Positions 1 to 64,000 of a stretch of 64,000 bases of DNA are shown in pieces; position 1 is the first letter of the stretch, and every line of letters starts with the position of its first letter. The position numbers and the translations under genes are program-made. The notes beneath the pieces were generated by a model. That model saw only the letters and a program-made list of their open reading frames with translations. It did no database searches and was not told the DNA's origin. This stretch comes from Ochrobactrum chromiisoli (GTDB taxonomy: Bacteria; Pseudomonadota; Alphaproteobacteria; Rhizobiales; Rhizobiaceae). The DNA lies in contig NZ_JAPHAV010000002.1 of NCBI RefSeq assembly GCF_026241335.1, positions 434,001-498,000 on the forward strand, given 5' to 3'.

Positions 1-1137
1 GGCGACAGCACCGAGCGATTTTTCAAGAATGGTGGTCAAACCACCGAGCTTATTTCCATGCGACGGATTGTTGTTCAGTTCGTCGCCGTTGCGTGCTGTA
101 TAATCGCGCCACCAATCGATGCGCTGGAGCAGTTTTTCCGCAACCGCAGGCGTGACTGCGCGGCGCGTTAAAAGATGTTCGGCACCATAGATTTCCGGCG
201 TTTCCGAAAGAACGGTCGTGCCGCCATTGCGCACAATCAGATCGGATGCATAGCCCAGCGCCGGATTTGCAGAAATGCCGGAATAGCCGTCAGAACCACC
301 GCATTCGAGCGCCACTTTCAACTTCGACAAAGGCTGCGGCGTGCGCTTGGCAGAGTTCACCAGCGGCAGCATTTCCTTGATCTCGGCAATTGCATGATCG
401 ATCGTCTTGCGCGTACCGCCGTGTTGCTGAATCGTCATGGTACGAAGGCGCGTGCCTTCTTCCATGCGATAATGTTCCATGATTGGCGCGATCTGGTTGG
501 TTTCGCAACCAAGGCCAATCAGCAGAATACCGCCGAAATTGGGATGTTTGGCATAGCCCTGAATGGTCCGGGTCAGCAGACGATAGCCTTCCGACTTGGT
601 GTTGAGTGCACACCCGCTGCCATGCGTGAGCGCCACCACACCATCAACGTTGTCGAACCCATCCAACCCGCCCATGCGGTTGAAATAATCTGCAATGTAG
701 CGAGACACGGTCGCAGAGCAATTTACCGAAGAAATGACGCCGATATAGTTGCGTGTACCGACACCACCAAAGCCGCGATCATAGCCCATGAAGTGGCGAC
801 GCTCTGCTTCCGGCAACATGCCGCGTTCTTCAATATCGACCGAAAACTGGTGCTCGTGCTCGGAAGGAAGCATTGCAAGATTGTGCAGATGCACATGCTC
901 GCCCACCGCAATGTCCTTGGTGGCAACGCCAATCACCTGGCCATATTTATGCACTTCCTTGCCGGCCGTGATGTCGCGCAAAGCCACCTTGTGACCGCGC
1001 CCGATCAGATCGCGTGCGATGATACCCGCAAGCCCGATCGGGTCGCCTGCGCGCACCGGAATACGCGCCACCGCCACATCATCGGACGGATGTAAAAGGA
1101 TTACCGGCGTCACAGCCGGGATAACCTTATCATTCAT
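1..1137 (-). CDS. uxaA: Altronate dehydratase (UxaA/GarD family), 3' end cut by the window
   Basis: Dehydrates altronate to 2-keto-3-deoxygluconate in galacturonate breakdown; cytoplasmic. The frame is open through 379 codons to the left edge, so roughly the last 100 residues of a ~500-residue family are missing. The first ~90 residues form the small SAF-like domain (KVALRDI...GQVIGVA). The rest is the UxaA/GarD catalytic domain, seen in GYDRGFGGVGTRNYIG, THGSGCA, GLGCETNQ and ECGGSDGYSGI. The start at 1137 is the only ATG in frame with the conserved N-terminus. It lies 49 bases downstream of the regulator stop, so the two probably share a transcript. Galactarate dehydratase is a close relative, but the neighbouring UxaB-like reductase favours altronate. 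Confidence 0.9.
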   Translation of the reverse strand, partial: MNDKVIPAVTPVILLHPSDDVAVARIPVRAGDPIGLAGIIARDLIGRGHKVALRDITAGKEVHKYGQVIGVATKDIAVGEHVHLHNLAMLPSEHEHQFSVDIEERGMLPEAERRHFMGYDRGFGGVGTRNYIGVISSVNCSATVSRYIADYFNRMGGLDGFDNVDGVVALTHGSGCALNTKSEGYRLLTRTIQGYAKHPNFGGILLIGLGCETNQIAPIMEHYRMEEGTRLRTMTIQQHGGTRKTIDHAIAEIKEMLPLVNSAKRTPQPLSKLKVALECGGSDGYSGISANPALGYASDLIVRNGGTTVLSETPEIYGAEHLLTRRAVTPAVAEKLLQRIDWWRDYTARNGDELNNNPSHGNKLGGLTTILEKSLGAVA

Positions 1138-1186
1138 TGTTCTGACCTCACTCCCAAAACCGCCACAGCGATGAATATGAACCTCA

Positions 1187-1888
1187 TTATCGGGGCTCGT
1201 TTTCCATCCATCTCTGCTTTGATGTATCCAGATGCGTGCGCATCGCTGCCTGCGCCAAAAGCGGATCCCTCGCCTCCAGTGCAGCATAAATCTTCTCATG
1301 CTCCACCAAAGCATAGGCCCATGTTTCGGCGTTTTCATATCGGGTGCGCATGTGCGCGGTCAGCGGACTATGCCGCTCGTCAAACAGATCGCGCACGATG
1401 CGGGTCACAATCGAATTGCCCGATTGCTCTGCAATAATGAGATGAAACTGGCGATCGAGTTCAATCGGCTTACGTTCAGCCTCAATCTGCAAACGCATCG
1501 CATCAAGATTACCGCGCAAGCGTTCGAGCGCTTCCATGTTGATCTGGCTGCAAGCCATAACGACAGCACTGCCTTCAATCAGCGAACGCGCCTGCATGAT
1601 TTCAAGCGGGCTTTCACCAATCGAACCGCCCTGCGCCGGATGTCGCGTCTCTTCAGACGCAACATAAATGCCCGAGCCCATACGGATTTCGACATTGCCA
1701 GCAATTTCAAGCGCGATCAGTGCCTCACGCAAAGAGGGGCGCGAAACACCCAACTGCTGCGCAAGTTCGCGCTCAGCGGGAAGTCTGCTTCCGCTTGGAA
1801 AATGTCCTTCGCGGATCAGCAGCCTGACCCGGTCGGCAATCTGTTGGTAAAGCCTCCGCGGTTCCACGAAGCCGATATGCTCGCTCAT
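1187..1888 (-). CDS. FadR-subfamily GntR transcriptional regulator of uronate genes
   Basis: Ligand-responsive DNA-binding repressor, 233 residues. An N-terminal winged helix is visible (LYQQIADRVRLLIREG, then LPAERELAQQLGVSRPSLRE), followed by an all-helical FCD effector domain with a metal-binding type pattern (DRQFHLIIAEQSGN, AHMRTRYE, HEKIYAAL). The frame stays open for another 48 codons upstream, but the ATG at 1888 has a good ribosome site (GGGAGAG) and matches the family N-terminus. It sits directly upstream of the altronate dehydratase on the same strand and divergent from the reductase, so it probably controls both in response to a uronate intermediate. The effector is inferred from context only. 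Confidence 0.9.
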   Translation of the reverse strand: MSEHIGFVEPRRLYQQIADRVRLLIREGHFPSGSRLPAERELAQQLGVSRPSLREALIALEIAGNVEIRMGSGIYVASEETRHPAQGGSIGESPLEIMQARSLIEGSAVVMACSQINMEALERLRGNLDAMRLQIEAERKPIELDRQFHLIIAEQSGNSIVTRIVRDLFDERHSPLTAHMRTRYENAETWAYALVEHEKIYAALEARDPLLAQAAMRTHLDTSKQRWMENEPR

Positions 1889-2081
1889 GCTCTCTCCCAA
1901 ATTGGCCTTACCATATTTTGAAGTTCTGAAAAGTGCAAGATACCCTATTATGCTGTAATCATTGAATATTGACCGGTTTGTCAGTTTTGTCGCACCGGGC
2001 TTTAGACGGCTTTTAAAGAGTGGCTTGACCAATTTTGGCCATTGGCATAGCTATTTCAAAACATTTTTTGAGGAGGAACTC

Positions 2082-3203
2082 ATGACCGACCAGCCAACGA
2101 TTCTACAATTTGGCACCAGCCGCTTTCTGCTCGGGCATGCGGATTTTTTCATCTCGGAAGCTCTGGCAAAGGGCAATGCCATCGGCACAATCGCCATTGT
2201 TCAGACAACCTCCAACCCTGAAAGCACACGCCGTATTAGCGCACTCAACAGTGGCGAAGGCTATCCGGTCATCATTCGAGGCTTACGAGACGGCAAGCCA
2301 GTTGATGAAAAACATCAGGCAAATAGCGTGAGCGCCGCCTATTCCGCTCACACCGACTGGCAGGCAATACGCGCCCTCGCCACGCAGGCTCAGGTGATCC
2401 TGTCCAATACGGGTGACAAGGGTTTTGAGCTTGATGAGTCTGATGATGTTTCCCTGCTAAGCGAAGTCGGTCGCCTACCAAAAAGCTTCCCCGCCAAGCT
2501 GCTTGTGCTGCTGCATCACCGCTGGCAGGTTAATCCAGATGCGCCACTGTCTATTTTCCCGTGCGAGCTGATCTCACGCAATGGCGACAAGCTGCGCTCG
2601 ATTGTACTTGATCTTGCAGAAAACTGGAGCCTGCCGAAAGCATTCACGCAATGGGTCGAGAGCAACTGCGTTTTTGCCAACAGCCTCGTTGACCGCATTG
2701 TTTCTGAGCCAATCGATCCGGTCGGTGCTATTGCCGAGCCCTATGCGATCTGGGCCATTGAACAGACAGACGGACTCACGCTTCCCTGCACGCATCCCGA
2801 TATCGTCGTGACGGACAATCTTGCGCTTTATGAACGTCTCAAGCTTTATCTGCTCAATCTCGGCCACACTTTCATTGCCGAACAATGGCTGAATGGTAAT
2901 CGCCCTAAAGATGAGATCGTATTGGAAGCCATGCAGGATGAAACAATCCGACATGAGCTTGAAGCCCTTTGGCGCGAAGAAGTTCTGCCGGTTTTTGCGG
3001 CTGATGGCTTGGGCGAACAGGCGGAAGCCTATGTTATCAGCGTTCGCGAGCGTTTTCTGAACCCGTTCCTCAAACACCGCATCGCAGACATTGCATCCAA
3101 CCATGCGGAAAAGAAGCAGCGCCGCTTTGTACCAGTTATTGCACGCGCGAAGGAACTCAACCTTCATCTGGACCAGCAACGTTTGAAAGCCGCTGTCCGT
3201 TAA
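2082..3203 (+). CDS. Tagaturonate/fructuronate reductase-like, mannitol dehydrogenase family, short form
   Basis: NAD-dependent polyol/uronate oxidoreductase that would interconvert tagaturonate and altronate, the step before the adjacent dehydratase. The Rossmann start is visible as LQFGTSRFLLGHADFF (residues 8-23). The family catalytic pattern K-x4-N-x2-H is present as K254, N259 and H262 (KLYLLNLGHT). The ATG at 2082 has a strong AGGAGG; the frame also reads open upstream to 1962 without a ribosome site. At 373 residues it is about 100 shorter than E. coli UxaB, so the exact substrate is uncertain. It is divergent from the FadR-type regulator across a ~190-base control region. Confidence 0.82.
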   Translation: MTDQPTILQFGTSRFLLGHADFFISEALAKGNAIGTIAIVQTTSNPESTRRISALNSGEGYPVIIRGLRDGKPVDEKHQANSVSAAYSAHTDWQAIRALATQAQVILSNTGDKGFELDESDDVSLLSEVGRLPKSFPAKLLVLLHHRWQVNPDAPLSIFPCELISRNGDKLRSIVLDLAENWSLPKAFTQWVESNCVFANSLVDRIVSEPIDPVGAIAEPYAIWAIEQTDGLTLPCTHPDIVVTDNLALYERLKLYLLNLGHTFIAEQWLNGNRPKDEIVLEAMQDETIRHELEALWREEVLPVFAADGLGEQAEAYVISVRERFLNPFLKHRIADIASNHAEKKQRRFVPVIARAKELNLHLDQQRLKAAVR

Positions 3204-3230
3204 ACACTTTTACAGCGCCCCATATAAAAA

Positions 3231-3261
3231 GCGGCGACCTTCAAAAATTTAAGGCCGCCGC
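3231..3261. terminator. Hairpin after the uronate reductase gene
   Basis: GCGGCGACCTT (3231-3241) pairs with AAGGCCGCCGC (3251-3261) with one mismatch. An A-rich run precedes it on the plus strand, giving a U-run for leftward transcripts. The rest of the 454-base gap to 3657 is AT-rich; I see no gene in it. Confidence 0.45.
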
Positions 3262-3657
3262 GCATTATACCTAAAATAATTTATTTTAAAAAATCCTTGG
3301 TAACATGCTTGTTCAAAGTGCTGCCCCCGCAGAGACAAGAATGTCGGTTATATATACTTCATTCAAAGTGAACCATCATCGAGCGATGAATTCTACGACA
3401 GTTCTTGCATCCAGTTGCCGAAAGAGTGCCATACTCAAAATATGATCATGCCAGCCTTTCGGGGCTCGCTCACTCGGAACCAAGAGAGCTTAACTGAATG
3501 TTATGAGTGACCATATAAACAAACTGTCAACGAAATGGAAACAGATTGTCAACCATCCGGCTCACTTTGCTGTGATAAACTTACACAAAAGTCACATGTT
3601 TACATAGACTTACTGATATATCTCATATTTGAATTAGCTATTACTTATATTAACCCC

Positions 3658-4104
3658 TTATTTATCAGCATCAACCACTGCAAATATCTCTTCAAAACGC
3701 GGTTTGGCGCGCGCCGGGAATTTAACCTCGCGATAGGCCTTCGGAAGCTCTGCTTCACCAACCTTGATCAGCATGACCATTCCCATGCCGTAATGCGGTG
3801 AGCACTTGATACCGTAGAACCCGGCCTGATCGAATGTCACTTCGATTTCTTCATTAATCTTGCCTTTAAAACCGGGATTGCCTTCCGGCACCATACCGTC
3901 GATGGTCGCTGCATTATGGCTCTTTTGGGTCGCGATAAATTTCACCTTGTCGCCGGGAGCAAGCTTCAGGAAGTCCGGCTCAAAGACCATTGATCCCTTC
4001 TCTCCTCTGTTCAGCATTTTGACCTCAAAAGTTTCAGCCAGTGCCGGAGATACGGAAAAAGCCATCAAAGCTGCGGCGAAGAAGAATCGTTTTTTCATTG
4101 TCAT
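3658..4104 (-). CDS. Pseudoazurin, periplasmic blue copper protein
   Basis: Small periplasmic electron carrier that donates electrons to nitrite or nitrous oxide reductases in denitrifying alphaproteobacteria. 148 residues from the chosen ATG, with a clear signal peptide ending in PALA just before ETFEVK (residue 24). All four type-1 copper ligands are present: H63 (KSHN), C101 and H104 (KCSPHYG) and M109. The ATG at 4104 follows a plausible GGGATTGG; an upstream ATG at 4119 has no ribosome site. No nitrite reductase gene lies in this window, so the partner enzyme is elsewhere. It ends in an AT-rich stretch with no neighbour on its 3' side for 450 bases. Confidence 0.93.
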   Translation of the reverse strand: MTMKKRFFFAAALMAFSVSPALAETFEVKMLNRGEKGSMVFEPDFLKLAPGDKVKFIATQKSHNAATIDGMVPEGNPGFKGKINEEIEVTFDQAGFYGIKCSPHYGMGMVMLIKVGEAELPKAYREVKFPARAKPRFEEIFAVVDADK

Positions 4105-4115
4105 ACCAATCCCAT

Positions 4116-4910
4116 TCATGCGGAGTGCTTGAGTTCTAGAGCCGGATGGTGCGGTACGCGGTAGCGAATATGACAGCCATCGACACCATGATATTCAACA
4201 TCAACGTCAACGCCGAAAACTTTACGGATACATTCAGCGCGCAGCACATCACGCGGTGTGCCAAGCGCCACCAACCGACCTTTATCCATCACGGCGATGC
4301 GATCACAAAACATCGCCGCATGATTAAGGTCATGGAGTGCAGCCACCACTGTCAGGTTCTGGCGGCGAACAAGGTCGAGAAGTCCGATCTGATGACCAAT
4401 ATCAAGATGATTGGTCGGCTCGTCCAAAAGCAGAATCTGCGGTTCCTGTGCAAGCGCGCGTGCGATGTGAATGCGCTGACGTTCTCCGCCTGAAAGCGTA
4501 TGCCAGCAACGGTCGGCCAAATGCACCATATCAACATTGGCCAATGCACGATTAACAATCGCATCATCCTGCGCCGACCATGGCGAAAGCGCTCCAAGAT
4601 AAGGCGTTCGTCCCAATTCCACCGCCTGCCGGGCCGTAATACGATCCGTTGTACCCGCCTGTTGCTCAACCAAAGCCAGTATACGAGCAATTTCACGACG
4701 TTTAAGCTGTTGAATCGGCGTGTCGTTAAGCTTGACTTCACCTGAACGACTGCGACGAACACCTGAAAGAAGCGATAAAAGGCTTGTTTTTCCCGAACCG
4801 TTCGGCCCAATTATTCCAAGAAATTCACCTTCGTTTACTGTGAGCGAAACCGCGCGAAGGATTTCAACATGCCCCACCGACCAGCAGACATTATGTGTCG
4901 AAAGCATCAT
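4116..4910 (-). CDS. btuD: Corrinoid ABC importer ATPase (BtuD/FecE-like)
   Basis: ATP-binding subunit of a type II (FecCD-class) importer, 264 residues. Walker A GPNGSGKT is at residues 35-42, signature LSGGERQR from 139, Walker B ILLLDEP at 159-165, and the switch His lies in ALHDLNHA. The frame is open further upstream, but the ATG-ATG at 4910 has a strong GAGGAGGG site and overlaps the permease stop by four bases, as expected for coupling. Siderophore importers share this architecture. The cobalamin riboswitch heading the operon is the reason to call it corrinoid-specific. Confidence 0.88.
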   Translation of the reverse strand: MMLSTHNVCWSVGHVEILRAVSLTVNEGEFLGIIGPNGSGKTSLLSLLSGVRRSRSGEVKLNDTPIQQLKRREIARILALVEQQAGTTDRITARQAVELGRTPYLGALSPWSAQDDAIVNRALANVDMVHLADRCWHTLSGGERQRIHIARALAQEPQILLLDEPTNHLDIGHQIGLLDLVRRQNLTVVAALHDLNHAAMFCDRIAVMDKGRLVALGTPRDVLRAECIRKVFGVDVDVEYHGVDGCHIRYRVPHHPALELKHSA

Positions 4911-5962
4911 GACTGTGCCCTCCTCTGCCCAAGCAGGAATGCAAATGCCGGTGCGCCGAACAAAGCTGTTATGACCCCAATCGGCAAAACCTGACCGGGG
5001 ATGATGATGCGAGACAGAACATCTGCGATAATCATGAAAATCGCTCCAATCAGAGCCGCTGCGGGCAACAGACGTCCATGTCGAACACCGACCACCATGC
5101 GTGCTGCATGTGGAATGACCAGACCTATAAAGCCAATGGAGCCGACGATGGAAACCATCACCGCCGTCATCATGGCGCTGACACCAATCAAAACGGCGTA
5201 GACGCGGCGCACAGGAATTCCAAGCGATGCCGCTGATTCCGTTCCAAAAGTGAAGGCGTCGAGCGCACGTGCATGCCAAAGACAAATCGCAAGCCCGATC
5301 ATACAGGCAGGCAGCGCAAGGGCCACGTCAGGCCAGCGCACCCCGGACAAATTGCCCAAAAGCCAGAACATGATGCCACGCGCCTGCTCGGCATTTGCAG
5401 CCTTGGTCACAATAAAAGATGTTAACGCGTTGAAAAGCTGTGAACCTGCAATGCCTGCCAGGATGATGGCGCTGTTGCCATGGCCCGCCCGCAACGCCAG
5501 TAGGGACACCAGCACAAACGCAATGATTGCACCGATAAATGCCCCCAACGACAGCGAAAGCATACCTGCACCAATGCCAAGAATTGCCACAGCAACCGCG
5601 CCGGTCGAAGCACCAGCTGAAATGCCCAGAATATAGGGATCTGCCAATGAATTGCGCAGGAGCGACTGCAAGACCACGCCAGACATCGCCAGCGCTGCAC
5701 CACAACAGGCCGCCACAACTGCGCGGCTCAGCCGATAACTCCACACGATGCCTTCATCAATCGGCTCAAGCGGATAACCGGCATTCCAGACGCGATTAGC
5801 AATGGTTTTCGCCACCACATCGAGAGGTATCGGTGTTTCGCCAATGGCTGCGCCCAGCCACAAGGCAAAAAGTAACAAAACAAGTGCCAAGGTTGCAAAC
5901 AGCACCCTGCCGCTCGTCCCTTTTGACTTTAATAATTGCCCCGTGGCTGCGCGCATTGTCAT
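4907..5962 (-). CDS. btuC: Corrinoid ABC importer permease (BtuC/FecCD family)
   Basis: Inner-membrane permease of 351 residues with about ten hydrophobic segments, starting near residue 20 (LFATLALVLLLFALW). FecCD landmarks are visible: SYRLSRAVVAACCGAALAMSG, NSLADPYILGISAGAS, GSIGFIGLVIPHAAR and a C-terminal LPIGVITALFGAPAF loop that contacts the ATPase. It overlaps the binding-protein gene upstream and the ATPase gene downstream by four bases each, so the three form one translationally coupled unit behind the B12 riboswitch. Confidence 0.9.
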   Translation of the reverse strand: MTMRAATGQLLKSKGTSGRVLFATLALVLLLFALWLGAAIGETPIPLDVVAKTIANRVWNAGYPLEPIDEGIVWSYRLSRAVVAACCGAALAMSGVVLQSLLRNSLADPYILGISAGASTGAVAVAILGIGAGMLSLSLGAFIGAIIAFVLVSLLALRAGHGNSAIILAGIAGSQLFNALTSFIVTKAANAEQARGIMFWLLGNLSGVRWPDVALALPACMIGLAICLWHARALDAFTFGTESAASLGIPVRRVYAVLIGVSAMMTAVMVSIVGSIGFIGLVIPHAARMVVGVRHGRLLPAAALIGAIFMIIADVLSRIIIPGQVLPIGVITALFGAPAFAFLLGQRRAQS

Positions 5963-6993
5963 TTATTCAGACCCGAGGCGGCAATTGCATCAGCCAGTGT
6001 TTCAATGCCTTCGATGGTGCGAATGGTCGGGTTCATGGCCTGCGCATCCATATCAAAAACATGGCCTTCCTTAACGGCGGGCATGAGGCTTGCAACCGGA
6101 TCAGTCTTCAAAAACTCCCGCTTGACTGCAACATCATCGGCAGGAAAACGACGACGATCCATCGTTCCAGCAACAATCATCGTCGGATTGGCTTTGGCGA
6201 TTGTTTCCCAGCCGACTGTCGGCCATTCCTCTTCGCTATCAATGATATTATCGATGCCGAGCGTTTTCAGAATGTAGGCCGGAGCACCATTTTTGCCCGC
6301 GACATAGGGATCAATATCAAGTTCGGCACTGGAGAACCACACCACAGCAGAAAGCTTGCCTTCGACAGAGCTAACCTTCTTGCGGGCCGCTTCTTCGCGC
6401 GCTTTCAGATCAGCGACAACCTGTGCACCACGATCCTGCACGTTGAAAATCTGCGCGAGTTCTTCAACTTCCTGATAGATAAGATCCATCGTGAAAACGG
6501 TGTGACGTACGCCATCACCGCCGCCGGAATTATCCTTGCCTACACAATCGGCTGGCGCGGTGTAAACCGGAATTCCCAGTTCTTCAAACTGTTCAGGCTT
6601 TGCAACAATGCCCTCAGGACCCACATGCCACTGAAACTGCGCAGCCACCATATCCGGCTTTTCAGCAAGCACGCTTTCAAAGCTCGGATCGTTATCCGCA
6701 AGACGTTTCACCTTGGCATTGGCTTCTTCATAGCCTTTGAGAACCGGCCCGATCCAAACGGCGGTGCCGACCATCTTGTCGCCAAGGCCGAGCAGATACA
6801 TGATTTCGGCGCTGCTTTGCCCCACGGCAACCGCACGCTCAGGTGCGTGTTTAAAGGTTACATCGCGGCCACAATTCTTGAGCGTTAGCGGGTAAGTGGT
6901 ATCGGCAGCGAAAGCATTGCTCGCAAAGCTCGTTACGAAAAGGGCGGCAGCAGCCAAGAGTGCGCCCAAAGGCGCCTGATCTGAAAGTTTCAT
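5959..6993 (-). CDS. btuF: Periplasmic corrinoid-binding protein of the ABC importer (BtuF-like)
   Basis: Substrate-binding protein of 344 residues, first gene of the importer operon. The ATG at 6993 opens a typical signal peptide (KLSDQAPLGALLAAAALF ... NAFA). The mature part shows the type III binding-protein fold: RAVAVGQSSAEIMYLLGLGD, EKPDMVAAQ, and the conserved glutamates ahead of IGPVLKGYE and near PTVGWETIAKANP. The frame extends upstream to 7164 but that portion is the riboswitch-to-gene leader. It could bind an iron chelate on family grounds alone; the B12 riboswitch argues for a corrinoid. No TonB-dependent receptor gene is adjacent. Confidence 0.87.
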   Translation of the reverse strand: MKLSDQAPLGALLAAAALFVTSFASNAFAADTTYPLTLKNCGRDVTFKHAPERAVAVGQSSAEIMYLLGLGDKMVGTAVWIGPVLKGYEEANAKVKRLADNDPSFESVLAEKPDMVAAQFQWHVGPEGIVAKPEQFEELGIPVYTAPADCVGKDNSGGGDGVRHTVFTMDLIYQEVEELAQIFNVQDRGAQVVADLKAREEAARKKVSSVEGKLSAVVWFSSAELDIDPYVAGKNGAPAYILKTLGIDNIIDSEEEWPTVGWETIAKANPTMIVAGTMDRRRFPADDVAVKREFLKTDPVASLMPAVKEGHVFDMDAQAMNPTIRTIEGIETLADAIAASGLNK

Positions 6994-7171
6994 TTTTATC
7001 CCCGAAAGAAATGTGAGAAATGGCCGCGTCAAACGGCGGAACCGGTCCGGCGCCTGAAGTGAACGGACATATCCGAGGATATGAATGACAATAGGAAACA
7101 ACGTCTTGCGACGCGAAAAGCTGTCATAACCAACTCCTGCTCCGGGCATCCCCGCCCGTGACAATGGACTA

Positions 7172-7395
7172 CGTTAGACGGCAGGTCTCCTGGCTCGCGA
7201 ATATAGGCCGTTCATCTGCCTTCCCGAGCCATTGTGGGCTTAGTGGCATAACGCCTTGACAGCGTCACGAGGATGAACGGCATCCGCTTACAGTTGCGGG
7301 GGCAGCCACGGTCTCGGTCCCTTTTGGGTCGTCCTCACCGTGTTCCCTATTAATCCCCTTCGCTCTCGGTCGGGGAACCGTCGTAACTCTATTAC
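7172..7395 (-). promoter_or_regulatory. Cobalamin (B12) riboswitch
   Basis: The minus strand carries the full set of cobalamin-aptamer landmarks in order: GGGAAC...GGTG, CTGCCCCCGCAACTGTAAGCGG-type core, GCCACT, and a perfect B12 box AGCCAGGAGACCTGCC (7180-7195). It ends about 180 bases before the btuF start. It is expected to shut the importer down when adenosylcobalamin is plentiful. The 5' boundary is approximate. The interval 7396-7711 holds its promoter region; I see no gene there. Confidence 0.95.
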
Positions 7396-7711
7396 GTCCC
7401 GATACCAGCCGCGTCAAGCGAGCTGGCTGGCTTTATAGTTAAAGCATGTCCGGGAAAAGTGAGAACCGCCTTTTCGAGAACGGCATTCATAAAAACGAGA
7501 AGATAGAGCGAGCGTTCTGGGTACGATTAAGCGCAAGTCACTCCAGGCTGCGTGGACAATTATATCTTGGTTCGTGGTATGGATGAAAATCTGTGATGTC
7601 ATACGCAGATAGGGCGGCTCTACTGGCAGCACGGATAAACATCCATATTGATCGGAATCAATGATACTTCATTTCCCTGTTGCCAAAGTGCCTTCATAAA
7701 AGGAGAAAATC

Positions 7712-7951
7712 ATGTCCAACACTCCACATACGCTGGGTGAAGAATTTCCTGACAAGCTCAGCGCCATCCATGCTTTAAAAAGTGCAGACCCAAAATTTGC
7801 GCGCATTCTTGAAGAATATGACTCAGTCAACGACCGTATTCATCGCGCCGAAACCAGAATTTCGCCGGTCAGCGAAGAAGAGGAAACAAATTTACGCAAA
7901 CATCGCCTCAACTTAAAGGACGCAATCTTGCGCGCCTTAGAGAACAGTTGA
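7712..7951 (+). CDS. YdcH/DUF465 family small coiled-coil protein
   Basis: 79-residue cytoplasmic protein of unknown function. The DUF465 pattern is visible: a helical hairpin with HALKSADPKFARILEEYD and LRKHRLNLKDAILRAL. The ATG at 7712 follows AGGAG at good spacing. No catalytic residues can be identified. It stands alone between the riboswitch region and a leftward membrane-protein gene. Confidence 0.8.
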   Translation: MSNTPHTLGEEFPDKLSAIHALKSADPKFARILEEYDSVNDRIHRAETRISPVSEEEETNLRKHRLNLKDAILRALENS

Positions 7952-8154
7952 GCACGTTTCAAAAAATATAAACTTGGCGTTTCCACTACGAGCTCACATA
8001 CTTTCAATGCAATTTTTGTGCTCTCTGAAAATTGCATTGGAAAATTATCAAGATAACTTTCAAGCTCAAAACACGGTTTATTCGGCAACACTTTTTCATG
8101 GCTCATCGAGCAATCACTAAGCCGCCCTTAAAAGACGGCAGATATCTGCTCGGA

Positions 8155-8364
8155 TCATTCTGCTGATGCTGGCGGCTTAGTTTGCGTTGCAGCAGGAGAA
8201 ACGGAACGCTCACTGTTGGAAGGCACTTCAGGCGCAATGACGCTGCCAAATATTTCAACGAGCACCCAGACTACCGCAGCCGCAACAAGACTGATCAGCA
8301 AAATGATAAGAACCGGCTTCCCCTCCCGGCCCTGCCTTGCTTCATCCGGGTTTAGCTGTTTCAC
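8155..8364 (-). CDS. Small single-pass membrane protein, unknown function
   Basis: 69 residues: a short charged N-terminus (KQLNPDEARQGREGK), one hydrophobic segment (residues ~17-40, VLIILLISLVAAAVVWVLVE) and a Ser/Pro/Thr-rich tail likely outside the cytoplasm. The start is GTG at 8364 with a strong GGAGGAGG eight bases upstream, which supports real translation. It is next to, and on the same strand as, tRNA-His. I do not recognise a family. Confidence 0.65.
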   Translation of the reverse strand: MKQLNPDEARQGREGKPVLIILLISLVAAAVVWVLVEIFGSVIAPEVPSNSERSVSPAATQTKPPASAE

Positions 8365-8494
8365 GGATCAAACCTCCTCCTGCCTCGAAACCTATACAAT
8401 AGGCAAATGATCAATGGAGGATTTGGTTCCAAACAGAAACGTTACACTCAAAATAGAGCGCAAAGACCCGGAATTGATGTGATTTTAGATTAGA

Positions 8495-8571
8495 TGGTAC
8501 GGACGGGTGGATTCGAACCACCGACCTCAGGAGCCACAATCCTGCGCTCTAACCAACTGAGCTACGACCGC
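8495..8571 (-). tRNA. tRNA-His (GTG)
   Basis: Cloverleaf on the minus strand: acceptor GCGGTCG, D-arm TAGCTCAGTTGGTTAGAG, anticodon stem CAGGA with loop TTGTGGC (anticodon GTG), T-arm GGTGG-TTCGAAT-CCACC, and an encoded CCA (8495-8497). The acceptor has G1-U72, a U-U mismatch at 5-68 and discriminator A73, with no G-1:C73 pair. That is the alphaproteobacterial form of tRNA-His. The following gap to 8924 contains no convincing gene. Confidence 0.95.
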
Positions 8572-8924
8572 GTACCTAAATCTCAACGAACTCACTTACG
8601 GCGTCCGCTGACAGGGGGTCACATACGGAGAATCGATCCATATTGCAAGTCATTAAAATGATCTTTGTTGAAGAAATCCCCGTTTGTTAACGCAAACACC
8701 CCAATCGTTAAAATTGGATGCATTCTGGTTACCATGTTTTATGCATGCTTGTGCACAAAGCTCGTAAATGAGCTGACACTTAAAATTACCACGCCTCTAT
8801 TAACTAATGGAACAGAAAGTCAGGTCCATATCGAACGGGAATGTAGACCCGAACCCGCAAGCAGCTTATTAACATATAATTAAAGAGCACTTTGGGTGGT
8901 CGGAAGAACAGGTAAAGGACCGGT

Positions 8925-11900
8925 ATGTCAGGATCATACCCCTTCATCAATATTGCTGCGCTGGATCAAATCCGCGAAGGCTTTATAAAAGGCGATGCGC
9001 AGCTCGTGCTGACGCACGACCTGTCGACTGTTCTGTGGATCAATGGCCCCGGCGCCAAGCTATTCGGTTTTGAGCATATCGAAGACATTATCGGCGGCAA
9101 GCTCGAACTACCCGTCGCAACCCGTCGCCAGATCGCAGGCTCCAGCAGCCCTAAAGACGGCGAACCGCATATTGTTGCAGTACGCCTTAGCTCAGGCATG
9201 CGCTCCGAACTCACCCGTCTTCAGGTTTCACAACTGACAATGCCAGATGGTGTAAAAGCCACGCTGCTCACAGTCGAAAACCACAATGCTTCGCCCGAAA
9301 CGATTATTTCTGGCATCAGTGATGAAGAAACCCATGTCGCCCTCATTGAGGGAGACGCAAAAATCATCGCCGCAAGCCCAGGTTTTTCTACGCTGGATAT
9401 TTCTGTCTCAACCCTTGAAGACCTTATCATTGAAGCAGGCGACGCCAGCGACCGTGTCGTGAAACGCCGCATTCGTGCGGGCAAACACTCGGTACCCGGT
9501 GCGATTGCCCGGCTTTCCGATCATCCTGCCCTGCATCTGGTATGCATCGTCGGGGAAGCGGTTGCCAAAACAAGCGATAAACAGAGAGCTCCAACAGCCG
9601 ATGCCGCTGTGGAAAAGAAAGTAGAGCCCAAAAGCTTTGCATTCGATGAAAAAGGCGCGCCTGCCCGGTTCATCTGGAAAACAGATGCAGCAGGTTCATT
9701 TACCGAGGTTTCGCCGGAGCTTGGCGTCATCATTGGGCCGAATGCGGCAGACGTCATTGGCAGACGCTTTTCGGAGGTAGCAAAGGTTTTCGGCTTTGAT
9801 ACGGATTGCAGCATCGCGTCACTGCTGCAAAAGCGAGACACGTGGTCTGGCAAGAAACTGCTCTGGCCTGTTGAAGGAACGCAGCTGCGTGTACCGGTAG
9901 AGCTTGCAGCCCTGCCCGTATATTCGCGCGACCGCGAATTCATTGGCTTCCGTGGGTTTGGCCTTGTGCGCCCGGAAGATGCGGAAGAGGATCCAGAGGC
10001 AATCGGTCTGGTGCTTGCTGGTGGCGTTCCGCAGAAACGGGACGCCGCGCCGACGATACAGGATATGCTGAACGCGGATGATGAAGATGATATATTGGCG
10101 CTTTCAGAGGAAGTTGCCAATGATGATCGAATCGGAGCCGGGCATCCGACCCCTGCCTCGCCAACGTTGCCATTTGAGCTGACACCGAACGCGGGGCGCC
10201 GCGAGTCAGATAAGATCATTGAGCTGCTCAATGCTGCCGCACGCGGAAAAGTGGAAGCGGATCAGGCAAAGCACAGCAAAAACAAGGAACAGCGCCCAGA
10301 GGGCGGGCTGACTGCTACGGAACGCAGCGCATTTCGCGAGATTGCAGATCGTTTGCGCAAGCAGGGACTGGCCAATTCCAGGCAAGACGGCGAGCAGCCT
10401 GCGGCGGAGCATTCAGCGGTTGTAGCGCTTGTGTCTGAAAATCCCAAACCAGCGGACGAGACGCAGCATGCCGCCAAGACCGAACAGAAGCATGCTTCCG
10501 ACGAAACAACGCTTCTCGCCAATCTGCCTATCCCGGTCATCATTCATTCCGGCGACGAAATTCATTATGTTAATCAGGCACTTCTTGACCTGACAGGCTA
10601 TGCAACGCTGCAAGACATTCATCATGCCGGTGGTGTGGAAGCTTTGTTCAACAGCGACAACGAAGATGGCGGAAATTCCCAGGGCATGGTTCTGCGACGT
10701 GCGGATGGCAGCGAACAGCCCGTAGAGGCTCATCTCAACGCCATTGGCTGGCGTGATGGTCGTGCGCTCATGTTGAGCCTGATGCCTGTGGCTCCTACAC
10801 TTGCAGAGGTGACCGGGCCAGCAGAAACGCCAAGCGCCGATCTCGCTGAGAAGCAAGCGCTTCAAGCCAATGTGGAAGAACTCAAGATCATCCTCGACAC
10901 AGCCACTGACGGCGTTGTGCTCATTGAGCCGGAAGGCCGCATTCGTTCGATGAACCATTCAGCGGCTGCGCTTTTTGGTTATGATCATAAAGATACAGAA
11001 GGCAAATTCTTCTCAATGCTTTTTGCCATTGAAAGCCAGCGTGCTGCGATGGATTATCTGCACGGGCTTTCTGACAACGGTGTTCTCAGTGTGCTCAATG
11101 ACGGCCGCGAAGTGATCGGCAGGGAAGCGCAAGGCGGCTTTATTCCGCTGTATATGACCATCGGCAAACTACCGCACACAAGCGGTTACTGCGCCGTTCT
11201 TCGTGACATCACACAATGGAAGCGCACTGAAGAAGAACTGACCAAAGCACGCAAGGAAGCCGAGCGTGCATCCAGCCAGAAGACCGAGTTTCTGGCCCGT
11301 ATCAGCCACGAAATCCGCACGCCGCTCAATGCGATCATCGGTTTTTCGGAGCTGATGGCGGATGAGAAATTCGGACCTGTCGGCAATGACCGCTATCGCG
11401 ATTATCTGCGGGATATCAATCGTTCCGGCAACCATGTGCTGGCGCTGGTCAATGATCTGCTCGATATATCCAAGATCGAAGCGGGTGGTCTGGATATGCA
11501 GTTTGAAGCGGTTTCGCTCAATGACGCGATTGGCGAGGCCATTGCATTGATGCAGCCGCAGGCCAATCGTGAGCGCGTGATTATCCGCTCGAGCTTCCAG
11601 TCGAACCTGCCGGATATTGTCGCAGACGCACGCTCGATCAAACAGGTCGCGCTCAACCTGCTTTCCAACGCTGTTCGCTTCACATCGACCGGCGGACAGG
11701 TCATCGTCTCAACAAATTACGAATTGAACGGCGATGTCGTTATGCGCGTGCGCGATACAGGCGTTGGCATGACAAAAGCGGAAGTTCAGCAGGCGCTCAA
11801 ACCTTTCCGTCAGGTCAATGCCATGCAACGCAGGCAGGCAGAAAATGCGAAGGACTGGCGCAACGAAGGCACAGGCCTCGGACTGCCGCTGACAAAGGCG

Positions 11901-12002
11901 ATGGTTGAGGCCAATCGCGCACAATTTGCAATCGATTCGACACCGGGTCAGGGCACAGTTGTCGAAATCATCTTTCCGCCAACACGCGTTCTGGCAGATT
12001 AA
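8925..12002 (+). CDS. pdhS: PdhS-type cell-cycle sensor histidine kinase
   Basis: Cytoplasmic, polarly localised histidine kinase of the PleC/DivJ homologue family that in Brucella acts on DivK and controls asymmetric division. 1025 residues, close to Brucella PdhS. The long N-terminal sensory part has PAS-like regions near residues 250-355, 525-600 and 650-770 (ILDTATDGVVLIEPEGRI). The dimerisation/phosphoacceptor helix follows with H795 in ISHEIRTPLN. The ATPase domain has an N-box (QVALNLLSNAVRFT), DTGVGM and GTGLGLPL. There are no membrane segments. It is preceded by AAAGGA. The long acidic linker between PAS regions is poorly conserved in this family. Confidence 0.92.
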   Translation: MSGSYPFINIAALDQIREGFIKGDAQLVLTHDLSTVLWINGPGAKLFGFEHIEDIIGGKLELPVATRRQIAGSSSPKDGEPHIVAVRLSSGMRSELTRLQVSQLTMPDGVKATLLTVENHNASPETIISGISDEETHVALIEGDAKIIAASPGFSTLDISVSTLEDLIIEAGDASDRVVKRRIRAGKHSVPGAIARLSDHPALHLVCIVGEAVAKTSDKQRAPTADAAVEKKVEPKSFAFDEKGAPARFIWKTDAAGSFTEVSPELGVIIGPNAADVIGRRFSEVAKVFGFDTDCSIASLLQKRDTWSGKKLLWPVEGTQLRVPVELAALPVYSRDREFIGFRGFGLVRPEDAEEDPEAIGLVLAGGVPQKRDAAPTIQDMLNADDEDDILALSEEVANDDRIGAGHPTPASPTLPFELTPNAGRRESDKIIELLNAAARGKVEADQAKHSKNKEQRPEGGLTATERSAFREIADRLRKQGLANSRQDGEQPAAEHSAVVALVSENPKPADETQHAAKTEQKHASDETTLLANLPIPVIIHSGDEIHYVNQALLDLTGYATLQDIHHAGGVEALFNSDNEDGGNSQGMVLRRADGSEQPVEAHLNAIGWRDGRALMLSLMPVAPTLAEVTGPAETPSADLAEKQALQANVEELKIILDTATDGVVLIEPEGRIRSMNHSAAALFGYDHKDTEGKFFSMLFAIESQRAAMDYLHGLSDNGVLSVLNDGREVIGREAQGGFIPLYMTIGKLPHTSGYCAVLRDITQWKRTEEELTKARKEAERASSQKTEFLARISHEIRTPLNAIIGFSELMADEKFGPVGNDRYRDYLRDINRSGNHVLALVNDLLDISKIEAGGLDMQFEAVSLNDAIGEAIALMQPQANRERVIIRSSFQSNLPDIVADARSIKQVALNLLSNAVRFTSTGGQVIVSTNYELNGDVVMRVRDTGVGMTKAEVQQALKPFRQVNAMQRRQAENAKDWRNEGTGLGLPLTKAMVEANRAQFAIDSTPGQGTVVEIIFPPTRVLAD

Positions 12003-12129
12003 ATCCCTAAATCTATGATTCCAGCTTTCAAAAATCATTACCGGTTTTTGCATTGATGAACTAACCATATGTTGGAATCAGCATAGGTGGCTATGCTGTG
12101 CTATAATGCTGAGATAGATTACGGATTAT

Positions 12130-14085
12130 ATGTCACTGATAGGATGGTTGATGCGCTGGCCCAGATTTACGCGCCTTATTATTGCGCTCATCATTCTTGG
12201 TGCGGCAGCAGCAGCAACGTTGCTCGCAATCGTTCCTTTTATCGTTTCCACAGATGCGATCCGTATTCGCGTTGCCCAGGAAATCAGTGCCTGGACCGGC
12301 TATAGCGTCGAGCTGCGTGAAGCACCGCGTTTGCGGGTATTTCCGGTGTTACGCGCTTCACTTGATGGTGTCACACTGAGTAAGGTTTCAGATCAGGGTT
12401 CCAAGCCCTTCATGAGTGCCAACCGGATTGAAGTTGAACTTTCCCCACTCGATGCACTTATGGGGCGTTTGTCTTTCTCTGAAACGCAGATTGTAAGGCC
12501 GCATTTCAATATTGGTGGACCGGTCGATAATTTTTCCGGTCTGCTTGATGCGATTGCCAACTCCAGCGGGCGCCTCGGCACGGCCATCCGCGCGCAACGC
12601 GCTTTGCAGCAAAACGGCGCCAATGACAAAGCGCTTGCCGCACAACAGGCATCGCAACCTTTTGGCCGCGTTGTGATCCGTGATGGTACGGTCTCATTTA
12701 ATCATCCCGACGAGCAGGAGGCTTCGAAGGAAGAGCAGCAGATTACAAAGTTGAACGCCACGCTTGAATGGCCGCGAACATCAAGTGCGGCAACCTTGCG
12801 CGGAAGTGCGCAATGGCGGGGCGAGGCCACCCAATTCAATGTCACCGCCGGTCAAGCATTGTCGCTTCTTGCCGGTGGCACCTCTGACGTGAACGCAAGC
12901 TTCACATCCACACCCCTCAATATTACCTTTGAGGGCAAGGCCAATATTTCCAATGATCGCTTCTTTGAGGGCGCGTTGAGTGCAAAAACGCCCTCGCTCA
13001 GCAACAGTGTTCGCTGGCTCGGCCTGCCACCCGTCGCCGGCAGCACCGAAATCGGGGCTTTTTCCCTTGATTCAACCATTACATCAACGCCGAAGCGGCT
13101 GAAATTCGATAATGTCGAAATGACAACGGATGAAAGCCCGGCCAAGGGTGTGATTGAAATTGGCTTTGAGCAGGACACGCCTGCGGTTACCGGCACCCTC
13201 GCCTTCGATAAGCTTGATCTGCGACGGTTGTTCTCCATCTTCGTGCCGCTGCCCGTCAATCAGCCTCGCTCTCCGAGCGAACGGAATCAAAGCGAGCAGG
13301 ACAATATCAATACGAGCTTCATCGACCGGGCTGAGCTTGACCTGCGTCTTTCGGCGCAAGCCGCCACCGCAGGTCCGGTATCATTAACCAGCGTTGCAGC
13401 GGCCGTACAGATCAGAGGCGGTCGCGCGATGTTCGATATTGGTGATGCCAAAGCCTTTAACGGCATTATTCAGGCCAATCTGCAGATTGTTCGCGACCTG
13501 AAGACCGCCAGTGGTGAATTGCGGTTCAACGCATCCGACATTGACAGCTCGCAGCTTTTTGCAGCGCTCGGCTTTGACAAGCCATTCGTCAATGGCAAGG
13601 GTAATGTTTCACTGTTTATGAAAGCGCCAGCCAACCGTTGGTCAGCGCTTCTGAACAGCGCGCAGGGCAATGTCTCCGTTCAGCTTAACAACGGGCAAAT
13701 GCAAGGCTTTTCGGTTCAGGATTTTTTGACAAAAGCGCAGAGCCAAGGTTTCTTTGCGCTTGAACGGCAGGAAAACGTCTCTCTTGCCTTCAATCGCCTC
13801 GACCTCAAGGCAAATCTTTCCGATGGCGTGGCAACGCTGGAGAATGCGCGTCTTGCCACGAATGATGGCACGCTCAATCTGGCTGGTATTGTTCCATTTG
13901 TTGACCGCAGTCTGGCATTAAGCGGCGAAGTCATCTTCCCCGATAACCAGCCGCAGCCGCAGAATACGGATGGACAACTTGCCGAGACCACGCCCGCGAA
14001 GCCACCGCTGCATTTCTTTGTTGGCGGCTCCTGGGATCGGCCCTTTATCTCCCCATCATCGACAGGAAGCGGAACGGGGCAGTAA
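12130..14085 (+). CDS. AsmA-family envelope protein
   Basis: 651-residue protein anchored by one N-terminal membrane segment (residues ~17-40) with a long beta-rich periplasmic domain. AsmA proteins belong to the bridge-like lipid-transfer group that affects outer-membrane lipid composition. Visible hallmarks: the N-terminal ELREAPRLRVFPVLRASLDGV region and the C-terminal GKGNVSLFMKAPAN...VQLNNGQMQGF and VATLENARLATNDGTLNLAG pattern. The first ATG (12130) lacks a ribosome site. An in-frame ATG at 12151 sits behind AGGATGG and may be the true start. It is convergent with potI. Confidence 0.83.
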   Translation: MSLIGWLMRWPRFTRLIIALIILGAAAAATLLAIVPFIVSTDAIRIRVAQEISAWTGYSVELREAPRLRVFPVLRASLDGVTLSKVSDQGSKPFMSANRIEVELSPLDALMGRLSFSETQIVRPHFNIGGPVDNFSGLLDAIANSSGRLGTAIRAQRALQQNGANDKALAAQQASQPFGRVVIRDGTVSFNHPDEQEASKEEQQITKLNATLEWPRTSSAATLRGSAQWRGEATQFNVTAGQALSLLAGGTSDVNASFTSTPLNITFEGKANISNDRFFEGALSAKTPSLSNSVRWLGLPPVAGSTEIGAFSLDSTITSTPKRLKFDNVEMTTDESPAKGVIEIGFEQDTPAVTGTLAFDKLDLRRLFSIFVPLPVNQPRSPSERNQSEQDNINTSFIDRAELDLRLSAQAATAGPVSLTSVAAAVQIRGGRAMFDIGDAKAFNGIIQANLQIVRDLKTASGELRFNASDIDSSQLFAALGFDKPFVNGKGNVSLFMKAPANRWSALLNSAQGNVSVQLNNGQMQGFSVQDFLTKAQSQGFFALERQENVSLAFNRLDLKANLSDGVATLENARLATNDGTLNLAGIVPFVDRSLALSGEVIFPDNQPQPQNTDGQLAETTPAKPPLHFFVGGSWDRPFISPSSTGSGTGQ

Positions 14086-14104
14086 GCCCCTCTCCTTATG
14101 ATCA

Positions 14105-14926
14105 TCATCCCATGCGGAATGCGGCTTGCTCATCACGGCGGCGCTGCACTTCGCGACGCTTGTTGACAACCGAAGCAATGATCACGCCCGTCGCCACCAG
14201 TGCAATCAGGATAGTGCAGACCGCGTTGATTTCCGGTGTCACACCAAGCCGCACCTGAGAGTAAATCTTCATCGGCAGTGTGGTTGCACCCGGACCAGAG
14301 GTGAAGCTTGCAATCACCAGATCATCGAGTGAAAGGGTGAAAGCCAGCATCCAGCCGGAAACAACGGCAGGCAGAATAACTGGCAATGTGATTTTCATGA
14401 ATGTTGTCACGGGTGGCGCGCCAAGATCCATTGCCGCTTCTTCCAGCGACCGATCAAAACTCACCAGACGCGACTGCACGACAACGGCCACAAAGCACAT
14501 CGAGAAGGTGATATGCGCAAGCGTAACCGTCCAGAAACCACGGTCAAAATTCATCGCCACGAACAAAAGTAACAGCGAAAGGCCGGTGATGACATCCGGC
14601 ATGACCAGCGGCGCGTAGACCATGCCCGAGAACAGAATTCGCCCGCGAAACCGCGTGTAGCGCGTGAGTGCAAGTGCGGCCAGCGTTCCAAGCACGGTTG
14701 CAATCGTCGCAGACAAAAGCCCGACGCGGATCGTCACCCATGCCGCATCCATCAGCGCCTGATTGCGGAACAGCTCCACATACCATTTGGTCGAGAAGCC
14801 CGCCCAGACAGTGACGAGGCGGGATTCGTTGAACGAATAGATGACCAGCAGAACAATCGGCAGATAAAGAAAAGCAAAGCCAAGCGACACCGAGACAATA
14901 TTAAAACGTGACCAATTGTTTTGCAT
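14105..14926 (-). CDS. potI: Putrescine ABC importer permease PotI
   Basis: Inner-membrane permease, 273 residues with six hydrophobic segments. The ATPase-contact EAA loop is EEAAMDLGAPPVTTFMKITLP. Other PotI features: an N-terminal VIYSFNESRLVTVWAGFSTKWY and a TLSLDDLVIASFTSGPG stretch. It is the last gene of potFGHI; its start is one base from the potH stop. The terminal cytoplasmic tail is short and Arg-rich. Confidence 0.93.
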   Translation of the reverse strand: MQNNWSRFNIVSVSLGFAFLYLPIVLLVIYSFNESRLVTVWAGFSTKWYVELFRNQALMDAAWVTIRVGLLSATIATVLGTLAALALTRYTRFRGRILFSGMVYAPLVMPDVITGLSLLLLFVAMNFDRGFWTVTLAHITFSMCFVAVVVQSRLVSFDRSLEEAAMDLGAPPVTTFMKITLPVILPAVVSGWMLAFTLSLDDLVIASFTSGPGATTLPMKIYSQVRLGVTPEINAVCTILIALVATGVIIASVVNKRREVQRRRDEQAAFRMG

Positions 14927-14927
14927 G

Positions 14928-15839
14928 TTATTTCCCCTTCTCCTGCTGGCGCGCCTGCACCTGCTGGAAAATCACGATCGGCACGATAAGCAGGAGCAGC
15001 AGAACCACGGCCACAGCCGAAGATACCGGCCAGTCGCGATTGGAGAAGAACTCACTCCAGATTGTCTTACCAATCATCAGCGTCTGCGATCCGCCAAGAA
15101 GATCGGGGATCACGAATTCACCAACAGCCGGAATGAATACAAGGAAACACCCCGCCACGATGCCTGCAAGCGATAGTGGAAAGGTGATCTTCCAGAAAGC
15201 TGAAAATGCAGTACAGCCGAGATCCTGCGCCGCTTCGATCAGCGAATAATCCATTTTTTCGAGTGACGAATAAATCGGCAGAATCATGAACGGCAGATAA
15301 GAATAAACGATACCAATGAAGATTGCCGTTTCCGTGTTCAGAATGTTGAGTGGCGTATCGATGATATTCAGCCACATCAAAAACTGGTTGAGCAGACCTT
15401 CCGGCTTGAGGATACCAATCCACGCATAAACGCGGATCAGGAACGATGTCCAGAACGGCAGGATGACCAGCATAAGCAATGTCGGTCGCAGACTTTGCGG
15501 TGCCCGCGCCATGCCATAAGCCATCGGATAAGCGACGAGCAATGTCAGAAATGTCGAGATTGCCGCAATCCGCACGCTGGAAAGATACGCCATATAATAA
15601 AGCGGATCATCCATCAGCCAGAGATAGTTATCGATAGAAAGCTGCTTCACGCGCTCCCATGCAAGACCAAAGCCCTGCGTCAAATCAATAACTGGCTGAT
15701 AAGGCGGTATTGCCATCGTGACTTCGGAAAGCGAAATCTTGAAGACAATAAAAAACGGAACCAGAAAGAAGATCAGCAGCCACAGATAAGGGACTGCGAT
15801 CACGAGGCGACTGGTTATGGAAGCGATCAGCTTTTGCAT
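14928..15839 (-). CDS. potH: Putrescine ABC importer permease PotH
   Basis: Inner-membrane permease, 303 residues with six hydrophobic segments. The EAA loop is IEAAQDLGCTAFSAFWKITFPLS, and VGEFVIPDLLGGSQTLMIG is the typical PotB/PotH signature. It pairs with PotI to form the membrane channel. The ATG at 15839 has a GGAGGGG site, 13 bases after the potG stop. Confidence 0.93.
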   Translation of the reverse strand: MQKLIASITSRLVIAVPYLWLLIFFLVPFFIVFKISLSEVTMAIPPYQPVIDLTQGFGLAWERVKQLSIDNYLWLMDDPLYYMAYLSSVRIAAISTFLTLLVAYPMAYGMARAPQSLRPTLLMLVILPFWTSFLIRVYAWIGILKPEGLLNQFLMWLNIIDTPLNILNTETAIFIGIVYSYLPFMILPIYSSLEKMDYSLIEAAQDLGCTAFSAFWKITFPLSLAGIVAGCFLVFIPAVGEFVIPDLLGGSQTLMIGKTIWSEFFSNRDWPVSSAVAVVLLLLLIVPIVIFQQVQARQQEKGK

Positions 15840-15852
15840 GTGCTTCCCCTCC

Positions 15853-16998
15853 TCAGGCCGTCAGCACCAGACCGGCATCGGTATCAAACGAAACCCATAC
15901 GCGCTCATCATAGGTCAGCGGATTTTCCGTCTTGCGCACAGCATTCAGGCTTGCAGCCTTGATGGTGCGACCATTGTCGAGGCGGACGTGGAAAACCGTC
16001 ATATCGCCAAAATAGGCAATATCCCAAAGCTCACCCTCAACCGCGTTGACAGCGGTCTCTTCCGGCTTTTCGCGGGTAATGCGTGTCTTTTCAGGACGCA
16101 CCGCATACCAAACCTTCTGACCGGCATTGAGCTGCTCGCGCGTTTCAGTGTGGATATGAAAGCCAAATTTTTCCGTGGCGATTTCAGCCTCACCATTGGC
16201 GGCCTTGACCACTTCACCTTCGATGATGTTCACATTACCAATGAAGTCGGCCACGAACTTTGAACGCGGCGCCTCATAAACTTCTGCCGGTGTTGCCACC
16301 TGCATAATGCGACCCTTATCCATGACAGCGATACGATCAGACATGGTCATGGCTTCTTCCTGATCATGGGTGACGACCATGAAGGTAAGACCGAGCTTGA
16401 CCTGTAAATCCATCAATTCGAACTGGGTTTCTTCGCGCAGCTTCTTGTCGAGCGCACCCAGCGGCTCATCCAGCAGCAGCACTTTCGGACGCTTGGCAAC
16501 AGCACGCGCCAACGCCACGCGCTGGCGCTGCCCACCAGAAAGCTGATGCGGCTTGCGCTTGCCAAACTTTTCCAGCTTCACAAGTTTGAGCATTTCAGCG
16601 ACACGCGCATCGATTTCCGATTTCGCCATGCCGTCCTGCTTGAGCCCAAAAGCAATGTTGTTTTCTACCGTTATATGCGGGAACAGTGCATAGGACTGAA
16701 ACATCATATTGACCGGTCGCTTATAGGGAGGAATGCCGCGCAAATCCTGACCATCGAGCGTAATGCGCCCCGATGTCGGCTCCTCAAAACCCGCCAACAT
16801 GCGCATCAATGTGGTCTTGCCGCAGCCGGAAGCACCTAAGAGCGAGAAAAACTCGCGATTGAAAACATTGAGCGACAGATCATCAACCGCGGTAAAATCG
16901 CCGAAAATCTTGGTCACATTCTCAAAAGAGATGAAAGGCTTCGCCGCCGGATCATTCCAGGGTGCAAATTTGCGGCGAAAGCTGCCAAAAGATTCCAT
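15853..16998 (-). CDS. potG: Putrescine ABC importer ATPase PotG
   Basis: ATP-binding subunit, 381 residues. Walker A GASGCGKT is at residues 55-62, signature LSGGQRQRVALARA, Walker B VLLLDEP, the switch His is in VTHDQEEA, and the C-terminal TOBE regulatory domain spans roughly the last 100 residues (YAVRPEKTRI). It reads in the same direction as potF, with a 169-base spacer that contains a hairpin, and is followed closely by potH and potI. Confidence 0.94.
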   Translation of the reverse strand: MESFGSFRRKFAPWNDPAAKPFISFENVTKIFGDFTAVDDLSLNVFNREFFSLLGASGCGKTTLMRMLAGFEEPTSGRITLDGQDLRGIPPYKRPVNMMFQSYALFPHITVENNIAFGLKQDGMAKSEIDARVAEMLKLVKLEKFGKRKPHQLSGGQRQRVALARAVAKRPKVLLLDEPLGALDKKLREETQFELMDLQVKLGLTFMVVTHDQEEAMTMSDRIAVMDKGRIMQVATPAEVYEAPRSKFVADFIGNVNIIEGEVVKAANGEAEIATEKFGFHIHTETREQLNAGQKVWYAVRPEKTRITREKPEETAVNAVEGELWDIAYFGDMTVFHVRLDNGRTIKAASLNAVRKTENPLTYDERVWVSFDTDAGLVLTA

Positions 16999-17073
16999 TC
17001 CGTTCCCCTATCGACTTATCAGGAACCTGCATTCACAGGCACAGCCTGCCACTAAACGACTATATTAAGACGT

Positions 17074-17108
17074 AGAGCGGCCCTCCTGTATGAACAGTGA
17101 GCCGCTCT
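17074..17108 (-). terminator. Hairpin between potF and potG
   Basis: AGAGCGGC (17074-17081) pairs exactly with GCCGCTCT (17101-17108), with an inner CTGT/ACAG stem. No U-run follows, so it is more likely an mRNA-stabilising or partial-termination element that raises binding-protein output relative to the transporter genes. Confidence 0.5.
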
Positions 17109-17167
17109 TAACAATTTGACGGGACCAAACCCGATCAGACGTTCAAAACCGTCTTATTATCCAACTG

Positions 17168-18271
17168 TTACTGACCTGTGACGATCTTGGTCCAGGCCCG
17201 CGTAACATAACGCTGAGTTTTCTGGTCATAAGGCGTTGGCACAAACAATTTTTTCAACACCTCTTCGCTCGGATAGATTTCTGGATCATCGAGAATATCT
17301 TTATCGATGAACGCCTGCGAAGCCTTGTTACCATTCGCATAGAATACGAAATTGGATGCTTTCGCTGCAACTTCCGGGCGCATGATATAATTCATGAATT
17401 CAAGCGCTTCAGGTACATGTTTTGCGTCAGCAGGGATTGCCATCTGGTCAAACCACATCAGCGCGCCTTCCTTCGGGATCGAATAACCGATCTCTACGCC
17501 CTGATTTGCCTTCTCGGCACGATCACGTGCCTGGAAGATGTCACCTGAATAACCAACCGCCATGCAAATGTCGCCATTCGCCAGCGCGTTGATATATTCC
17601 GACGAATGGAACTTGCGGATATTCGGACGAATCTTGAGATAAAGCTCCTGCGCCTTTTCCATATCTTCCGGTGAAGGGGAATTGGGATCAAGACCAAGGT
17701 AATTCAAAGCCGGGCGCAGCATTTCGCTTGATGTATCCAGCAGATAAATACCGCAGTCTTTCAGCTTCGCCGAAATCTCCGGGTTGTAGAGCACATCCCA
17801 AGAGTCAATCGTATCGGTACCAAGGATTTCCTTGATTTTGGCCTTGTTATAGCCAATGCCGGTCGTGCCCCACATGTAGTTTATGGAATATTCGTTGCCC
17901 GGATCGTAGGTCGCGGCACGGGTCGAAATTTCATCCCACATATTCTTGAGGTTTGGCAGCTTGTCCTTGTCGAGCTTCAAGAACACACCAGCCGGGATCT
18001 GACGGCCAAGGAATTCACCCGATGGCACAACAAGATCATAGCCGCTACCACCGGCAAGAAGCTTGGTTTCAAGAATTTCATTGGAATCATAAACGTCGTA
18101 AACGACCTTAATGCCCGTTTCCTTGGTAAAATCCTTGAGGATCGAATCGTCTATATAATCCGACCAGTTATAAATATTGACAACCCGCTCCTGCGCGCTT
18201 GCGGGAAATACGGTGGCGCTCACAAGGGTCGTGACCATCGTTGTCGCCAGAAGAAAGGATTTCATCCTCAT
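17168..18271 (-). CDS. potF: Periplasmic putrescine-binding protein PotF
   Basis: Substrate-binding protein of the polyamine importer, 367 residues. A signal peptide (KSFLLATTMVTTLVSATVF...ASA) precedes the mature start RVVNIYNWSDYID, a diagnostic PotD/PotF motif. Also visible are YDSNEILETKLLAGGSGYDL and the ligand-site aromatic stretch INYMWGTTGIGYN. I place the start at 18271, where GGAG lies six bases upstream, rather than 18283. First gene of potFGHI. Together with the puuA/puuB-like genes 5 kb to the right it indicates putrescine as a nutrient. Confidence 0.92.
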   Translation of the reverse strand: MRMKSFLLATTMVTTLVSATVFPASAQERVVNIYNWSDYIDDSILKDFTKETGIKVVYDVYDSNEILETKLLAGGSGYDLVVPSGEFLGRQIPAGVFLKLDKDKLPNLKNMWDEISTRAATYDPGNEYSINYMWGTTGIGYNKAKIKEILGTDTIDSWDVLYNPEISAKLKDCGIYLLDTSSEMLRPALNYLGLDPNSPSPEDMEKAQELYLKIRPNIRKFHSSEYINALANGDICMAVGYSGDIFQARDRAEKANQGVEIGYSIPKEGALMWFDQMAIPADAKHVPEALEFMNYIMRPEVAAKASNFVFYANGNKASQAFIDKDILDDPEIYPSEEVLKKLFVPTPYDQKTQRYVTRAWTKIVTGQ

Positions 18272-18423
18272 CGCGTGCTCCATTCTGCACCGTAATTTCC
18301 GGTACAGCTTAAGGGTGGGTAAACTGTTTCATTTTCTACCTTTTTAGATTGTGCAGCATTCGTCAACCGGCTGATGACAACACAAACATAAAAATTGCGA
18401 TGCCACGCCTGAGAGCCAACGAG

Positions 18424-18541
18424 ATTTTGACTATGGCGCGGCGAAAATAGTGAGGTTCGAGAACCGGAGCGGAGTGTACTTTGGGTACACGAGCACCGGG
18501 AGCGCAGAACCACGCCATTTGCAGACCGTCGGAGTCAAAAT
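18424..18541. repeat. Mosaic palindromic intergenic repeat (Bru-RS-like candidate)
   Basis: Nested inverted arms occupy the space between the regulator stop and potF: ATTTTGACT (18424-18432) with AGTCAAAAT (18533-18541), ATGGCG with CGCCAT, GGTTC with GAACC, and a central GTGTAC/GTACAC hairpin. Two imperfect direct copies of CGAG-ACCGG-AGCG also lie inside. The structure looks like a dispersed intergenic repeat unit. Only one copy is in this window, so the family name is a guess. Confidence 0.5.
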
Positions 18542-18550
18542 ATCGCGGCT

Positions 18551-19957
18551 CTACTGGAAATCGAAAGCAGATAGCCCCGCCACCATTTCATCAAGCCCCA
18601 ATGGACGCGTCAACGGCGGCTCGGCACGGGTGATGCAGCCTTGCCGTTCACAAAGCCTGCAAGCGGGGCCTATTTCTGTGCGAGACGCACTGTTTGTACC
18701 GTAAACTGTCTCTATAGCAGCATCGAGCGAGCAGCCGATGAGAATTGCCGTGCGCCGCGGACGCTCGTTAAATGCACCTTGCGGTCCTTCAAGCGTTCGC
18801 GCAACCGTCAGAAAACTGGAACCATCGGGCAATTCGGCTGGCTCCACCAGCACCTGCCCCGCCTGTGTGAATGCTGCATAGACCGGAAGCTTCGGACACT
18901 GACCGCCAAATCGCACCGGAAAGCCTTCGGCACCCGCCATGCGTAAGCGATTGCCAGCATGATCGATTTCCATCAGAAAAAACGGTAAAGCAGAATTATC
19001 CCGCCGCTGAAGCGTTGTCAGTCGGTTTGCCGCCTGTTGAAAGGACACGCCAAAGCGTGAACGCAACACGTCTATATCATAGCGCGCCCGCACAGCAGCA
19101 TCACGAAACTGCCGGTAAGGCATCATCAAAGCCTGTGCCGCATAACGCGCCAGTTCAAAACGCGCGATGCGCTTTGCTTCACTGGACGAGAGCTTTAACC
19201 CTTCTGTTTCAGCGCCGATCATTACTTGCATACGGATCAGCGCTGCTTCCATGGCAATTTCCTGCAACTGATCAAAAGGCGACAATCGCTCCGATATGAA
19301 AAGCCGCTGCGAATGCCTGTCATAACGTCTGCGCCAGTTCGGCATGGTTGCAACGGGCAATGTGCGCACCGTAATGCCATGCTCGCGCCGCAGCCATTCT
19401 TTCAACGCACCTGACAAGTCGCCATCAGGTTTCAGCAAACCATAAAAGCTTTCCGCCTCTTCCTCGATCCGCGGGTAATGATTGGGCCGCCGCGCCATAA
19501 CATCACGCACTTCATCCAGCGGCAATCGCGTGGCAGAAAGCTGCGCATCACTGCCTTCATGCGAAAGCAATTGCGAGAGATCAGAAAGGCGCTGCTGTTG
19601 CTCGCGGTATGCACGGTAGAGTTTAACGATGCCGGTGGCGGCATTGGGTGCCGCCTCGCCAATCTCCACCAGTTCCTGATCGCCCGGCAATTCTCCCGTC
19701 AGCAGTGGATCGGAAAATACTTCCTTTAGGCCCGCAACCGTTGTTCCGCTTTCAGCCTGAAGGCTGTCGAGATCAAGCTTGTAAACACTGGCAAGCTTCA
19801 ACAAGAGCTGCACCGTCAGCGGACGCTGATTACGCTCAATCAGATTGAGATAGGACGGCGAAATACCAAGCGCCTCGGCCATGGATGTCTGCGTCAGACC
19901 GCGTTCGTTGCGGATGCGCCTGATGCGTGGACCAGCAAAGATCTTGCGTTCGCTCAT
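18551..19957 (-). CDS. XRE-family regulator with ImmA/IrrE-like and DUF2083 domains (short-chain acyl-metabolism type)
   Basis: 468-residue transcription factor. The N-terminal helix-turn-helix (residues ~8-62, IRRIRNERGLTQTSMAEALGISPSYLNLIE) is followed by an IrrE-like central region (FDQLQEIAMEAALIRM ... ARYAAQALMMPY) and a C-terminal domain with a CxxC-x3-C type cluster (ACRLCERQGC). This is the architecture of RamB/PrpR-type regulators of acetate and propionate use. It is divergent from isocitrate lyase, so control of aceA is likely. The ATG at 19957 has GGGAGG upstream; an in-frame TTG at 19969 is part of that ribosome site and rejected. Confidence 0.88.
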   Translation of the reverse strand: MSERKIFAGPRIRRIRNERGLTQTSMAEALGISPSYLNLIERNQRPLTVQLLLKLASVYKLDLDSLQAESGTTVAGLKEVFSDPLLTGELPGDQELVEIGEAAPNAATGIVKLYRAYREQQQRLSDLSQLLSHEGSDAQLSATRLPLDEVRDVMARRPNHYPRIEEEAESFYGLLKPDGDLSGALKEWLRREHGITVRTLPVATMPNWRRRYDRHSQRLFISERLSPFDQLQEIAMEAALIRMQVMIGAETEGLKLSSSEAKRIARFELARYAAQALMMPYRQFRDAAVRARYDIDVLRSRFGVSFQQAANRLTTLQRRDNSALPFFLMEIDHAGNRLRMAGAEGFPVRFGGQCPKLPVYAAFTQAGQVLVEPAELPDGSSFLTVARTLEGPQGAFNERPRRTAILIGCSLDAAIETVYGTNSASRTEIGPACRLCERQGCITRAEPPLTRPLGLDEMVAGLSAFDFQ

Positions 19958-19984
19958 GAGGCCTCCCAAGTCAGCAATGATGAA

Positions 19985-20136
19985 ATTTACAATTCATGAC
20001 AAAATAGCTGCAAAGTTTGATTTTGACAAGATTTACAAATTTACAAATGACCTCAGTCAATTTTCAGACAGCATTACCTCAATTTCTCAGCCGTTTCACT
20101 GCTTTTTCTAGCTGTTCGAGCAATAGGGTTGTAAAT
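19985..20136. promoter_or_regulatory. aceA/regulator divergent control region with repeated TTTACAA motifs
   Basis: Between the XRE regulator and aceA the octamer-like motif ATTTACAA recurs at 19985, 20031 and 20040 (tandem ATTTACAAATTTACAAAT) and inverted as TTGTAAAT at 20129. Clustering of one motif in a divergent promoter next to a RamB-like regulator suggests operator sites. This is inferred from sequence only. Confidence 0.45.
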
Positions 20137-20204
20137 CTGGTCACAGAAAGAGCGACAACAATCAGCTCTTCCAGAACCTAATCTTAGTGTGAGGAGACAC
20201 CGAA

Positions 20205-21494
20205 ATGACAGATTTTTACAGCCTCATCCCTTCGGCACCCAAAGGCCGCTTTGACGGCATTGAGCGTGCACACACAGCCGAAGATGTGAAAAGGCTGCGC
20301 GGTTCGGTGGAGATCAAGTATTCGCTGGCCGAGATGGGTGCAAACCGTCTGTGGAAACTGATCCACGAGGAAGATTTCGTCAACGCGCTGGGCGCGCTCT
20401 CCGGCAATCAGGCCATGCAGATGGTACGTGCTGGTTTGAAGGCGATCTATCTGTCCGGCTGGCAGGTTGCAGCGGATGCAAACACGGCATCGGCCATGTA
20501 TCCCGACCAGTCGCTTTATCCGGCCAATGCTGCCCCTGAACTGGCAAAGCGCATCAACAAGACATTGCAGCGTGCCGACCAGATTGAGACTGCGGAAGGC
20601 AAAGGCCTGTCGGTTGATACTTGGTTTGCACCAATTGTTGCGGATGCGGAAGCAGGCTTCGGCGGACCGCTGAATGCATTTGAGATCATGAAGGCCTTCA
20701 TCGAAGCCGGTGCTGCTGGCGTGCATTATGAAGACCAGCTGGCCTCTGAAAAGAAGTGCGGCCACCTTGGTGGCAAGGTTCTGATCCCGACTGCAGCCCA
20801 TATCCGCAACCTCAATGCGGCACGTCTTGCAGCCGATGTCATGGGAACGGCAACGTTGGTCATCGCTCGCACGGATGCAGAAGCCGCCAAGCTTCTGACC
20901 TCGGATATTGACGAGCGCGATAAGCCATTCGTCGATTACGATGCTGGACGCACGGCGGAAGGCTTCTATCAGGTGAAAAGCGGCATTGAGCCATGCATCG
21001 CCCGTGCCATTGCCTACGCACCCTATTGCGATCTGATCTGGATGGAAACATCCAAGCCCGATCTCGAACAGGCTAAGCGCTTTGCAGAGGCTGTGCAGAA
21101 GGCTCATCCGGGCAAGAAACTGGCTTATAACTGCTCGCCATCGTTCAACTGGAAGAAGAACCTCGACGACGCAACAATTGCCAAGTTCCAGCGCGAGCTG
21201 GGTGCGATGGGATACAAGTTCCAGTTCATTACGCTGGCCGGTTTCCATCAGCTCAACTACGGCATGTTCGAACTGGCGCGTGGTTACAAAGATCGTCAGA
21301 TGGCGGCTTATTCCGAACTGCAACAGGCGGAATTTGCAGCAGAAGCCAACGGCTACACCGCGACCAAACACCAACGCGAAGTCGGCACCGGCTATTTCGA
21401 TGCCGTATCGCTCGCAATCACCGGCGGCCAGTCTTCGACCACCGCCATGAAGGAATCCACCGAAACAGCGCAGTTCCGTCCGGCTGCGGAATAA
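20205..21494 (+). CDS. aceA: Isocitrate lyase
   Basis: Splits isocitrate to succinate and glyoxylate, the first step of the glyoxylate bypass used on acetate and fatty acids; cytoplasmic tetramer. 429 residues, a standard length. The catalytic loop KKCGH is at residues 183-187 (Cys185). The metal/substrate motifs [10 protein letters not shown] and IARTDAEAA and the C-terminal YNCSPSFNW are intact. GAGGAGACACCGAA lies ahead of the ATG. It is divergent from the XRE regulator and followed after 18 bases by a small ORF, then a strong terminator. It complements the beta-oxidation operon at 52-57 kb. Confidence 0.97.
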
Positions 21495-21512
21495 CAACGA
21501 AGGGAACATAAA

Positions 21513-21749
21513 ATGGCTTCGATTGCACGCGTTAAGGAAAGAGCAGAAGAGCAATCAACCTCGATGAGCACCGATCAGCAAAGCGCGATCCGTATGCTTG
21601 CCAATGACCTGCACCGTCTCAATCAGTCGGTTATGAAAGCAGTCGAGGCCGGTGTTTCTGTAGAGCTGGTTCGTTCTGCCCGACATCATGCGGGAGATGG
21701 CAACTGGGGCGACCTCTTGATCCCGGTTATCGTTACCCGAAACCCGTGA
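21513..21749 (+). CDS. Small helical protein downstream of aceA, unknown function
   Basis: 78 residues, mostly one or two amphipathic helices (DQQSAIRMLANDLHRLNQS, MKAVEAGVSVELVRSARHH) and a short C-terminal tail. It has an AAGGGAA ribosome site, lies 18 bases after aceA and is enclosed by the same terminator, so it is very likely co-transcribed with isocitrate lyase. No family recognised. Confidence 0.7.
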   Translation: MASIARVKERAEEQSTSMSTDQQSAIRMLANDLHRLNQSVMKAVEAGVSVELVRSARHHAGDGNWGDLLIPVIVTRNP

Positions 21750-21817
21750 TCAGCAAAAAACAACGGATTATAACTTGATATACCAGTCCATTCATGTTGG
21801 ATTAGCTTAACTGACCT

Positions 21818-21850
21818 CCCCGGCTGGCTCTGCCAGTCGGGTTCTTTTTT
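21818..21850 (+). terminator. Rho-independent terminator of the aceA operon
   Basis: CCCCGGCTGG-C / GCCAGTCGGG stem with a four-base loop followed by TTCTTTTTT. The remaining gap to 22073 shows no gene. Confidence 0.85.
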
Positions 21851-22073
21851 GCGTCAACAGACATTTTTGGCTAGGCGGTTTTGGGAAATCTATTCCCACA
21901 CCGCTTCGCGCGAATGGATCGCGCTGGCGTGAAGCCTAAATGCTTCGATGCTGCTATGCAGCCCAAAAGACGCAATCTGCTTCACAGCTCATTCGGATTT
22001 TTTCTTTCGCCGTTCACAAGACCAAATTGGGCACAATAAACTACATATGCTCAGCGATGGCGCAGATTTCGCA

Positions 22074-22901
22074 TTATTGAAGTGCCTTTTCCAATATCGC
22101 CCATTGCTCTTCACGCGTCACCGGACCCATTCCGCCCTTTCTGGCCAGCACATTTCGATTGAGACGCACGAATACAACCTTTTGATCGCCTTTCTCCGCC
22201 CATCCGACATACCAGCCGAACTGACGGCGTCGATCTGGCTTGCCTTTAGGGCCTGTTTCAAAGGCCGAGCCGGTTTTACCATGGACCATCCAGCCGTTTG
22301 AAAGCTGATGACTTGGCAAAATTTCCATGGTTTTGGTGATCGCAACCTCAGAAAACGGCAACTTGTAATTCACCATCTTCATGAGAAAATCAGCCTGCTC
22401 ATTGGGTGATATTTGCAATGATGAGGAAATCCAAGAACGTAAAAGGCCGTTATTCTTGCCCCGATCGCCACTTAGGTCACGGTTACCGTAATTGAGTTGA
22501 TCTGTGTATTTTTGAAATTTATCTTTTCCTAGCTTCCGCGTCAGCTCTTGTGAGAACCACACAACCGACTGATCCTCCCAATAGGTCGGATCGACAGATT
22601 GCCTCCATGATTCACGCCACGCGGGATAACCTTCCTTGTAAGGCCAGGAGGGGGTGTGTGCATCCTCGAGAATGCCGCTTTCAAACCCCATCAACGCCAA
22701 TGGCACTTTGAAGGTTGATGCCGGGCTGTTGCGCGTATCGCAAACGTCGCCTTCTTTAGAGATGATGTCGCCATTATTCGCATTAAGGATGATCATGCAG
22801 GTGAGTTTTTCGCTTTTGGCCGATGCCTGTCCTTGCAGGGCGAGCATCATACACAAAGCGCTTCCTGCCATTCCCAAAGCCGCTTTGATCGTTCTTTGCA
22901 T
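22074..22901 (-). CDS. Class D (OXA-type) serine beta-lactamase
   Basis: Secreted periplasmic penicillinase/oxacillinase, 275 residues with a signal peptide (residues 1-28, GSALCMMLALQGQASA). All class D active-site boxes are present: S62-T-F-K65, S112-V-V114, Y138-G-N140 and K209-T-G211. The layout, including SVVWFSQELTRKLG and NNGLLRSWISSS, resembles the OXA-1 branch more than the OXA-48 or OXA-23 branches. GAGAGG precedes the ATG. No integron, transposon or IS borders it, so it appears chromosomal and probably intrinsic. The substrate range cannot be read from sequence. No regulator is adjacent. Confidence 0.93.
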   Translation of the reverse strand: MQRTIKAALGMAGSALCMMLALQGQASAKSEKLTCMIILNANNGDIISKEGDVCDTRNSPASTFKVPLALMGFESGILEDAHTPSWPYKEGYPAWRESWRQSVDPTYWEDQSVVWFSQELTRKLGKDKFQKYTDQLNYGNRDLSGDRGKNNGLLRSWISSSLQISPNEQADFLMKMVNYKLPFSEVAITKTMEILPSHQLSNGWMVHGKTGSAFETGPKGKPDRRRQFGWYVGWAEKGDQKVVFVRLNRNVLARKGGMGPVTREEQWAILEKALQ

Positions 22902-23107
22902 CCAGCAAACCTCTCAAGACATGTTTTCGCGAATTCTTTTCTCAAACATGGCGCCAACATTACGCAAACATGGCAATCCACACGTTTGTGCATACCCCCT
23001 CATTTATCACTCCCCATATTTAATGTTGTTGTTGTTCAAAGCTTCATTTGTCAACGCATCATGCTCCAGCTATCATGATGCTATACGAAATCATTTTTTG
23101 GTGTTGG

Positions 23108-24538
23108 ATGTCTGCTGATACGACGGAAAAGAAGGTTGCGCGTGCGCCGCGTCGCCGTACGCCTGCTTATGTCAAATCGCTTCGCGGCGTGAAGAACTGG
23201 AAGCAAGCCACAGAGTGGCTGGCATGGCGCGACATTGAAGACATCGAATGCATTACCCCTGATCAGGCGGGTGTGGCGCGTGGCAAGATGATGCCATCAA
23301 AGAAGTTCACTTCCAATACGTCGCTTGCTCTGCCTTCTGCTGTGTTCATGACGACCATTTCAGGGGATTATCCTGAAGACGGTCATGGTTTTCAATATCC
23401 CGAAGATGATGGTGATCTCAGGCTTTTGCCTGATCTCTCGACACTCTCCTCGGTGCCATGGGAAACGGATGCAACAGCGCAGGTCATCTGCGACCTGGTC
23501 TATCAGGATGGACGCGCGGTTGAATTCACGCCGCGCAATGTGCTGCGCTCTGTCGTTGCTGCCTATAACAAGCGCGGCCTCAAGCCGGTTGTTGCACCGG
23601 AAATCGAGTTTTATCTGGTACGTAAGAACCCGGACCCCGATTATCCGCTCACGCCACCGGTGGGGCGCTCCGGCCGCGCCATTGGTGGCGGTCAGGGCTA
23701 TTCAATTGCAGGCGTCAACGAGTTTGATGAACTGATCGACGACATCTATCATTTCTCCGAAGGTCAGGGCCTTGAGATCGATACACTGATCCACGAAGAA
23801 GGTGCAGCACAGCTTGAAATCAATCTGCGCCATGGCGATCCGGTTGAGCTGGCCGATCAGGTATTTTTGTTCAAGCGCACAATCCGCGAAGCCGCCCTTA
23901 AGCATGATATGTATGCAACCTTCATGGCCAAGCCTATTCAAGGCCAGCCGGGTTCGGCGATGCATATCCATCAATCGATCGTCGACAAGAAAACAGGACG
24001 CAACATCTTCTCCAACGAAGATGGCAGTGAAAGCGAAGCCTTCCGCCACTTCATCGGCGGCATGCAACGTCATGTACCAAACGCGCTCGTGATGTTCGCG
24101 CCCTATGTTAACTCTTATCGCCGCCTTACGCCTGATGCATCGGCGCCGGTTAATGTGAAATGGGGTTACGACAACCGCACAACGGCCTTCCGTGTACCGC
24201 GTTCCGAGTCCGGTAGCCGCCGCGTCGAAAATCGCATTCCTTCATCTGATGCCAACCCTTATCTGGCACTCGCTGCATCGCTCGCGTGCGGGTTGATTGG
24301 TTTGGTGAACAAAATCGAAGCTGATCAACCTGCATCGACAAGCGTTAACACCAAGGAAATCGATCTGCCGCGCGGTCTGATAGAAGCTGTGCAACTCTTT
24401 GAAAATGATCAGGAATTGCGCAACCTTTTCGGAAACTCGTTCGTCACCACTTATGCAGCAATCAAGCGCGCGGAGTTCGAGACTTTCATGGAAGTCATCA
24501 GCCCGTGGGAACGTGAGTTCCTTCTGCTCAACGTCTGA
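23108..24538 (+). CDS. puuA: Glutamine synthetase family, probable gamma-glutamylputrescine synthetase
   Basis: ATP-dependent ligase of the glutamine-synthetase fold, 476 residues. Family motifs: EIEFYLV, EEGAAQLEINL, FMAKPIQGQPGSAMHIHQS (the glutamate/ATP site) and NRTTAFRVPRSESGSRRVENR. It lacks the C-terminal adenylylation-site pattern of GlnA. The next gene, ten bases on, is a PuuB-like oxidase, which points to putrescine as the amine acceptor. I chose ATG 23108; an upstream in-frame extension has poor coding character, and the ribosome site here is weak. Ethanolamine or other amines remain possible acceptors. Confidence 0.82.
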   Translation: MSADTTEKKVARAPRRRTPAYVKSLRGVKNWKQATEWLAWRDIEDIECITPDQAGVARGKMMPSKKFTSNTSLALPSAVFMTTISGDYPEDGHGFQYPEDDGDLRLLPDLSTLSSVPWETDATAQVICDLVYQDGRAVEFTPRNVLRSVVAAYNKRGLKPVVAPEIEFYLVRKNPDPDYPLTPPVGRSGRAIGGGQGYSIAGVNEFDELIDDIYHFSEGQGLEIDTLIHEEGAAQLEINLRHGDPVELADQVFLFKRTIREAALKHDMYATFMAKPIQGQPGSAMHIHQSIVDKKTGRNIFSNEDGSESEAFRHFIGGMQRHVPNALVMFAPYVNSYRRLTPDASAPVNVKWGYDNRTTAFRVPRSESGSRRVENRIPSSDANPYLALAASLACGLIGLVNKIEADQPASTSVNTKEIDLPRGLIEAVQLFENDQELRNLFGNSFVTTYAAIKRAEFETFMEVISPWEREFLLLNV

Positions 24539-24548
24539 CCGGTTCCAC

Positions 24549-25835
24549 ATGACCTATCAAAGCCCAATCTCGCCCGGCTTTTCATGGTACGAAGCGAGCG
24601 CTCCAGAGCGACCGCAATACGAAGAACTTGATGGTGCCCGTCAGGCAGATGTCGTTGTTATTGGTGGTGGTTATACGGGACTTTCGGCAGCCTATCATCT
24701 GGCCACACAGGGAGCCGACGTTGTGCTGATCGAAGCGGCACGCTTTGGCGATGGCGCATCGGGACGCAATGGTGGTCAGTTCGGCACCGGTCAGCGCACA
24801 TGGCCGGAAGACCTCGAAAAGCAATATGGCTTTGAACGGGCGAAGGCTCTGTTCGATGTTGCGGAAGAAGCCAAGGCTTACCTTCTTGGCTTTGCGCGCG
24901 AACACTCTATCGATATGGAATATATGCCCGGCCAGATTTCAGCCGCGCACAAGCCGCGTTATCTGAAGCACTATCAGGCCCATGCGGAACTGATGGCCAC
25001 GCGCTTCAATTACCCTCATATTCGTTTTGTTGAACGCGACGAAATGGCCACACTTCTCGGCTCTAACCGCTATCATGGCGGGATTTATGATGCGGGCACC
25101 GGTCATATCCATCCGTTGAAATTGCTGATTGGGCTGGCAAAAGCGGCACAGTCCACCGGTGCGCATCTCTTTGAAAACACCAAAGCCACAAAGATAACCA
25201 CAGCAAGCGGTCGCGTTGAAGTTGAAACGCCACGCGGCACGATTTCAGCAAAGAGAGCGTTTCTCGCAGTCAATGCGCACGGCGGTGATTTGGAGCCGAC
25301 AAGTGCAACTCACGTGATGCCAATCCGTTCTTTTATTGGCGCAACTGCCCCTCTGGGCGACAACAGCCCGGTCATTCCCGGTGGTGAGTCGGTTGATGAC
25401 TCGCGCTTCGTCGTTCGTTATTTCCGTAAATCAAAGGATGGCCGTCTTCTGTTCGGAGGCCGTGAAGCCTATACCGCCGACAATCCGCGTGACATCAGCG
25501 AACATATCCGCCGCCAGATTGCTGAAATCTATCCCGCACTCGACAAGGTCGACATTACACACGCATGGGGCGGATCCGTTGGTATAACCATGCCGCGCCA
25601 GCCATTTGTGCGTGAAGTGATGCCTGGCGTTATTTCAGCAGGTGGTTACTCCGGCCATGGAGTCATGCTCGCCAATTACATGGGCAGACTTTATGCGGAC
25701 GCGATCAGCGGTAAGCGCGAGAAGCTCAAACTCTTTGAAGAATTGCGCATTCCCGCCTTCCCCGGCGGCCGCACGTTGCGTGCCCCACTGCTATTTGTTG
25801 CCTTGTCATGGTATGCGCTGATGGATCGGATTTAA
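24549..25835 (+). CDS. puuB: FAD-dependent amine oxidase, probable gamma-glutamylputrescine oxidase
   Basis: DAO-family flavoenzyme, 428 residues. The FAD dinucleotide-binding motif VVVIGGGYTGLSAAYHLA is near residues 33-50, with the adenosine-binding E in VVLIEAARFGDGASGRNGGQ and a C-terminal GGYSGHGVMLANYMGRLYAD flavin-contact motif. It would oxidise gamma-glutamylputrescine to the aldehyde with release of ammonia and peroxide. Only ten bases separate it from the ligase gene. Its stop overlaps the convergent Hint-protein gene by four bases. Confidence 0.85.
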   Translation: MTYQSPISPGFSWYEASAPERPQYEELDGARQADVVVIGGGYTGLSAAYHLATQGADVVLIEAARFGDGASGRNGGQFGTGQRTWPEDLEKQYGFERAKALFDVAEEAKAYLLGFAREHSIDMEYMPGQISAAHKPRYLKHYQAHAELMATRFNYPHIRFVERDEMATLLGSNRYHGGIYDAGTGHIHPLKLLIGLAKAAQSTGAHLFENTKATKITTASGRVEVETPRGTISAKRAFLAVNAHGGDLEPTSATHVMPIRSFIGATAPLGDNSPVIPGGESVDDSRFVVRYFRKSKDGRLLFGGREAYTADNPRDISEHIRRQIAEIYPALDKVDITHAWGGSVGITMPRQPFVREVMPGVISAGGYSGHGVMLANYMGRLYADAISGKREKLKLFEELRIPAFPGGRTLRAPLLFVALSWYALMDRI

Positions 25836-26641
25836 ACCACACCCTCCCCGGCTTTTGCTGCAAGGCGTTGATATGTCTCTTCCACCACATCACACATCGG
25901 CAGAATTCCGCTCAAACATAGCAATGCCTTTATGTTTTCACGCACACCTTCATAGCCAATGATCGGCACAAAAGACTGCATAACGATACGTGCTTCGCCT
26001 CTGTAAAGAGCCTCATACTCCGCAAAATTTGTAAAGCTTTTGTAGCTTTCGCCGCGCATCAAATAGGTTTCGACCGCGGCGCCTTCGGCCAGCACAACCG
26101 CATGGCTATCGAGCACAATATTATAATAGTCGATGGTATTTTGTGCTAAAGCGCGCGTGATAGACTGGCCATTGACGAGATCTTTCGCTCTGATCAAAAC
26201 GCCATCAATAAAAAGAGCATGGTTTGGAGACAAACAGAGATCACGGCGAGGCGCTTTGCCGTCAATCGCATGACGTGCAATACGGATCGGCATGATGTTC
26301 TCGTTCCAACCCGCTCCGCCTTTGCGGTGGCTTTGCCAGCCGACCCACTTAACGGGCATAAAAGAACCATCAACTGTCCTGACGAAATCTCCGATCACGA
26401 GATTTTCTACCGCAACCGGCCCCTTCGCGGTCTCTATGAGTGTACCTTTCAAAAGACAGTTAGAACCTGAACCGCCGCCGTGCTCCCACCATTTCGTACC
26501 AAGAGCTCGAGCTGGAAAAGACGATACAGTCGCCACCAGTGCGCCCAGGGCGGACCCCTTTGCAATCATGCCCGCCGCAGCACCCAGAAAATGGCGTCGC
26601 GCGCGACTGCTCGGTGAATGCCGGTCTTTATCTGCTGACAT
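25832..26641 (-). CDS. Tat-exported Hint (hedgehog/intein) domain protein
   Basis: 269 residues. The N-terminus carries a twin-arginine signal (R15-R16 in ARRHFLG) and a hydrophobic segment ending at ARA (residue 46). A Hint_2-type domain starts at C62 (CLLKGTLIETAKGPVAVENL) with the later SPNHALFIDG and IRAKDL blocks. Hint folds carry out self-cleavage or splicing in inteins and hedgehog; the role of these stand-alone bacterial versions is unknown. GGAGGGA precedes the ATG. A short Gly-rich linker (HGGGSGSN) sits just ahead of the Hint cysteine, so little N-terminal partner is left to cleave. Confidence 0.82.
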   Translation of the reverse strand: MSADKDRHSPSSRARRHFLGAAAGMIAKGSALGALVATVSSFPARALGTKWWEHGGGSGSNCLLKGTLIETAKGPVAVENLVIGDFVRTVDGSFMPVKWVGWQSHRKGGAGWNENIMPIRIARHAIDGKAPRRDLCLSPNHALFIDGVLIRAKDLVNGQSITRALAQNTIDYYNIVLDSHAVVLAEGAAVETYLMRGESYKSFTNFAEYEALYRGEARIVMQSFVPIIGYEGVRENIKALLCLSGILPMCDVVEETYQRLAAKAGEGVV

Positions 26642-27008
26642 AAGTCCCTCCGCTCTAAGAGTTATGGCATCGGGCCAAAAACAGCATGTTTTTGCAAAGC
26701 ACGATGCGTCTGTTCAAGAACATGAAGCATCATTCCGTGTTGCACGGAGGTAGAATGCCTCGATTACTTCACCCCAATTACCGCTCTGATATTACTCCAC
26801 CATGCCATTGAAAATGTTACAGCAATCCGATCTACCACGTCCGCAATTAGAGGTAGAGCATAGGGCAAAGGGCGTAGATTTTATGAGATTGTGGGTGCTC
26901 TCAAGGGCGCGCAGCGCTAACCGAGATTAAGTAAAACACAATAGAAACGCGCAATTGCTCTGAGAATCATCCTATCATTTCACGAACAAAGCAGCGCAGG
27001 AGTTTCCA
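26642..27008. other. Intergenic stretch without a recognisable gene
   Basis: 367 bases between the divergent Hint and DUF3088 genes. I see promoter-length spacers, but no RNA gene, repeat or convincing ORF. Confidence 0.5.
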
Positions 27009-27356
27009 TTGAGCAAAGACACGCTTTTTCTTCTAATGCCCGGTTTTGAAGATCCGGCCTATCCGGGCCAGACTTTTTACTGCGAACATTGTGCGCTGAT
27101 GGAAGGCGTGCTCGCATCATTTCCCGCATTGGGAGAGAAAATCGAGATCATGCGCATCGCCTGGCCGCGTCCGAGACCAGATGTAATCGCACTTGTGGGT
27201 GAGGAAAACCAGTGTTTACCACTGCTGATATTGGCGCAAGGTGACAGCTCAATCCATCAAACAGGCGAATATGAAGGACGCGCCTTCATCTCCGACAAGG
27301 ATGCAATCCTCAAGGCCCTTTCCGAACGCCATGGCTTTGCACAACCACATCCCTAA
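27009..27356 (+). CDS. DUF3088 family thioredoxin-fold-like protein
   Basis: 115-residue cytoplasmic protein. DUF3088 proteins resemble a thioredoxin half-domain; here a CEHC motif at residues 25-28 follows YPGQTFY, and CLPLLILAQG gives the cis-Pro-like strand. The start codon is TTG at 27009 with GGAG upstream. The biological role is unknown, and no partner is suggested by the neighbours. Confidence 0.78.
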   Translation: MSKDTLFLLMPGFEDPAYPGQTFYCEHCALMEGVLASFPALGEKIEIMRIAWPRPRPDVIALVGEENQCLPLLILAQGDSSIHQTGEYEGRAFISDKDAILKALSERHGFAQPHP

Positions 27357-27615
27357 AGCACGTCAAACCAGATTGGCGCTTTAAGCTGAGCAACACGGCG
27401 CACGCATTCGTGATGGCCAATTCGGCATATTGCTCTTCCTTTTTCGCTTCTTCACCCCATCTTAAAATGCCTGCCAAGTCAGCCGATTGTCATAAACCTG
27501 TGTTCAGGTTTGTGGATATGCTGGCATCGAAAGAACGAACGGCAACAGAACAGATTTCCGACTGGCCTCATGTGTGAGCATGCGTCCGGTCTCAACCACA
27601 ACAAGGAGCAACCAC

Positions 27616-28668
27616 ATGGTCGTAAAAGCCTATGGTGCTTATGCCGGTGACAAGCCACTTGAACCGATCGACATCACACGCCGCGCGCCGGGTGCAGACG
27701 ATGTGCAGATCGCAATCGCTTATTGCGGTGTCTGCCATTCCGATCTGCATCAGGTTCGTTCGGAATGGGCCGGAACGGTCTATCCTTGCGTTCCCGGCCA
27801 CGAAATTGTCGGCCACGTTACCGCTGTCGGCGCAAATGTCAGCAAATTCAAGGTCGGCGATACGGTCGGCGTTGGCTGCATGGTCGATAGTTGCCAGCAT
27901 TGCTATGCCTGCGATGACGGGCTGGAACAATATTGCGAACACGGCTTCACGGGCACCTATAATTCGCCTACGCCTGACGCGCCGGGCCACACACTTGGCG
28001 GCTACTCGCAGCAGATCGTTGTTAAAGACAAGTTCGTTCTCAAGATCAACCATCCTAAGGAACAGCTTGCTGCCGTTGCACCACTGCTTTGCGCAGGCAT
28101 CACCACATGGTCGCCGCTGCGTCACTGGCGCGTTGGTCCCGGCATGAAAGTCGGCATTGTCGGCATTGGTGGCCTTGGACATATGGGCATCAAACTTGCT
28201 CATGCGCTTGGCGCTCATACAGTCGCGTTCACCACATCCGAAAGCAAGCGCGCAGACGCCAAGGCGCTCGGTGCAGATGAAGTAATTGTCTCGCGCAACG
28301 AAGAAGAGATGAAGGCACACGCCAACAGCTTTGACTTTATCCTCAACACCGTTGCAGCCAGCCACAATCTCGATGCCTTCACCCAGCTCTTAAAGCGTGA
28401 TGGCACCCTGACACTGGTTGGCGTGCCTGAACATGCGCATCCATCGCCAAATGTCGCTACGCTGATCTTCAAACGTCGCTCGATTGCCGGTTCGCTGATC
28501 GGAGGCATTGCTGAAACGCAGGAAATGCTCGACTTCTGCGCTGAAAAAGGCATTGTTGCCGATATTGAAATGATTGCAATCCAGAACATCGAAGATGCAT
28601 ATGAACGCATGCTGAAAAGTGATGTGAAATACCGCTTTGTCATCGACAGCGCGACCCTCCCAGCATAA
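27616..28668 (+). CDS. Zinc-dependent alcohol dehydrogenase, NAD(P)-linked (CAD/YahK-like MDR)
   Basis: 350-residue medium-chain dehydrogenase reducing aldehydes or oxidising primary alcohols. The catalytic zinc site is seen in GVCHSDLHQ, GHEIVG and a later Cys. The structural zinc site is the four-Cys lobe C-x5-C-x2-C-x2-C...C (CMVDSCQHCYAC...YC). The cofactor loop GIGGLGHMGIK and the family SLIGGIAETQEML segment are intact. The ATG at 27616 has AAGGAG; an in-frame upstream ATG at 27574 does not. It is followed by a strong terminator. The substrate cannot be told from sequence. Confidence 0.9.
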   Translation: MVVKAYGAYAGDKPLEPIDITRRAPGADDVQIAIAYCGVCHSDLHQVRSEWAGTVYPCVPGHEIVGHVTAVGANVSKFKVGDTVGVGCMVDSCQHCYACDDGLEQYCEHGFTGTYNSPTPDAPGHTLGGYSQQIVVKDKFVLKINHPKEQLAAVAPLLCAGITTWSPLRHWRVGPGMKVGIVGIGGLGHMGIKLAHALGAHTVAFTTSESKRADAKALGADEVIVSRNEEEMKAHANSFDFILNTVAASHNLDAFTQLLKRDGTLTLVGVPEHAHPSPNVATLIFKRRSIAGSLIGGIAETQEMLDFCAEKGIVADIEMIAIQNIEDAYERMLKSDVKYRFVIDSATLPA

Positions 28669-28681
28669 CGAAATGAAAAAC

Positions 28682-28706
28682 GGCCCGGTCATTCCGGGCC
28701 TTTTTC
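28682..28706. terminator. Terminator between adh and lrp
   Basis: GGCCCGG / CCGGGCC hairpin with a five-base loop followed by TTTTTC; A-rich on the other side, so it could serve both convergent genes. Confidence 0.85.
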
Positions 28707-28711
28707 TTGAT

Positions 28712-29170
28712 TTAAACCGGGATTTCGGAAACCTGCTTAACCGTCTGGCTCGGAACGTCTGTCTTGAGGCTTTGCACGCCTTTGATGCGGCTCAAATGCT
28801 CCGACTGAAAACGGCGATAGTCTTCAATGTCAGCCGCTACAACGCGGATCATTGCATCAAAATCCCCCAACATGAAATAGCACTCAACCACCTGCGGTAG
28901 CTTCAGGATGGCCTTTGCAAAGGTTTGCAGTGTCTCCTCATCTTGTTGATCGAGACGAATGCGCACGAAAAAAGTCAGCCCTTTGCCAATTTTTGCCGGA
29001 TTAAGCACCGCAACATAGCGATCAATTACGCCCGCATCTTCAAGAAGCCGGACGCGACGCAGACATGGTGACGCCGACAGGCCCACCTCACGCGCCAGAT
29101 CATTGTTGGCGATACGACCATTGCGCTGAAGTACGCGAAGGATCCGTCTATCGATATCATCCAGCTTCAT
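28712..29170 (-). CDS. Lrp/AsnC family regulator
   Basis: 152 residues: an N-terminal helix-turn-helix (DIDRRILRVLQRNGRI ... LAREVGLSASPCLRRVRLLE) and a C-terminal RAM ligand domain (VRIRLDQQDEE, VVECYFMLGDFDAMIRVVA). It is divergent from azlCD with a ~170-base spacer, the usual arrangement for an amino-acid-sensing activator of a branched-chain amino acid exporter. Confidence 0.92.
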   Translation of the reverse strand: MKLDDIDRRILRVLQRNGRIANNDLAREVGLSASPCLRRVRLLEDAGVIDRYVAVLNPAKIGKGLTFFVRIRLDQQDEETLQTFAKAILKLPQVVECYFMLGDFDAMIRVVAADIEDYRRFQSEHLSRIKGVQSLKTDVPSQTVKQVSEIPV

Positions 29171-29340
29171 TGGCTATCAATTCCATTTTTTAAAATATTA
29201 TTGGCATTTTGTGCCAAACATTGATGCATAAGACCAATCTTTGCAACCAAATTGCGTCAGACATTGGCTACATTATCCAAAATTCAGACAAATCATGCAA
29301 TGCATAAGGGGCAGCCTGACGGCAGGCCAACGGACGTTTT

Positions 29341-30087
29341 ATGGATATTTCACAGGCCTATGCGCCGCAAAAAAGCAGAACTGCGCGTTATTCGGAATTT
29401 CGCCGGGGTGCAGTTGCCGGGTTTCCGGTTCTGCTTGGCATTATTCCCTATGCGGTGGTTCTGGGTGCGCTTGCTGCACAAAAAGGGTTGAGTCTCGTCG
29501 AAGTTCCATTGATGACCGGTCTCAACTTTGCTGGGGGATCGGAATTTGCAGCTATTCAGCTGTGGACCTCCCCGCCGCATATTTTGCTGATTGCCGCAAT
29601 TACTTTTCTCGTTAACAGCCGTCATCTACTGATGGGGGCAGCGCTCGCTCCATTTATCCGTCATCTGCCCAAGCGCAAGGTTTTTGCGACGCTGTTTCTC
29701 ATGTGCGATGAAAGCTGGGCAATCGGCATTGCCGATGCGAAACGCCGAAAGGCCAAAGGCATCAACCCTGCTCTCAGCCTTAAATTCTATGCCGGTGTTG
29801 CGATCCCGTTTTACATTGCATGGGTGTTCTTTACGACCCTTGGCGCAGCTTTCGGCCCGATGATGGGCGATATGCGTCCATATGGCTTTGACATGGCTTT
29901 TCCGGCTGTCTTCCTCGTGCTGCTTGCAGGCATGTGGAAAGGCGTTGCCGCCGCCCGTCCATGGCTGGTCAGCCTTGTTGTTGCAGCAACAACCTATCTC
30001 ACTATCCCCGGTGCGTGGTATGTCGCAGCCGGTGCGATTTCCGGTCTGATTGCTGCTTATGTTCTGGCAGGTAAAGACAATGATTGA
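29341..30087 (+). CDS. azlC: Branched-chain amino acid exporter large subunit AzlC
   Basis: 248-residue inner-membrane protein of the AzlC/YgaZ family. Typical motifs: RRGAVAGFPVLLGIIPYAVVLGALA, TGLNFAGGSEFAAIQLW, NSRHLLMGAALAPF and FLMCDESWAIG. Seven to eight hydrophobic segments. Its end overlaps azlD by eight bases. Export of leucine/valine-type amino acids is known for the family and would be governed here by the divergent Lrp protein. Confidence 0.9.
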   Translation: MDISQAYAPQKSRTARYSEFRRGAVAGFPVLLGIIPYAVVLGALAAQKGLSLVEVPLMTGLNFAGGSEFAAIQLWTSPPHILLIAAITFLVNSRHLLMGAALAPFIRHLPKRKVFATLFLMCDESWAIGIADAKRRKAKGINPALSLKFYAGVAIPFYIAWVFFTTLGAAFGPMMGDMRPYGFDMAFPAVFLVLLAGMWKGVAAARPWLVSLVVAATTYLTIPGAWYVAAGAISGLIAAYVLAGKDND

Positions 30088-30379
30088 TCCAATAGCAGTT
30101 GTAGCCATCGTTTTAATGGCAAGCGTCACCTATCTCACGCGTATTGGCGGCTATATTCTGTTGCGCAATCGTACGCTCAGCAAGCGCGCCACAGCCGTCA
30201 TGGAAGCCGCTCCCGGCTGCGTGCTGATTTCCGTTATTGCGCCCGATTTCGTTTCCGACAAACCGGCTGATCTTGCAGCGCTTGCGATCACCATTCTAGC
30301 GGCAACACGCTTTTCTATGCTGCCGACCGTCATCATCGGCATCTGCTCGGCTGGTTTTTTCCGCTATCTGATGGGCTAG
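30080..30379 (+). CDS. azlD: Branched-chain amino acid exporter small subunit AzlD
   Basis: 99-residue membrane protein with three to four hydrophobic segments and the AzlD motif SVTYLTRIGGYILL, followed by EAAPGCVLISVIAP. I take the ATG at 30080, which overlaps the azlC stop and couples the two. It ends two bases from the convergent LysR gene. Confidence 0.9.
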   Translation: MIDPIAVVAIVLMASVTYLTRIGGYILLRNRTLSKRATAVMEAAPGCVLISVIAPDFVSDKPADLAALAITILAATRFSMLPTVIIGICSAGFFRYLMG

Positions 30380-30381
30380 GG

Positions 30382-31266
30382 TTACGGCGCAAGCTCGCCC
30401 ATAATCCATTCGCGAAAAGCACGGATTTTGGGCATGTTCTTGCGTGCTTTGGGATAAACCAGCCAATAGGCCTGTCCGTCATCACAAAGAAGATCAAAGG
30501 GCTGGATTAGTTGCCCTGATGCCAGTTCTGCGGCATGAAACGCAGGTGTCAGGATACCAACGCCCTGCCCGGCAGCGGCTGCTCGCCCTTCGAGATGCTG
30601 CGCGCCATAACGGCTGAAAGAATTGCCCTTTATGGCCGGATTTTCAATTCCGGCAGCTTTGTACCAGATTTTCCACCATGGATCGGTGGGGTCGACGGCA
30701 CGAAGGCGCAACAAATCAACAGGATCTTTAATCCCTCCGACCGACTCCATAAGTTTGGGACTGAGCATCGGTGAAAACTGCGCTTTGATCAGTTCGTGGG
30801 CAATCATACCGGGCCACTCACCTCGCCCGCTGCGAATGGCCATATCGACATTTGACGTCGAGAAATCGATTATATCGTTCGAGGTATCCAGTCGCACGGC
30901 CAGCGCCGGATGTTGCATCTGGAACGACCCCAACCGCTGTACCAGCCAGTTTGATGCGAACGTCACCACAGCGCTGATTGTCAAAACGCCCTGCGTGTCA
31001 TCCCGTGCCGAAGCAAAGGCCGCCCGCATTGTTTCAAAGGCATCGTTAATCGCAGGAGCCAAGCGCTTGCCCAGTTCGGTCAATTCCACCTGTCGCGGTT
31101 TACGCAGAAACAGTGGAGCGCCGACACGCTCTTCCAGCAATTTGATCTGATAGCTGACGGCAGCCTGCGTCATTCCCAACTCTTTCGCCGCACGCGTAAA
31201 GCTTGCGTGGCGGGAAGCGGATTCAAAAACACGAATGGCTGAAAGCGGTGGCAGGGGTGACGTCAT
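30382..31266 (-). CDS. LysR-family regulator, GcvA-like
   Basis: 294 residues. The winged helix at the N-terminus (LSAIRVFESASRHASFTRAAKELGMTQ) and the GcvA-subgroup effector domain (LTISAVVTFASNWLVQRL, VDMAIRSGRGEWPG, PWWKIWYKAAG, EGRAAAAGQGVGIL) are clear. Start taken at 31266; AAGGAG lies 12 bases upstream, and an earlier ATG at 31302 has no ribosome site. The target is unknown; the divergent neighbour is a DUF1127 protein. Confidence 0.88.
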   Translation of the reverse strand: MTSPLPPLSAIRVFESASRHASFTRAAKELGMTQAAVSYQIKLLEERVGAPLFLRKPRQVELTELGKRLAPAINDAFETMRAAFASARDDTQGVLTISAVVTFASNWLVQRLGSFQMQHPALAVRLDTSNDIIDFSTSNVDMAIRSGRGEWPGMIAHELIKAQFSPMLSPKLMESVGGIKDPVDLLRLRAVDPTDPWWKIWYKAAGIENPAIKGNSFSRYGAQHLEGRAAAAGQGVGILTPAFHAAELASGQLIQPFDLLCDDGQAYWLVYPKARKNMPKIRAFREWIMGELAP

Positions 31267-31380
31267 AATACATAAGTTCTCCTTATGTAGGATAATCGAC
31301 ATTCAATTGGAAAACAAAGCATTTTTCCATCATAACTATAGGCACAATTTAACACATACCCCTAAAAAATGAGACCTACT

Positions 31381-31602
31381 ATGCGTGATGTTGACATCAG
31401 CTCATCAACGATTGCCGCTGCTTGCCCTGAAAAAACTACGCCATTGAGCTTGCGCAAGTGGATTGCGCGCTTGTTCAAGCGGAAACGTAAGTATTACCTC
31501 ATCAACGAACACTCGCCGGAATATTTGCTGCGCGATGTGGGTATCAAAGAGGGCAGACCAACCCATTTTGCCCGTGACGGACATAAGCTGCCTGAATGGT
31601 GA
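31381..31602 (+). CDS. DUF1127 (YjiS-like) small protein
   Basis: 73 residues (77 if the ATG at 31369 is used). The basic stretch LRKWIARLFKRKRKYYLI followed by SPEYLLRDVGIKEG is the DUF1127 pattern. Such proteins in Rhizobiales are linked to RNA binding and stress or phosphate/carbon adaptation, but no specific role can be assigned here. Ribosome site is weak. Confidence 0.72.
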   Translation: MRDVDISSSTIAAACPEKTTPLSLRKWIARLFKRKRKYYLINEHSPEYLLRDVGIKEGRPTHFARDGHKLPEW

Positions 31603-31664
31603 TATTTTTTTGTTTTAACGCATTATTCCGCGCAAAACCGCTTCGCACTTTTGTTGGAAATGCT

Positions 31665-32336
31665 TTAGCCACTAACCACTGCAAAGCCACGCGCTTTCAG
31701 GCCACGCCGATCTTCGCGCAGATTGTCGATCAGACGCGATCGGCTTCCACCCAAATGCGATGTCATCAGAGTGGTGGCTTGAGACAAGTTTCCTTCTCGC
31801 ACCGCATCCAGAATGGCATGATGCTGTTGCCAGGCGCGCGCCAGCGCATCCGCATCGCGCACTTCAAGCCAGCGTGCGCGCGAAAGCCGCTGCATGGCAT
31901 CGCGAACGCCACGGCTGAGAAATTCATTACCCGAAAGTCGGGCAAGCTCGATGTGAAAATCCATCCCCACGCGATGCCACTCTTCACGCGAACGTGTCGC
32001 ATCACAACTGTTGAGCATTTCAGCAATCGCATCGACCCCACTGCGATCTTCCATCGCGCAAGTGACCTTGAGGGCGGCAATCTCCAGTGCCTCGCGATAG
32101 ACGCCGATCTGTTCAATCTCGGCGAGATTGATCGGTGAAACAGTCCAGCCGCGCCCTTCCCTTCCGACAAGTCCCTCGGCTTCAAGCCGTAAAAGTGCGG
32201 CTCGGATCGGCGTGCGCGAAGCATTGAACTGCGTCTCGATCCAGCGTTCAGTCAGCCGCTCGCCTGGTCCCAGTTCAAGCCCGAGGATCATATCGCGAAG
32301 CTGTTCTTCGACGTGCCGCATCTGTGACATCTGCAT
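31665..32336 (-). CDS. GntR-family regulator, FCD domain
   Basis: 223 residues: winged helix (EEQLRDMILGLELGPGERLTERWIE, FNASRTPIRAALLRLEAEGL) and FCD helical domain (VYREALEIAALKV, GMDFHIELARLSGN, QQHHAILDAVREGN, SHLGGSR). It is divergent from an MFS permease across a 118-base region with palindromes, so it probably represses that transporter. Inducer unknown. Confidence 0.9.
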   Translation of the reverse strand: MQMSQMRHVEEQLRDMILGLELGPGERLTERWIETQFNASRTPIRAALLRLEAEGLVGREGRGWTVSPINLAEIEQIGVYREALEIAALKVTCAMEDRSGVDAIAEMLNSCDATRSREEWHRVGMDFHIELARLSGNEFLSRGVRDAMQRLSRARWLEVRDADALARAWQQHHAILDAVREGNLSQATTLMTSHLGGSRSRLIDNLREDRRGLKARGFAVVSG

Positions 32337-32352
32337 CCCAATTTTTCCGGTT

Positions 32353-32420
32353 GCCTGATTGACAACTTATTGTGTCAGGCGCATGTGTGTATTCCAAATT
32401 GGTATCCCAAAATGGAATAC
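32353..32420. promoter_or_regulatory. Candidate GntR operators between the regulator and the MFS gene
   Basis: Three inverted arrangements are packed here: GCCTGA (32353) with TCAGGC (32375); GTATTCC (32389) with GGAATAC (32414); and inside the latter TTGGTATCCCAA (32399-32410), close to the TGGTATACCA-type core bound by many FCD regulators. Site assignment is inference. Confidence 0.5.
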
Positions 32421-32454
32421 AAAACAACCGCACATTATTACAACGGAATAAACC

Positions 32455-33699
32455 ATGAATACCCGGCATGCCGAAACAGGCGATAAGGCGGCAATTGGTG
32501 ATGAAAACCACGAACGCTATTGGAAGCAGAATCTTTTCATCTGCCTCATTGGTTCATTCACCACGCTCATTGCCATGTCGCTGCTTCTGCCGTTCCTCCC
32601 GCTTTATGTGGCACAATTGGGCGTGGCCGACGAAGCTGCAATCGTGCAATGGTCGGGCATCGCCTATGGCGCGACCTTTCTCGCAGCCGCTATCGTGGCC
32701 CCCTTCTGGGGCAAGCTCGGTGACCTTTATGGCCGCAAACTGATGCTGATCCGCGCAAGCCTTGGCATGGCGATTGCCATGTCGCTGATGGGCATGGTCA
32801 CAGATATCTGGCAGCTAGTGGCGCTGCGCCTGTTTGTCGGCATTGCAGGCGGCTATTCCTCCGGCTCTATGATTCTCGTCGCAACCCAGACACCAAAGGA
32901 CAAGACCGGCTGGGCACTGGGTGCACTTTCTGCCGGCATCATGGCTGGCAATCTGGCTGGCCCTTTGCTGGGTGGTGCGCTTCCACCGCTGATCGGTATC
33001 CGCGCGACCTTCTGGCTGGCAGGCAGCGTGATCTTCCTGACCTTTCTTGCAACAACATTTCTGATCCGCGAAGATCGCAAACCACCCAAGCGAAACAACG
33101 AACAAAAGAAGCAATCGATATGGGCTTTAGTTCCCGACCGCAAACCCGTCATCGCCATGCTTGCGACCGGCATGTTGCTGATGTTTGCCAATATGTCGAT
33201 TGAGCCGATCATCACCGTCTATGTGATGCAACTGATGGATGATCAGGCGAAGGTCACTCTGATTTCCGGTGTCGTCATGGCTGCGACAGCGCTCGGCAGC
33301 ATCCTGTCCGCCTCACGCCTTGGCCGCCTTGCAGATCGCATCGGCCATACTCGCGTCATTACCGGCGCATTGGCCATGGCAGCACTGTTGCTTATTCCCC
33401 AAGCCTTTGTGACCGAAGCCTGGCAGCTGATCGGTCTCCGCTTCCTGATGGGGTTGGCTTTGGGCGGCCTTTTACCCTGCATCAGCAGCGTCATCCGGCA
33501 CAATGTCCCTGACCGCGTAGCAGGCAGCGTGCTTGGACTTTCTGTTTCCGCCCAATATGTCGGGCAGGTGGCGGGTCCAGTGGCCGGTGGCTTTGTCGGC
33601 GGACAGTTTAGCATGCCCGCCGTATTTATTGCCACGTCAGTGCTCATGGGCCTCGGTGCGGCTTATAACTGGGGCGCTCTCAGGAACGGCGTTAGATAG
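32455..33699 (+). CDS. MFS transporter, drug/metabolite efflux type
   Basis: 414-residue inner-membrane carrier with twelve predicted helices. Major-facilitator loop motifs: GKLGDLYGRKLMLIRASLG between helices 2 and 3 and GRLADRIGHTRVI in the second half. A hydrophilic middle loop (REDRKPPKRNNEQKK) separates the two halves. It is divergent from the GntR regulator; its stop overlaps the convergent SDR gene by eight bases. Substrate unknown. Confidence 0.87.
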   Translation: MNTRHAETGDKAAIGDENHERYWKQNLFICLIGSFTTLIAMSLLLPFLPLYVAQLGVADEAAIVQWSGIAYGATFLAAAIVAPFWGKLGDLYGRKLMLIRASLGMAIAMSLMGMVTDIWQLVALRLFVGIAGGYSSGSMILVATQTPKDKTGWALGALSAGIMAGNLAGPLLGGALPPLIGIRATFWLAGSVIFLTFLATTFLIREDRKPPKRNNEQKKQSIWALVPDRKPVIAMLATGMLLMFANMSIEPIITVYVMQLMDDQAKVTLISGVVMAATALGSILSASRLGRLADRIGHTRVITGALAMAALLLIPQAFVTEAWQLIGLRFLMGLALGGLLPCISSVIRHNVPDRVAGSVLGLSVSAQYVGQVAGPVAGGFVGGQFSMPAVFIATSVLMGLGAAYNWGALRNGVR

Positions 33700-34441
33700 A
33701 GTAACCACCATCAACGCTAAGCGCTGTTCCTGTCACCATTGATGATGCATCGGAAGCAAGGAACAGCGCAGCCTCGGCCACATCTTCAGGCTTGGAGAAG
33801 CGGCCAAGCGGAATGGTTTCTTTCAGATCTTTACGCGCCTGCGGCGTATCTTCCGTGAGAAAAAGCGCCAAAGCTTCGCCGTCGCTTTCAGCGGGGCAGA
33901 TACAGTTGACGCGAATATTTTTCTCGGCCAGCTCAAGCGCCATCGCCTTGGTTGCGCTCACAACCCAGCCTTTGGACGCCGCAAACCATGTAAGCCCTTT
34001 GCGTGGGTGATTGGCCATCGCCGATGCCGTGTTGATAATCGCGCCGCTCCCCTGATGCTCCATGATCGGGGCAACGAGCAGCGTCGAATAATAGATCGCC
34101 TTCATATTAACGGCATTGATGAGATCGAAATTATGCTCATCCACATCCGTCAAAGGCATGTTACGGTGGGTGAAACCGGCATTGTTGACCATGATGTCGA
34201 TACGACCAAACTTGTCGAATGCCGCGCGCGCCAGACGTTCCATATCATCCTTGCGCGAAACATCAGCCTGTACGGATAAAGCATTCTCGCCAATATCGGC
34301 TAACTCGTCTTCAAGGCGCTTCACATTCACATCCGCCAGCACGACTTTAGCGCCTTCAGCTGCAAATCGGCGCGCTATCGCAGAACCGAAACCCGATCCC
34401 GCACCTGTGATGATCGCAACCTTATCCTGCAGCCTTTTCAT
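33692..34441 (-). CDS. SDR-family oxidoreductase with the catalytic Tyr replaced by Phe
   Basis: 249-residue classical short-chain dehydrogenase fold: cofactor motif TGAGSGFG (12-19), D60-V61, NNAG (86-89), Ser140, and Lys157 in the F153-A-A-S-K157 box where Tyr-x3-Lys is expected. The Phe codon is TTT (33986-33988 area on the minus strand). The spacing of 13 from Ser140 and 4 to Lys157 shows it is the catalytic position. The C-terminal DGGYSI is standard. It may be inactive, altered in mechanism, or carry a one-base sequence error. Convergent with the MFS gene. Confidence 0.85.
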   Translation of the reverse strand: MKRLQDKVAIITGAGSGFGSAIARRFAAEGAKVVLADVNVKRLEDELADIGENALSVQADVSRKDDMERLARAAFDKFGRIDIMVNNAGFTHRNMPLTDVDEHNFDLINAVNMKAIYYSTLLVAPIMEHQGSGAIINTASAMANHPRKGLTWFAASKGWVVSATKAMALELAEKNIRVNCICPAESDGEALALFLTEDTPQARKDLKETIPLGRFSKPEDVAEAALFLASDASSMVTGTALSVDGGYSI

Positions 34442-34690
34442 GTCATGCTCCTTTCGCGGATATTTATTAGAATCCGCCCGTCAAATCACTTCTATCGCAT
34501 TATCTTGAACACGCTATATATGCATATGCCGTTAACCAGAGTCATAAGACACCTGTAATTGGCAACATTCGCGAGAATGTTATATTGGACGGTTGAATTT
34601 AAATCGATTAGATCGTAGACAAAGGCTGCGCGAAAATCGCAATCTGCTATTAGCGAAGTGATTTGCGTCAGAAGTGGAAGAGAGCAATAT

Positions 34691-36163
34691 ATGACCAGCC
34701 AGATAATACCGGTAGAGCCCTTCGATTGTATCGTTTTCGGCGGTTCCGGCGATCTTGCCGAACGCAAACTGATTCCTGCTCTGTACCAGCGCCAACGTGC
34801 AGGTCAGCTCAGTGAGCCAACACGTATCATCGGTGCATCGCGTAGCGCCATGACCGATGAGGAATATCGCAAATTTGCCCGTGATGCGATCAACGAGCAT
34901 GTGAAAGATTCCGAAATTGACGCCAAGGAAGTCGAGGCATTTATGGCTCGGCTGACCTATGTCGCAGTCGATGCAAAATCGGAAGATGGCTGGGCTGCTC
35001 TGAAAGAGGCTATTGGCAAAAAGCCTGAAAAGATCCGCGCGTTTTATCTCGCAGTCAGCCCAACTTTGTTTGGTGACATCGCCAACCGTCTCAAGTCGCA
35101 TGGCTTGATCACGCGCGATACGCGCATCATCGTTGAAAAGCCAATTGGCCGCGATCTCGAATCCGCCAATGCGCTTAATGACACCATCGGCAGCGTTTTC
35201 CGCGAAGACCAGATTTTCCGTATCGACCATTATCTGGGCAAGGAAACCGTCCAGAACCTGATGGCTCTGCGCTTTGCGAATGCACTTTATGAGCCATTGT
35301 GGAATTCTGCGCACGTTGACCACGTTCAGATTACGGTTGCCGAATCTGTCGGCCTTGAAGGTCGCGCGGGCTATTACAACACTGCTGGCGCATTGCGCGA
35401 TATGGTACAGAACCATATTCTGCAGCTTCTTTGCCTCGTCGCCATGGAGCCACCTTCGTCGCTCGAAGCCGATGCCGTCCATGACGAAAAGGTCAAGGTA
35501 CTGCGTTCGCTCAAACCAATTACCTCGGCTAATGTCGAAGACGTGACGGTACGCGGCCAGTATCGCGCTGGCGCATCCGCAGGTGGTCCTGTTAAGGGCT
35601 ACCTCGAAGACCTTGGCAGCGACGACAGCAACACCGAAACTTTTGTGGCGCTGAAGGCCGAAATCAACAACTGGCGTTGGGCTGGCGTTCCGTTTTACAT
35701 GCGTACAGGCAAACGCCTTGCGTCCCGTGTTTCGGAAATCGTCGTCACCTTTAAGCCGATCCCGTATTCGATCTTCGGAGAACATGCCGGCAAAGTTGTC
35801 GCCAACCAGCTCGTTATCCGTTTGCAGCCGGATGAAGGTGTCAAGCAGTGGCTGATGATCAAGGATCCAGGTCCGGGCGGGATGCGCCTTCGCCACGTTC
35901 CACTTGATATGAGCTTTGCTGAATCCTTCAATGAACGCAATCCTGATGCCTATGAGCGTCTGATCATGGACGTTGTACGTGGCAACCAGACACTCTTCAT
36001 GCGCCGCGATGAAGTGGAAGCGGCATGGCGCTGGGTTGATCCGATCCTCAAGGGTTGGGAGGTGAACAACCAACAGGTTCAGGGCTATACGTCAGGCACC
36101 TGGGGACCATCGTCTTCGATCGCTCTTATCGAGCGTGATGGTCGGACCTGGCACGAAAGCTGA
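34691..36163 (+). CDS. zwf: Glucose-6-phosphate 1-dehydrogenase
   Basis: Oxidises glucose-6-phosphate to 6-phosphogluconolactone with NADP reduction; entry to the Entner-Doudoroff route. 490 residues. The nucleotide fold starts FGGSGDLAERK (16-26); VEKPIGRDL and the active-site RIDHYLGKE are intact, as is FYMRTGKRL. The ATG at 34691 has GGAAGAG; the upstream in-frame ATG at 34658 is rejected. First gene of zwf-pgl-edd; the ~250-base upstream gap holds its promoter. Confidence 0.97.
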   Translation: MTSQIIPVEPFDCIVFGGSGDLAERKLIPALYQRQRAGQLSEPTRIIGASRSAMTDEEYRKFARDAINEHVKDSEIDAKEVEAFMARLTYVAVDAKSEDGWAALKEAIGKKPEKIRAFYLAVSPTLFGDIANRLKSHGLITRDTRIIVEKPIGRDLESANALNDTIGSVFREDQIFRIDHYLGKETVQNLMALRFANALYEPLWNSAHVDHVQITVAESVGLEGRAGYYNTAGALRDMVQNHILQLLCLVAMEPPSSLEADAVHDEKVKVLRSLKPITSANVEDVTVRGQYRAGASAGGPVKGYLEDLGSDDSNTETFVALKAEINNWRWAGVPFYMRTGKRLASRVSEIVVTFKPIPYSIFGEHAGKVVANQLVIRLQPDEGVKQWLMIKDPGPGGMRLRHVPLDMSFAESFNERNPDAYERLIMDVVRGNQTLFMRRDEVEAAWRWVDPILKGWEVNNQQVQGYTSGTWGPSSSIALIERDGRTWHES

Positions 36164-36289
36164 CAAAGCAAAGTCCGGGGACGTTGACAGACATTCCCGG
36201 ATCAGTCTTTGTGCCACAAAATAAAGAGCGAGCGCGAATATCCGCAGAGATTGCGCTCGTTCCGGACGTTTGGACTTGAAAGGTACGGC

Positions 36290-36988
36290 ATGAGCATCGA
36301 ACGGCACGATTTTACCAGTGGAACAGAACTTGCGCAGGCGCTTTCTGAAGCAATTGCGAACAAGTTGGCTGCCGCTATTGCTGAGCGGGGGCAAGCGACA
36401 CTTGCTGTTTCCGGCGGCACAACGCCGCTCAAGCTGTTCGACATCTTGTCCCGCAAAATGATTGACTGGACGCTTGTGACTATTACGCTCGTCGATGAGC
36501 GCTTTGTCGCACCAACCAACGAACGTTCCAACGAAAAGCTGGTGCGTGATCATCTGTTGCGTGATCATGCAGGTGTCGCGAAATTTGTCGGCCTTTATAA
36601 TCCGGCTGCGACCGCAGAAACAGCAGCACTGGCGGCTGCCAGCCGTATTGATGCATTGCGTCGCCCGTTTGACGTCGTCGTGCTTGGCATGGGCAATGAT
36701 GGGCACACAGCTTCGTTTTTCCCGAATGCCGACCGTCTTGATCAGGCGATTGATCCAAAGACCAAGGCTGTTGTTCTGCCAATTCATGCAGAAGGTGCAG
36801 GTGAAAAGCGCCTGACACTGACCTTGCCATTGCTGGTGGAAGCAGACATGCTGGTTCTGCATATTGAGGGTGCTGCGAAGCAGGCAACACTTGAAAAGGC
36901 ACTTGCCAGCGACGACGAAAATGAAATGCCGGTTCGCGCCGTGTTCCATCACGCCCGCAAGCCGATACAACTTTATTGGACAAGCTAA
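36290..36988 (+). CDS. pgl: 6-phosphogluconolactonase
   Basis: Hydrolyses the lactone made by Zwf. 232 residues with LAVSGGTTPLKLFDIL, LVDERFVAPTNERSNE and a LGMGNDGHTASFFP active-site block, all typical of DevB/Pgl. Start chosen at 36290 behind GAAAGG. It lies 127 bases after zwf and 87 before edd on the same strand. Confidence 0.95.
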   Translation: MSIERHDFTSGTELAQALSEAIANKLAAAIAERGQATLAVSGGTTPLKLFDILSRKMIDWTLVTITLVDERFVAPTNERSNEKLVRDHLLRDHAGVAKFVGLYNPAATAETAALAAASRIDALRRPFDVVVLGMGNDGHTASFFPNADRLDQAIDPKTKAVVLPIHAEGAGEKRLTLTLPLLVEADMLVLHIEGAAKQATLEKALASDDENEMPVRAVFHHARKPIQLYWTS

Positions 36989-37075
36989 CGGTCTCATTGA
37001 ACGCAGCAGTTTGCGTTTGGGACTGTGTTATAATTAACCACAGGCAAGCCTGGCATTTTCCAACAGGTGATACCC

Positions 37076-38899
37076 ATGACAACGCAGACTGCGCATACCC
37101 GCATCAAGGCCATCACAGAGCGTATCGTTGAGCGCTCAAAGCCCACTCGAGAAGCCTATCTTGGACGTGTTCGTGATGCGGCCTCCCGCAAGCCACATCG
37201 CTCGATCCTTGGATGCGCCAATCTCGCCCACGGTTTTGCAGCCTGCGGCCCCAATGACAAGGCGGCCCTGACAGCCGATGTTGTCCCAAATCTCGGCATC
37301 ATAACCGCTTTTAATGACATGCTCTCAGCGCATCAGCCGTTTGAGACCTATCCCGATCTGATCCGCAAGGCTGCGCGTGACGCAGGTGGCGTGGCGCAGG
37401 TTGCAGGCGGCGTGCCTGCCATGTGTGATGGTGTCACGCAGGGTTTTGCGGGCATGGAACTGTCACTGTTTTCGCGCGAAGTCATTGCCATGGCAACGGC
37501 TGTCGGCCTCTCACATGACATGTTCGACGCTGCCGTCTATCTGGGTGTCTGCGACAAGATTGTACCGGGGCTAATCGTCGGTGCCCTCACCTTTGGTCAT
37601 CTGCCAGCGGTCTTCATTCCGGCAGGGCCTATGACAAGCGGTCTGCCGAATGACGAAAAAGCCAAGACCCGCCAGCTTTATGCGGAAGGTAAGGTTGGCC
37701 GCGCGGAATTGCTCGAATCTGAATCAAAATCCTATCACGGCCCCGGCACATGTACCTTCTATGGCACCGCCAACTCCAATCAGATGCTGATGGAGATCAT
37801 GGGGCTGCACCTGCCCGGCTCGTCTTTCATCAATCCTGGCACACCGTTACGCGATGCGCTGACCCGCGAAGCCACCAAGCGCGCCTTGGCGATTACTGCT
37901 TGCGGCAATGAATATACGCCCGTTGGCGAGATGCTGGACGAGCGGTCTTTCGTCAATGGTATCATTGGGTTGAACGCGACCGGCGGTTCGACAAACCATA
38001 CGATCCATCTGATCGCCATGGCTGCGGCCGCAGGCATCAAACTGAAATGGCAGGATATTTCGGAGATTTCTGACGTCGTGCCTTTACTGGCGCGCGTTTA
38101 TCCGAATGGTCTAGCAGATGTGAACCATTTCCATGCAGCTGGCGGCATGGGCTTTTTGATCCGCGAATTACTCGACGGCGGCATTCTGCATGAAGATGTC
38201 CGCACTGTCTGGGGAGAAGGTTTGCGACCTTACGCAATCGAACCAAAACTTGGGCAAAATGGCACGGTTGTTCGCGAACCGGTTCCCGAAAAGAGCGGCG
38301 ACGACAAGGTTCTGGCCAAGATCGGGGCGCCCTTCCAGCCCTCAGGCGGCATTAAGGTTCTGACCGGCAACATCGGCAATGCGATCATCAAGGTTTCTGC
38401 GGTAAAGCCTGAACGCCATGTCATTGAAGCATCGGCAAAAGTCTTCAACGATCAGGCCGAATTGCAAGCCGCATTCAAGGCTGGCGACCTCACCGGAGAC
38501 TTTATCGCCGTTGTGCGCTATCAAGGACCAAAAGCCAATGGCATGCCTGAGTTGCACAAACTGATGACTGTGCTTGGTATTTTGCAGGATCGCGGACAGC
38601 GCGTAGCGCTCGTCACCGATGGCCGTCTTTCCGGCGCATCCGGGAAGGTGCCATCGGCCATCCATGTGACACCGGAAGCACTCGATGGTGGCGCGATCGG
38701 AAAAATTTGCAATGGCGATATTGTTCGACTTGATGCCGTGAACGGAACTCTGGACGTGCTGATCAGTGATGCACTTCTTCATGAACGCATCGAACAGCGT
38801 CCCGACCTTTCAGCCAATGATCATGGTATGGGCCGTGAACTTTTCCGCGCCTTTCGAAGCATCGCCGGACGCGCCGATGAAGGTGCATCGGTGTTCTGA
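37076..38899 (+). CDS. edd: Phosphogluconate dehydratase
   Basis: Dehydrates 6-phosphogluconate to 2-keto-3-deoxy-6-phosphogluconate, the committed Entner-Doudoroff step. 607 residues of the IlvD/Edd family; iron-sulfur ligand regions AMCDGVTQG and [14 protein letters not shown] are present, with [11 protein letters not shown] near the C-terminus. Start at 37076 behind AGGTGA. Third gene of the cluster; eda is not in this window. Confidence 0.96.
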
Positions 38900-38905
38900 A
38901 AATCG

Positions 38906-38936
38906 AAAGGCCGCATCATCCATGCGGCCTTTCTTT
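38906..38936. terminator. Bidirectional terminator between edd and folD
   Basis: AAAGGCCGCAT / ATGCGGCCTTT hairpin with a five-base loop, followed by TCTTTTATTTT; the A-rich left arm serves leftward folD transcripts. Confidence 0.88.
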
Positions 38937-38941
38937 TATTT

Positions 38942-39841
38942 TCAGAATACTGGCTTCTCAAATCCAACGCTGCGGCATGCGGCGGTTAAAGTGTTTGCCA
39001 TCAGCATGGCGATGGTCATCGGACCAACCCCACCCGGAACTGGCGTAATGGCACCTGCCACCTTTTCCGCATCCACAAAATCGACATCGCCAACCAGACG
39101 CGTCTTCCCTTCGCCCCTTTCAGGTGCAGGAATGCGATTGATACCCACATCGATCACAGTCGCACCCGGCTTGATCCAGTCGCCCTTGACCATCTGCGGA
39201 CGACCGACTGCTGCAACCAGAATATCGGCGGTGCGGGCAATCGCTGGCAGGTCTTTGGTACGGCTATGTGCAACCGTTACCGTTGCATTGGCAGCAAGCA
39301 GAAGGTTGAACATCGGCTTGCCAACGATATTAGAGCGACCAATAACAACCGCATTGAGGCCCGAAAGATCGCGTCCATGAACGCGCTCAATCATGATCAT
39401 TGCTCCAGCTGGTGTGCAAGGTACGAAAGCCGTATCGACTTCGCCGGTGCCAAGCTTACCGACATTGATGAAATGGAAGCCGTCGACGTCTTTTTCCGGC
39501 GCGATTGTCTGGATCACACGGCCGGAATCAATGTGCTTTGGCAGTGGCAACTGTACCAGAATGCCATGAATGGCAGGATCGTTGTTGAGGCTGTCGATCA
39601 GATCCAGAAGCTCCTGCTCAGAAGCGTCTTCCGGGAGATCGTGCTGCACGGAAACAAAGCCGCATTCCTTGGCTTTTTTGCCCTTGGAAGCAACATAGAC
39701 CTGACTTGCCGGGTCTTCACCGACAATCACCACCGCAATACCGGGAACCACGCCAGTTGCAGCCACGAGTTTTTCGGTCTCACGCTTCACCGTGGACACC
39801 ACGTCCTCGGCGAGCTTCTTGCCGTCGATCAATTGGGCCAT
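38942..39841 (-). CDS. folD: Methylenetetrahydrofolate dehydrogenase / cyclohydrolase
   Basis: Bifunctional one-carbon enzyme of 299 residues. Catalytic lysine region [38 protein letters not shown] (cofactor site) and GDVDF...[12 protein letters not shown] are all intact. The ATG at 39841 is preceded by GGAG; an upstream in-frame start is unlikely. Convergent with edd. Confidence 0.97.
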
Positions 39842-39950
39842 ATCAATGCTCCGCTTTAAACAGGCGATGCCTTGGGATACATCGCCTTGATCCTGAAACC
39901 ATGCCAATAAGCGTCATCGGCCAAGATGACAATCTCAGATTGGCCGAGTT

Positions 39951-40553
39951 TCAGGATAAAGTCGCAAAATGCCGGAGCGTGAAGGCTATTTCGTATAGCA
40001 GCGCGACGCTCACAAAAATCGCATGATAGCGCCGGTTATCCGTAAACATCGCAATAAGACTTGCGACAACCAACGCACCGACACGAATAGGATATTCAAC
40101 CCCGTATAGCTGATAATGCTCCACGCCCTTGAGAAAGGTATCAACAACATCGGCAACATATACCAGCGCCAGAATGCCAAAGAACCATTTGCGCCGCGAA
40201 ATGAAATAATCACGATAGCCGGTATATTCCCCCATATCGTCAGGAAAAAGCAGCGTGCAGAGCAGAAAATAAAGCCCTGCATAAAAAATGACGAAGAAAT
40301 ATTTCTCGAACGTCCACACATGAACGGCACGCAAATTGAACTCGAACCACCAGAAATGGATAACCGAGAGCAGAATAAAGCCCACCCATGCCAGATGCAC
40401 AGGATAGATTTTCTGTTTGCCCGGATGCTGAATAAAACGGGCAAATCCTGTCAGAAGACGCGACACACACAGGCCAAGGATAATGCCAATAATGATGCGG
40501 ACATGCGTGAAGGCCTCTGCAGGCGGCACACCTGTTGTAAGCGATGGATCCAT
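39951..40553 (-). CDS. Polytopic membrane protein, unknown function
   Basis: 200 residues with about six hydrophobic segments (near 19-39, 53-72, 83-101, 124-140, 156-172, 178-194), starting in the TM1 region IIIGIILGLCVSRLLTGFARF. Aromatic-rich loops (HFWWFEFNL, FEKYFFVIFYAGLYF). No recognised family and no enzyme motif. It is 109 bases upstream of folD on the same strand. The gap 40554-40840 shows no gene. Confidence 0.65.
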   Translation of the reverse strand: MDPSLTTGVPPAEAFTHVRIIIGIILGLCVSRLLTGFARFIQHPGKQKIYPVHLAWVGFILLSVIHFWWFEFNLRAVHVWTFEKYFFVIFYAGLYFLLCTLLFPDDMGEYTGYRDYFISRRKWFFGILALVYVADVVDTFLKGVEHYQLYGVEYPIRVGALVVASLIAMFTDNRRYHAIFVSVALLYEIAFTLRHFATLS

Positions 40554-40840
40554 TATTCCCTCAAATCCAGCTTTTACCGAATGAAAGCGTGTTGTGTGTT
40601 ATTCTCGTCATATAACACGTTTTAACTCTTGGTTTGACGCATGTCTTTAATCCAAAATCGGTCCCCGCTTTTAGGAGACATGCTTTATTTCTATAAAATA
40701 AGAGCGCTCAATAAATCACGATAAAATTATAAATATACAGTTCATTTCAAACACGCCGTTTTTGCTACAAGCCTTGCGAATTGCTGTCGGTGGAGGCTAT
40801 ACCCGAAAACATATCAATTTAATCAGGGCGGAACTTTCTC

Positions 40841-41656
40841 ATGCAGGACACAGTCATTCTCGTTGGTTGCGGCAATATGGGCTTTGCCATGCTCAAAGGC
40901 TGGCTCGACAGCGGGATTCTACAAGCTGAGAATGTGCATGTGGTTGAGCCTTCAGAAACCCTTCAGACGCGGGCAGCGCTTGCCGGTGTGAATGCCTGCT
41001 CAAGCGCCGGCTCGCTCCCTGATAACCTTAACCCACGTATGGTGCTGGTTGCCGTCAAGCCACAGGTTATGGGCGATGTACTGCCCGCTTATAAGCGCTT
41101 TGCACCCAATGCCACTTTTGTCAGCGTGGCTGCTGGCATTCCAGTTTCATTTTTCGAACAGCATCTGGGTAGCGATGCAAAAATCATGCGCTGTATGCCG
41201 AATACGCCTGCCGCAATTGGTAAAGGCATGCTTGTCACCTTCAAAAACACAAATGTTAGTGACGATGATGCAGCATTCGTAAAAAGCCTGCTCAAAACAT
41301 CCGGTAAGGTTGCAAGTATTGACGATGAAGCACAGATGGATGCCGTGACTGCCGTTTCCGGCTCTGGCCCTGCTTATGTATTCCACTTCATTGAAGCCTT
41401 GACCGATGCTGGTGTGACCGCGGGTCTTCCGCGCGAAACGGCAGCGCTTCTTGCCATGCAAACCGTGATGGGTGCGGGAGCGCTGGCTGCCTCCAGCAGC
41501 GATAGCCCAACGAAATTGCGCGAGCAGGTCACAAGCCCCAATGGCACAACAGCCGCAGCGCTAGATGTTTTGATGGGTGAAAACCGCCTCAAGAACCTTG
41601 TAACAGAAGCGGTTGAAGCTGCGCGCAACCGTTCTATTGAGCTGGGAAAGGCTTAA
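40841..41656 (+). CDS. proC: Pyrroline-5-carboxylate reductase
   Basis: Final step of proline synthesis: reduces pyrroline-5-carboxylate with NAD(P)H. 271 residues; GCGNMGFAM (9-17), CMPNTPA, and the C-terminal signature SGSGPAYVFHFIEALTDAGV and REQVTSPNGTTAAAL. Its stop overlaps the convergent ABC ATPase gene by four bases. Confidence 0.96.
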   Translation: MQDTVILVGCGNMGFAMLKGWLDSGILQAENVHVVEPSETLQTRAALAGVNACSSAGSLPDNLNPRMVLVAVKPQVMGDVLPAYKRFAPNATFVSVAAGIPVSFFEQHLGSDAKIMRCMPNTPAAIGKGMLVTFKNTNVSDDDAAFVKSLLKTSGKVASIDDEAQMDAVTAVSGSGPAYVFHFIEALTDAGVTAGLPRETAALLAMQTVMGAGALAASSSDSPTKLREQVTSPNGTTAAALDVLMGENRLKNLVTEAVEAARNRSIELGKA

Positions 41657-42396
41657 ACCAATATTTTCGGCACCGCTTCTATCAATGCTTTCGTAACAGG
41701 CATGTGCGGTGCCGCAATCAATTCCTGCGTCGGGCGGCACTCAACAATCCGCCCTTGCTCCATCACAGCAATCTGATCAGCCATTTGTGCCGCAACGGCC
41801 AGATCATGCGTGATAAAAAGATAGGCTGTGCCCTCGGTCTTCTGTATCTCCAGCAACAATTTCAGAATTGTGCCTCGCACCGTTACATCAAGCGCAGACA
41901 CCGCTTCATCCAGGACAATGAGCGATGGCCTTGTTGCAAGCGCGCGTGCAATCGCCACACGCTGACGCTGCCCACCGGAAATCTCATGCACGCCGCGTTT
42001 GCTCAGTTCAGGATCAAGCCCAACCTTTTTCAAAAGCTCTGAAATATCCCGTGTTATCCCATGAATACGCAGCGGCTCGCGCAGCAGATCATAGACCGTT
42101 GCGCGTGGATTAAAAGCAGAGAGCGGGTCCTGAAACACCATCTGCAATCGCGCGCGGCGCTTTCTGAGTTCCCCCCCTTTGAGGGCAAGCCAGTCTTCAT
42201 CTTCAAACTGAACCGAACCCGTTTCAAGGGGATGCAGCCTTAACAGCGCACGCGCCAATGTCGATTTACCGCTGCCCGAAGGCCCCACCAGCGCCAGCGT
42301 TTCACCGGCCTTAATCACGAGATTTATATGATCGAGCGCCAGCTTATCGCCATAGCTCGCGGTCACGTCGCTCGCCTGTAACAACGCTCTATCCAT
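41653..42396 (-). CDS. Peptide/nickel-type ABC importer ATPase 2 (DppF/OppF-like)
   Basis: 247 residues. Walker A GPSGSGKS, the Q-loop in QMVFQDPLSAFNPRATV, signature ISGGQRQRVAIARA, Walker B LIVLDEAVSALD (with Ala after the Glu instead of the usual Pro) and the switch His in FITHDLAVA. Start at 42396, overlapping ATPase 1 by eight bases. Last gene of a five-gene overlapped operon. Confidence 0.9.
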   Translation of the reverse strand: MDRALLQASDVTASYGDKLALDHINLVIKAGETLALVGPSGSGKSTLARALLRLHPLETGSVQFEDEDWLALKGGELRKRRARLQMVFQDPLSAFNPRATVYDLLREPLRIHGITRDISELLKKVGLDPELSKRGVHEISGGQRQRVAIARALATRPSLIVLDEAVSALDVTVRGTILKLLLEIQKTEGTAYLFITHDLAVAAQMADQIAVMEQGRIVECRPTQELIAAPHMPVTKALIEAVPKILV

Positions 42397-43144
42397 GCTG
42401 AGGTTCCAGCACGGGGACGGCTGCAATCAGCGCTTTCGTGTAATCGCTCTGCGGCGTGGTAACAATTGTGCGCGCTGAACCGCATTCCACCAGTTCACCA
42501 TGACGGAAAACGGCGATGCGGTCCGCCAGATTGGAAGCCAGTGCAATATCATGCGTGATAAAAATCAGCGTCATGCCATTGGCCTTAACCAAGGCACGCA
42601 GCAGTGCCACGATTTCCCGTTGCACAATGGTATCGAGCGCACTGGTCGGTTCATCCGCAATCAGAATATAAGGGTTTGCAGCCATGGCGAGCGCTATGGC
42701 GATGCGCTGCTTTTGCCCACCGGAAAACTGATGCGGATAGCGTAAAAAACTGAGTTCGGGAACAGGTATATGAACTTGCTCTAACAGATTGATTGCTTTA
42801 TCTTTTGCAGCATTCCGATCTATGCTTTCATGAGCCCGAATCGTTTCAATCAATTGGGCCCCAACACGCATCAAGGGGTCAAAGCTTGAAGCGGGGTCCT
42901 GAAACACGAAGCCCACATCACGCCCCTGCTTTGGGGTTCCACCCGGCCATTGGATCGCGCCTGAAGTGCAAGCATTAAGAGGCAACAGACGGGCCAGCGC
43001 CAAAGCAAACGTACTTTTTCCAGAACCGCTTTCGCCGATAATGGCAAGCGTTTCGCCCTTATTGATATCCAGACTGATATTGTGCAGCGCATGATCCCGA
43101 CCATAACGCACACCGAAATTGGTTATATGGGCAAGCACACTCAT
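42389..43144 (-). CDS. Peptide/nickel-type ABC importer ATPase 1 (DppD/OppD-like)
   Basis: 251 residues with Walker A GESGSGKST, VFQDPASSFDPLMRVG, signature FSGGQKQRIAIALA, LIADEPTSALD and FITHDIALA. The ATG at 43144 overlaps the permease stop by four bases. OppD proteins often have a longer iron-sulfur C-terminal tail; here it stops shortly after the ATPase core. Confidence 0.9.
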   Translation of the reverse strand: MSVLAHITNFGVRYGRDHALHNISLDINKGETLAIIGESGSGKSTFALALARLLPLNACTSGAIQWPGGTPKQGRDVGFVFQDPASSFDPLMRVGAQLIETIRAHESIDRNAAKDKAINLLEQVHIPVPELSFLRYPHQFSGGQKQRIAIALAMAANPYILIADEPTSALDTIVQREIVALLRALVKANGMTLIFITHDIALASNLADRIAVFRHGELVECGSARTIVTTPQSDYTKALIAAVPVLEPQHG

Positions 43145-43971
43145 GTCTGTACCTCCCGCCGCGATGCAGCATTGGTGATGCCTTCGCCTGCGAGATAGAC
43201 CCCCACGACCGTGAACGCCAGTGCCATCCCCGGCAGAATAGACAGCCATGGCGCCGAGCGCAAAACCGTGCGGCCCTCGGCAATCATACCGCCCCACGTC
43301 ACGCGATTGGGATCGCCAAGCCCCAGAAATGAAAGTGCTGCTTCAATCAAAATGGCAGAGGCGACAATGACCGGCACAAGCGCCAGCACCGGCGGCAAAG
43401 CATTGGGCAGGATTTGCCGGAATGCGATTTCCAGCGGGTGCATACCGATCACACGGCTTGAGGCTACGTAATCGCTCTCGCGGATTGACAGCACTTGTCC
43501 GCGCGTCAGGCGTGCGGCCTGCGTCCAGCTTGAAAGCGCAATCGCTGCAACCAGCACAGGCAACGAAGGCCCGGCAATGCTGACCAAGGCAAGCGCCAGT
43601 AAAAAACCCGGAATGGTCTGGAAAGCTTCTGTTATGCGCATCAACACTTCATCAACCAGCCCTCCCACAAAACCTGCCAATGTGCCGACAACACTGCCAA
43701 TCAGGATGGATACCGCCGCTGCGGCCAGCCCCACGATCAGCGATGTGCGACTTGCGTGGAATAGCTCGGCCAGTACATCACGACCCAGCCGATCCGTTCC
43801 AAATGGAAAGGATGCATTGTCGAAAGGCGCAAGCATCGGCGTTGCCACAATGCGCAAAGGATCACCGGGAAAGAGCAATGGCGCAAAGAGTGCTGCGGCG
43901 ATCAGCACGAGCAGAATAATCGCGCCTGCAATGCCTTCTCCTGAACTGAAATAACGCCTGCCCCCATTCAT
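43141..43971 (-). CDS. Peptide/nickel-type ABC importer permease 2 (DppC-like)
   Basis: 276 residues, one N-terminal and five further hydrophobic segments. Diagnostic FGTDRLGRDVLAELFHASRTSL after the first segment and the EAA loop ASSRVIGMHPLEIAFRQILPN. Overlaps both neighbours by four bases. Confidence 0.91.
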   Translation of the reverse strand: MNGGRRYFSSGEGIAGAIILLVLIAAALFAPLLFPGDPLRIVATPMLAPFDNASFPFGTDRLGRDVLAELFHASRTSLIVGLAAAAVSILIGSVVGTLAGFVGGLVDEVLMRITEAFQTIPGFLLALALVSIAGPSLPVLVAAIALSSWTQAARLTRGQVLSIRESDYVASSRVIGMHPLEIAFRQILPNALPPVLALVPVIVASAILIEAALSFLGLGDPNRVTWGGMIAEGRTVLRSAPWLSILPGMALAFTVVGVYLAGEGITNAASRREVQT

Positions 43972-44954
43972 TGTCGGGCCTTTCCGGCAGATATGCGCGG
44001 ATCAAGCCAGAGATAGAGAAGATCAACGACGAAATTGACCAAGATCACCATAATGGCGCTGGTCAAAATGACGCCCAGCAGCAGAGGCGTATCACGGCTT
44101 GCCACCGCCTCCTGCGCGAGCCGACCGAGGCCAGGAACCGCAAAAACGCTTTCAATCACCACACTGCCGCCCAGCATGGACGCAGCTTGCAGCCCAAGCA
44201 TAGTGACCAGTGGAAGGAGTGCATTGCGCACGACATGGCACAACACGATACGCGGGTGAGATATGCCTCGCGCTTTCAGTGCGCGGACGAAATCCATACG
44301 CCAAATCTCAGCCATCGAAGCACGCATGACACGCAGATAAAGAGCCAGATAAATCAGGGCCAGCGAGACAACCGGCAGCACAAGATGACGCGCTATATCA
44401 AGTCCACGCGCAAGACCTTCCTTGCCGGAAGCAATTGTCTCTATGCCGCTTGAAGGCAGCCAGCGCAGCCGGATCGAAAACAGGATGACCAGCACAAGCG
44501 CCAGCCAGAAACCGGGAATGGCATAAAGCACAAGCGAAGCAACGGACAAAAAACGGTCGCGAAAACTTGCGGGCTTTGTACCGGCCACTATACCCAGAGC
44601 AGAACCCACAACAAAGGACAGCGCGGTGGCTGCGCCCATCAACAAAAGCGTATTGGGCAAACGTTCAAGAATGACATCCAGAATAGGACGGTTAAAACTG
44701 ACCGACCAACCAAGATTTCCCTGTAAAAGCGCTGTAAGATAGGCCGTGAGCCTATGCCATATAGACAGATCAAGCCCCCAACGCGCACGCATGTCCGCAA
44801 TAGCAACCGCATCACCACCAAAGCTCACAGCATAGGCATCGACCGCATCTCCCGGTGCTGTTTCCAGCATCAGAAAACAGCCTATAATAACAATCAGCAG
44901 CACCATCAGGCTGCCGATCAGTCGTTTTCTGAGAAGCAACAGAAGCTGCGTCAC
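43968..44954 (-). CDS. Peptide/nickel-type ABC importer permease 1 (DppB-like)
   Basis: 328 residues, six hydrophobic segments. DppB hallmarks include PGDAVDAYAVSFGG near the N-terminus, LYLRVMRASMAEIWRMDFVRALKARGISHPR (EAA region) and VFAVPGLGRLAQEAVASRDTP. Overlaps the binding-protein gene by four bases. Confidence 0.91.
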   Translation of the reverse strand: MTQLLLLLRKRLIGSLMVLLIVIIGCFLMLETAPGDAVDAYAVSFGGDAVAIADMRARWGLDLSIWHRLTAYLTALLQGNLGWSVSFNRPILDVILERLPNTLLLMGAATALSFVVGSALGIVAGTKPASFRDRFLSVASLVLYAIPGFWLALVLVILFSIRLRWLPSSGIETIASGKEGLARGLDIARHLVLPVVSLALIYLALYLRVMRASMAEIWRMDFVRALKARGISHPRIVLCHVVRNALLPLVTMLGLQAASMLGGSVVIESVFAVPGLGRLAQEAVASRDTPLLLGVILTSAIMVILVNFVVDLLYLWLDPRISAGKARQ

Positions 44955-46564
44955 TGCTTAATCCAGCTATCGGCCCAATTGGAGACAGCCCAGCGCGGAT
45001 TGTTGGCAACATTCTGCACGCGATCATTGGCAACAGTAATGAAGCCCCATTCAGCCACATTGATGAGCGGCAGATCGGCTTCCACCAATTGCTGAAACTG
45101 GTGATAAAGTGCCGTGCGCTCCTTCTCATCAATCTCATGTGCTGCTTTGGCAATCACCGCATCCAACTCAGCATTGGCGTAACCACCCTGATTGGAGAAC
45201 GGAACACCCGAAGCAATGCCGCTTTCAACCAGAATGGTCGTCGAAATGGCGGGGTCTCCACGATAGACAGTCGGCGCAATCGCAAGATCAAAATCGTGGT
45301 CCGTATAAACCGCCTTTTGATGCGCTGCTGAGTCATTGTTGACAATACGCGCATCAATGCCAATCTCTGCAAGTGCTTGTCTAAGATAATCCCCGAACTG
45401 TCTGGTTTCATTGAAATAAGGTGCGGGCAATAACTTGAGTACAAAACGGTTTCCATCCTTGCCGCGCTTATAACCGGCCTCATCCAGAAGTGCATTAGCC
45501 TTCGCTATATCGAAAGGATAAGCGGTCACATCACGCGTATAAAACTGGCTGTCATATTGGGGAACCGGCCCGGTCGAAGGCTTGGCATAGCCCATGAAAA
45601 TCGTTTTCACCACCAAATCGCGATCAATCGCATGCGCGATTGCCTGACGGACTTTAAGGTCTGAGAGTTCCTTGCGGCGATGATTGATTTCGACGACCAA
45701 CTGATAGGTCAGCGCCTCATAGCCCTTGGAAATGACACGCAGCCCCGGCACTTTTGAGATGCGGTCGAGATCAGCCAGAGGGACCGCGGAGAATGCTGCA
45801 AGGTCAATTTCCTCCGCTTCCAGCGCGCCTGCGGCGGCGGCACGGTCCGGCAGCACACGATAGATGATTTCGTCAAGATAAGGCTCGCCATCGCCCCAAT
45901 AGTCATCATTCTTCGTCAGGCGATAATATTCGCCCGTCTTGTGCTCGGCATATTTGAACGGGCCTGTGCCAATCAGCTTCTCATTGGCAGGGTTGGCGGC
46001 AATGTCGGTACCATCAAACACATGTTTGGGCAAAACGGCAGTCAATGCCGGCAACGCATTGCGAATGAGCTGAAACGGGGTTGGCTCGCTGAAATGGAAG
46101 ATCGCCGTATATTCATCCGGCGTCTCAACCTTCTCAAGCGCCTTGAACACGACGCGGCCGAGATTTTGCAGTGGTTTCCAGACCTGCATGGCAGAAAACG
46201 CCACATCTGCCGCGGTAAACGGCTGACCATCATGCCATTTGACGCCCTCTCGCAGATGGAAAGTCGCAGTCAGACCATCAGCAGAGCCTGCCCAACTGGT
46301 TGCAAGGCGTGGTTCAAGGCCATTTTGACCGTCAAACGATGCTTCCGCCAAAGGCTCAATCACTTTGCTCGCCACGAAGAAAACACCGTTGGAGGCAACA
46401 ATGGCCGGATTGAGATTACGCGACTCGGAATCTGCGGCGACGACCAGTCGTCCGCCATTTTGCGGTGTATCTTCGGCACTTGCCCAATGGGGCAAAAGCG
46501 GCAATGCCGCAAGCGAAGTCGAACCAATAAGAAATGCTCTGCGCGATGCAACAAACCGAGCCAT
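44951..46564 (-). CDS. Periplasmic substrate-binding protein of the peptide/nickel-type importer
   Basis: 537-residue family 5 (SBP_bac_5) protein. The N-terminus has an Arg-pair leader (SRRAFLIG) and hydrophobic segment ending HWASA, possibly Tat-dependent. The mature domain shows RLATSWAGSADGLTATFHLREGVKWHDG, the family fingerprint. The ATG at 46564 has AGAGG. It heads the operon. The ligand could be a peptide, opine, glutathione-like compound or metal chelate; sequence alone does not decide. Confidence 0.9.
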   Translation of the reverse strand: MARFVASRRAFLIGSTSLAALPLLPHWASAEDTPQNGGRLVVAADSESRNLNPAIVASNGVFFVASKVIEPLAEASFDGQNGLEPRLATSWAGSADGLTATFHLREGVKWHDGQPFTAADVAFSAMQVWKPLQNLGRVVFKALEKVETPDEYTAIFHFSEPTPFQLIRNALPALTAVLPKHVFDGTDIAANPANEKLIGTGPFKYAEHKTGEYYRLTKNDDYWGDGEPYLDEIIYRVLPDRAAAAGALEAEEIDLAAFSAVPLADLDRISKVPGLRVISKGYEALTYQLVVEINHRRKELSDLKVRQAIAHAIDRDLVVKTIFMGYAKPSTGPVPQYDSQFYTRDVTAYPFDIAKANALLDEAGYKRGKDGNRFVLKLLPAPYFNETRQFGDYLRQALAEIGIDARIVNNDSAAHQKAVYTDHDFDLAIAPTVYRGDPAISTTILVESGIASGVPFSNQGGYANAELDAVIAKAAHEIDEKERTALYHQFQQLVEADLPLINVAEWGFITVANDRVQNVANNPRWAVSNWADSWIKQ

Positions 46565-46699
46565 ATCACTGCCTCTGAAATTCAATTCCCTATGTATTTG
46601 TCTACACCGGACCTAAACAAATTGCAGGGCAAATCCTGTCGCAGTGGCAATAAATAACGAAAACTGTTTCTGTTTTGGAAAAGATCTGCATCCCGAAAG

Positions 46700-47479
46700 C
46701 TAATCAACAGGCAACTCTCTGCGAGACCAGTCTTTTTTAGGAACCGTGCCACCAATCGCATACTGGAACGACGAGACCGCCATATCTTTTGGATTAATGG
46801 TGCAATCGAAATCCAGATTGTACCATTTTGCACGACTTCGAAAGGCACCTCCAGACATCTTCAAACTCGTCTCTGTCAGCGCTCCACCTGTTCGGGCCAT
46901 CATATCAGGCACGATGTCCGGTCGATGATGCCGGATTTGCTCCAAGGCCTCAATGCCACAAATCTGTATGACACGATCTGTCGGAGAAAGCTTTCCTAAA
47001 GCCTGTTTCACACGCGGATTTGCAAGAGCATCTTTTGAGTAGATTTTCTTAGCCTTGATCATAGGCGCGTCCTGCTTTTTCAAGTCAGCTCGGCTGGAAG
47101 ATGATTTTTCAGTGCTCAGAACTGGCTCGCCACCAAACGTCTTCTCCTGAAACCGTTCCGATACCCCATCAACTGGTTGAGGCCTATCAACCCCTTGCTG
47201 TTCAGACGCCCTGTTCGGCTCGGTTTTGGTGTTTTCTTTCTTATCATCTGAAGCCGCTTCAAACGCTTTATAGGGCGCGGCAGCCTTATCCTTAGTGGCA
47301 GAATTTTTCTCTTGAGCAGGTGATGGGCTGTCTGATGGCGGCGGAACCAGCTCGACTTTCACGTCCTCAGGCTGGACGGAATGCGTTGACATTGGAAATG
47401 TGAACAATAGCAGCGCAAGGACTGCACCATGCAATCCAACCGAGACCAGACCACCCAACAATGTGTCTTTGTCCACCAC
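46700..47479 (-). CDS. DUF930 protein with TonB-like N-terminal anchor
   Basis: 259 residues. One N-terminal membrane segment (GLVSVGLHGAVLALLLFTF), a Pro/Ser/Lys-rich charged linker to about residue 140, and a C-terminal DUF930 domain (LGKLSPTDRVIQICGIEALEQI ... FRSRAKWYNLDFDCTINP). The layout resembles TonB-type periplasmic spanning proteins, but no TonB C-terminal fold is seen. GTG start at 47479 with AAGGA upstream. Function unknown. The 296-base gap to 47775 shows no gene. Confidence 0.82.
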   Translation of the reverse strand: MVDKDTLLGGLVSVGLHGAVLALLLFTFPMSTHSVQPEDVKVELVPPPSDSPSPAQEKNSATKDKAAAPYKAFEAASDDKKENTKTEPNRASEQQGVDRPQPVDGVSERFQEKTFGGEPVLSTEKSSSSRADLKKQDAPMIKAKKIYSKDALANPRVKQALGKLSPTDRVIQICGIEALEQIRHHRPDIVPDMMARTGGALTETSLKMSGGAFRSRAKWYNLDFDCTINPKDMAVSSFQYAIGGTVPKKDWSRRELPVD

Positions 47480-47775
47480 CGATGATCAGTCCTTCCTCCC
47501 ACGATAATGAGGGATAGTGTCAGAAAAAATTCAACCATAGAACCAGAACTGTTTTTCCCTTTCGAGCTTTATAAAAGAAATTTTCTCCTTGCCAAACACC
47601 CTCCCTTGCATAGATCATGGTTAATTATGTGTTGTCGTATTTCGTGAAGGAAAACTGATACGGCACACAGCCAAAGAGCCGAAATCTGCTCTTTTCAACT
47701 GCATTTGCGGAGTTCTGTATCGAAGTTTCTGTAAATGCCTTTAGCTGAAGCACCATTGGAAGAGAGGAAACAGGA

Positions 47776-48120
47776 ATGTCCAGTTTGCTGCCCCCACTTC
47801 ATGACGGTCATGCACCGATCTATCTGCATCACGCCTTTCAGGATGCGGTAGATGCTTATGAGGACTGGAATCTCGAAATGGAAGAGCCGGTCGTAGCAAT
47901 CAATGGTAAGATTACCCGTATTAGCGTTGTTTTCCGACGTCTTTGGCGCTGCACTGATACAATCCCTCGCCATACGCTTGAAGCATTGAGGGACATCGTT
48001 CCATCAAGCCTTATTCATACGGAGCGCTGGAAAGAGAGTGCCACATTCGCAGAAGCTGCCCATCTGATGCGGACCGCATTGGAATGGCGGAAAGCGCGAC
48101 GCGTGCCAGTCATCTGCTAA
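47776..48120 (+). CDS. Conserved-looking 114-residue protein, unknown function
   Basis: Cytoplasmic, mixed alpha/beta, with ISVVFRRLWRCTDTIPRHTLEAL in the middle and a basic C-terminus. The ribosome site CAGGA ahead of the ATG and normal codon use support translation. Ends ahead of a GC-rich hairpin. No family recognised. Confidence 0.62.
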   Translation: MSSLLPPLHDGHAPIYLHHAFQDAVDAYEDWNLEMEEPVVAINGKITRISVVFRRLWRCTDTIPRHTLEALRDIVPSSLIHTERWKESATFAEAAHLMRTALEWRKARRVPVIC

Positions 48121-48139
48121 AACCGGATCGTCATATACG

Positions 48140-48162
48140 ACGGGCGGGTTAATCCCGCCCGT
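48140..48162. terminator. Hairpin between the 114-residue gene and the TerB-like gene
   Basis: ACGGGCGGG / CCCGCCCGT perfect nine-base-pair stem with a five-base loop between convergent genes. No clear U-run. Confidence 0.65.
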
Positions 48163-48185
48163 TATCAGTTTACATTCAGAACAAC

Positions 48186-48596
48186 TCAGAGCTTGCGGAA
48201 TCGAACGCGCGCGCTGCGCTCAATTGCTGCAACGGTCAATTCATCCAGTGTCCAGCGATCACGCAGCATCTGAAGAAACTCGAGTTCTTCCTGCTCGACA
48301 TGCAGATCAGCCGCCGCCACTTCAACGGCCAGTGCATAGGCAGTATCATAGAGCTTTTCCGGCAATGCCTCATGCGCCAAGTCGAGAATGCGCTCCAACC
48401 CGTCCTCGAAAGCCAGAAGCTCATAACAATCGCTGGCAATTTTAGGTAGCCGCGCAGAGTCAAAACCCTGAAAAACCGGCAGGCGCGAAACCACATTGCT
48501 GATCGATGCCATTTCCGCATCGGTCATCGACGTGTCTGCGGCAGACGTTGTCACCATGATGTACACTAGGGCGTCGTGTGCGGAAATCTTATTCAT
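48186..48596 (-). CDS. TerB-family (tellurite-resistance type) helical protein
   Basis: 136 residues, all-helical. The TerB/DjlA-N pattern of acidic helix turns is present: ALVYIMVTTSAADTSMTDAEM and ALAVEVAAADLHVEQEELEFL. TerB domains bind metal ions and are often linked to membrane stress; actual tellurite resistance is not implied. GAGGAG precedes the ATG. Confidence 0.82.
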   Translation of the reverse strand: MNKISAHDALVYIMVTTSAADTSMTDAEMASISNVVSRLPVFQGFDSARLPKIASDCYELLAFEDGLERILDLAHEALPEKLYDTAYALAVEVAAADLHVEQEELEFLQMLRDRWTLDELTVAAIERSARVRFRKL

Positions 48597-48807
48597 CGAA
48601 TGCTCCTCAACAGGTGAACCGGAATCACAATTTCGGTCACATTGGCCGAAAATTAGGAAGCCTGAGAGACTTGCGCAAGGAAATTCACTCGGAATTATCG
48701 CTGCAAAGATTGACGTCTGGGGTTAGCCGCGCCATAGAGCAATAGCACATCTGAGTGCAGAAAAACTTCATCAAACAAAGCCCTTCACAGGACATCAGGA
48801 AAAAATC

Positions 48808-50463
48808 ATGACTTCGCACCGCCTTCCCGAAATTACGCTGACCCCGGAACTGACCGCGGCGGCTGCGGAAGCGAAATCGTGGCCTTTTGAAGAGGCAAGA
48901 AAAATCCTCAAGCGCTACGAAAAGACGGGGCTTCCTGAAACCGTGATTTTTGAGACCGGCTATGGGCCATCGGGCCTGCCGCATATCGGCACGTTCGGCG
49001 AAGTTGCACGCACCTCGATGGTACGTCACGCGTTTCGCGTTCTGACTGGTGATAAAGTCAAGACTCGCCTCATCTGTTTCTCGGACGATCTCGACGGTAT
49101 GCGTAAGATCCCGGACAATGTACCGGACAAAGCAGCCCTTGAGCCATATCTGCAATTACCGCTTTCTGCCGTGCCAAATCCGTTTGGCGGCGAATACAAG
49201 AGCTTTGCCGAGCATAATAACGCCATGCTCTGCCGCTTCCTTGATACTTTTGGCTTCGACTATGAATTCGCCAGCGCAACGGACTATTATAAGTCCGGTA
49301 AGTTCGACGCCGTACTGCTCAAGGCAGTCGAACGCTATGACGACATCATGAAGGTGATGCTGCCGACGCTCGGTGAAGAACGTCAGGCGACCTATAGCCC
49401 GTTTCTGCCAATTTCGCCAAAGTCCGGTCGCGTGCTCTACGTGCCGATGAAGCGCGTGGATGCTAAAGCCGGCACCATCACCTTTGACGATGAAGACGGT
49501 GTTGAAACCACACTCCCCGTTACCGGCGGCAACGTGAAGCTACAGTGGAAGCCGGATTTCGGTATGCGCTGGGCAGCGCTCGGTGTTGATTTTGAAATGT
49601 TCGGCAAAGATCATCAGACCAATGCCGGTATTTACGATCGCATCTGCGAAATTCTTGGCGGTCGTGCGCCAGAGCATTTTGTTTACGAGCTCTTCCTCGA
49701 TCAGATCGGCCAGAAGATTTCAAAATCAAAGGGCAACGGCATCGCGATTGACGAATGGCTGGCCTATGCACCAACCGAAAGCCTTGCACTCTACAACTTC
49801 CAGAAGCCGAAGACCGCGAAGAAGCTCTACTTTGACGTGATTCCGAAGGCGGTGGACGAATATTTCACCTATCTGTCAGCTTATAACCGTCAGGAATGGA
49901 AAGACCGTCTGAACAATCCGGTCTGGCATATCCATTACGGTAATCCACCAAAGGTTGAGCTGCCGGTGACATTCGCACTGATGCTCAATCTGGTGAGTGC
50001 ATCCAATGCGGAAAGCCCGAGCGTTCTGTGGGGCTTCATCTCGCGCCATGTGCCGGGTGTTACGCCAGAAAATAACCCGGAACTTGATGCGCTGGTTGGC
50101 TATGCAATCCGCTACTTCAACGATTTCGTCAAGCCAACCAAACAGTTCCGCGCCCCTGATGATGTGGAACGCGCTGCACTTGAAGGCCTTGATGCGAAAC
50201 TTGCGACCTTGCCAAGCAATACCGATGGCACCGGCATTCAGAACGCCATTCTGGACGTCGCCCGTGCAATCGAACGCTATCAGGATCACACCAAAAAGAG
50301 CCCTGAAGGGGGCCCAGGCGTATCGGTTTCGTTCTTCCAGATGCTTTATGAGGTCCTGATCGGCCAGGAACGTGGCCCGCGCTTTGGTTCGTTCGTTGCC
50401 CTTTACGGCATCGACGAAACCCGCGCCCTGATCAAAAAAGCCCTCGCAGGCACCTTGTCATAA
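48808..50463 (+). CDS. lysK: Lysyl-tRNA synthetase, class I
   Basis: Charges tRNA-Lys. 551 residues; class I fold with the HIGH-type box PHIG (58-61) and KMSKS-type loop KISKS (303-307). Class I LysRS is typical of Alphaproteobacteria and archaea, unlike the class II enzyme of most bacteria. GGAAAAA-type ribosome site; strong terminator follows. If the RloC-like gene at 58 kb is an anticodon nuclease of PrrC type, tRNA-Lys or a related tRNA would be a possible target, but the two genes are 8 kb apart. Confidence 0.96.
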
Positions 50464-50480
50464 GTAAATGCTCGTAAAGT

Positions 50481-50521
50481 AAAAAAGCCTCGTTCCGAAT
50501 TTTCGGGCGAGGCTTTTTTTT
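50481..50521. terminator. Bidirectional terminator after lysK
   Basis: AAAAAAGCCTCG / CGAGGCTTTTTTTT hairpin, with runs of A and T on either side suiting both convergent genes. Confidence 0.9.
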
Positions 50522-50524
50522 GCT

Positions 50525-51451
50525 CTAATTCTGTGGTGCAGGTGGAAAGGCACCATCTAGCTGCTGCGGCGTTACCGGTTGTTGCGGCGTATCCGGCGGT
50601 ATCATCATCGGCAGGCTCGGAGCGTTATTCAGCTCCGGCAAAGAAGTTTCCGGCTTATCCCCATAGAGGCCGAGTTTTGCATCTTCGGCTTTCTTGCCCG
50701 CTTCCCCATAAGCACCACCTGCGCTGGCCTTGGCCCAACCATTGGCGACAAGCCATAAGGCAGGATCGTCACTGCCAACGCTGCATTGGGTCGCTATCGC
50801 CGCACCGCTGTCATTTTGCGGCAGACGACACATAATCGCCCGCGCACGAAGCCACTGGCGGAATGCAGTACGGGCCTGCATACCGCATGGCCAGTTTTCA
50901 CCCGCTGCCGACTGGCAGCTTTGCTCAACCGGCGTGACATCAATGCCCTGCAAGTCGACAATGCGTCCCTGACTTTCAAGACGCCCGGCTGCAATTGCTA
51001 CGGGACGCTGCAGAAGCTGCATCGGCTCGCCCGCATCAACCGGCGCGGCTGGGGCTGCTGGCTCCGGCGGTTTTGGCGTTGACGCCAATCCCATATCACT
51101 CAGAGGTGGGCGCGCAGGTTCACGCTCAAGCCCGCCTTGGCCATCCTGATTGACAGGGGACTGCGCGTCAGTGTTTGGCGCATTTTCAGCAGCAGGCATC
51201 TCTTGCGAGGCAGGATTATCGCCGCCTGTATCCTTTGCGGGTTCGTTATAATCAAACTGCTCAACGACAATTCCATTACCCGAACCGGTATCCGGCTTGC
51301 TTTGACCATCGCCGCTTTCGACCACAGTGACCGGACGATCGAGTGCGCCATAAAATGGCGCGACAAAAGCTGCCACGAGAATGGCACCGGTCAGACCGGC
51401 AAAACTACCAAAAACAATACGACCATGGTTCTTACGTTGCATATTCGTCAT
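50525..51451 (-). CDS. Membrane-anchored SNase-like protein, apparently without catalytic residues
   Basis: 308 residues. One N-terminal membrane segment (IVFGSFAGLTGAILVAAFVAPF), a long Pro/Asp/Glu-rich linker (to about residue 140) and a staphylococcal-nuclease-like domain (GRIVDLQGIDVTP ... GMQARTAFRQWLRARAIMC ... WLVANGWAKAS ... KLGLYG). The Arg of the usual RLxGID-PE motif and the second Arg near GRxVA are absent, so nuclease activity is doubtful. Its ATG overlaps the S24 regulator stop (TAATG), indicating coupled translation. Confidence 0.82.
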   Translation of the reverse strand: MTNMQRKNHGRIVFGSFAGLTGAILVAAFVAPFYGALDRPVTVVESGDGQSKPDTGSGNGIVVEQFDYNEPAKDTGGDNPASQEMPAAENAPNTDAQSPVNQDGQGGLEREPARPPLSDMGLASTPKPPEPAAPAAPVDAGEPMQLLQRPVAIAAGRLESQGRIVDLQGIDVTPVEQSCQSAAGENWPCGMQARTAFRQWLRARAIMCRLPQNDSGAAIATQCSVGSDDPALWLVANGWAKASAGGAYGEAGKKAEDAKLGLYGDKPETSLPELNNAPSLPMMIPPDTPQQPVTPQQLDGAFPPAPQN

Positions 51452-52104
51452 TACTGACTCGCCCATAAAATACGGGCGATCCACTCAATATCCTTGGTCT
51501 CAAAGGAACGATTGGGAAACTCGGGATTGAACGAATGAAGTTCAATCGTTCGCGGTGTCTGGCGATGCAGGATTTTAGCCATAACCTCTCCGTCTTTGGT
51601 TCGAACAACCACACGATCACCCCGGCGAACCGCTGCGTTGGGCGCTACGACCAACGTATCGCCATCCCGGTAAAGCGGCAACATCGAGTCGCCGGAAACT
51701 TCCAACGCATACACATTATCGGTTGGAGCAGCAGGAAACTGCACAACATCCCAACCTTGGCCAGCAGGAAATCCGGCATCGTCAAAATAACCGCCTCCGC
51801 CCGCTTCTGCCAAGCCAAGCAGCGGGATAGCACTCGGCTCCTGCAGATATTCCCCGTAATTTGGCGTCGATATTTCACCACGGATAAGCCGAGTAAACTC
51901 ATCGAATGTTGCGCCTGTGGCTTCCATGACTTTAGCGAGCGACTCAGTTGAAGGCCAGCGGGCGCGACCATCGGCAGCATAACGCTTGGATTTATTGAAC
52001 GTGGTCGGATCAAGCCCAGCACGGCGCGCAAGGCCAGACGCACTTAATGAATTGCGCTCCGCCAAGGCATCAATCGCAGCCCATACGCTCTCATGAGAAA
52101 ACAT
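51451..52104 (-). CDS. LexA/CI-like regulator with S24 peptidase domain
   Basis: 217 residues. The N-terminal half is an HTH (SLSASGLARRAGLDPTTFNKSKRY). The C-terminal S24 fold has the catalytic Ser in VSGDSMLPLY and the Lys in EVMAKILHR; an AEAGGGG-type stretch between the halves is a possible self-cleavage hinge. This is not the SOS LexA itself (HTH differs). It may respond to DNA damage or envelope stress by autoproteolysis. Coupled to the SNase-like gene. Confidence 0.86.
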   Translation of the reverse strand: MFSHESVWAAIDALAERNSLSASGLARRAGLDPTTFNKSKRYAADGRARWPSTESLAKVMEATGATFDEFTRLIRGEISTPNYGEYLQEPSAIPLLGLAEAGGGGYFDDAGFPAGQGWDVVQFPAAPTDNVYALEVSGDSMLPLYRDGDTLVVAPNAAVRRGDRVVVRTKDGEVMAKILHRQTPRTIELHSFNPEFPNRSFETKDIEWIARILWASQ

Positions 52105-52231
52105 TGTTACAACCCGCCAAAGAGGATTTTAAACCTAATAATTTATCTTAACTTGTGCCAAATTTAACTGAAAATCTGATTTTACACAAGGTGCGCGATT
52201 TTACAGGGAAAATTTTCTTATTTACAAATGA

Positions 52232-52263
52232 AAACGCGCGGCATCACAATGCCGCGCGTTTTT
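52232..52263. terminator. Terminator after the fad operon
   Basis: AAACGCGCGGCAT / ATGCCGCGCGTTT hairpin with A and T runs on either side; on the minus strand it lies just beyond the fadB stop. Confidence 0.88.
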
Positions 52264-52285
52264 AAACAGATCGTCAGGCAGCAGA

Positions 52286-54502
52286 TCAGGCTGCTTTTTT
52301 TGCTTCGCCCTTATAAGGGTTGAAGCGCTGATAGAAGCTTTCGCCATTTTCTGCCATATCGACAAGCAGTTTCGGCGCTTTGAATTGCTGGCCGTATTTG
52401 CGCTGCAACTCCTTGGCAAGTTTGACGAATTTCTTCGCGCCCATACCATCGATATAGGAAAGCGTGCCTCCGGTATAAGGGGCAAAACCAAAGGCCAGAA
52501 TGGAACCGACATCGGCTTCACGCGGATCAGTGACAATGCCTTCTTCCATCACACGCGCGGCCTCCAGAGCAATCGTCACAAGGAAGCGCTCTTTCAGCTC
52601 CTTCACGTCGATTTTATCGGGGTTCTGTTGCGGATAAAGGTCTTTCAGTCCCGGCCAAAGATGCTTCTTGGCAGGCTTGGCTGGATATTCGTAAAAGCCC
52701 TTGCCGTTCTTGCGGCCCTTGCGGTCGAACTCGTTGACGAGCTTATCCACCAGTTCCACATGACGCGGATCGACAGCCTTCTCGCCAAGATCAGCCAATG
52801 TTGCCTTGAGGATTTTCTGCGAGAGGTCAATTGCCGTTTCATCGTTGAGCGCAAGCGGACCAACCGGCATACCGGCCATACGGGCGGCATTTTCGATCAT
52901 CGCAGCAGGGACACCTTCAACGATCATGTTGTAGGCTTCCGACATATAGCGCAGCACGCAGCGATTGACGTAGAAACCGCGTGTATCGTTGACAACAATC
53001 GGCGTCTTCTTGATTGCACGAACATAATCAAGGGCAACAGCCAACGCCTTGTCGGACGTCTTCTTGCCGAGGATGACTTCCACCAGCATCATCTTGTCGA
53101 CGGGCGAGAAGAAGTGAATGCCAATGAAGTTCTTCGGACGCTTGGAGACTTTCGCAAGGCCAGTGATTGGCAAAGTTGAAGTATTGGATGCAAAAATCGC
53201 CGTTGCCTTGAGAACTTCCTCCGCCTTTTCGGTCGCCACACGCTTGACTTCGCGGTCCTCGAACACGGCTTCGATCACCAGATCGGCACCTTCGAGCTGC
53301 GCATAGTCAGGCGTTGCCGTGATAAGCGACAGGAGCTTTTCCTTGTCTGCTTCGGTCGCGCGGCCCTTCTGCATTTCCTTGGTGATAAGGTCAGCCGTAT
53401 GCGCCTTGCCCTTATCAGCGGATTCCTGATCACGATCGATCAGCACCACCGGAATGCCAGCCTTGGCTGTCACATAGGCAATGCCTGCACCCATGAAGCC
53501 AGCGCCAATGACGCCGATCTTCTTGAACTTGGTTGGCTTTTCATCCACAGGACGGCGTGCGCCCTTGTTCAATTCCTGCAACGACACGAAGAGCGAACGG
53601 ATCATCATACCCGCTTCGGTCGTCTGAAGAATTTCAGTGAAATAGCGCTGCTCGATCTTAAGGCCGGTGTCGAACGGCACAAGAAGGCCTTCATAAACCG
53701 ATTTCAGAATAGCGAGTGCCGCCGGATAATTGCCGGAGGTTTCGCGACGCAGAATGGCGGTTGCAGCAGGCCAGAGATTTGCACCGGCAGCCGAATAGAT
53801 CGCGCCGCCTGGCAGTTTGAATCCCTTTTCATCCCATGGCTGAACAGGCTTAAGACCGCCCTTGATCAGCTTCTTGGCGGTTTCGACCAGCTTCTTGGCC
53901 GGAGCGACTTCAGTAACAAGCCCCATCGCCTTGGCGCGCTGCGCGCTCAGGCTTGAGCCAGTTGTCATCATCTGCAAAGCGTCCTGCTGGTTGGCAAGGC
54001 GCGGAACACGCTGCGTGCCGCCAGCCCCGGGAAACAGGCCGACTTTCACTTCCGGCAGGCCCATCTTCACGCCCGGTGCATCCGATGCAACACGAGCATG
54101 GCAGGCAAGCGACATTTCAAACGCGCCGCCCATGCATGTGCCGTTAATGGCTGAGACCCATGGCTTGCCAGAGGTTTCAAGCTTGCGGAACAATCCGCCC
54201 ATCCGACCGACATTGTCGAACAACGACTGAACGGTAGCTTGGCTGTCCTTGGCTTTTTGCTTCTGAAATTCCTTGAACATGCCTTCGAGCATGGTCAGAT
54301 CAGCGCCGCCTGAAAAAGTTTCCTTGCCGGACGTGATGACGACGCCCTTGACCTTTTCGTCAGCGGTCGTCGCATCGATGATAGCATTCAGTTCCTGCAT
54401 CACCTCGACGGTGAAAACATTCATCGACTTTTCAGGCATGTCCCATGTGACGAGGGCAATGCCATCAGCATCGGTTTCAACTTTGAAATTTACATAAGCC
54501 AT
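52286..54502 (-). CDS. fadJ: Bifunctional enoyl-CoA hydratase / 3-hydroxyacyl-CoA dehydrogenase (FadB/FadJ)
   Basis: 738-residue beta-oxidation alpha subunit. The crotonase domain (residues 1-~190) has the oxyanion-hole region SGGADLTML and [20 protein letters not shown] 3-hydroxyacyl-CoA dehydrogenase domain starts at [21 protein letters not shown], with catalytic His in [11 protein letters not shown] and [20 protein letters not shown] precedes the ATG. The 15-base gap to fadA marks a single operon with fadA and the acyl-CoA dehydrogenase gene upstream. Confidence 0.95.
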
Positions 54503-54517
54503 ATTCGCCTCCTCTCC

Positions 54518-55726
54518 TTACACGCGCTCAATGATCGTGGCCGTACCCATGCCTGCACCGATGCACAAAGTGACCAGTGCCACATTGAGGTCGCGGCGCT
54601 CCAGTTCATCCAGCACAGTGCCGAGGATCATCGCGCCGGTTGCGCCAAGCGGATGGCCCAGCGCAATCGCGCCGCCATTGACGTTGATCTTGTCGTGCGA
54701 AATGTCGAAGGCCTGCATGTAACGCAGAACCACAGCAGCGAAGGCTTCGTTCAACTCGAACAGATCAATGTCCGAGATTTTCATCTTGGCCTGTTTGAGG
54801 AGCTTTTCCGTGACATCAACCGGACCAGTCAGCATCAGTGCTGGTTCGGAGCCGATATTGGCAAAAGCACGAATACGGGCGCGCGGCTTGATATCGAAGG
54901 CTTTGCCAGCCTTCTTCGAGCCAACGAGAACGCCTGCTGCACCATCAACAATGCCAGACGAGTTACCTGCATGGTGCACGTGATTGATGGTTTCGACTTC
55001 TGGATGCGCTTGAATGCCAACGGCATTGAAGCCGCCCATTTCACCGGGCATCACGAAGGATGGGTTGAGCTGACCGAGCGCCTGCATATCAGTGCCAGGG
55101 CGCATATGCTCATCATGATCAAGAATGGTAAGGCCATTCTGATCCTTGATCGGAATAACTGAATGCTTGAAATAACCCTTTTCCCACGATTTTGCTGCTC
55201 GCTTCTGGCTTTCGACAGCATAAGCGTCGACGTCATCACGCGAGAAGCCGTATTTCGTGGCGATTAGATCAGCGGAGACGCCCTGCGGCATAAAATAGCC
55301 CGGGAAACCGACGGATGGATCCATGTACCAGGCACCGCCCGACATACCCATGCCAACACGGGACATGCTTTCAACGCCACCCGCGATCACCAGATCGTCG
55401 GCACCGAACGCAATCTTAGCCGCTGCAAGGTTGATCGCATCAAGACCTGACGCACAGAAACGCGAAATCTGAATACCCGGCGCCTTGAAATCATAACCGG
55501 CTTCAAAAGCCGATGAACGCGGAATAACGGCACCCGCTTCGCCAACAGGATCAACACAGCCGAAAATAATGTCATCGACCTTTGCCGTATCGATGCCGTT
55601 GCGGTCGCGCAAGGATTCCAGAACCTTCGCGCCCAGACGAACGGCAGGCACTTCATGCAGACTGCCGTCTTTCTTGCCACGTCCGCGCGGTGTGCGAACG
55701 TGATCGTAAATATAAGCCTCAGCCAT
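54518..55726 (-). CDS. fadA: Acetyl-CoA C-acyltransferase (3-ketoacyl-CoA thiolase)
   Basis: 402 residues, last step of each beta-oxidation cycle. Nucleophilic C91 in [29 protein letters not shown], and the second active-site Cys in CIGAGMG. AAGGAG at the ATG. Lies between the acyl-CoA dehydrogenase gene (46 bases) and fadB (15 bases). The acetyl-CoA it makes feeds the glyoxylate bypass (aceA at 20 kb). Confidence 0.95.
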
Positions 55727-55772
55727 TTTATCTCCTTCCCGCTGAACCCGAAAGTCCAGCCTGATCTCTCAC

Positions 55773-57566
55773 TCAAAATGTGTCTGCGTTGAGCGCCATC
55801 ATGCTATCCGCACCTGACTGGATACGTGCAAGATGCGCCACACTTTCCGGCATGATCCGCTCGAAATAGTAGCGTGCCGTGATAAGTTTGGCTTCAAGAT
55901 AGGCCTTATTGCCTTCACCCGCTGCCAGCTTTTCTTCTGCAACCTTCGCCATGCGCGCCCACATGTAACCAAGTGCCACCAGACCAAACAGGTGCATATA
56001 ATCATTGGATGCTGCACCGGCATTGTCAGGCTTTGCCATCGCGTTCTGCATCAGCCACATTGTGGCGGCTTGAAGATCATTGACGCCCTTCTTCAGATGC
56101 TTGGTGAAGAATGTGAGCTTTTCATTCTCACGATTGGCTTCGCAGAACTCGCCCACTTCCTTAAAGAAAGCAGTGATCGCACGGCCACCATTCAGCGCAA
56201 GCTTGCGGCCAACCAGATCGAGCGCCTGAATACCGTTGGCACCTTCATAAATCATGGCAATGCGCGCATCGCGCACATATTGGCTCATGCCATGCTCTTC
56301 GATATAGCCGTGACCACCGAACACCTGCTGCGCCATGACAGCGTGTTCAAACCCTTTGTCGGTCAGAACACCTTTCAGCACAGGCGTCAAAAGCCCCACG
56401 AGATCATCCGCAGCCTGGCGCTCTGCTTCATCGCCGGAACGATGGGCAATATCGGAGTTCAACGCCGTCCAGAGAATGAGTGCACGCCCGGATTCGTTAT
56501 AAGCGCGGATATTCATCAGGTTGCGACGAATATCCGGATGCACGATGATCGGATCAGCCTTCTTATCGGGTGCGCTCACACCTGAAAGCGCGCGGCCCTG
56601 AATGCGCTCACGTGCATAAATCGCGGCGTTCTGATAGGCAGTTTCGGCAATCGAAAGCCCCTGAAGCGCAACACCAAGCCGCGCTTCATTCATCATGGTG
56701 AACATGGCGCGCAGGCCCTTATGCGCTTCACCAATCAGGAAGCCTGTCGCATCGTCATAGTTCATAACACAGGTAGCATTGCCGTGGATGCCCATCTTCT
56801 CTTCGATGGAACCACACGACACACCATTGCGCGCACCCGGATTGCCATCAGCATCCAGAATGAACTTCGGCACGATGAACAGCGAAATGCCTTTCACACC
56901 TTCCGGTGCACCATCGATACGCGCCAACACCAGATGGATAATGTTCTCCGACATGTCATGTTCGCCAGCCGAGATGAAAATCTTCTGGCCGGAAATCTTG
57001 TATGAACCATCATCCTGCGGCGTTGCACTGGTGCGCAGAAGACCCAGATCCGTTCCGCAATGCGGCTCGGTCAGGTTCATGGTGCCGGTCCATGTGCCTT
57101 CCACCATCTTTGGCAGATAGGTGTCTTTTTGCGCATCCGTACCGTGGGTCAGGATCGCGGCAATCGCACCCTGCGTCAGGCCCGGATACATGGTCAGCGC
57201 CATATTGGCTGACGACATATATTCACCAACCGCTGTATGCAGCAGATAAGGAAGCCCCTGCCCGCCATATTGTTCAGGCACGGCCAAACCGAGCCAGCCA
57301 CCTTCGCGATACTGGTCATAAGCGGCTTTGAAGCCCTCAGGGGTTTTCACCGAGCCATCGGATGCGCGAACGCAGCCTTGCCTGTCGCCTGAATGATTGA
57401 CAGGAAACAGCGTGCCCTCGGCAAGCTTCGCGCCTTCGGACAGGATCGCCTCGACCACATCAGGCGATGCGTCAGCAAAGCCCGGCAAATTATTATAACG
57501 CTGATAATTCAAAACGTCATTGAGAACGAAATTTGTATCCTCAACTGGCGCGCGATAGCTCGGCAT
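55773..57566 (-). CDS. Acyl-CoA dehydrogenase, long form with C-terminal extension (FadE/DmdC-like)
   Basis: 597-residue flavoenzyme for the first step of beta-oxidation. The middle has [19 protein letters not shown] (substrate-flavin loop), the alpha-helical part carries [19 protein letters not shown], and [17 protein letters not shown] is followed by an ~130-residue C-terminal domain found in the DmdC/long-chain group. The ATG at 57566 has GGAGG. First gene of the fad operon; 229 bases upstream is a perfect inverted repeat. Confidence 0.92.
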
Positions 57567-57794
57567 CGAAATCCTCCAAATCAATAACCCGCTCAGTCCC
57601 GCATGAAGCGAAACAGGCTTCCAACTGCGTGTTTGGTACGTCTGTCATACGAAGTGCTCAAATGCGTGACAGAGTAATCTCCATGTCAAAAATGGGGCCA
57701 AAAACTCAAAAAACCAGCCATTTTGCCACTTCTGAAGCTCCCGCAACTCAAAAACCGATGACGAGAGTCCAACTTCTTGGCAAAACTAGCGCAC

Positions 57795-57818
57795 TTTGAC
57801 GTTTCCGTAAACGTCAAA
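57795..57818. promoter_or_regulatory. Perfect 10-bp inverted repeat upstream of the fad operon
   Basis: TTTGACGTTT (57795-57804) CCGT AAACGTCAAA (57809-57818). The dyad lies in front of the leftward beta-oxidation operon and has the form of an operator of a MerR-type (LiuR-like) or TetR-type acyl regulator; the ACGTCAA core is reminiscent of those. Which regulator binds is not known from this window. Confidence 0.6.
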
Positions 57819-58137
57819 ATTAAACTAATTTGTGAGGGAGCATGGACCTGCCCTTATGTAAACGCCGCCGTGGTTTGTCCCCCTGCGCCTTGGTATGGGC
57901 ATTTCGTTGCATTTGATTTGTCCAGTTCGGGAAAATCATCGAATTAACGGGAAGCAGACCGTTTGCATTCAACAGTTCTACTTCGCGATCTACGGGCGTG
58001 TCGGTGAAGTTCGATATTGCGATTGCACTCGAAAACTCATGGCCAAATTATATCGGCTACCATAAACTCGGCATCGTTTTCATTAATAGACGGTTAGCCG
58101 CACCCTTGTTAGCCTATAAATAATGGGGGTGATTCTA
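57819..58137. other. Boundary zone between core chromosome and the accessory segment
   Basis: No ORF, tRNA, integrase or IS remnant seen. A 10-base sequence AACTAGCGCA just left of it (57784-57793) recurs at 60543-60552 beyond the ATPase gene, which might be an attachment duplication or chance. Confidence 0.4.
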
Positions 58138-60459
58138 ATGTCGTCTGCGCCAAAGGCATGTCTTCACATGCGAGCTAATTGGCTCGGCCCTGTCGGTAGT
58201 TTAGATGCTGACCTAAGTAAGCATGCTCAAAACCTAGTTTATGCCCGAAACGGTACGGGGAAATCATTTCTTACTCGTGCACTCAGGTACCTTGACCTTC
58301 ACGGGGATGGCGAAGATATCCAAGACGCGCTGATTAATCTCCTTGCCGAAGAATCCACGAACGGAGATGGTTTTTTCGAGCTTTCGCGGGGCGGCATCAA
58401 TATCTGCAAACTCACATTGAGCTCAACTACATCGCGGGTCACTCCCGACGTCAGCGACCGCATTTTCCATGTCTTCTCCGATGATTTCGTTCACGCCGAA
58501 CTTCGACAATCAAATTTTGTCGTCAACGGCAATATCGAGAGCAAAATAAGCCTAGACCAGTCGATAATCAGCACCAAGGATGCAGAGGAGACTCTGGCGC
58601 GGGCGGAATCTCATTTGAAAGAAATAAGAGAACGGCTAGAACAGCGAACGCTACAGCTCAAAGACCAGCAACTCGCTTCGAAGGCTAGCGTAAATAAGCG
58701 CCTCAGAGAATACGGCGACATAGACTTGGCCACCCTTTTAACGACGCACACAACTTTACCAGAGCAGGCTGCGCGATCTTTCGGGGATGTTCTAAACGAT
58801 CTTGATAGACTCAAAAGCGTCCCCGCCGAACCTGACTATCCGGATGATATAAGCAAACCGCTTTTCGACCCCGCGTTTTTAAATGCCACCTCCGAAAATA
58901 TCGCTAAGATCACCTCTCCCTCGACAGTTGCCGACGAAATCAAATCCAAGATCGCCGCGAACCCTGAGTTTATCGAAACTGGAGTCGACATCATTCAGAA
59001 GGATGCGCACGATTGCTGCCCTTTCTGTGAACAATCCATCGTGCACCCGCCCGCCAAAGACCTAATCGCCTCGTACATAGCTTTCTATGCAGATGCAGAA
59101 GGTGGGCATAAAGCAGCACTTCGCAAAGATTGGACGTGGATTAAAGGCCTTAGAGATGCCCTTTCTCAATGTGAAAGGTCTGTAGCCAGAAACCTAATCA
59201 AATACGACCGGTTAAGGAAGTTGGTACCGTCACAAGCGAGCGTTTCAGTACCCAATCTTTCAACCCAAATCGAGGCTATAGACAAATATCTGGGTGAATT
59301 GGCTGATACCATTGAGCAGAAGGGAAGAAACCCAAGCAAGGAAGTCGTCCTTCCAACAGGTGATCCGCTTTCCTTATTCCAGACACTGCATACAATGATC
59401 GATGAGATCAATAAAACGTTCTCCGCACTGGCGATGGCGATCAAAGCTTCTGACACTGAACGGCGAAATCTTCATCGGGAAGCTTGCTCTGTTTTCGTTA
59501 TCGACTTTGTGCGATCAAACTGGACTTCATTCGAAGCTATTCGAGCACGAGAGGGTGATGTGCGACTAGCCTCGGAAGACCTCGCTTCGCTTAAGAAATC
59601 TCAACTTTCGGATAGCGCTCGCGACCGGGTCGCTGCGACATTCGAAGCCCTCGTGACTAGCTTCTTCGGTCATAAATATACTTTCGACAAAGCATCATTC
59701 ACTCTTCGGCGAGAAAATCGCGAGATGGCGCGAGGGCCAAGCAGAACCCTGAGTGACGGCGAAAAGACTGTGATCGCCTTCTGCTATTTTATCGCGTGTG
59801 TTCATAAGAAAGTAAAAGCGACCTCCGACTACGCAAAAATTTTTCTGGTGTTCGATGATCCGATTACATCCATGTCTTATGACTATGTCTTTGCTATTGC
59901 ACAGACGCTTAAGCACTTGAGCATTTCTTCGATAGGCGAAGTCTCGATCAATCCAGCGGATATAAAAAAAGGCCACCTGAGACCTGATCTTTTGGTCTTT
60001 ACCCATAGTAGCTATTTCTACAATATCTGCGTCACGAACCGAGTCATCAAAGATGAAGCCGCCTTTTTCCTGTATAAGACCGGGGCTTCTCACCAGTTGT
60101 CAAAGCTGAAGAAGTACGTCGCCCCCTTCGAAGAGCATCTGCGGGAGATAGTCAACGTACATCACGGAGCAGAACCTTCTCATACGACAGGGCACGCTAT
60201 ACGTTGCGTTTTGGAAGCCGTAGGTCGCTTCTGCCACCCTGATAAATGTGACAGTCTGTCAAACTACATAAGTTATCTCGCGGGAGAAGAAGGCTTCGAG
60301 ATCAAGAGCGTCCTCATCAATAATCTGTCTCATGGTACTTATTACGATGAGACTCCTAGTCCGGACGAACTGCGTGATGCGTGTGATGAAGCGGTCCGAA
60401 TCGTGGAAAAATATGCCAAAGGTCAGCTTGAGGTGGCCAGAGCCATGAGTGGAGCGTGA
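58138..60459 (+). CDS. ABC-type ATPase with zinc-hook-like motif, candidate RloC/PrrC-family anticodon nuclease
   Basis: 773 residues, cytoplasmic. Walker A N38-G-T-G-K-S43; a long helical/coiled-coil middle carrying C294-P-F-C297 (preceded by a further Cys293); signature S539-D-G-E-K543; Walker B ending D573-D574-P. The C-terminal region has R689-x3-E693 (HAIRCVLEAVGRF) and H732 (NNLSHG). PrrC and RloC nucleases share exactly an R-x3-E...H catalytic triad after an ABC ATPase, and RloC adds a Rad50-like zinc hook. AAA_13 proteins in general are the alternative. I use the ATG at 58138 behind GGGGGTGA; another in-frame ATG is at 58123. No hsd genes lie next to it within the window. Confidence 0.78.
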   Translation: MSSAPKACLHMRANWLGPVGSLDADLSKHAQNLVYARNGTGKSFLTRALRYLDLHGDGEDIQDALINLLAEESTNGDGFFELSRGGINICKLTLSSTTSRVTPDVSDRIFHVFSDDFVHAELRQSNFVVNGNIESKISLDQSIISTKDAEETLARAESHLKEIRERLEQRTLQLKDQQLASKASVNKRLREYGDIDLATLLTTHTTLPEQAARSFGDVLNDLDRLKSVPAEPDYPDDISKPLFDPAFLNATSENIAKITSPSTVADEIKSKIAANPEFIETGVDIIQKDAHDCCPFCEQSIVHPPAKDLIASYIAFYADAEGGHKAALRKDWTWIKGLRDALSQCERSVARNLIKYDRLRKLVPSQASVSVPNLSTQIEAIDKYLGELADTIEQKGRNPSKEVVLPTGDPLSLFQTLHTMIDEINKTFSALAMAIKASDTERRNLHREACSVFVIDFVRSNWTSFEAIRAREGDVRLASEDLASLKKSQLSDSARDRVAATFEALVTSFFGHKYTFDKASFTLRRENREMARGPSRTLSDGEKTVIAFCYFIACVHKKVKATSDYAKIFLVFDDPITSMSYDYVFAIAQTLKHLSISSIGEVSINPADIKKGHLRPDLLVFTHSSYFYNICVTNRVIKDEAAFFLYKTGASHQLSKLKKYVAPFEEHLREIVNVHHGAEPSHTTGHAIRCVLEAVGRFCHPDKCDSLSNYISYLAGEEGFEIKSVLINNLSHGTYYDETPSPDELRDACDEAVRIVEKYAKGQLEVARAMSGA

Positions 60460-60656
60460 AGATCCAACCAACGCCGACTGACGCGCGATGTCCCTAGAGT
60501 CTCTTTGGCCTTAAAGGCAGCTAGCGATTATCACAAACTAACAACTAGCGCATTCTGGCAGTTGAATTCCTTCCCGAGGGAACTGACGGCATCATGTGCG
60601 TCGCACATTTGTGACTGCTTTTTATTGGACCATAGTAGGATAATTCGTTGTTGTCA

Positions 60657-61532
60657 TCATTTTCCAATCTTGCGACCAACATGCGGCGCAAGCGATGCAA
60701 CCAAAAGCATTGAGCGACCAACAATCTGCGAACTCTGTGCAGCGACGGCTTCGTTCAACAGTCGGAGATTTCTATCGTTGATGTCGACAATGATCTCACG
60801 TTCATCCAACGGTCCGACCCCAATCATGACATCTGGCGCGACTGCAAGCCATAATTCCACACGCGGGTTACAGAGGTCGTTTGTTTCAGGCGGCGTCAGT
60901 TTTATCACCGGACGACTGCCCAAGATGAACGATTTCTTCGGGTTGGGTACGCGACAGACCGCGAGCCCTCGGCCTGCTATAGTCTCTAAAACATTCCTGC
61001 TGATTGATTTAAGTGATGAAACTCTAAGATTGCGATATAATTTTTCAAGATTTGATGGATCTAGCGTATCGCTGCGCTCTTTATTGGTTACCGGTCGGAC
61101 TTTCCTGTGGAACGTATCGATATGGGCTTCGACCGTCCCTTTATGCTGCTCCTCGGTGAGAAGCGATGCATAAAAATCAGGTACGCGTCGAAATTGCTGG
61201 TAGAGAAACAGATCCCAGTTCGCTCGTTCAGATACGGTTAGCTGTGGCGTCCTCCACATCCTTGCCGCAGCTAATATTTTATCGATAATTGGCGCGGTGG
61301 CGGATTCCAATCGGCTAAATTGAGTTTCCAACTCCGCATCCTTGCTGCCGTCCCCGTTTAAATGACTGTATAGGTGCCCTCGCAAAAACAGATTATCGGG
61401 TTTCCCATACCATACTTTTTGTTCCGTACGTCGATGGTCATATGCCCATAACCCGCCGTCGTCAGTAAGGAAGTGCTTTTGAAGCATCTTTGGTACAAAG
61501 TGATGTCGTTTCGGGGCCTGTTGCATGGACAT
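60657..61532 (-). CDS. DUF4238 family protein
   Basis: 291 residues, cytoplasmic. The N-terminal R-H-H-F-V-P-x-M-L-x-x-H-F is the DUF4238 fingerprint; QFRRVPDFYASLLTEEQ and LGSRPVIKLTPP fit further family blocks. DUF4238 proteins have no established function and occur scattered in accessory loci. It is convergent with the RloC-like gene (197-base gap) and divergent from the phosphatase. The 197-base gap contains a 7-bp palindrome ATGTGCG-T-CGCACAT (60594-60608). Confidence 0.8.
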   Translation of the reverse strand: MSMQQAPKRHHFVPKMLQKHFLTDDGGLWAYDHRRTEQKVWYGKPDNLFLRGHLYSHLNGDGSKDAELETQFSRLESATAPIIDKILAAARMWRTPQLTVSERANWDLFLYQQFRRVPDFYASLLTEEQHKGTVEAHIDTFHRKVRPVTNKERSDTLDPSNLEKLYRNLRVSSLKSISRNVLETIAGRGLAVCRVPNPKKSFILGSRPVIKLTPPETNDLCNPRVELWLAVAPDVMIGVGPLDEREIIVDINDRNLRLLNEAVAAQSSQIVGRSMLLVASLAPHVGRKIGK

Positions 61533-61884
61533 TTGTTATAATTGCCATCTCACTGAGCGCGTTCTTGGTCATTTTCCAGCTATGTCTTTTGTTTTTCCGG
61601 CAAGTCCCTCTCTGGTGCGATAAATTTCACCCATGATGCGAGCGAGCCTAATGCTCACAGAAAAATTCGCACCCTGTTTCACGTCTTTCTCCGCAATTCC
61701 TCAAAACAGTTATAGATCAACTACTTCGGATATCCCGGTGGTCAAGCTATCCCCCATTGAGCTCATACCGTCAAGAATCGCTGGCAACTCAGGAGCGATA
61801 CGCATGCTTCAATTGCGTCGAAGCCTTGACGTCTTGGTCTATCTCTCTCAATGCTCTCAATTGCGATTACTGAGTAGGCACAGG

Positions 61885-62604
61885 ATGCCTAGCATATTGG
61901 GGGCCATCTTGAAACTTACGTACGCCATCGGCGATGTACACGGTTGCGCCGATCTACTGCAGAAAATGCTATCAACGATCGAGGCAGATGCTGACGGAGA
62001 GCCGTATCGGGTCATCTTCCTGGGCGATATAATTGATCGCGGCTCCAATAGTCGCGCCGCCATGGAATTGGTCTGCCATACACTTGACACTCTCCCCGGC
62101 AGTTTTTTGATCCAGGGAAACCATGAAGAATTACTGCTCAGAGTTTTGGCGTGCGATGAAAACAGTGACCGCGTGCTGGAACATTGGAAGAAGCAGGGCG
62201 GCGACACTACATTTTGCTCGTACTCGTTCCTCGGTTATGAGAATTCCAGTTTAATCTTGGATGAATTCGAAGAGCTCTATCCACGCCATTTAAGAGCCCT
62301 AAAAGAATCCGTCAGCTATGTGATCGAAGGTCAATACCTTTTCGTTCACGCAGGCATTCGACCTGGGGTCACGATAGCGGAGCAGAAAGAAAAAGATCTT
62401 CGCTGGATCAGAGAAGGGTTTCTCGATTTTGAAGGCGACCACGGATACACAGTGGTTCACGGTCACACCATAACCGACAATTTCCAACCTGAGCGCCATC
62501 CCAACCGTATCAACCTCGACAGCGGCGCATACGTGTCTGGAAGGCTAAGTGCATTGAAAGTGATAAATGGCGAACGTGAAACGATGTTAACCGTTTCTCC
62601 GTAG
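61885..62604 (+). CDS. PPP-type metallophosphoesterase (Ser/Thr phosphatase, PrpA/lambda-like)
   Basis: 239 residues from the chosen ATG. All metal-binding blocks of the PPP phosphatases are present: GDVHG, GDIIDRG, GNHEELLLR, H in FVHAGIRPG and VHGHT. The open frame continues upstream to 61633, but the extra 84 residues show no conserved motif and the fold starts at LKLTYAIGDVHG; a TTG start at about 61909 is another option. Phage lambda and enterobacterial PrpA/B are the closest architecture. Target protein unknown. Confidence 0.85.
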   Translation: MPSILGAILKLTYAIGDVHGCADLLQKMLSTIEADADGEPYRVIFLGDIIDRGSNSRAAMELVCHTLDTLPGSFLIQGNHEELLLRVLACDENSDRVLEHWKKQGGDTTFCSYSFLGYENSSLILDEFEELYPRHLRALKESVSYVIEGQYLFVHAGIRPGVTIAEQKEKDLRWIREGFLDFEGDHGYTVVHGHTITDNFQPERHPNRINLDSGAYVSGRLSALKVINGERETMLTVSP

Positions 62605-62655
62605 CCTCAAAATATCGGTATATGGCGTTTGCTTGGAATTTCCCGGTAGCCAAGG

Positions 62656-63189
62656 CTATAAACAGCGCGGACCATCTGGCAACCCGAGACTACGGCTCTC
62701 TGGCTCTACCGGTGCATCTCTGGCTCTCAAGGCAGCATGTTCATCGAATTCAGCTCTAGTTGCCTGTGCGGGATCACACGGCCTTATCCCAAGACCCAAA
62801 TGCTCAAAAAGTGTCCCGACAGGAATGTCAGTTTGTCCGGAATGCTCCACACGGTACAGGTGATTTCCGACACAGTATCTTCCATAATGTCTGCCTAGTT
62901 CGCCCAGTTCGACCGTGCTCGTCTCAGTACAAGATAAACGTAAACCGTCCAACTCGGCTCTGGCAGGAGGCAATTTCATCGCCAAGTCGATGGCATCCGT
63001 CAATTCAAAATACCCAAAAACGGAATAAGCAAATTCAGTATCTAAGTCCAAAATCCGCAACCTAGAAACGCGATACATGCTGTCCCGATATTTCAGGCTA
63101 GAGAAATAAGCCTCTCCCTGCACAACCGGTATTTCGGCATCAAGAATTATCTGTGCATCTTCTCCAAAAATATCCCATTCCAGTTCCAT
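62656..63189 (-). CDS. Uncharacterised 177-residue protein in the accessory segment
   Basis: ATG at 63189 with GGAGGACACT, a strong ribosome site. The N-terminal ~130 residues look like a folded mixed domain (EWDIFGEDAQIILDAEIPV ... FAYSVFGYFELTDAIDLAM). The last 45 residues are Arg/Pro/Glu-rich (ATRAEFDEHAALRARDAPVEP) and look like readthrough from another frame or a degenerate end. No family recognised. Convergent with the phosphatase gene. Confidence 0.58.
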   Translation of the reverse strand: MELEWDIFGEDAQIILDAEIPVVQGEAYFSSLKYRDSMYRVSRLRILDLDTEFAYSVFGYFELTDAIDLAMKLPPARAELDGLRLSCTETSTVELGELGRHYGRYCVGNHLYRVEHSGQTDIPVGTLFEHLGLGIRPCDPAQATRAEFDEHAALRARDAPVEPESRSLGLPDGPRCL

Positions 63190-63422
63190 AGTGTCCTCCC
63201 TGAGTTAAACTCAGGCAATGATCGCTTGCTTTGTTGCAAGGGACACGGTTTTTGGGCGGATGGCAAAATAGGGAAGTTTATTCAATTACGCGTCCACTGA
63301 CACGTTCGGTCAACTTCCAGCCCCTTGATCACAGGAACAGATATCTAGAACCATTACGCCTTGAATTTTTGCAAGAATGAATTCAGAAACGCAAGAAGCT
63401 GGCATTTGTGGGGGTAGATTCT

Positions 63423-64000
63423 ATGGCAGATAAAATAATTCAAGTCGCATTACATGGTTTGCGGCGGAATGATTTAGGCAACTTCGAAATTAAAATCGGC
63501 AAGAAAAAGCTAAAGCTGTCCAAAACAGTAGTTCGCGTTGTGACCGAGATCCACGGGCTCTATGCGAGTAAATCAGCAAAAGCTCATGGGAAGTTTTCTG
63601 AGCCGATAGAGAACTATCCAGCACAAACGTTCATAAAAAATTTGAAAGACAATAACTATAATAACTTCTCTGAAATTACTAAGAAGCTAATGGACACATT
63701 GGCTTATCAAGCAAAGCTAAAGTCGGGTTCCACGGGCGGACACGTGCTCTTTGCTCATATTGAGAAAGATAAACAGGTCTACCTGTTGGTCGCAATTATC
63801 ACTGAGAAACTAGGTGCGGCACTTACAAATGATTTGGACATTGCCGATATCAAGCATCTGGATTTAAGCGGTTTCCGATTTGCGGGTCGTGTGAACATTA
63901 CCGCCTGGCTTGCAGGAGCCGACCGTTACATCGGTTTCTTGAAAGGAAAAGGCAACGTAGCGGAATATTTCAAGGAATTTCTGGGATGTGATACTGCCGT
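63423..64000 (+). CDS. NdpA/YejK-like nucleoid-associated protein, cut by the right edge
   Basis: 192 codons visible, frame still open at base 64000. Family blocks: TGGHVLFAHIEKDKQVYLL, IKHLDLSGFRFAGRVNITAW and YFKEFLGCD match the 37-kDa nucleoid-associated (NdpA/YejK) pattern. GGGGGT lies ahead of the ATG. The coding sequence is visibly more AT-rich than the core genes to the left. E. coli YejK is ~335 residues, so about 40 percent is missing. Function poorly known. Lies in the same segment as the RloC-like ATPase. Confidence 0.82.
   Translation, partial: MADKIIQVALHGLRRNDLGNFEIKIGKKKLKLSKTVVRVVTEIHGLYASKSAKAHGKFSEPIENYPAQTFIKNLKDNNYNNFSEITKKLMDTLAYQAKLKSGSTGGHVLFAHIEKDKQVYLLVAIITEKLGAALTNDLDIADIKHLDLSGFRFAGRVNITAWLAGADRYIGFLKGKGNVAEYFKEFLGCDTA

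What the first reader, a model, noticed from the sequence alone, without database searches (positions are those of the whole stretch)
58138..60459. Candidate RloC-type anticodon nuclease with zinc hook and R-x3-E...H triad
The protein combines an ABC head split by a coiled-coil with a central CPFC motif and, after Walker B, an R689-x3-E693...H732 arrangement. PrrC's known triad is Arg320-Glu324-His356, the same R-x3-E spacing followed by His; RloC proteins of ~770 residues add a Rad50-like hook. Such enzymes cleave a tRNA anticodon loop during phage infection. Here no type I restriction genes are adjacent, unlike classical prrC.
Basis: partly seen in the sequence, partly recalled or inferred. 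Interest (0 to 1): 0.72.

Follow-up and report, generated by a model that had tools for sequence, protein, structure and literature searches.

The report
RloC-type anticodon nuclease, single gene
A bacterium of the Brucella/Ochrobactrum group carries a gene that looks like RloC, a suicide enzyme thought to cut transfer RNA when DNA is broken, for example by a phage; the gene itself is of a known kind, but in some distant relatives it sits beside a pair of DNA-break-processing genes, which hints at how such enzymes may sense damage.

Summary
Window 58138-60459 (+) encodes a 773-aa protein with a Rad50-like ABC head split by coiled-coil around a CPFC hook, and a C-terminal domain carrying R689-x3-E693-x38-H732. 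It meets every published sequence criterion for RloC that was tested. The motif spacing alone is weak evidence, but the triad is kept in 26 of 26 aligned rows (window plus 25 relatives), lines up with the triad of 15 PrrC proteins by profile-profile alignment, and its domain, folded alone, matches HEPN RNases best (modest Z). PADLOC already holds this clade as the unnamed candidate PDC-S06. Most likely function: an anticodon nuclease held off by its own ATPase/hook and released by DNA breaks, an abortive phage defence. Activity, target tRNA and trigger were not tested. The gene is patchy (4 of 35 genus genomes, own included), solitary and not beside restriction genes. New lead: in 7 of 25 clade loci, and in 0 of 18 control AAA_13 loci, the gene lies beside a Mre11-Rad50-like gene pair, of several dissimilar types and arrangements. 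The window's copy has none. So: an ordinary new member of a known kind, plus a genomic link not seen in the papers searched.

The parts
58138..60459 (+). RloC-type protein, 773 aa, whole gene
58243..58266 (+). Walker A, ARNGTGKS (residues 36-43)
58576..59001 (+). first coiled-coil arm, mostly helical in the model (residues 147-288)
   Evidence: predicted helices from 147-182 to 276-288
59017..59028 (+). zinc-hook motif CPFC (residues 294-297); CxxC kept in 26 of 26 rows
59053..59667 (+). second coiled-coil arm (residues 306-510)
59749..59763 (+). ABC signature LSDGE (residues 538-542)
59842..59862 (+). Walker B FLVFDDP (residues 569-575)
60004..60006 (+). switch/linchpin histidine H623 (THSS)
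   Evidence: invariant in A1
60124..60414 (+). HEPN-like RNase domain (residues 663-759)
   Evidence: model; best structural rows HEPN proteins
60202..60204 (+). triad Arg R689
60214..60216 (+). triad Glu E693
60331..60333 (+). triad His H732, preceded by S731

Best explanation
The gene encodes an RloC-type anticodon nuclease acting alone. A Rad50-like ABC ATPase head, split by a coiled-coil with a zinc hook (C294/C297), holds a C-terminal HEPN-type RNase domain (R689, E693, H732) inactive. When the head meets DNA ends, as after phage attack or other double-strand breaks, ATP hydrolysis releases the RNase, which cuts one or a few tRNAs in the anticodon loop (in G. kaustophilus RloC also removing the wobble base) and stops translation, so that an infection is aborted. 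Shown here: architecture, motifs, triad alignment to PrrC, HEPN-like fold, patchy spread. Inferred from studied family members: RNase activity, DNA-end trigger, tRNA target, phage defence.
Confidence: 0.87

Rival explanations
1. A HEPN RNase of RloC architecture whose target is not a tRNA anticodon (for example mRNA or another RNA).
For: HEPN domains cut several kinds of RNA (PMC3710099, passages); only two RloCs' targets are given in the passages read.
Against: The R-x3-E and N-x-x-SHG context is shared with PrrC.
Confidence: 0.08
2. A DNA-repair ATPase of the SbcC/Rad50 kind without RNase activity.
For: Head and coiled-coil match Rad50/SMC.
Against: C-terminal domain beyond the ATPase with a kept triad and HEPN-like fold; no SbcD-like gene found beside the gene in L003/L017 and no SbcD match in the window's genome with this model.
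Confidence: 0.03
3. A PrrC proper, silenced by a type I restriction enzyme encoded elsewhere.
For: PrrC model hit; an HsdR gene over the cut-off exists on another contig of the genome (C7).
Against: 773 aa with hook, against 341-416 aa for PrrC (PMC2610378); PADLOC prefers PDC-S06 by 345 bits; no R-M family among the neighbours scanned.
Confidence: 0.02

Closest known systems
RloC (G. kaustophilus, A. baylyi; PMC2610378, PMC3874168)
   Same: Size, ABC motifs, CX2C hook in a coiled-coil, R-x3-E-x36-52-H with Ser before His, no adjacent R-M; residue numbers nearly the same (R692/E696/H737, C291 against R689/E693/H732, C294)
   Different: Sequences not compared directly (not fetched); activity, zinc response and target unknown for this clade; several relatives lie beside Mre11-Rad50-like pairs, which the passages read do not report
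PrrC
   Same: ABC head plus C-terminal ACNase triad, alignable over about 200 residues
   Different: About half the length, no hook insert, linked to type I R-M (PMC3874168)
PADLOC PDC-S06 (model PDLC04898)
   Same: Same proteins by profile, 400.7 bits over residues 7-767
   Different: PDC-S06 is a candidate system without a mechanism in the library row; this report gives it an RloC identity
Rad50/SbcC
   Same: ABC head with hook coiled-coil
   Different: HEPN-like domain at the C-terminus, no SbcD partner found beside the window gene

Membership tests
RloC | 658-897 aa | tested here: met
   773 aa; criterion from PMC2610378 passage
RloC | ABC ATPase motifs (Walker A, signature, Walker B, switch His) | tested here: met
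RloC | Coiled-coil insert with CX2C zinc hook splitting the ATPase | tested here: met
   CPFC 294-297 between long predicted helices; CxxC in 26 of 26 rows
RloC | C-terminal Arg-X3-Glu-X36-52-His, Ser often before His | tested here: met
   R689, E693, 38 residues, S731-H732; aligned to PrrC triad
RloC | tRNA anticodon nuclease activity, zinc-hook and DNA-dependent control | not testable with these tools
   needs bench work
RloC | Direct sequence similarity to GkaRloC or AbaRloC | not tested
   those sequences were not fetched
PrrC | 341-416 aa without hook insert | tested here: not met
   773 aa with hook
PrrC | Linked to a type I R-M locus | tested here: not met
   no R-M family among the 4 downstream and 3 upstream neighbours scanned; an HsdR lies on another contig
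HEPN RNase domain | HEPN fold | tested here: inconclusive
SbcC/Rad50 | SbcD/Mre11 partner gene | tested here: not met
   none beside the gene (L003, L017); no match in the genome with model A4

The most novel reading that the evidence does not exclude
In this RloC clade the anticodon nuclease is a modular effector of Mre11-Rad50-like machines: the pair finds or trims phage or plasmid DNA ends and RloC, itself Rad50-shaped, reads that state and kills translation, an arrangement parallel to PrrC with its restriction enzyme. The linked pairs are of several dissimilar types (381+1019 aa SbcCD, 378-382+902-903 aa, 369+875 aa, 424+1173 aa of the YhaON kind), in different arrangements and swapped between RloC lineages; solitary members such as the window's would use host factors in trans or act alone.
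Probability: 0.4. Interest if true: 0.7.

Novelty: new member of a known kind. Interest (0 to 1): 0.42.

Why it matters
It gives an identity to a PADLOC candidate (PDC-S06 model PDLC04898): an RloC-type anticodon nuclease. The genomic pairing with Mre11-Rad50-like genes makes an open point testable: RloC is known to answer to DNA breaks, but no partner that delivers or prepares DNA ends is named in the passages read here.

Tried and rejected
SOS-box-like sites (pattern recalled): 14 in the window against 9.1 expected (7 of 100 shuffles reach 14); none between the upstream gene and this one, the only site near it (58630-58642) lies inside it; dropped. Upstream DNA alignment of 6 loci: only the Brucella-group copies look alike far upstream; no regulatory element claimed. 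Conserved partner in the window's own neighbourhood: DUF4238, metallophosphatase, 177-aa protein and NA37 recur beside the gene only in the near-identical genome L003; rejected as partners. Empty site: of 14 genus genomes fetched (11 without, 3 with the gene) no first gene beyond the acyl-CoA dehydrogenase gene is shared by most; a block of other genes recurs in 6 of the 11 at about 3 to 10 kb, so this is a variable spot, but no clean boundary was drawn. R-M partner: only an HsdR on another contig. Phage records: 2 partial matches at 23% identity. Viral-contig scan with A1: 64 pattern matches, 0 relatives. PDB by sequence: 2 chance-level hits with the protein (E 0.23 and 0.88), 0 with the profile. 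PHROGs: phrog_2801 and phrog_77 over ATPase or coiled-coil parts only.

Against the Mre11-Rad50 link: 18 of 25 loci lack it, among them all Brucella-group, Rhizobium and Kaistia members; in a second, independent set only 1 of 5 has it; defence-island or plasmid clustering could produce it; in G240 an HsdR gene also lies about 3.6 kb from RloC. Fisher p 0.015 ignores relatedness and unequal flanks: L007, L010, L011, L015, L016 and L154 are short on one or both sides, and some control loci are cut or split too (L127, L133; the G128 gene in L140 is broken). On a tree of 19 rows (L015, L016 and the 5 later members left out; three long branches) the label is not more clustered than shuffled labels (80 of 500 as low; at least 3 changes forced), which fits repeated gain but also scatter. 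The SbcD model was built from linked copies, so it favours them. PADLOC names for the partner ATPases are weak, mixed ABC hits.

In one search the list is filled by ABC heads, so the C-terminal domain was folded and searched alone. The distant member L104 (25% identity) was counted among the controls for the link but among the rows for the triad.

Full report
Observation. The open frame 58138-60459 (+) encodes 773 residues. The start at 58138 is preferred to 58123 because GGGGGTG precedes it and four relatives have no in-frame start before this Met. The spacing alone is not impressive: 29% of 5000 shuffled C-termini contain R-x3-E-x36-52-H and 3.6% contain it with Ser before His.

Identity. 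Pfam PF13166 (AAA_13) scores 131 bits, cut-off 36, over residues 31-743. PADLOC gives PDC-S06 model PDLC04898 at 400.7 bits over residues 7-767, and PrrC at 56 bits over 516-741. NCBIfam has no fitting family. One genome-contig scan gave 14 loci; a MAFFT alignment of the window protein with them (15 rows, A1; two rows partial) has triad and hook invariant. With plasmid and genome copies found later, R, E and H are kept in 26 of 26 rows, window included and the identical L003 left out, and CxxC in 26 of 26, as CPFC in 25 and CPYC in one (21 rows, 5). In many marine members Cys replaces Ser before His.

Triad test against PrrC. A PADLOC PrrC search of 398 genomes of the phylum rang in 20, 15 of them with full-length PrrC. 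hhalign of the A1 profile with all 15 gave probability 97.3%, E 1.6e-11 (for this one comparison), with R689, E693 and H732 on the PrrC Arg, Glu and His; the C-terminal domain by itself gave E 3.7e-4, probability 36%, same register. An earlier run with the 9 PrrC frames then caught gave the same register.

Family criteria. PMC2610378 (passages) gives RloC as 658-897 aa, with ABC motifs, a CX2C hook insert and Arg-X3-Glu-X36-52-His with Ser often before His, 8 of 73 linked to type I or III R-M. These sequence features are met here. In G. kaustophilus RloC, R692, E696 and H737 were each needed for activity, and a hook mutant was more active. PMC3874168 (passages) reports activation by a DNA-break inducer, tRNA-Glu/Gln targets in A. 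baylyi, and that purified GkaRloC needs its ATPase and linear DNA. The activity of the present protein is inferred from these. PDC-S06 is named in 4 papers listed; passages of one (PMC11514479) give it only in a table.

Context. The window is G000:C22:434001-498000, and the contig ends 933 bases beyond it. Close relatives by this gene: 'Rhizobiales AFS001111' 100%, Brucella pecoris 96%, B. thiophenivorans 85%. The gene is in 4 of 35 genus genomes, 2 of 297 of the order at E 1e-60, 5 of 385 of the class at E 1e-10 and 8 of 394 of the family of a Roseobacter relative, centre genomes included. In the window, L003, L004 and L005 it follows the same divergent acyl-CoA dehydrogenase gene, which has matches in 35 of 35 genus genomes. 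What lies beyond that gene varies. No neighbour on the far side of the window copy is conserved outside its near-identical genome. An HsdR gene is on another contig. Five plasmid records hold a relative over at least 80% of the query; their typing is conjugative or mobilizable.

An unexpected link. In the first three plasmid relatives examined the RloC gene sits beside a metallophosphoesterase plus large ABC ATPase pair. A fourth, H3, shows none nearby but has an SbcD-like gene elsewhere on the same 93-kb plasmid. Gaps are about 90 to 122 bases in H4, G075, G1379, H5 and G240; in H1 and L009 a small HNH gene lies between. Orders differ: pair before RloC on the same strand (H4, G075, G1379), after it on the same strand (H5), or facing it (H1, L009, G240). 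Pfam finds Metallophos plus AAA/SMC-type partners in six loci scanned: R. denitrificans, G075, Sphingopyxis, G240, G1379 and L009; the H4 pair is 88% identical to that of G075. That the G240 pair is of the YhaON kind is recalled from its PF13514 match.

Counts. A profile of SbcD-like proteins found the pair in 6 of 20 distinct clade loci (L009, L096, L097, L098, L102, L103) and 0 of 18 control loci: 16 other AAA_13 genes of the class, the distant L104 and the second RloC-like gene of this genome. Left out as repeats: L101, L105, L017 and other copies of the window locus. A further search gave 5 new members; 1 of 5 has it. Total 7 of 25 against 0 of 18, Fisher p 0.015.

Strength and limits of the link. 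SbcD-like genes are rare in these genomes by this model: 0 or 1 in each of 8 genomes and of 11 genomes (two occur in both), and 1 on each of 4 plasmids. In G075, G240 and L009's genome the only copy found is the one beside RloC; in 8 other carriers it is not on the DNA held around RloC; G000, G010, G031, G394 and the genomes of L011 and L014 have none. The partners differ: SbcD identities are 20-23% between types, except 37-40% between the 378-382-aa and 369-aa types, and G1379 pairs an RloC 50% identical to that of G240 (37% to Maritalea and G075) with an SbcD 66-67% identical to those of Maritalea and G075 (23% to G240), as if partners were swapped. Five of seven large subunits have no CxxC. 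The tree forces at least three changes of the label. Against it: most members, including all of the window's own branch, lack the pair, and defence genes cluster anyway. In the literature searched (listings, plus passages of PMC2610378, PMC3874168, PMC3710099, PMC7824862 and PMC13379101) I saw no report of this link; the library lacks many papers, among them the 2012 RloC paper.

Mechanism judged most likely. RloC as a self-contained switch: ATPase and hook sense DNA ends, the HEPN domain cuts tRNA, translation stops, infection is aborted. Linked pairs in relatives may deliver or prepare those ends.

Verdict. Observation confirmed, interpretation supported; an ordinary member of a known kind, with a clade-level association worth a proper census.

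Noticed in passing
L018:7436-9766 (G000 contig C2): A second RloC-like AAA_13 protein in the same genome, 776 aa, PDC-S06 model PDLC04895 213 bits, CPFC hook, R688-x3-E692 but the C-terminal His pair (746/747) is 53-54 residues on, just outside the published range, without Ser before it; another His (702) is nearer. It lies beside plasmid partition and replication genes (ParA-like, RepB, RP-C).
   Followed up: partly
window 63408-63998 and L003:13271-15467: NA37 nucleoid-associated protein (PF04245) followed by a 392-aa protein of phrog_5023; the window part scores 53.6 bits, below the 330 cut-off, to NCBIfam NF053868 nucleoid-associated anti-phage protein. Possible further defence pair.
   Followed up: partly
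window 60657-61532 (-): DUF4238 protein (PF14022, 90 bits) between the RloC gene and a phosphatase gene; beside it only in the near-identical genome among the loci compared.
   Followed up: no
window 61633-62604 (+): Calcineurin-like phosphatase with weak similarity to ApaH/PrpE and to the phosphatase part of bacterial Pnkp, an RNA-repair enzyme; far below the cut-offs.
   Followed up: no
beyond the acyl-CoA dehydrogenase gene at window 55773-57584, in genus genomes: Variable spot: in 11 genus genomes without the RloC gene no first gene is shared by most, while a common block recurs in 6 of the 11 at about 3 to 10 kb.
   Followed up: partly
L101 (plasmid pTB1, NC_008386.1): The RloC relative is annotated as two overlapping frames here, while another record of the species (L096) has it in one frame.
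   Followed up: no
L096, L097, L098, L102, L103, L157, L009: Five of the seven Rad50-like partners beside RloC lack a CxxC hook, while RloC itself has one.
   Followed up: no
L008:6720-7469: In Kaistia soli an AbiU2-type HEPN protein (PF18734) lies upstream of the RloC relative.
   Followed up: no
L103:13285-16425: In G240 a type I restriction HsdR gene (PF04313) lies about 3.6 kb from RloC and its Mre11-Rad50-like pair.
   Followed up: no
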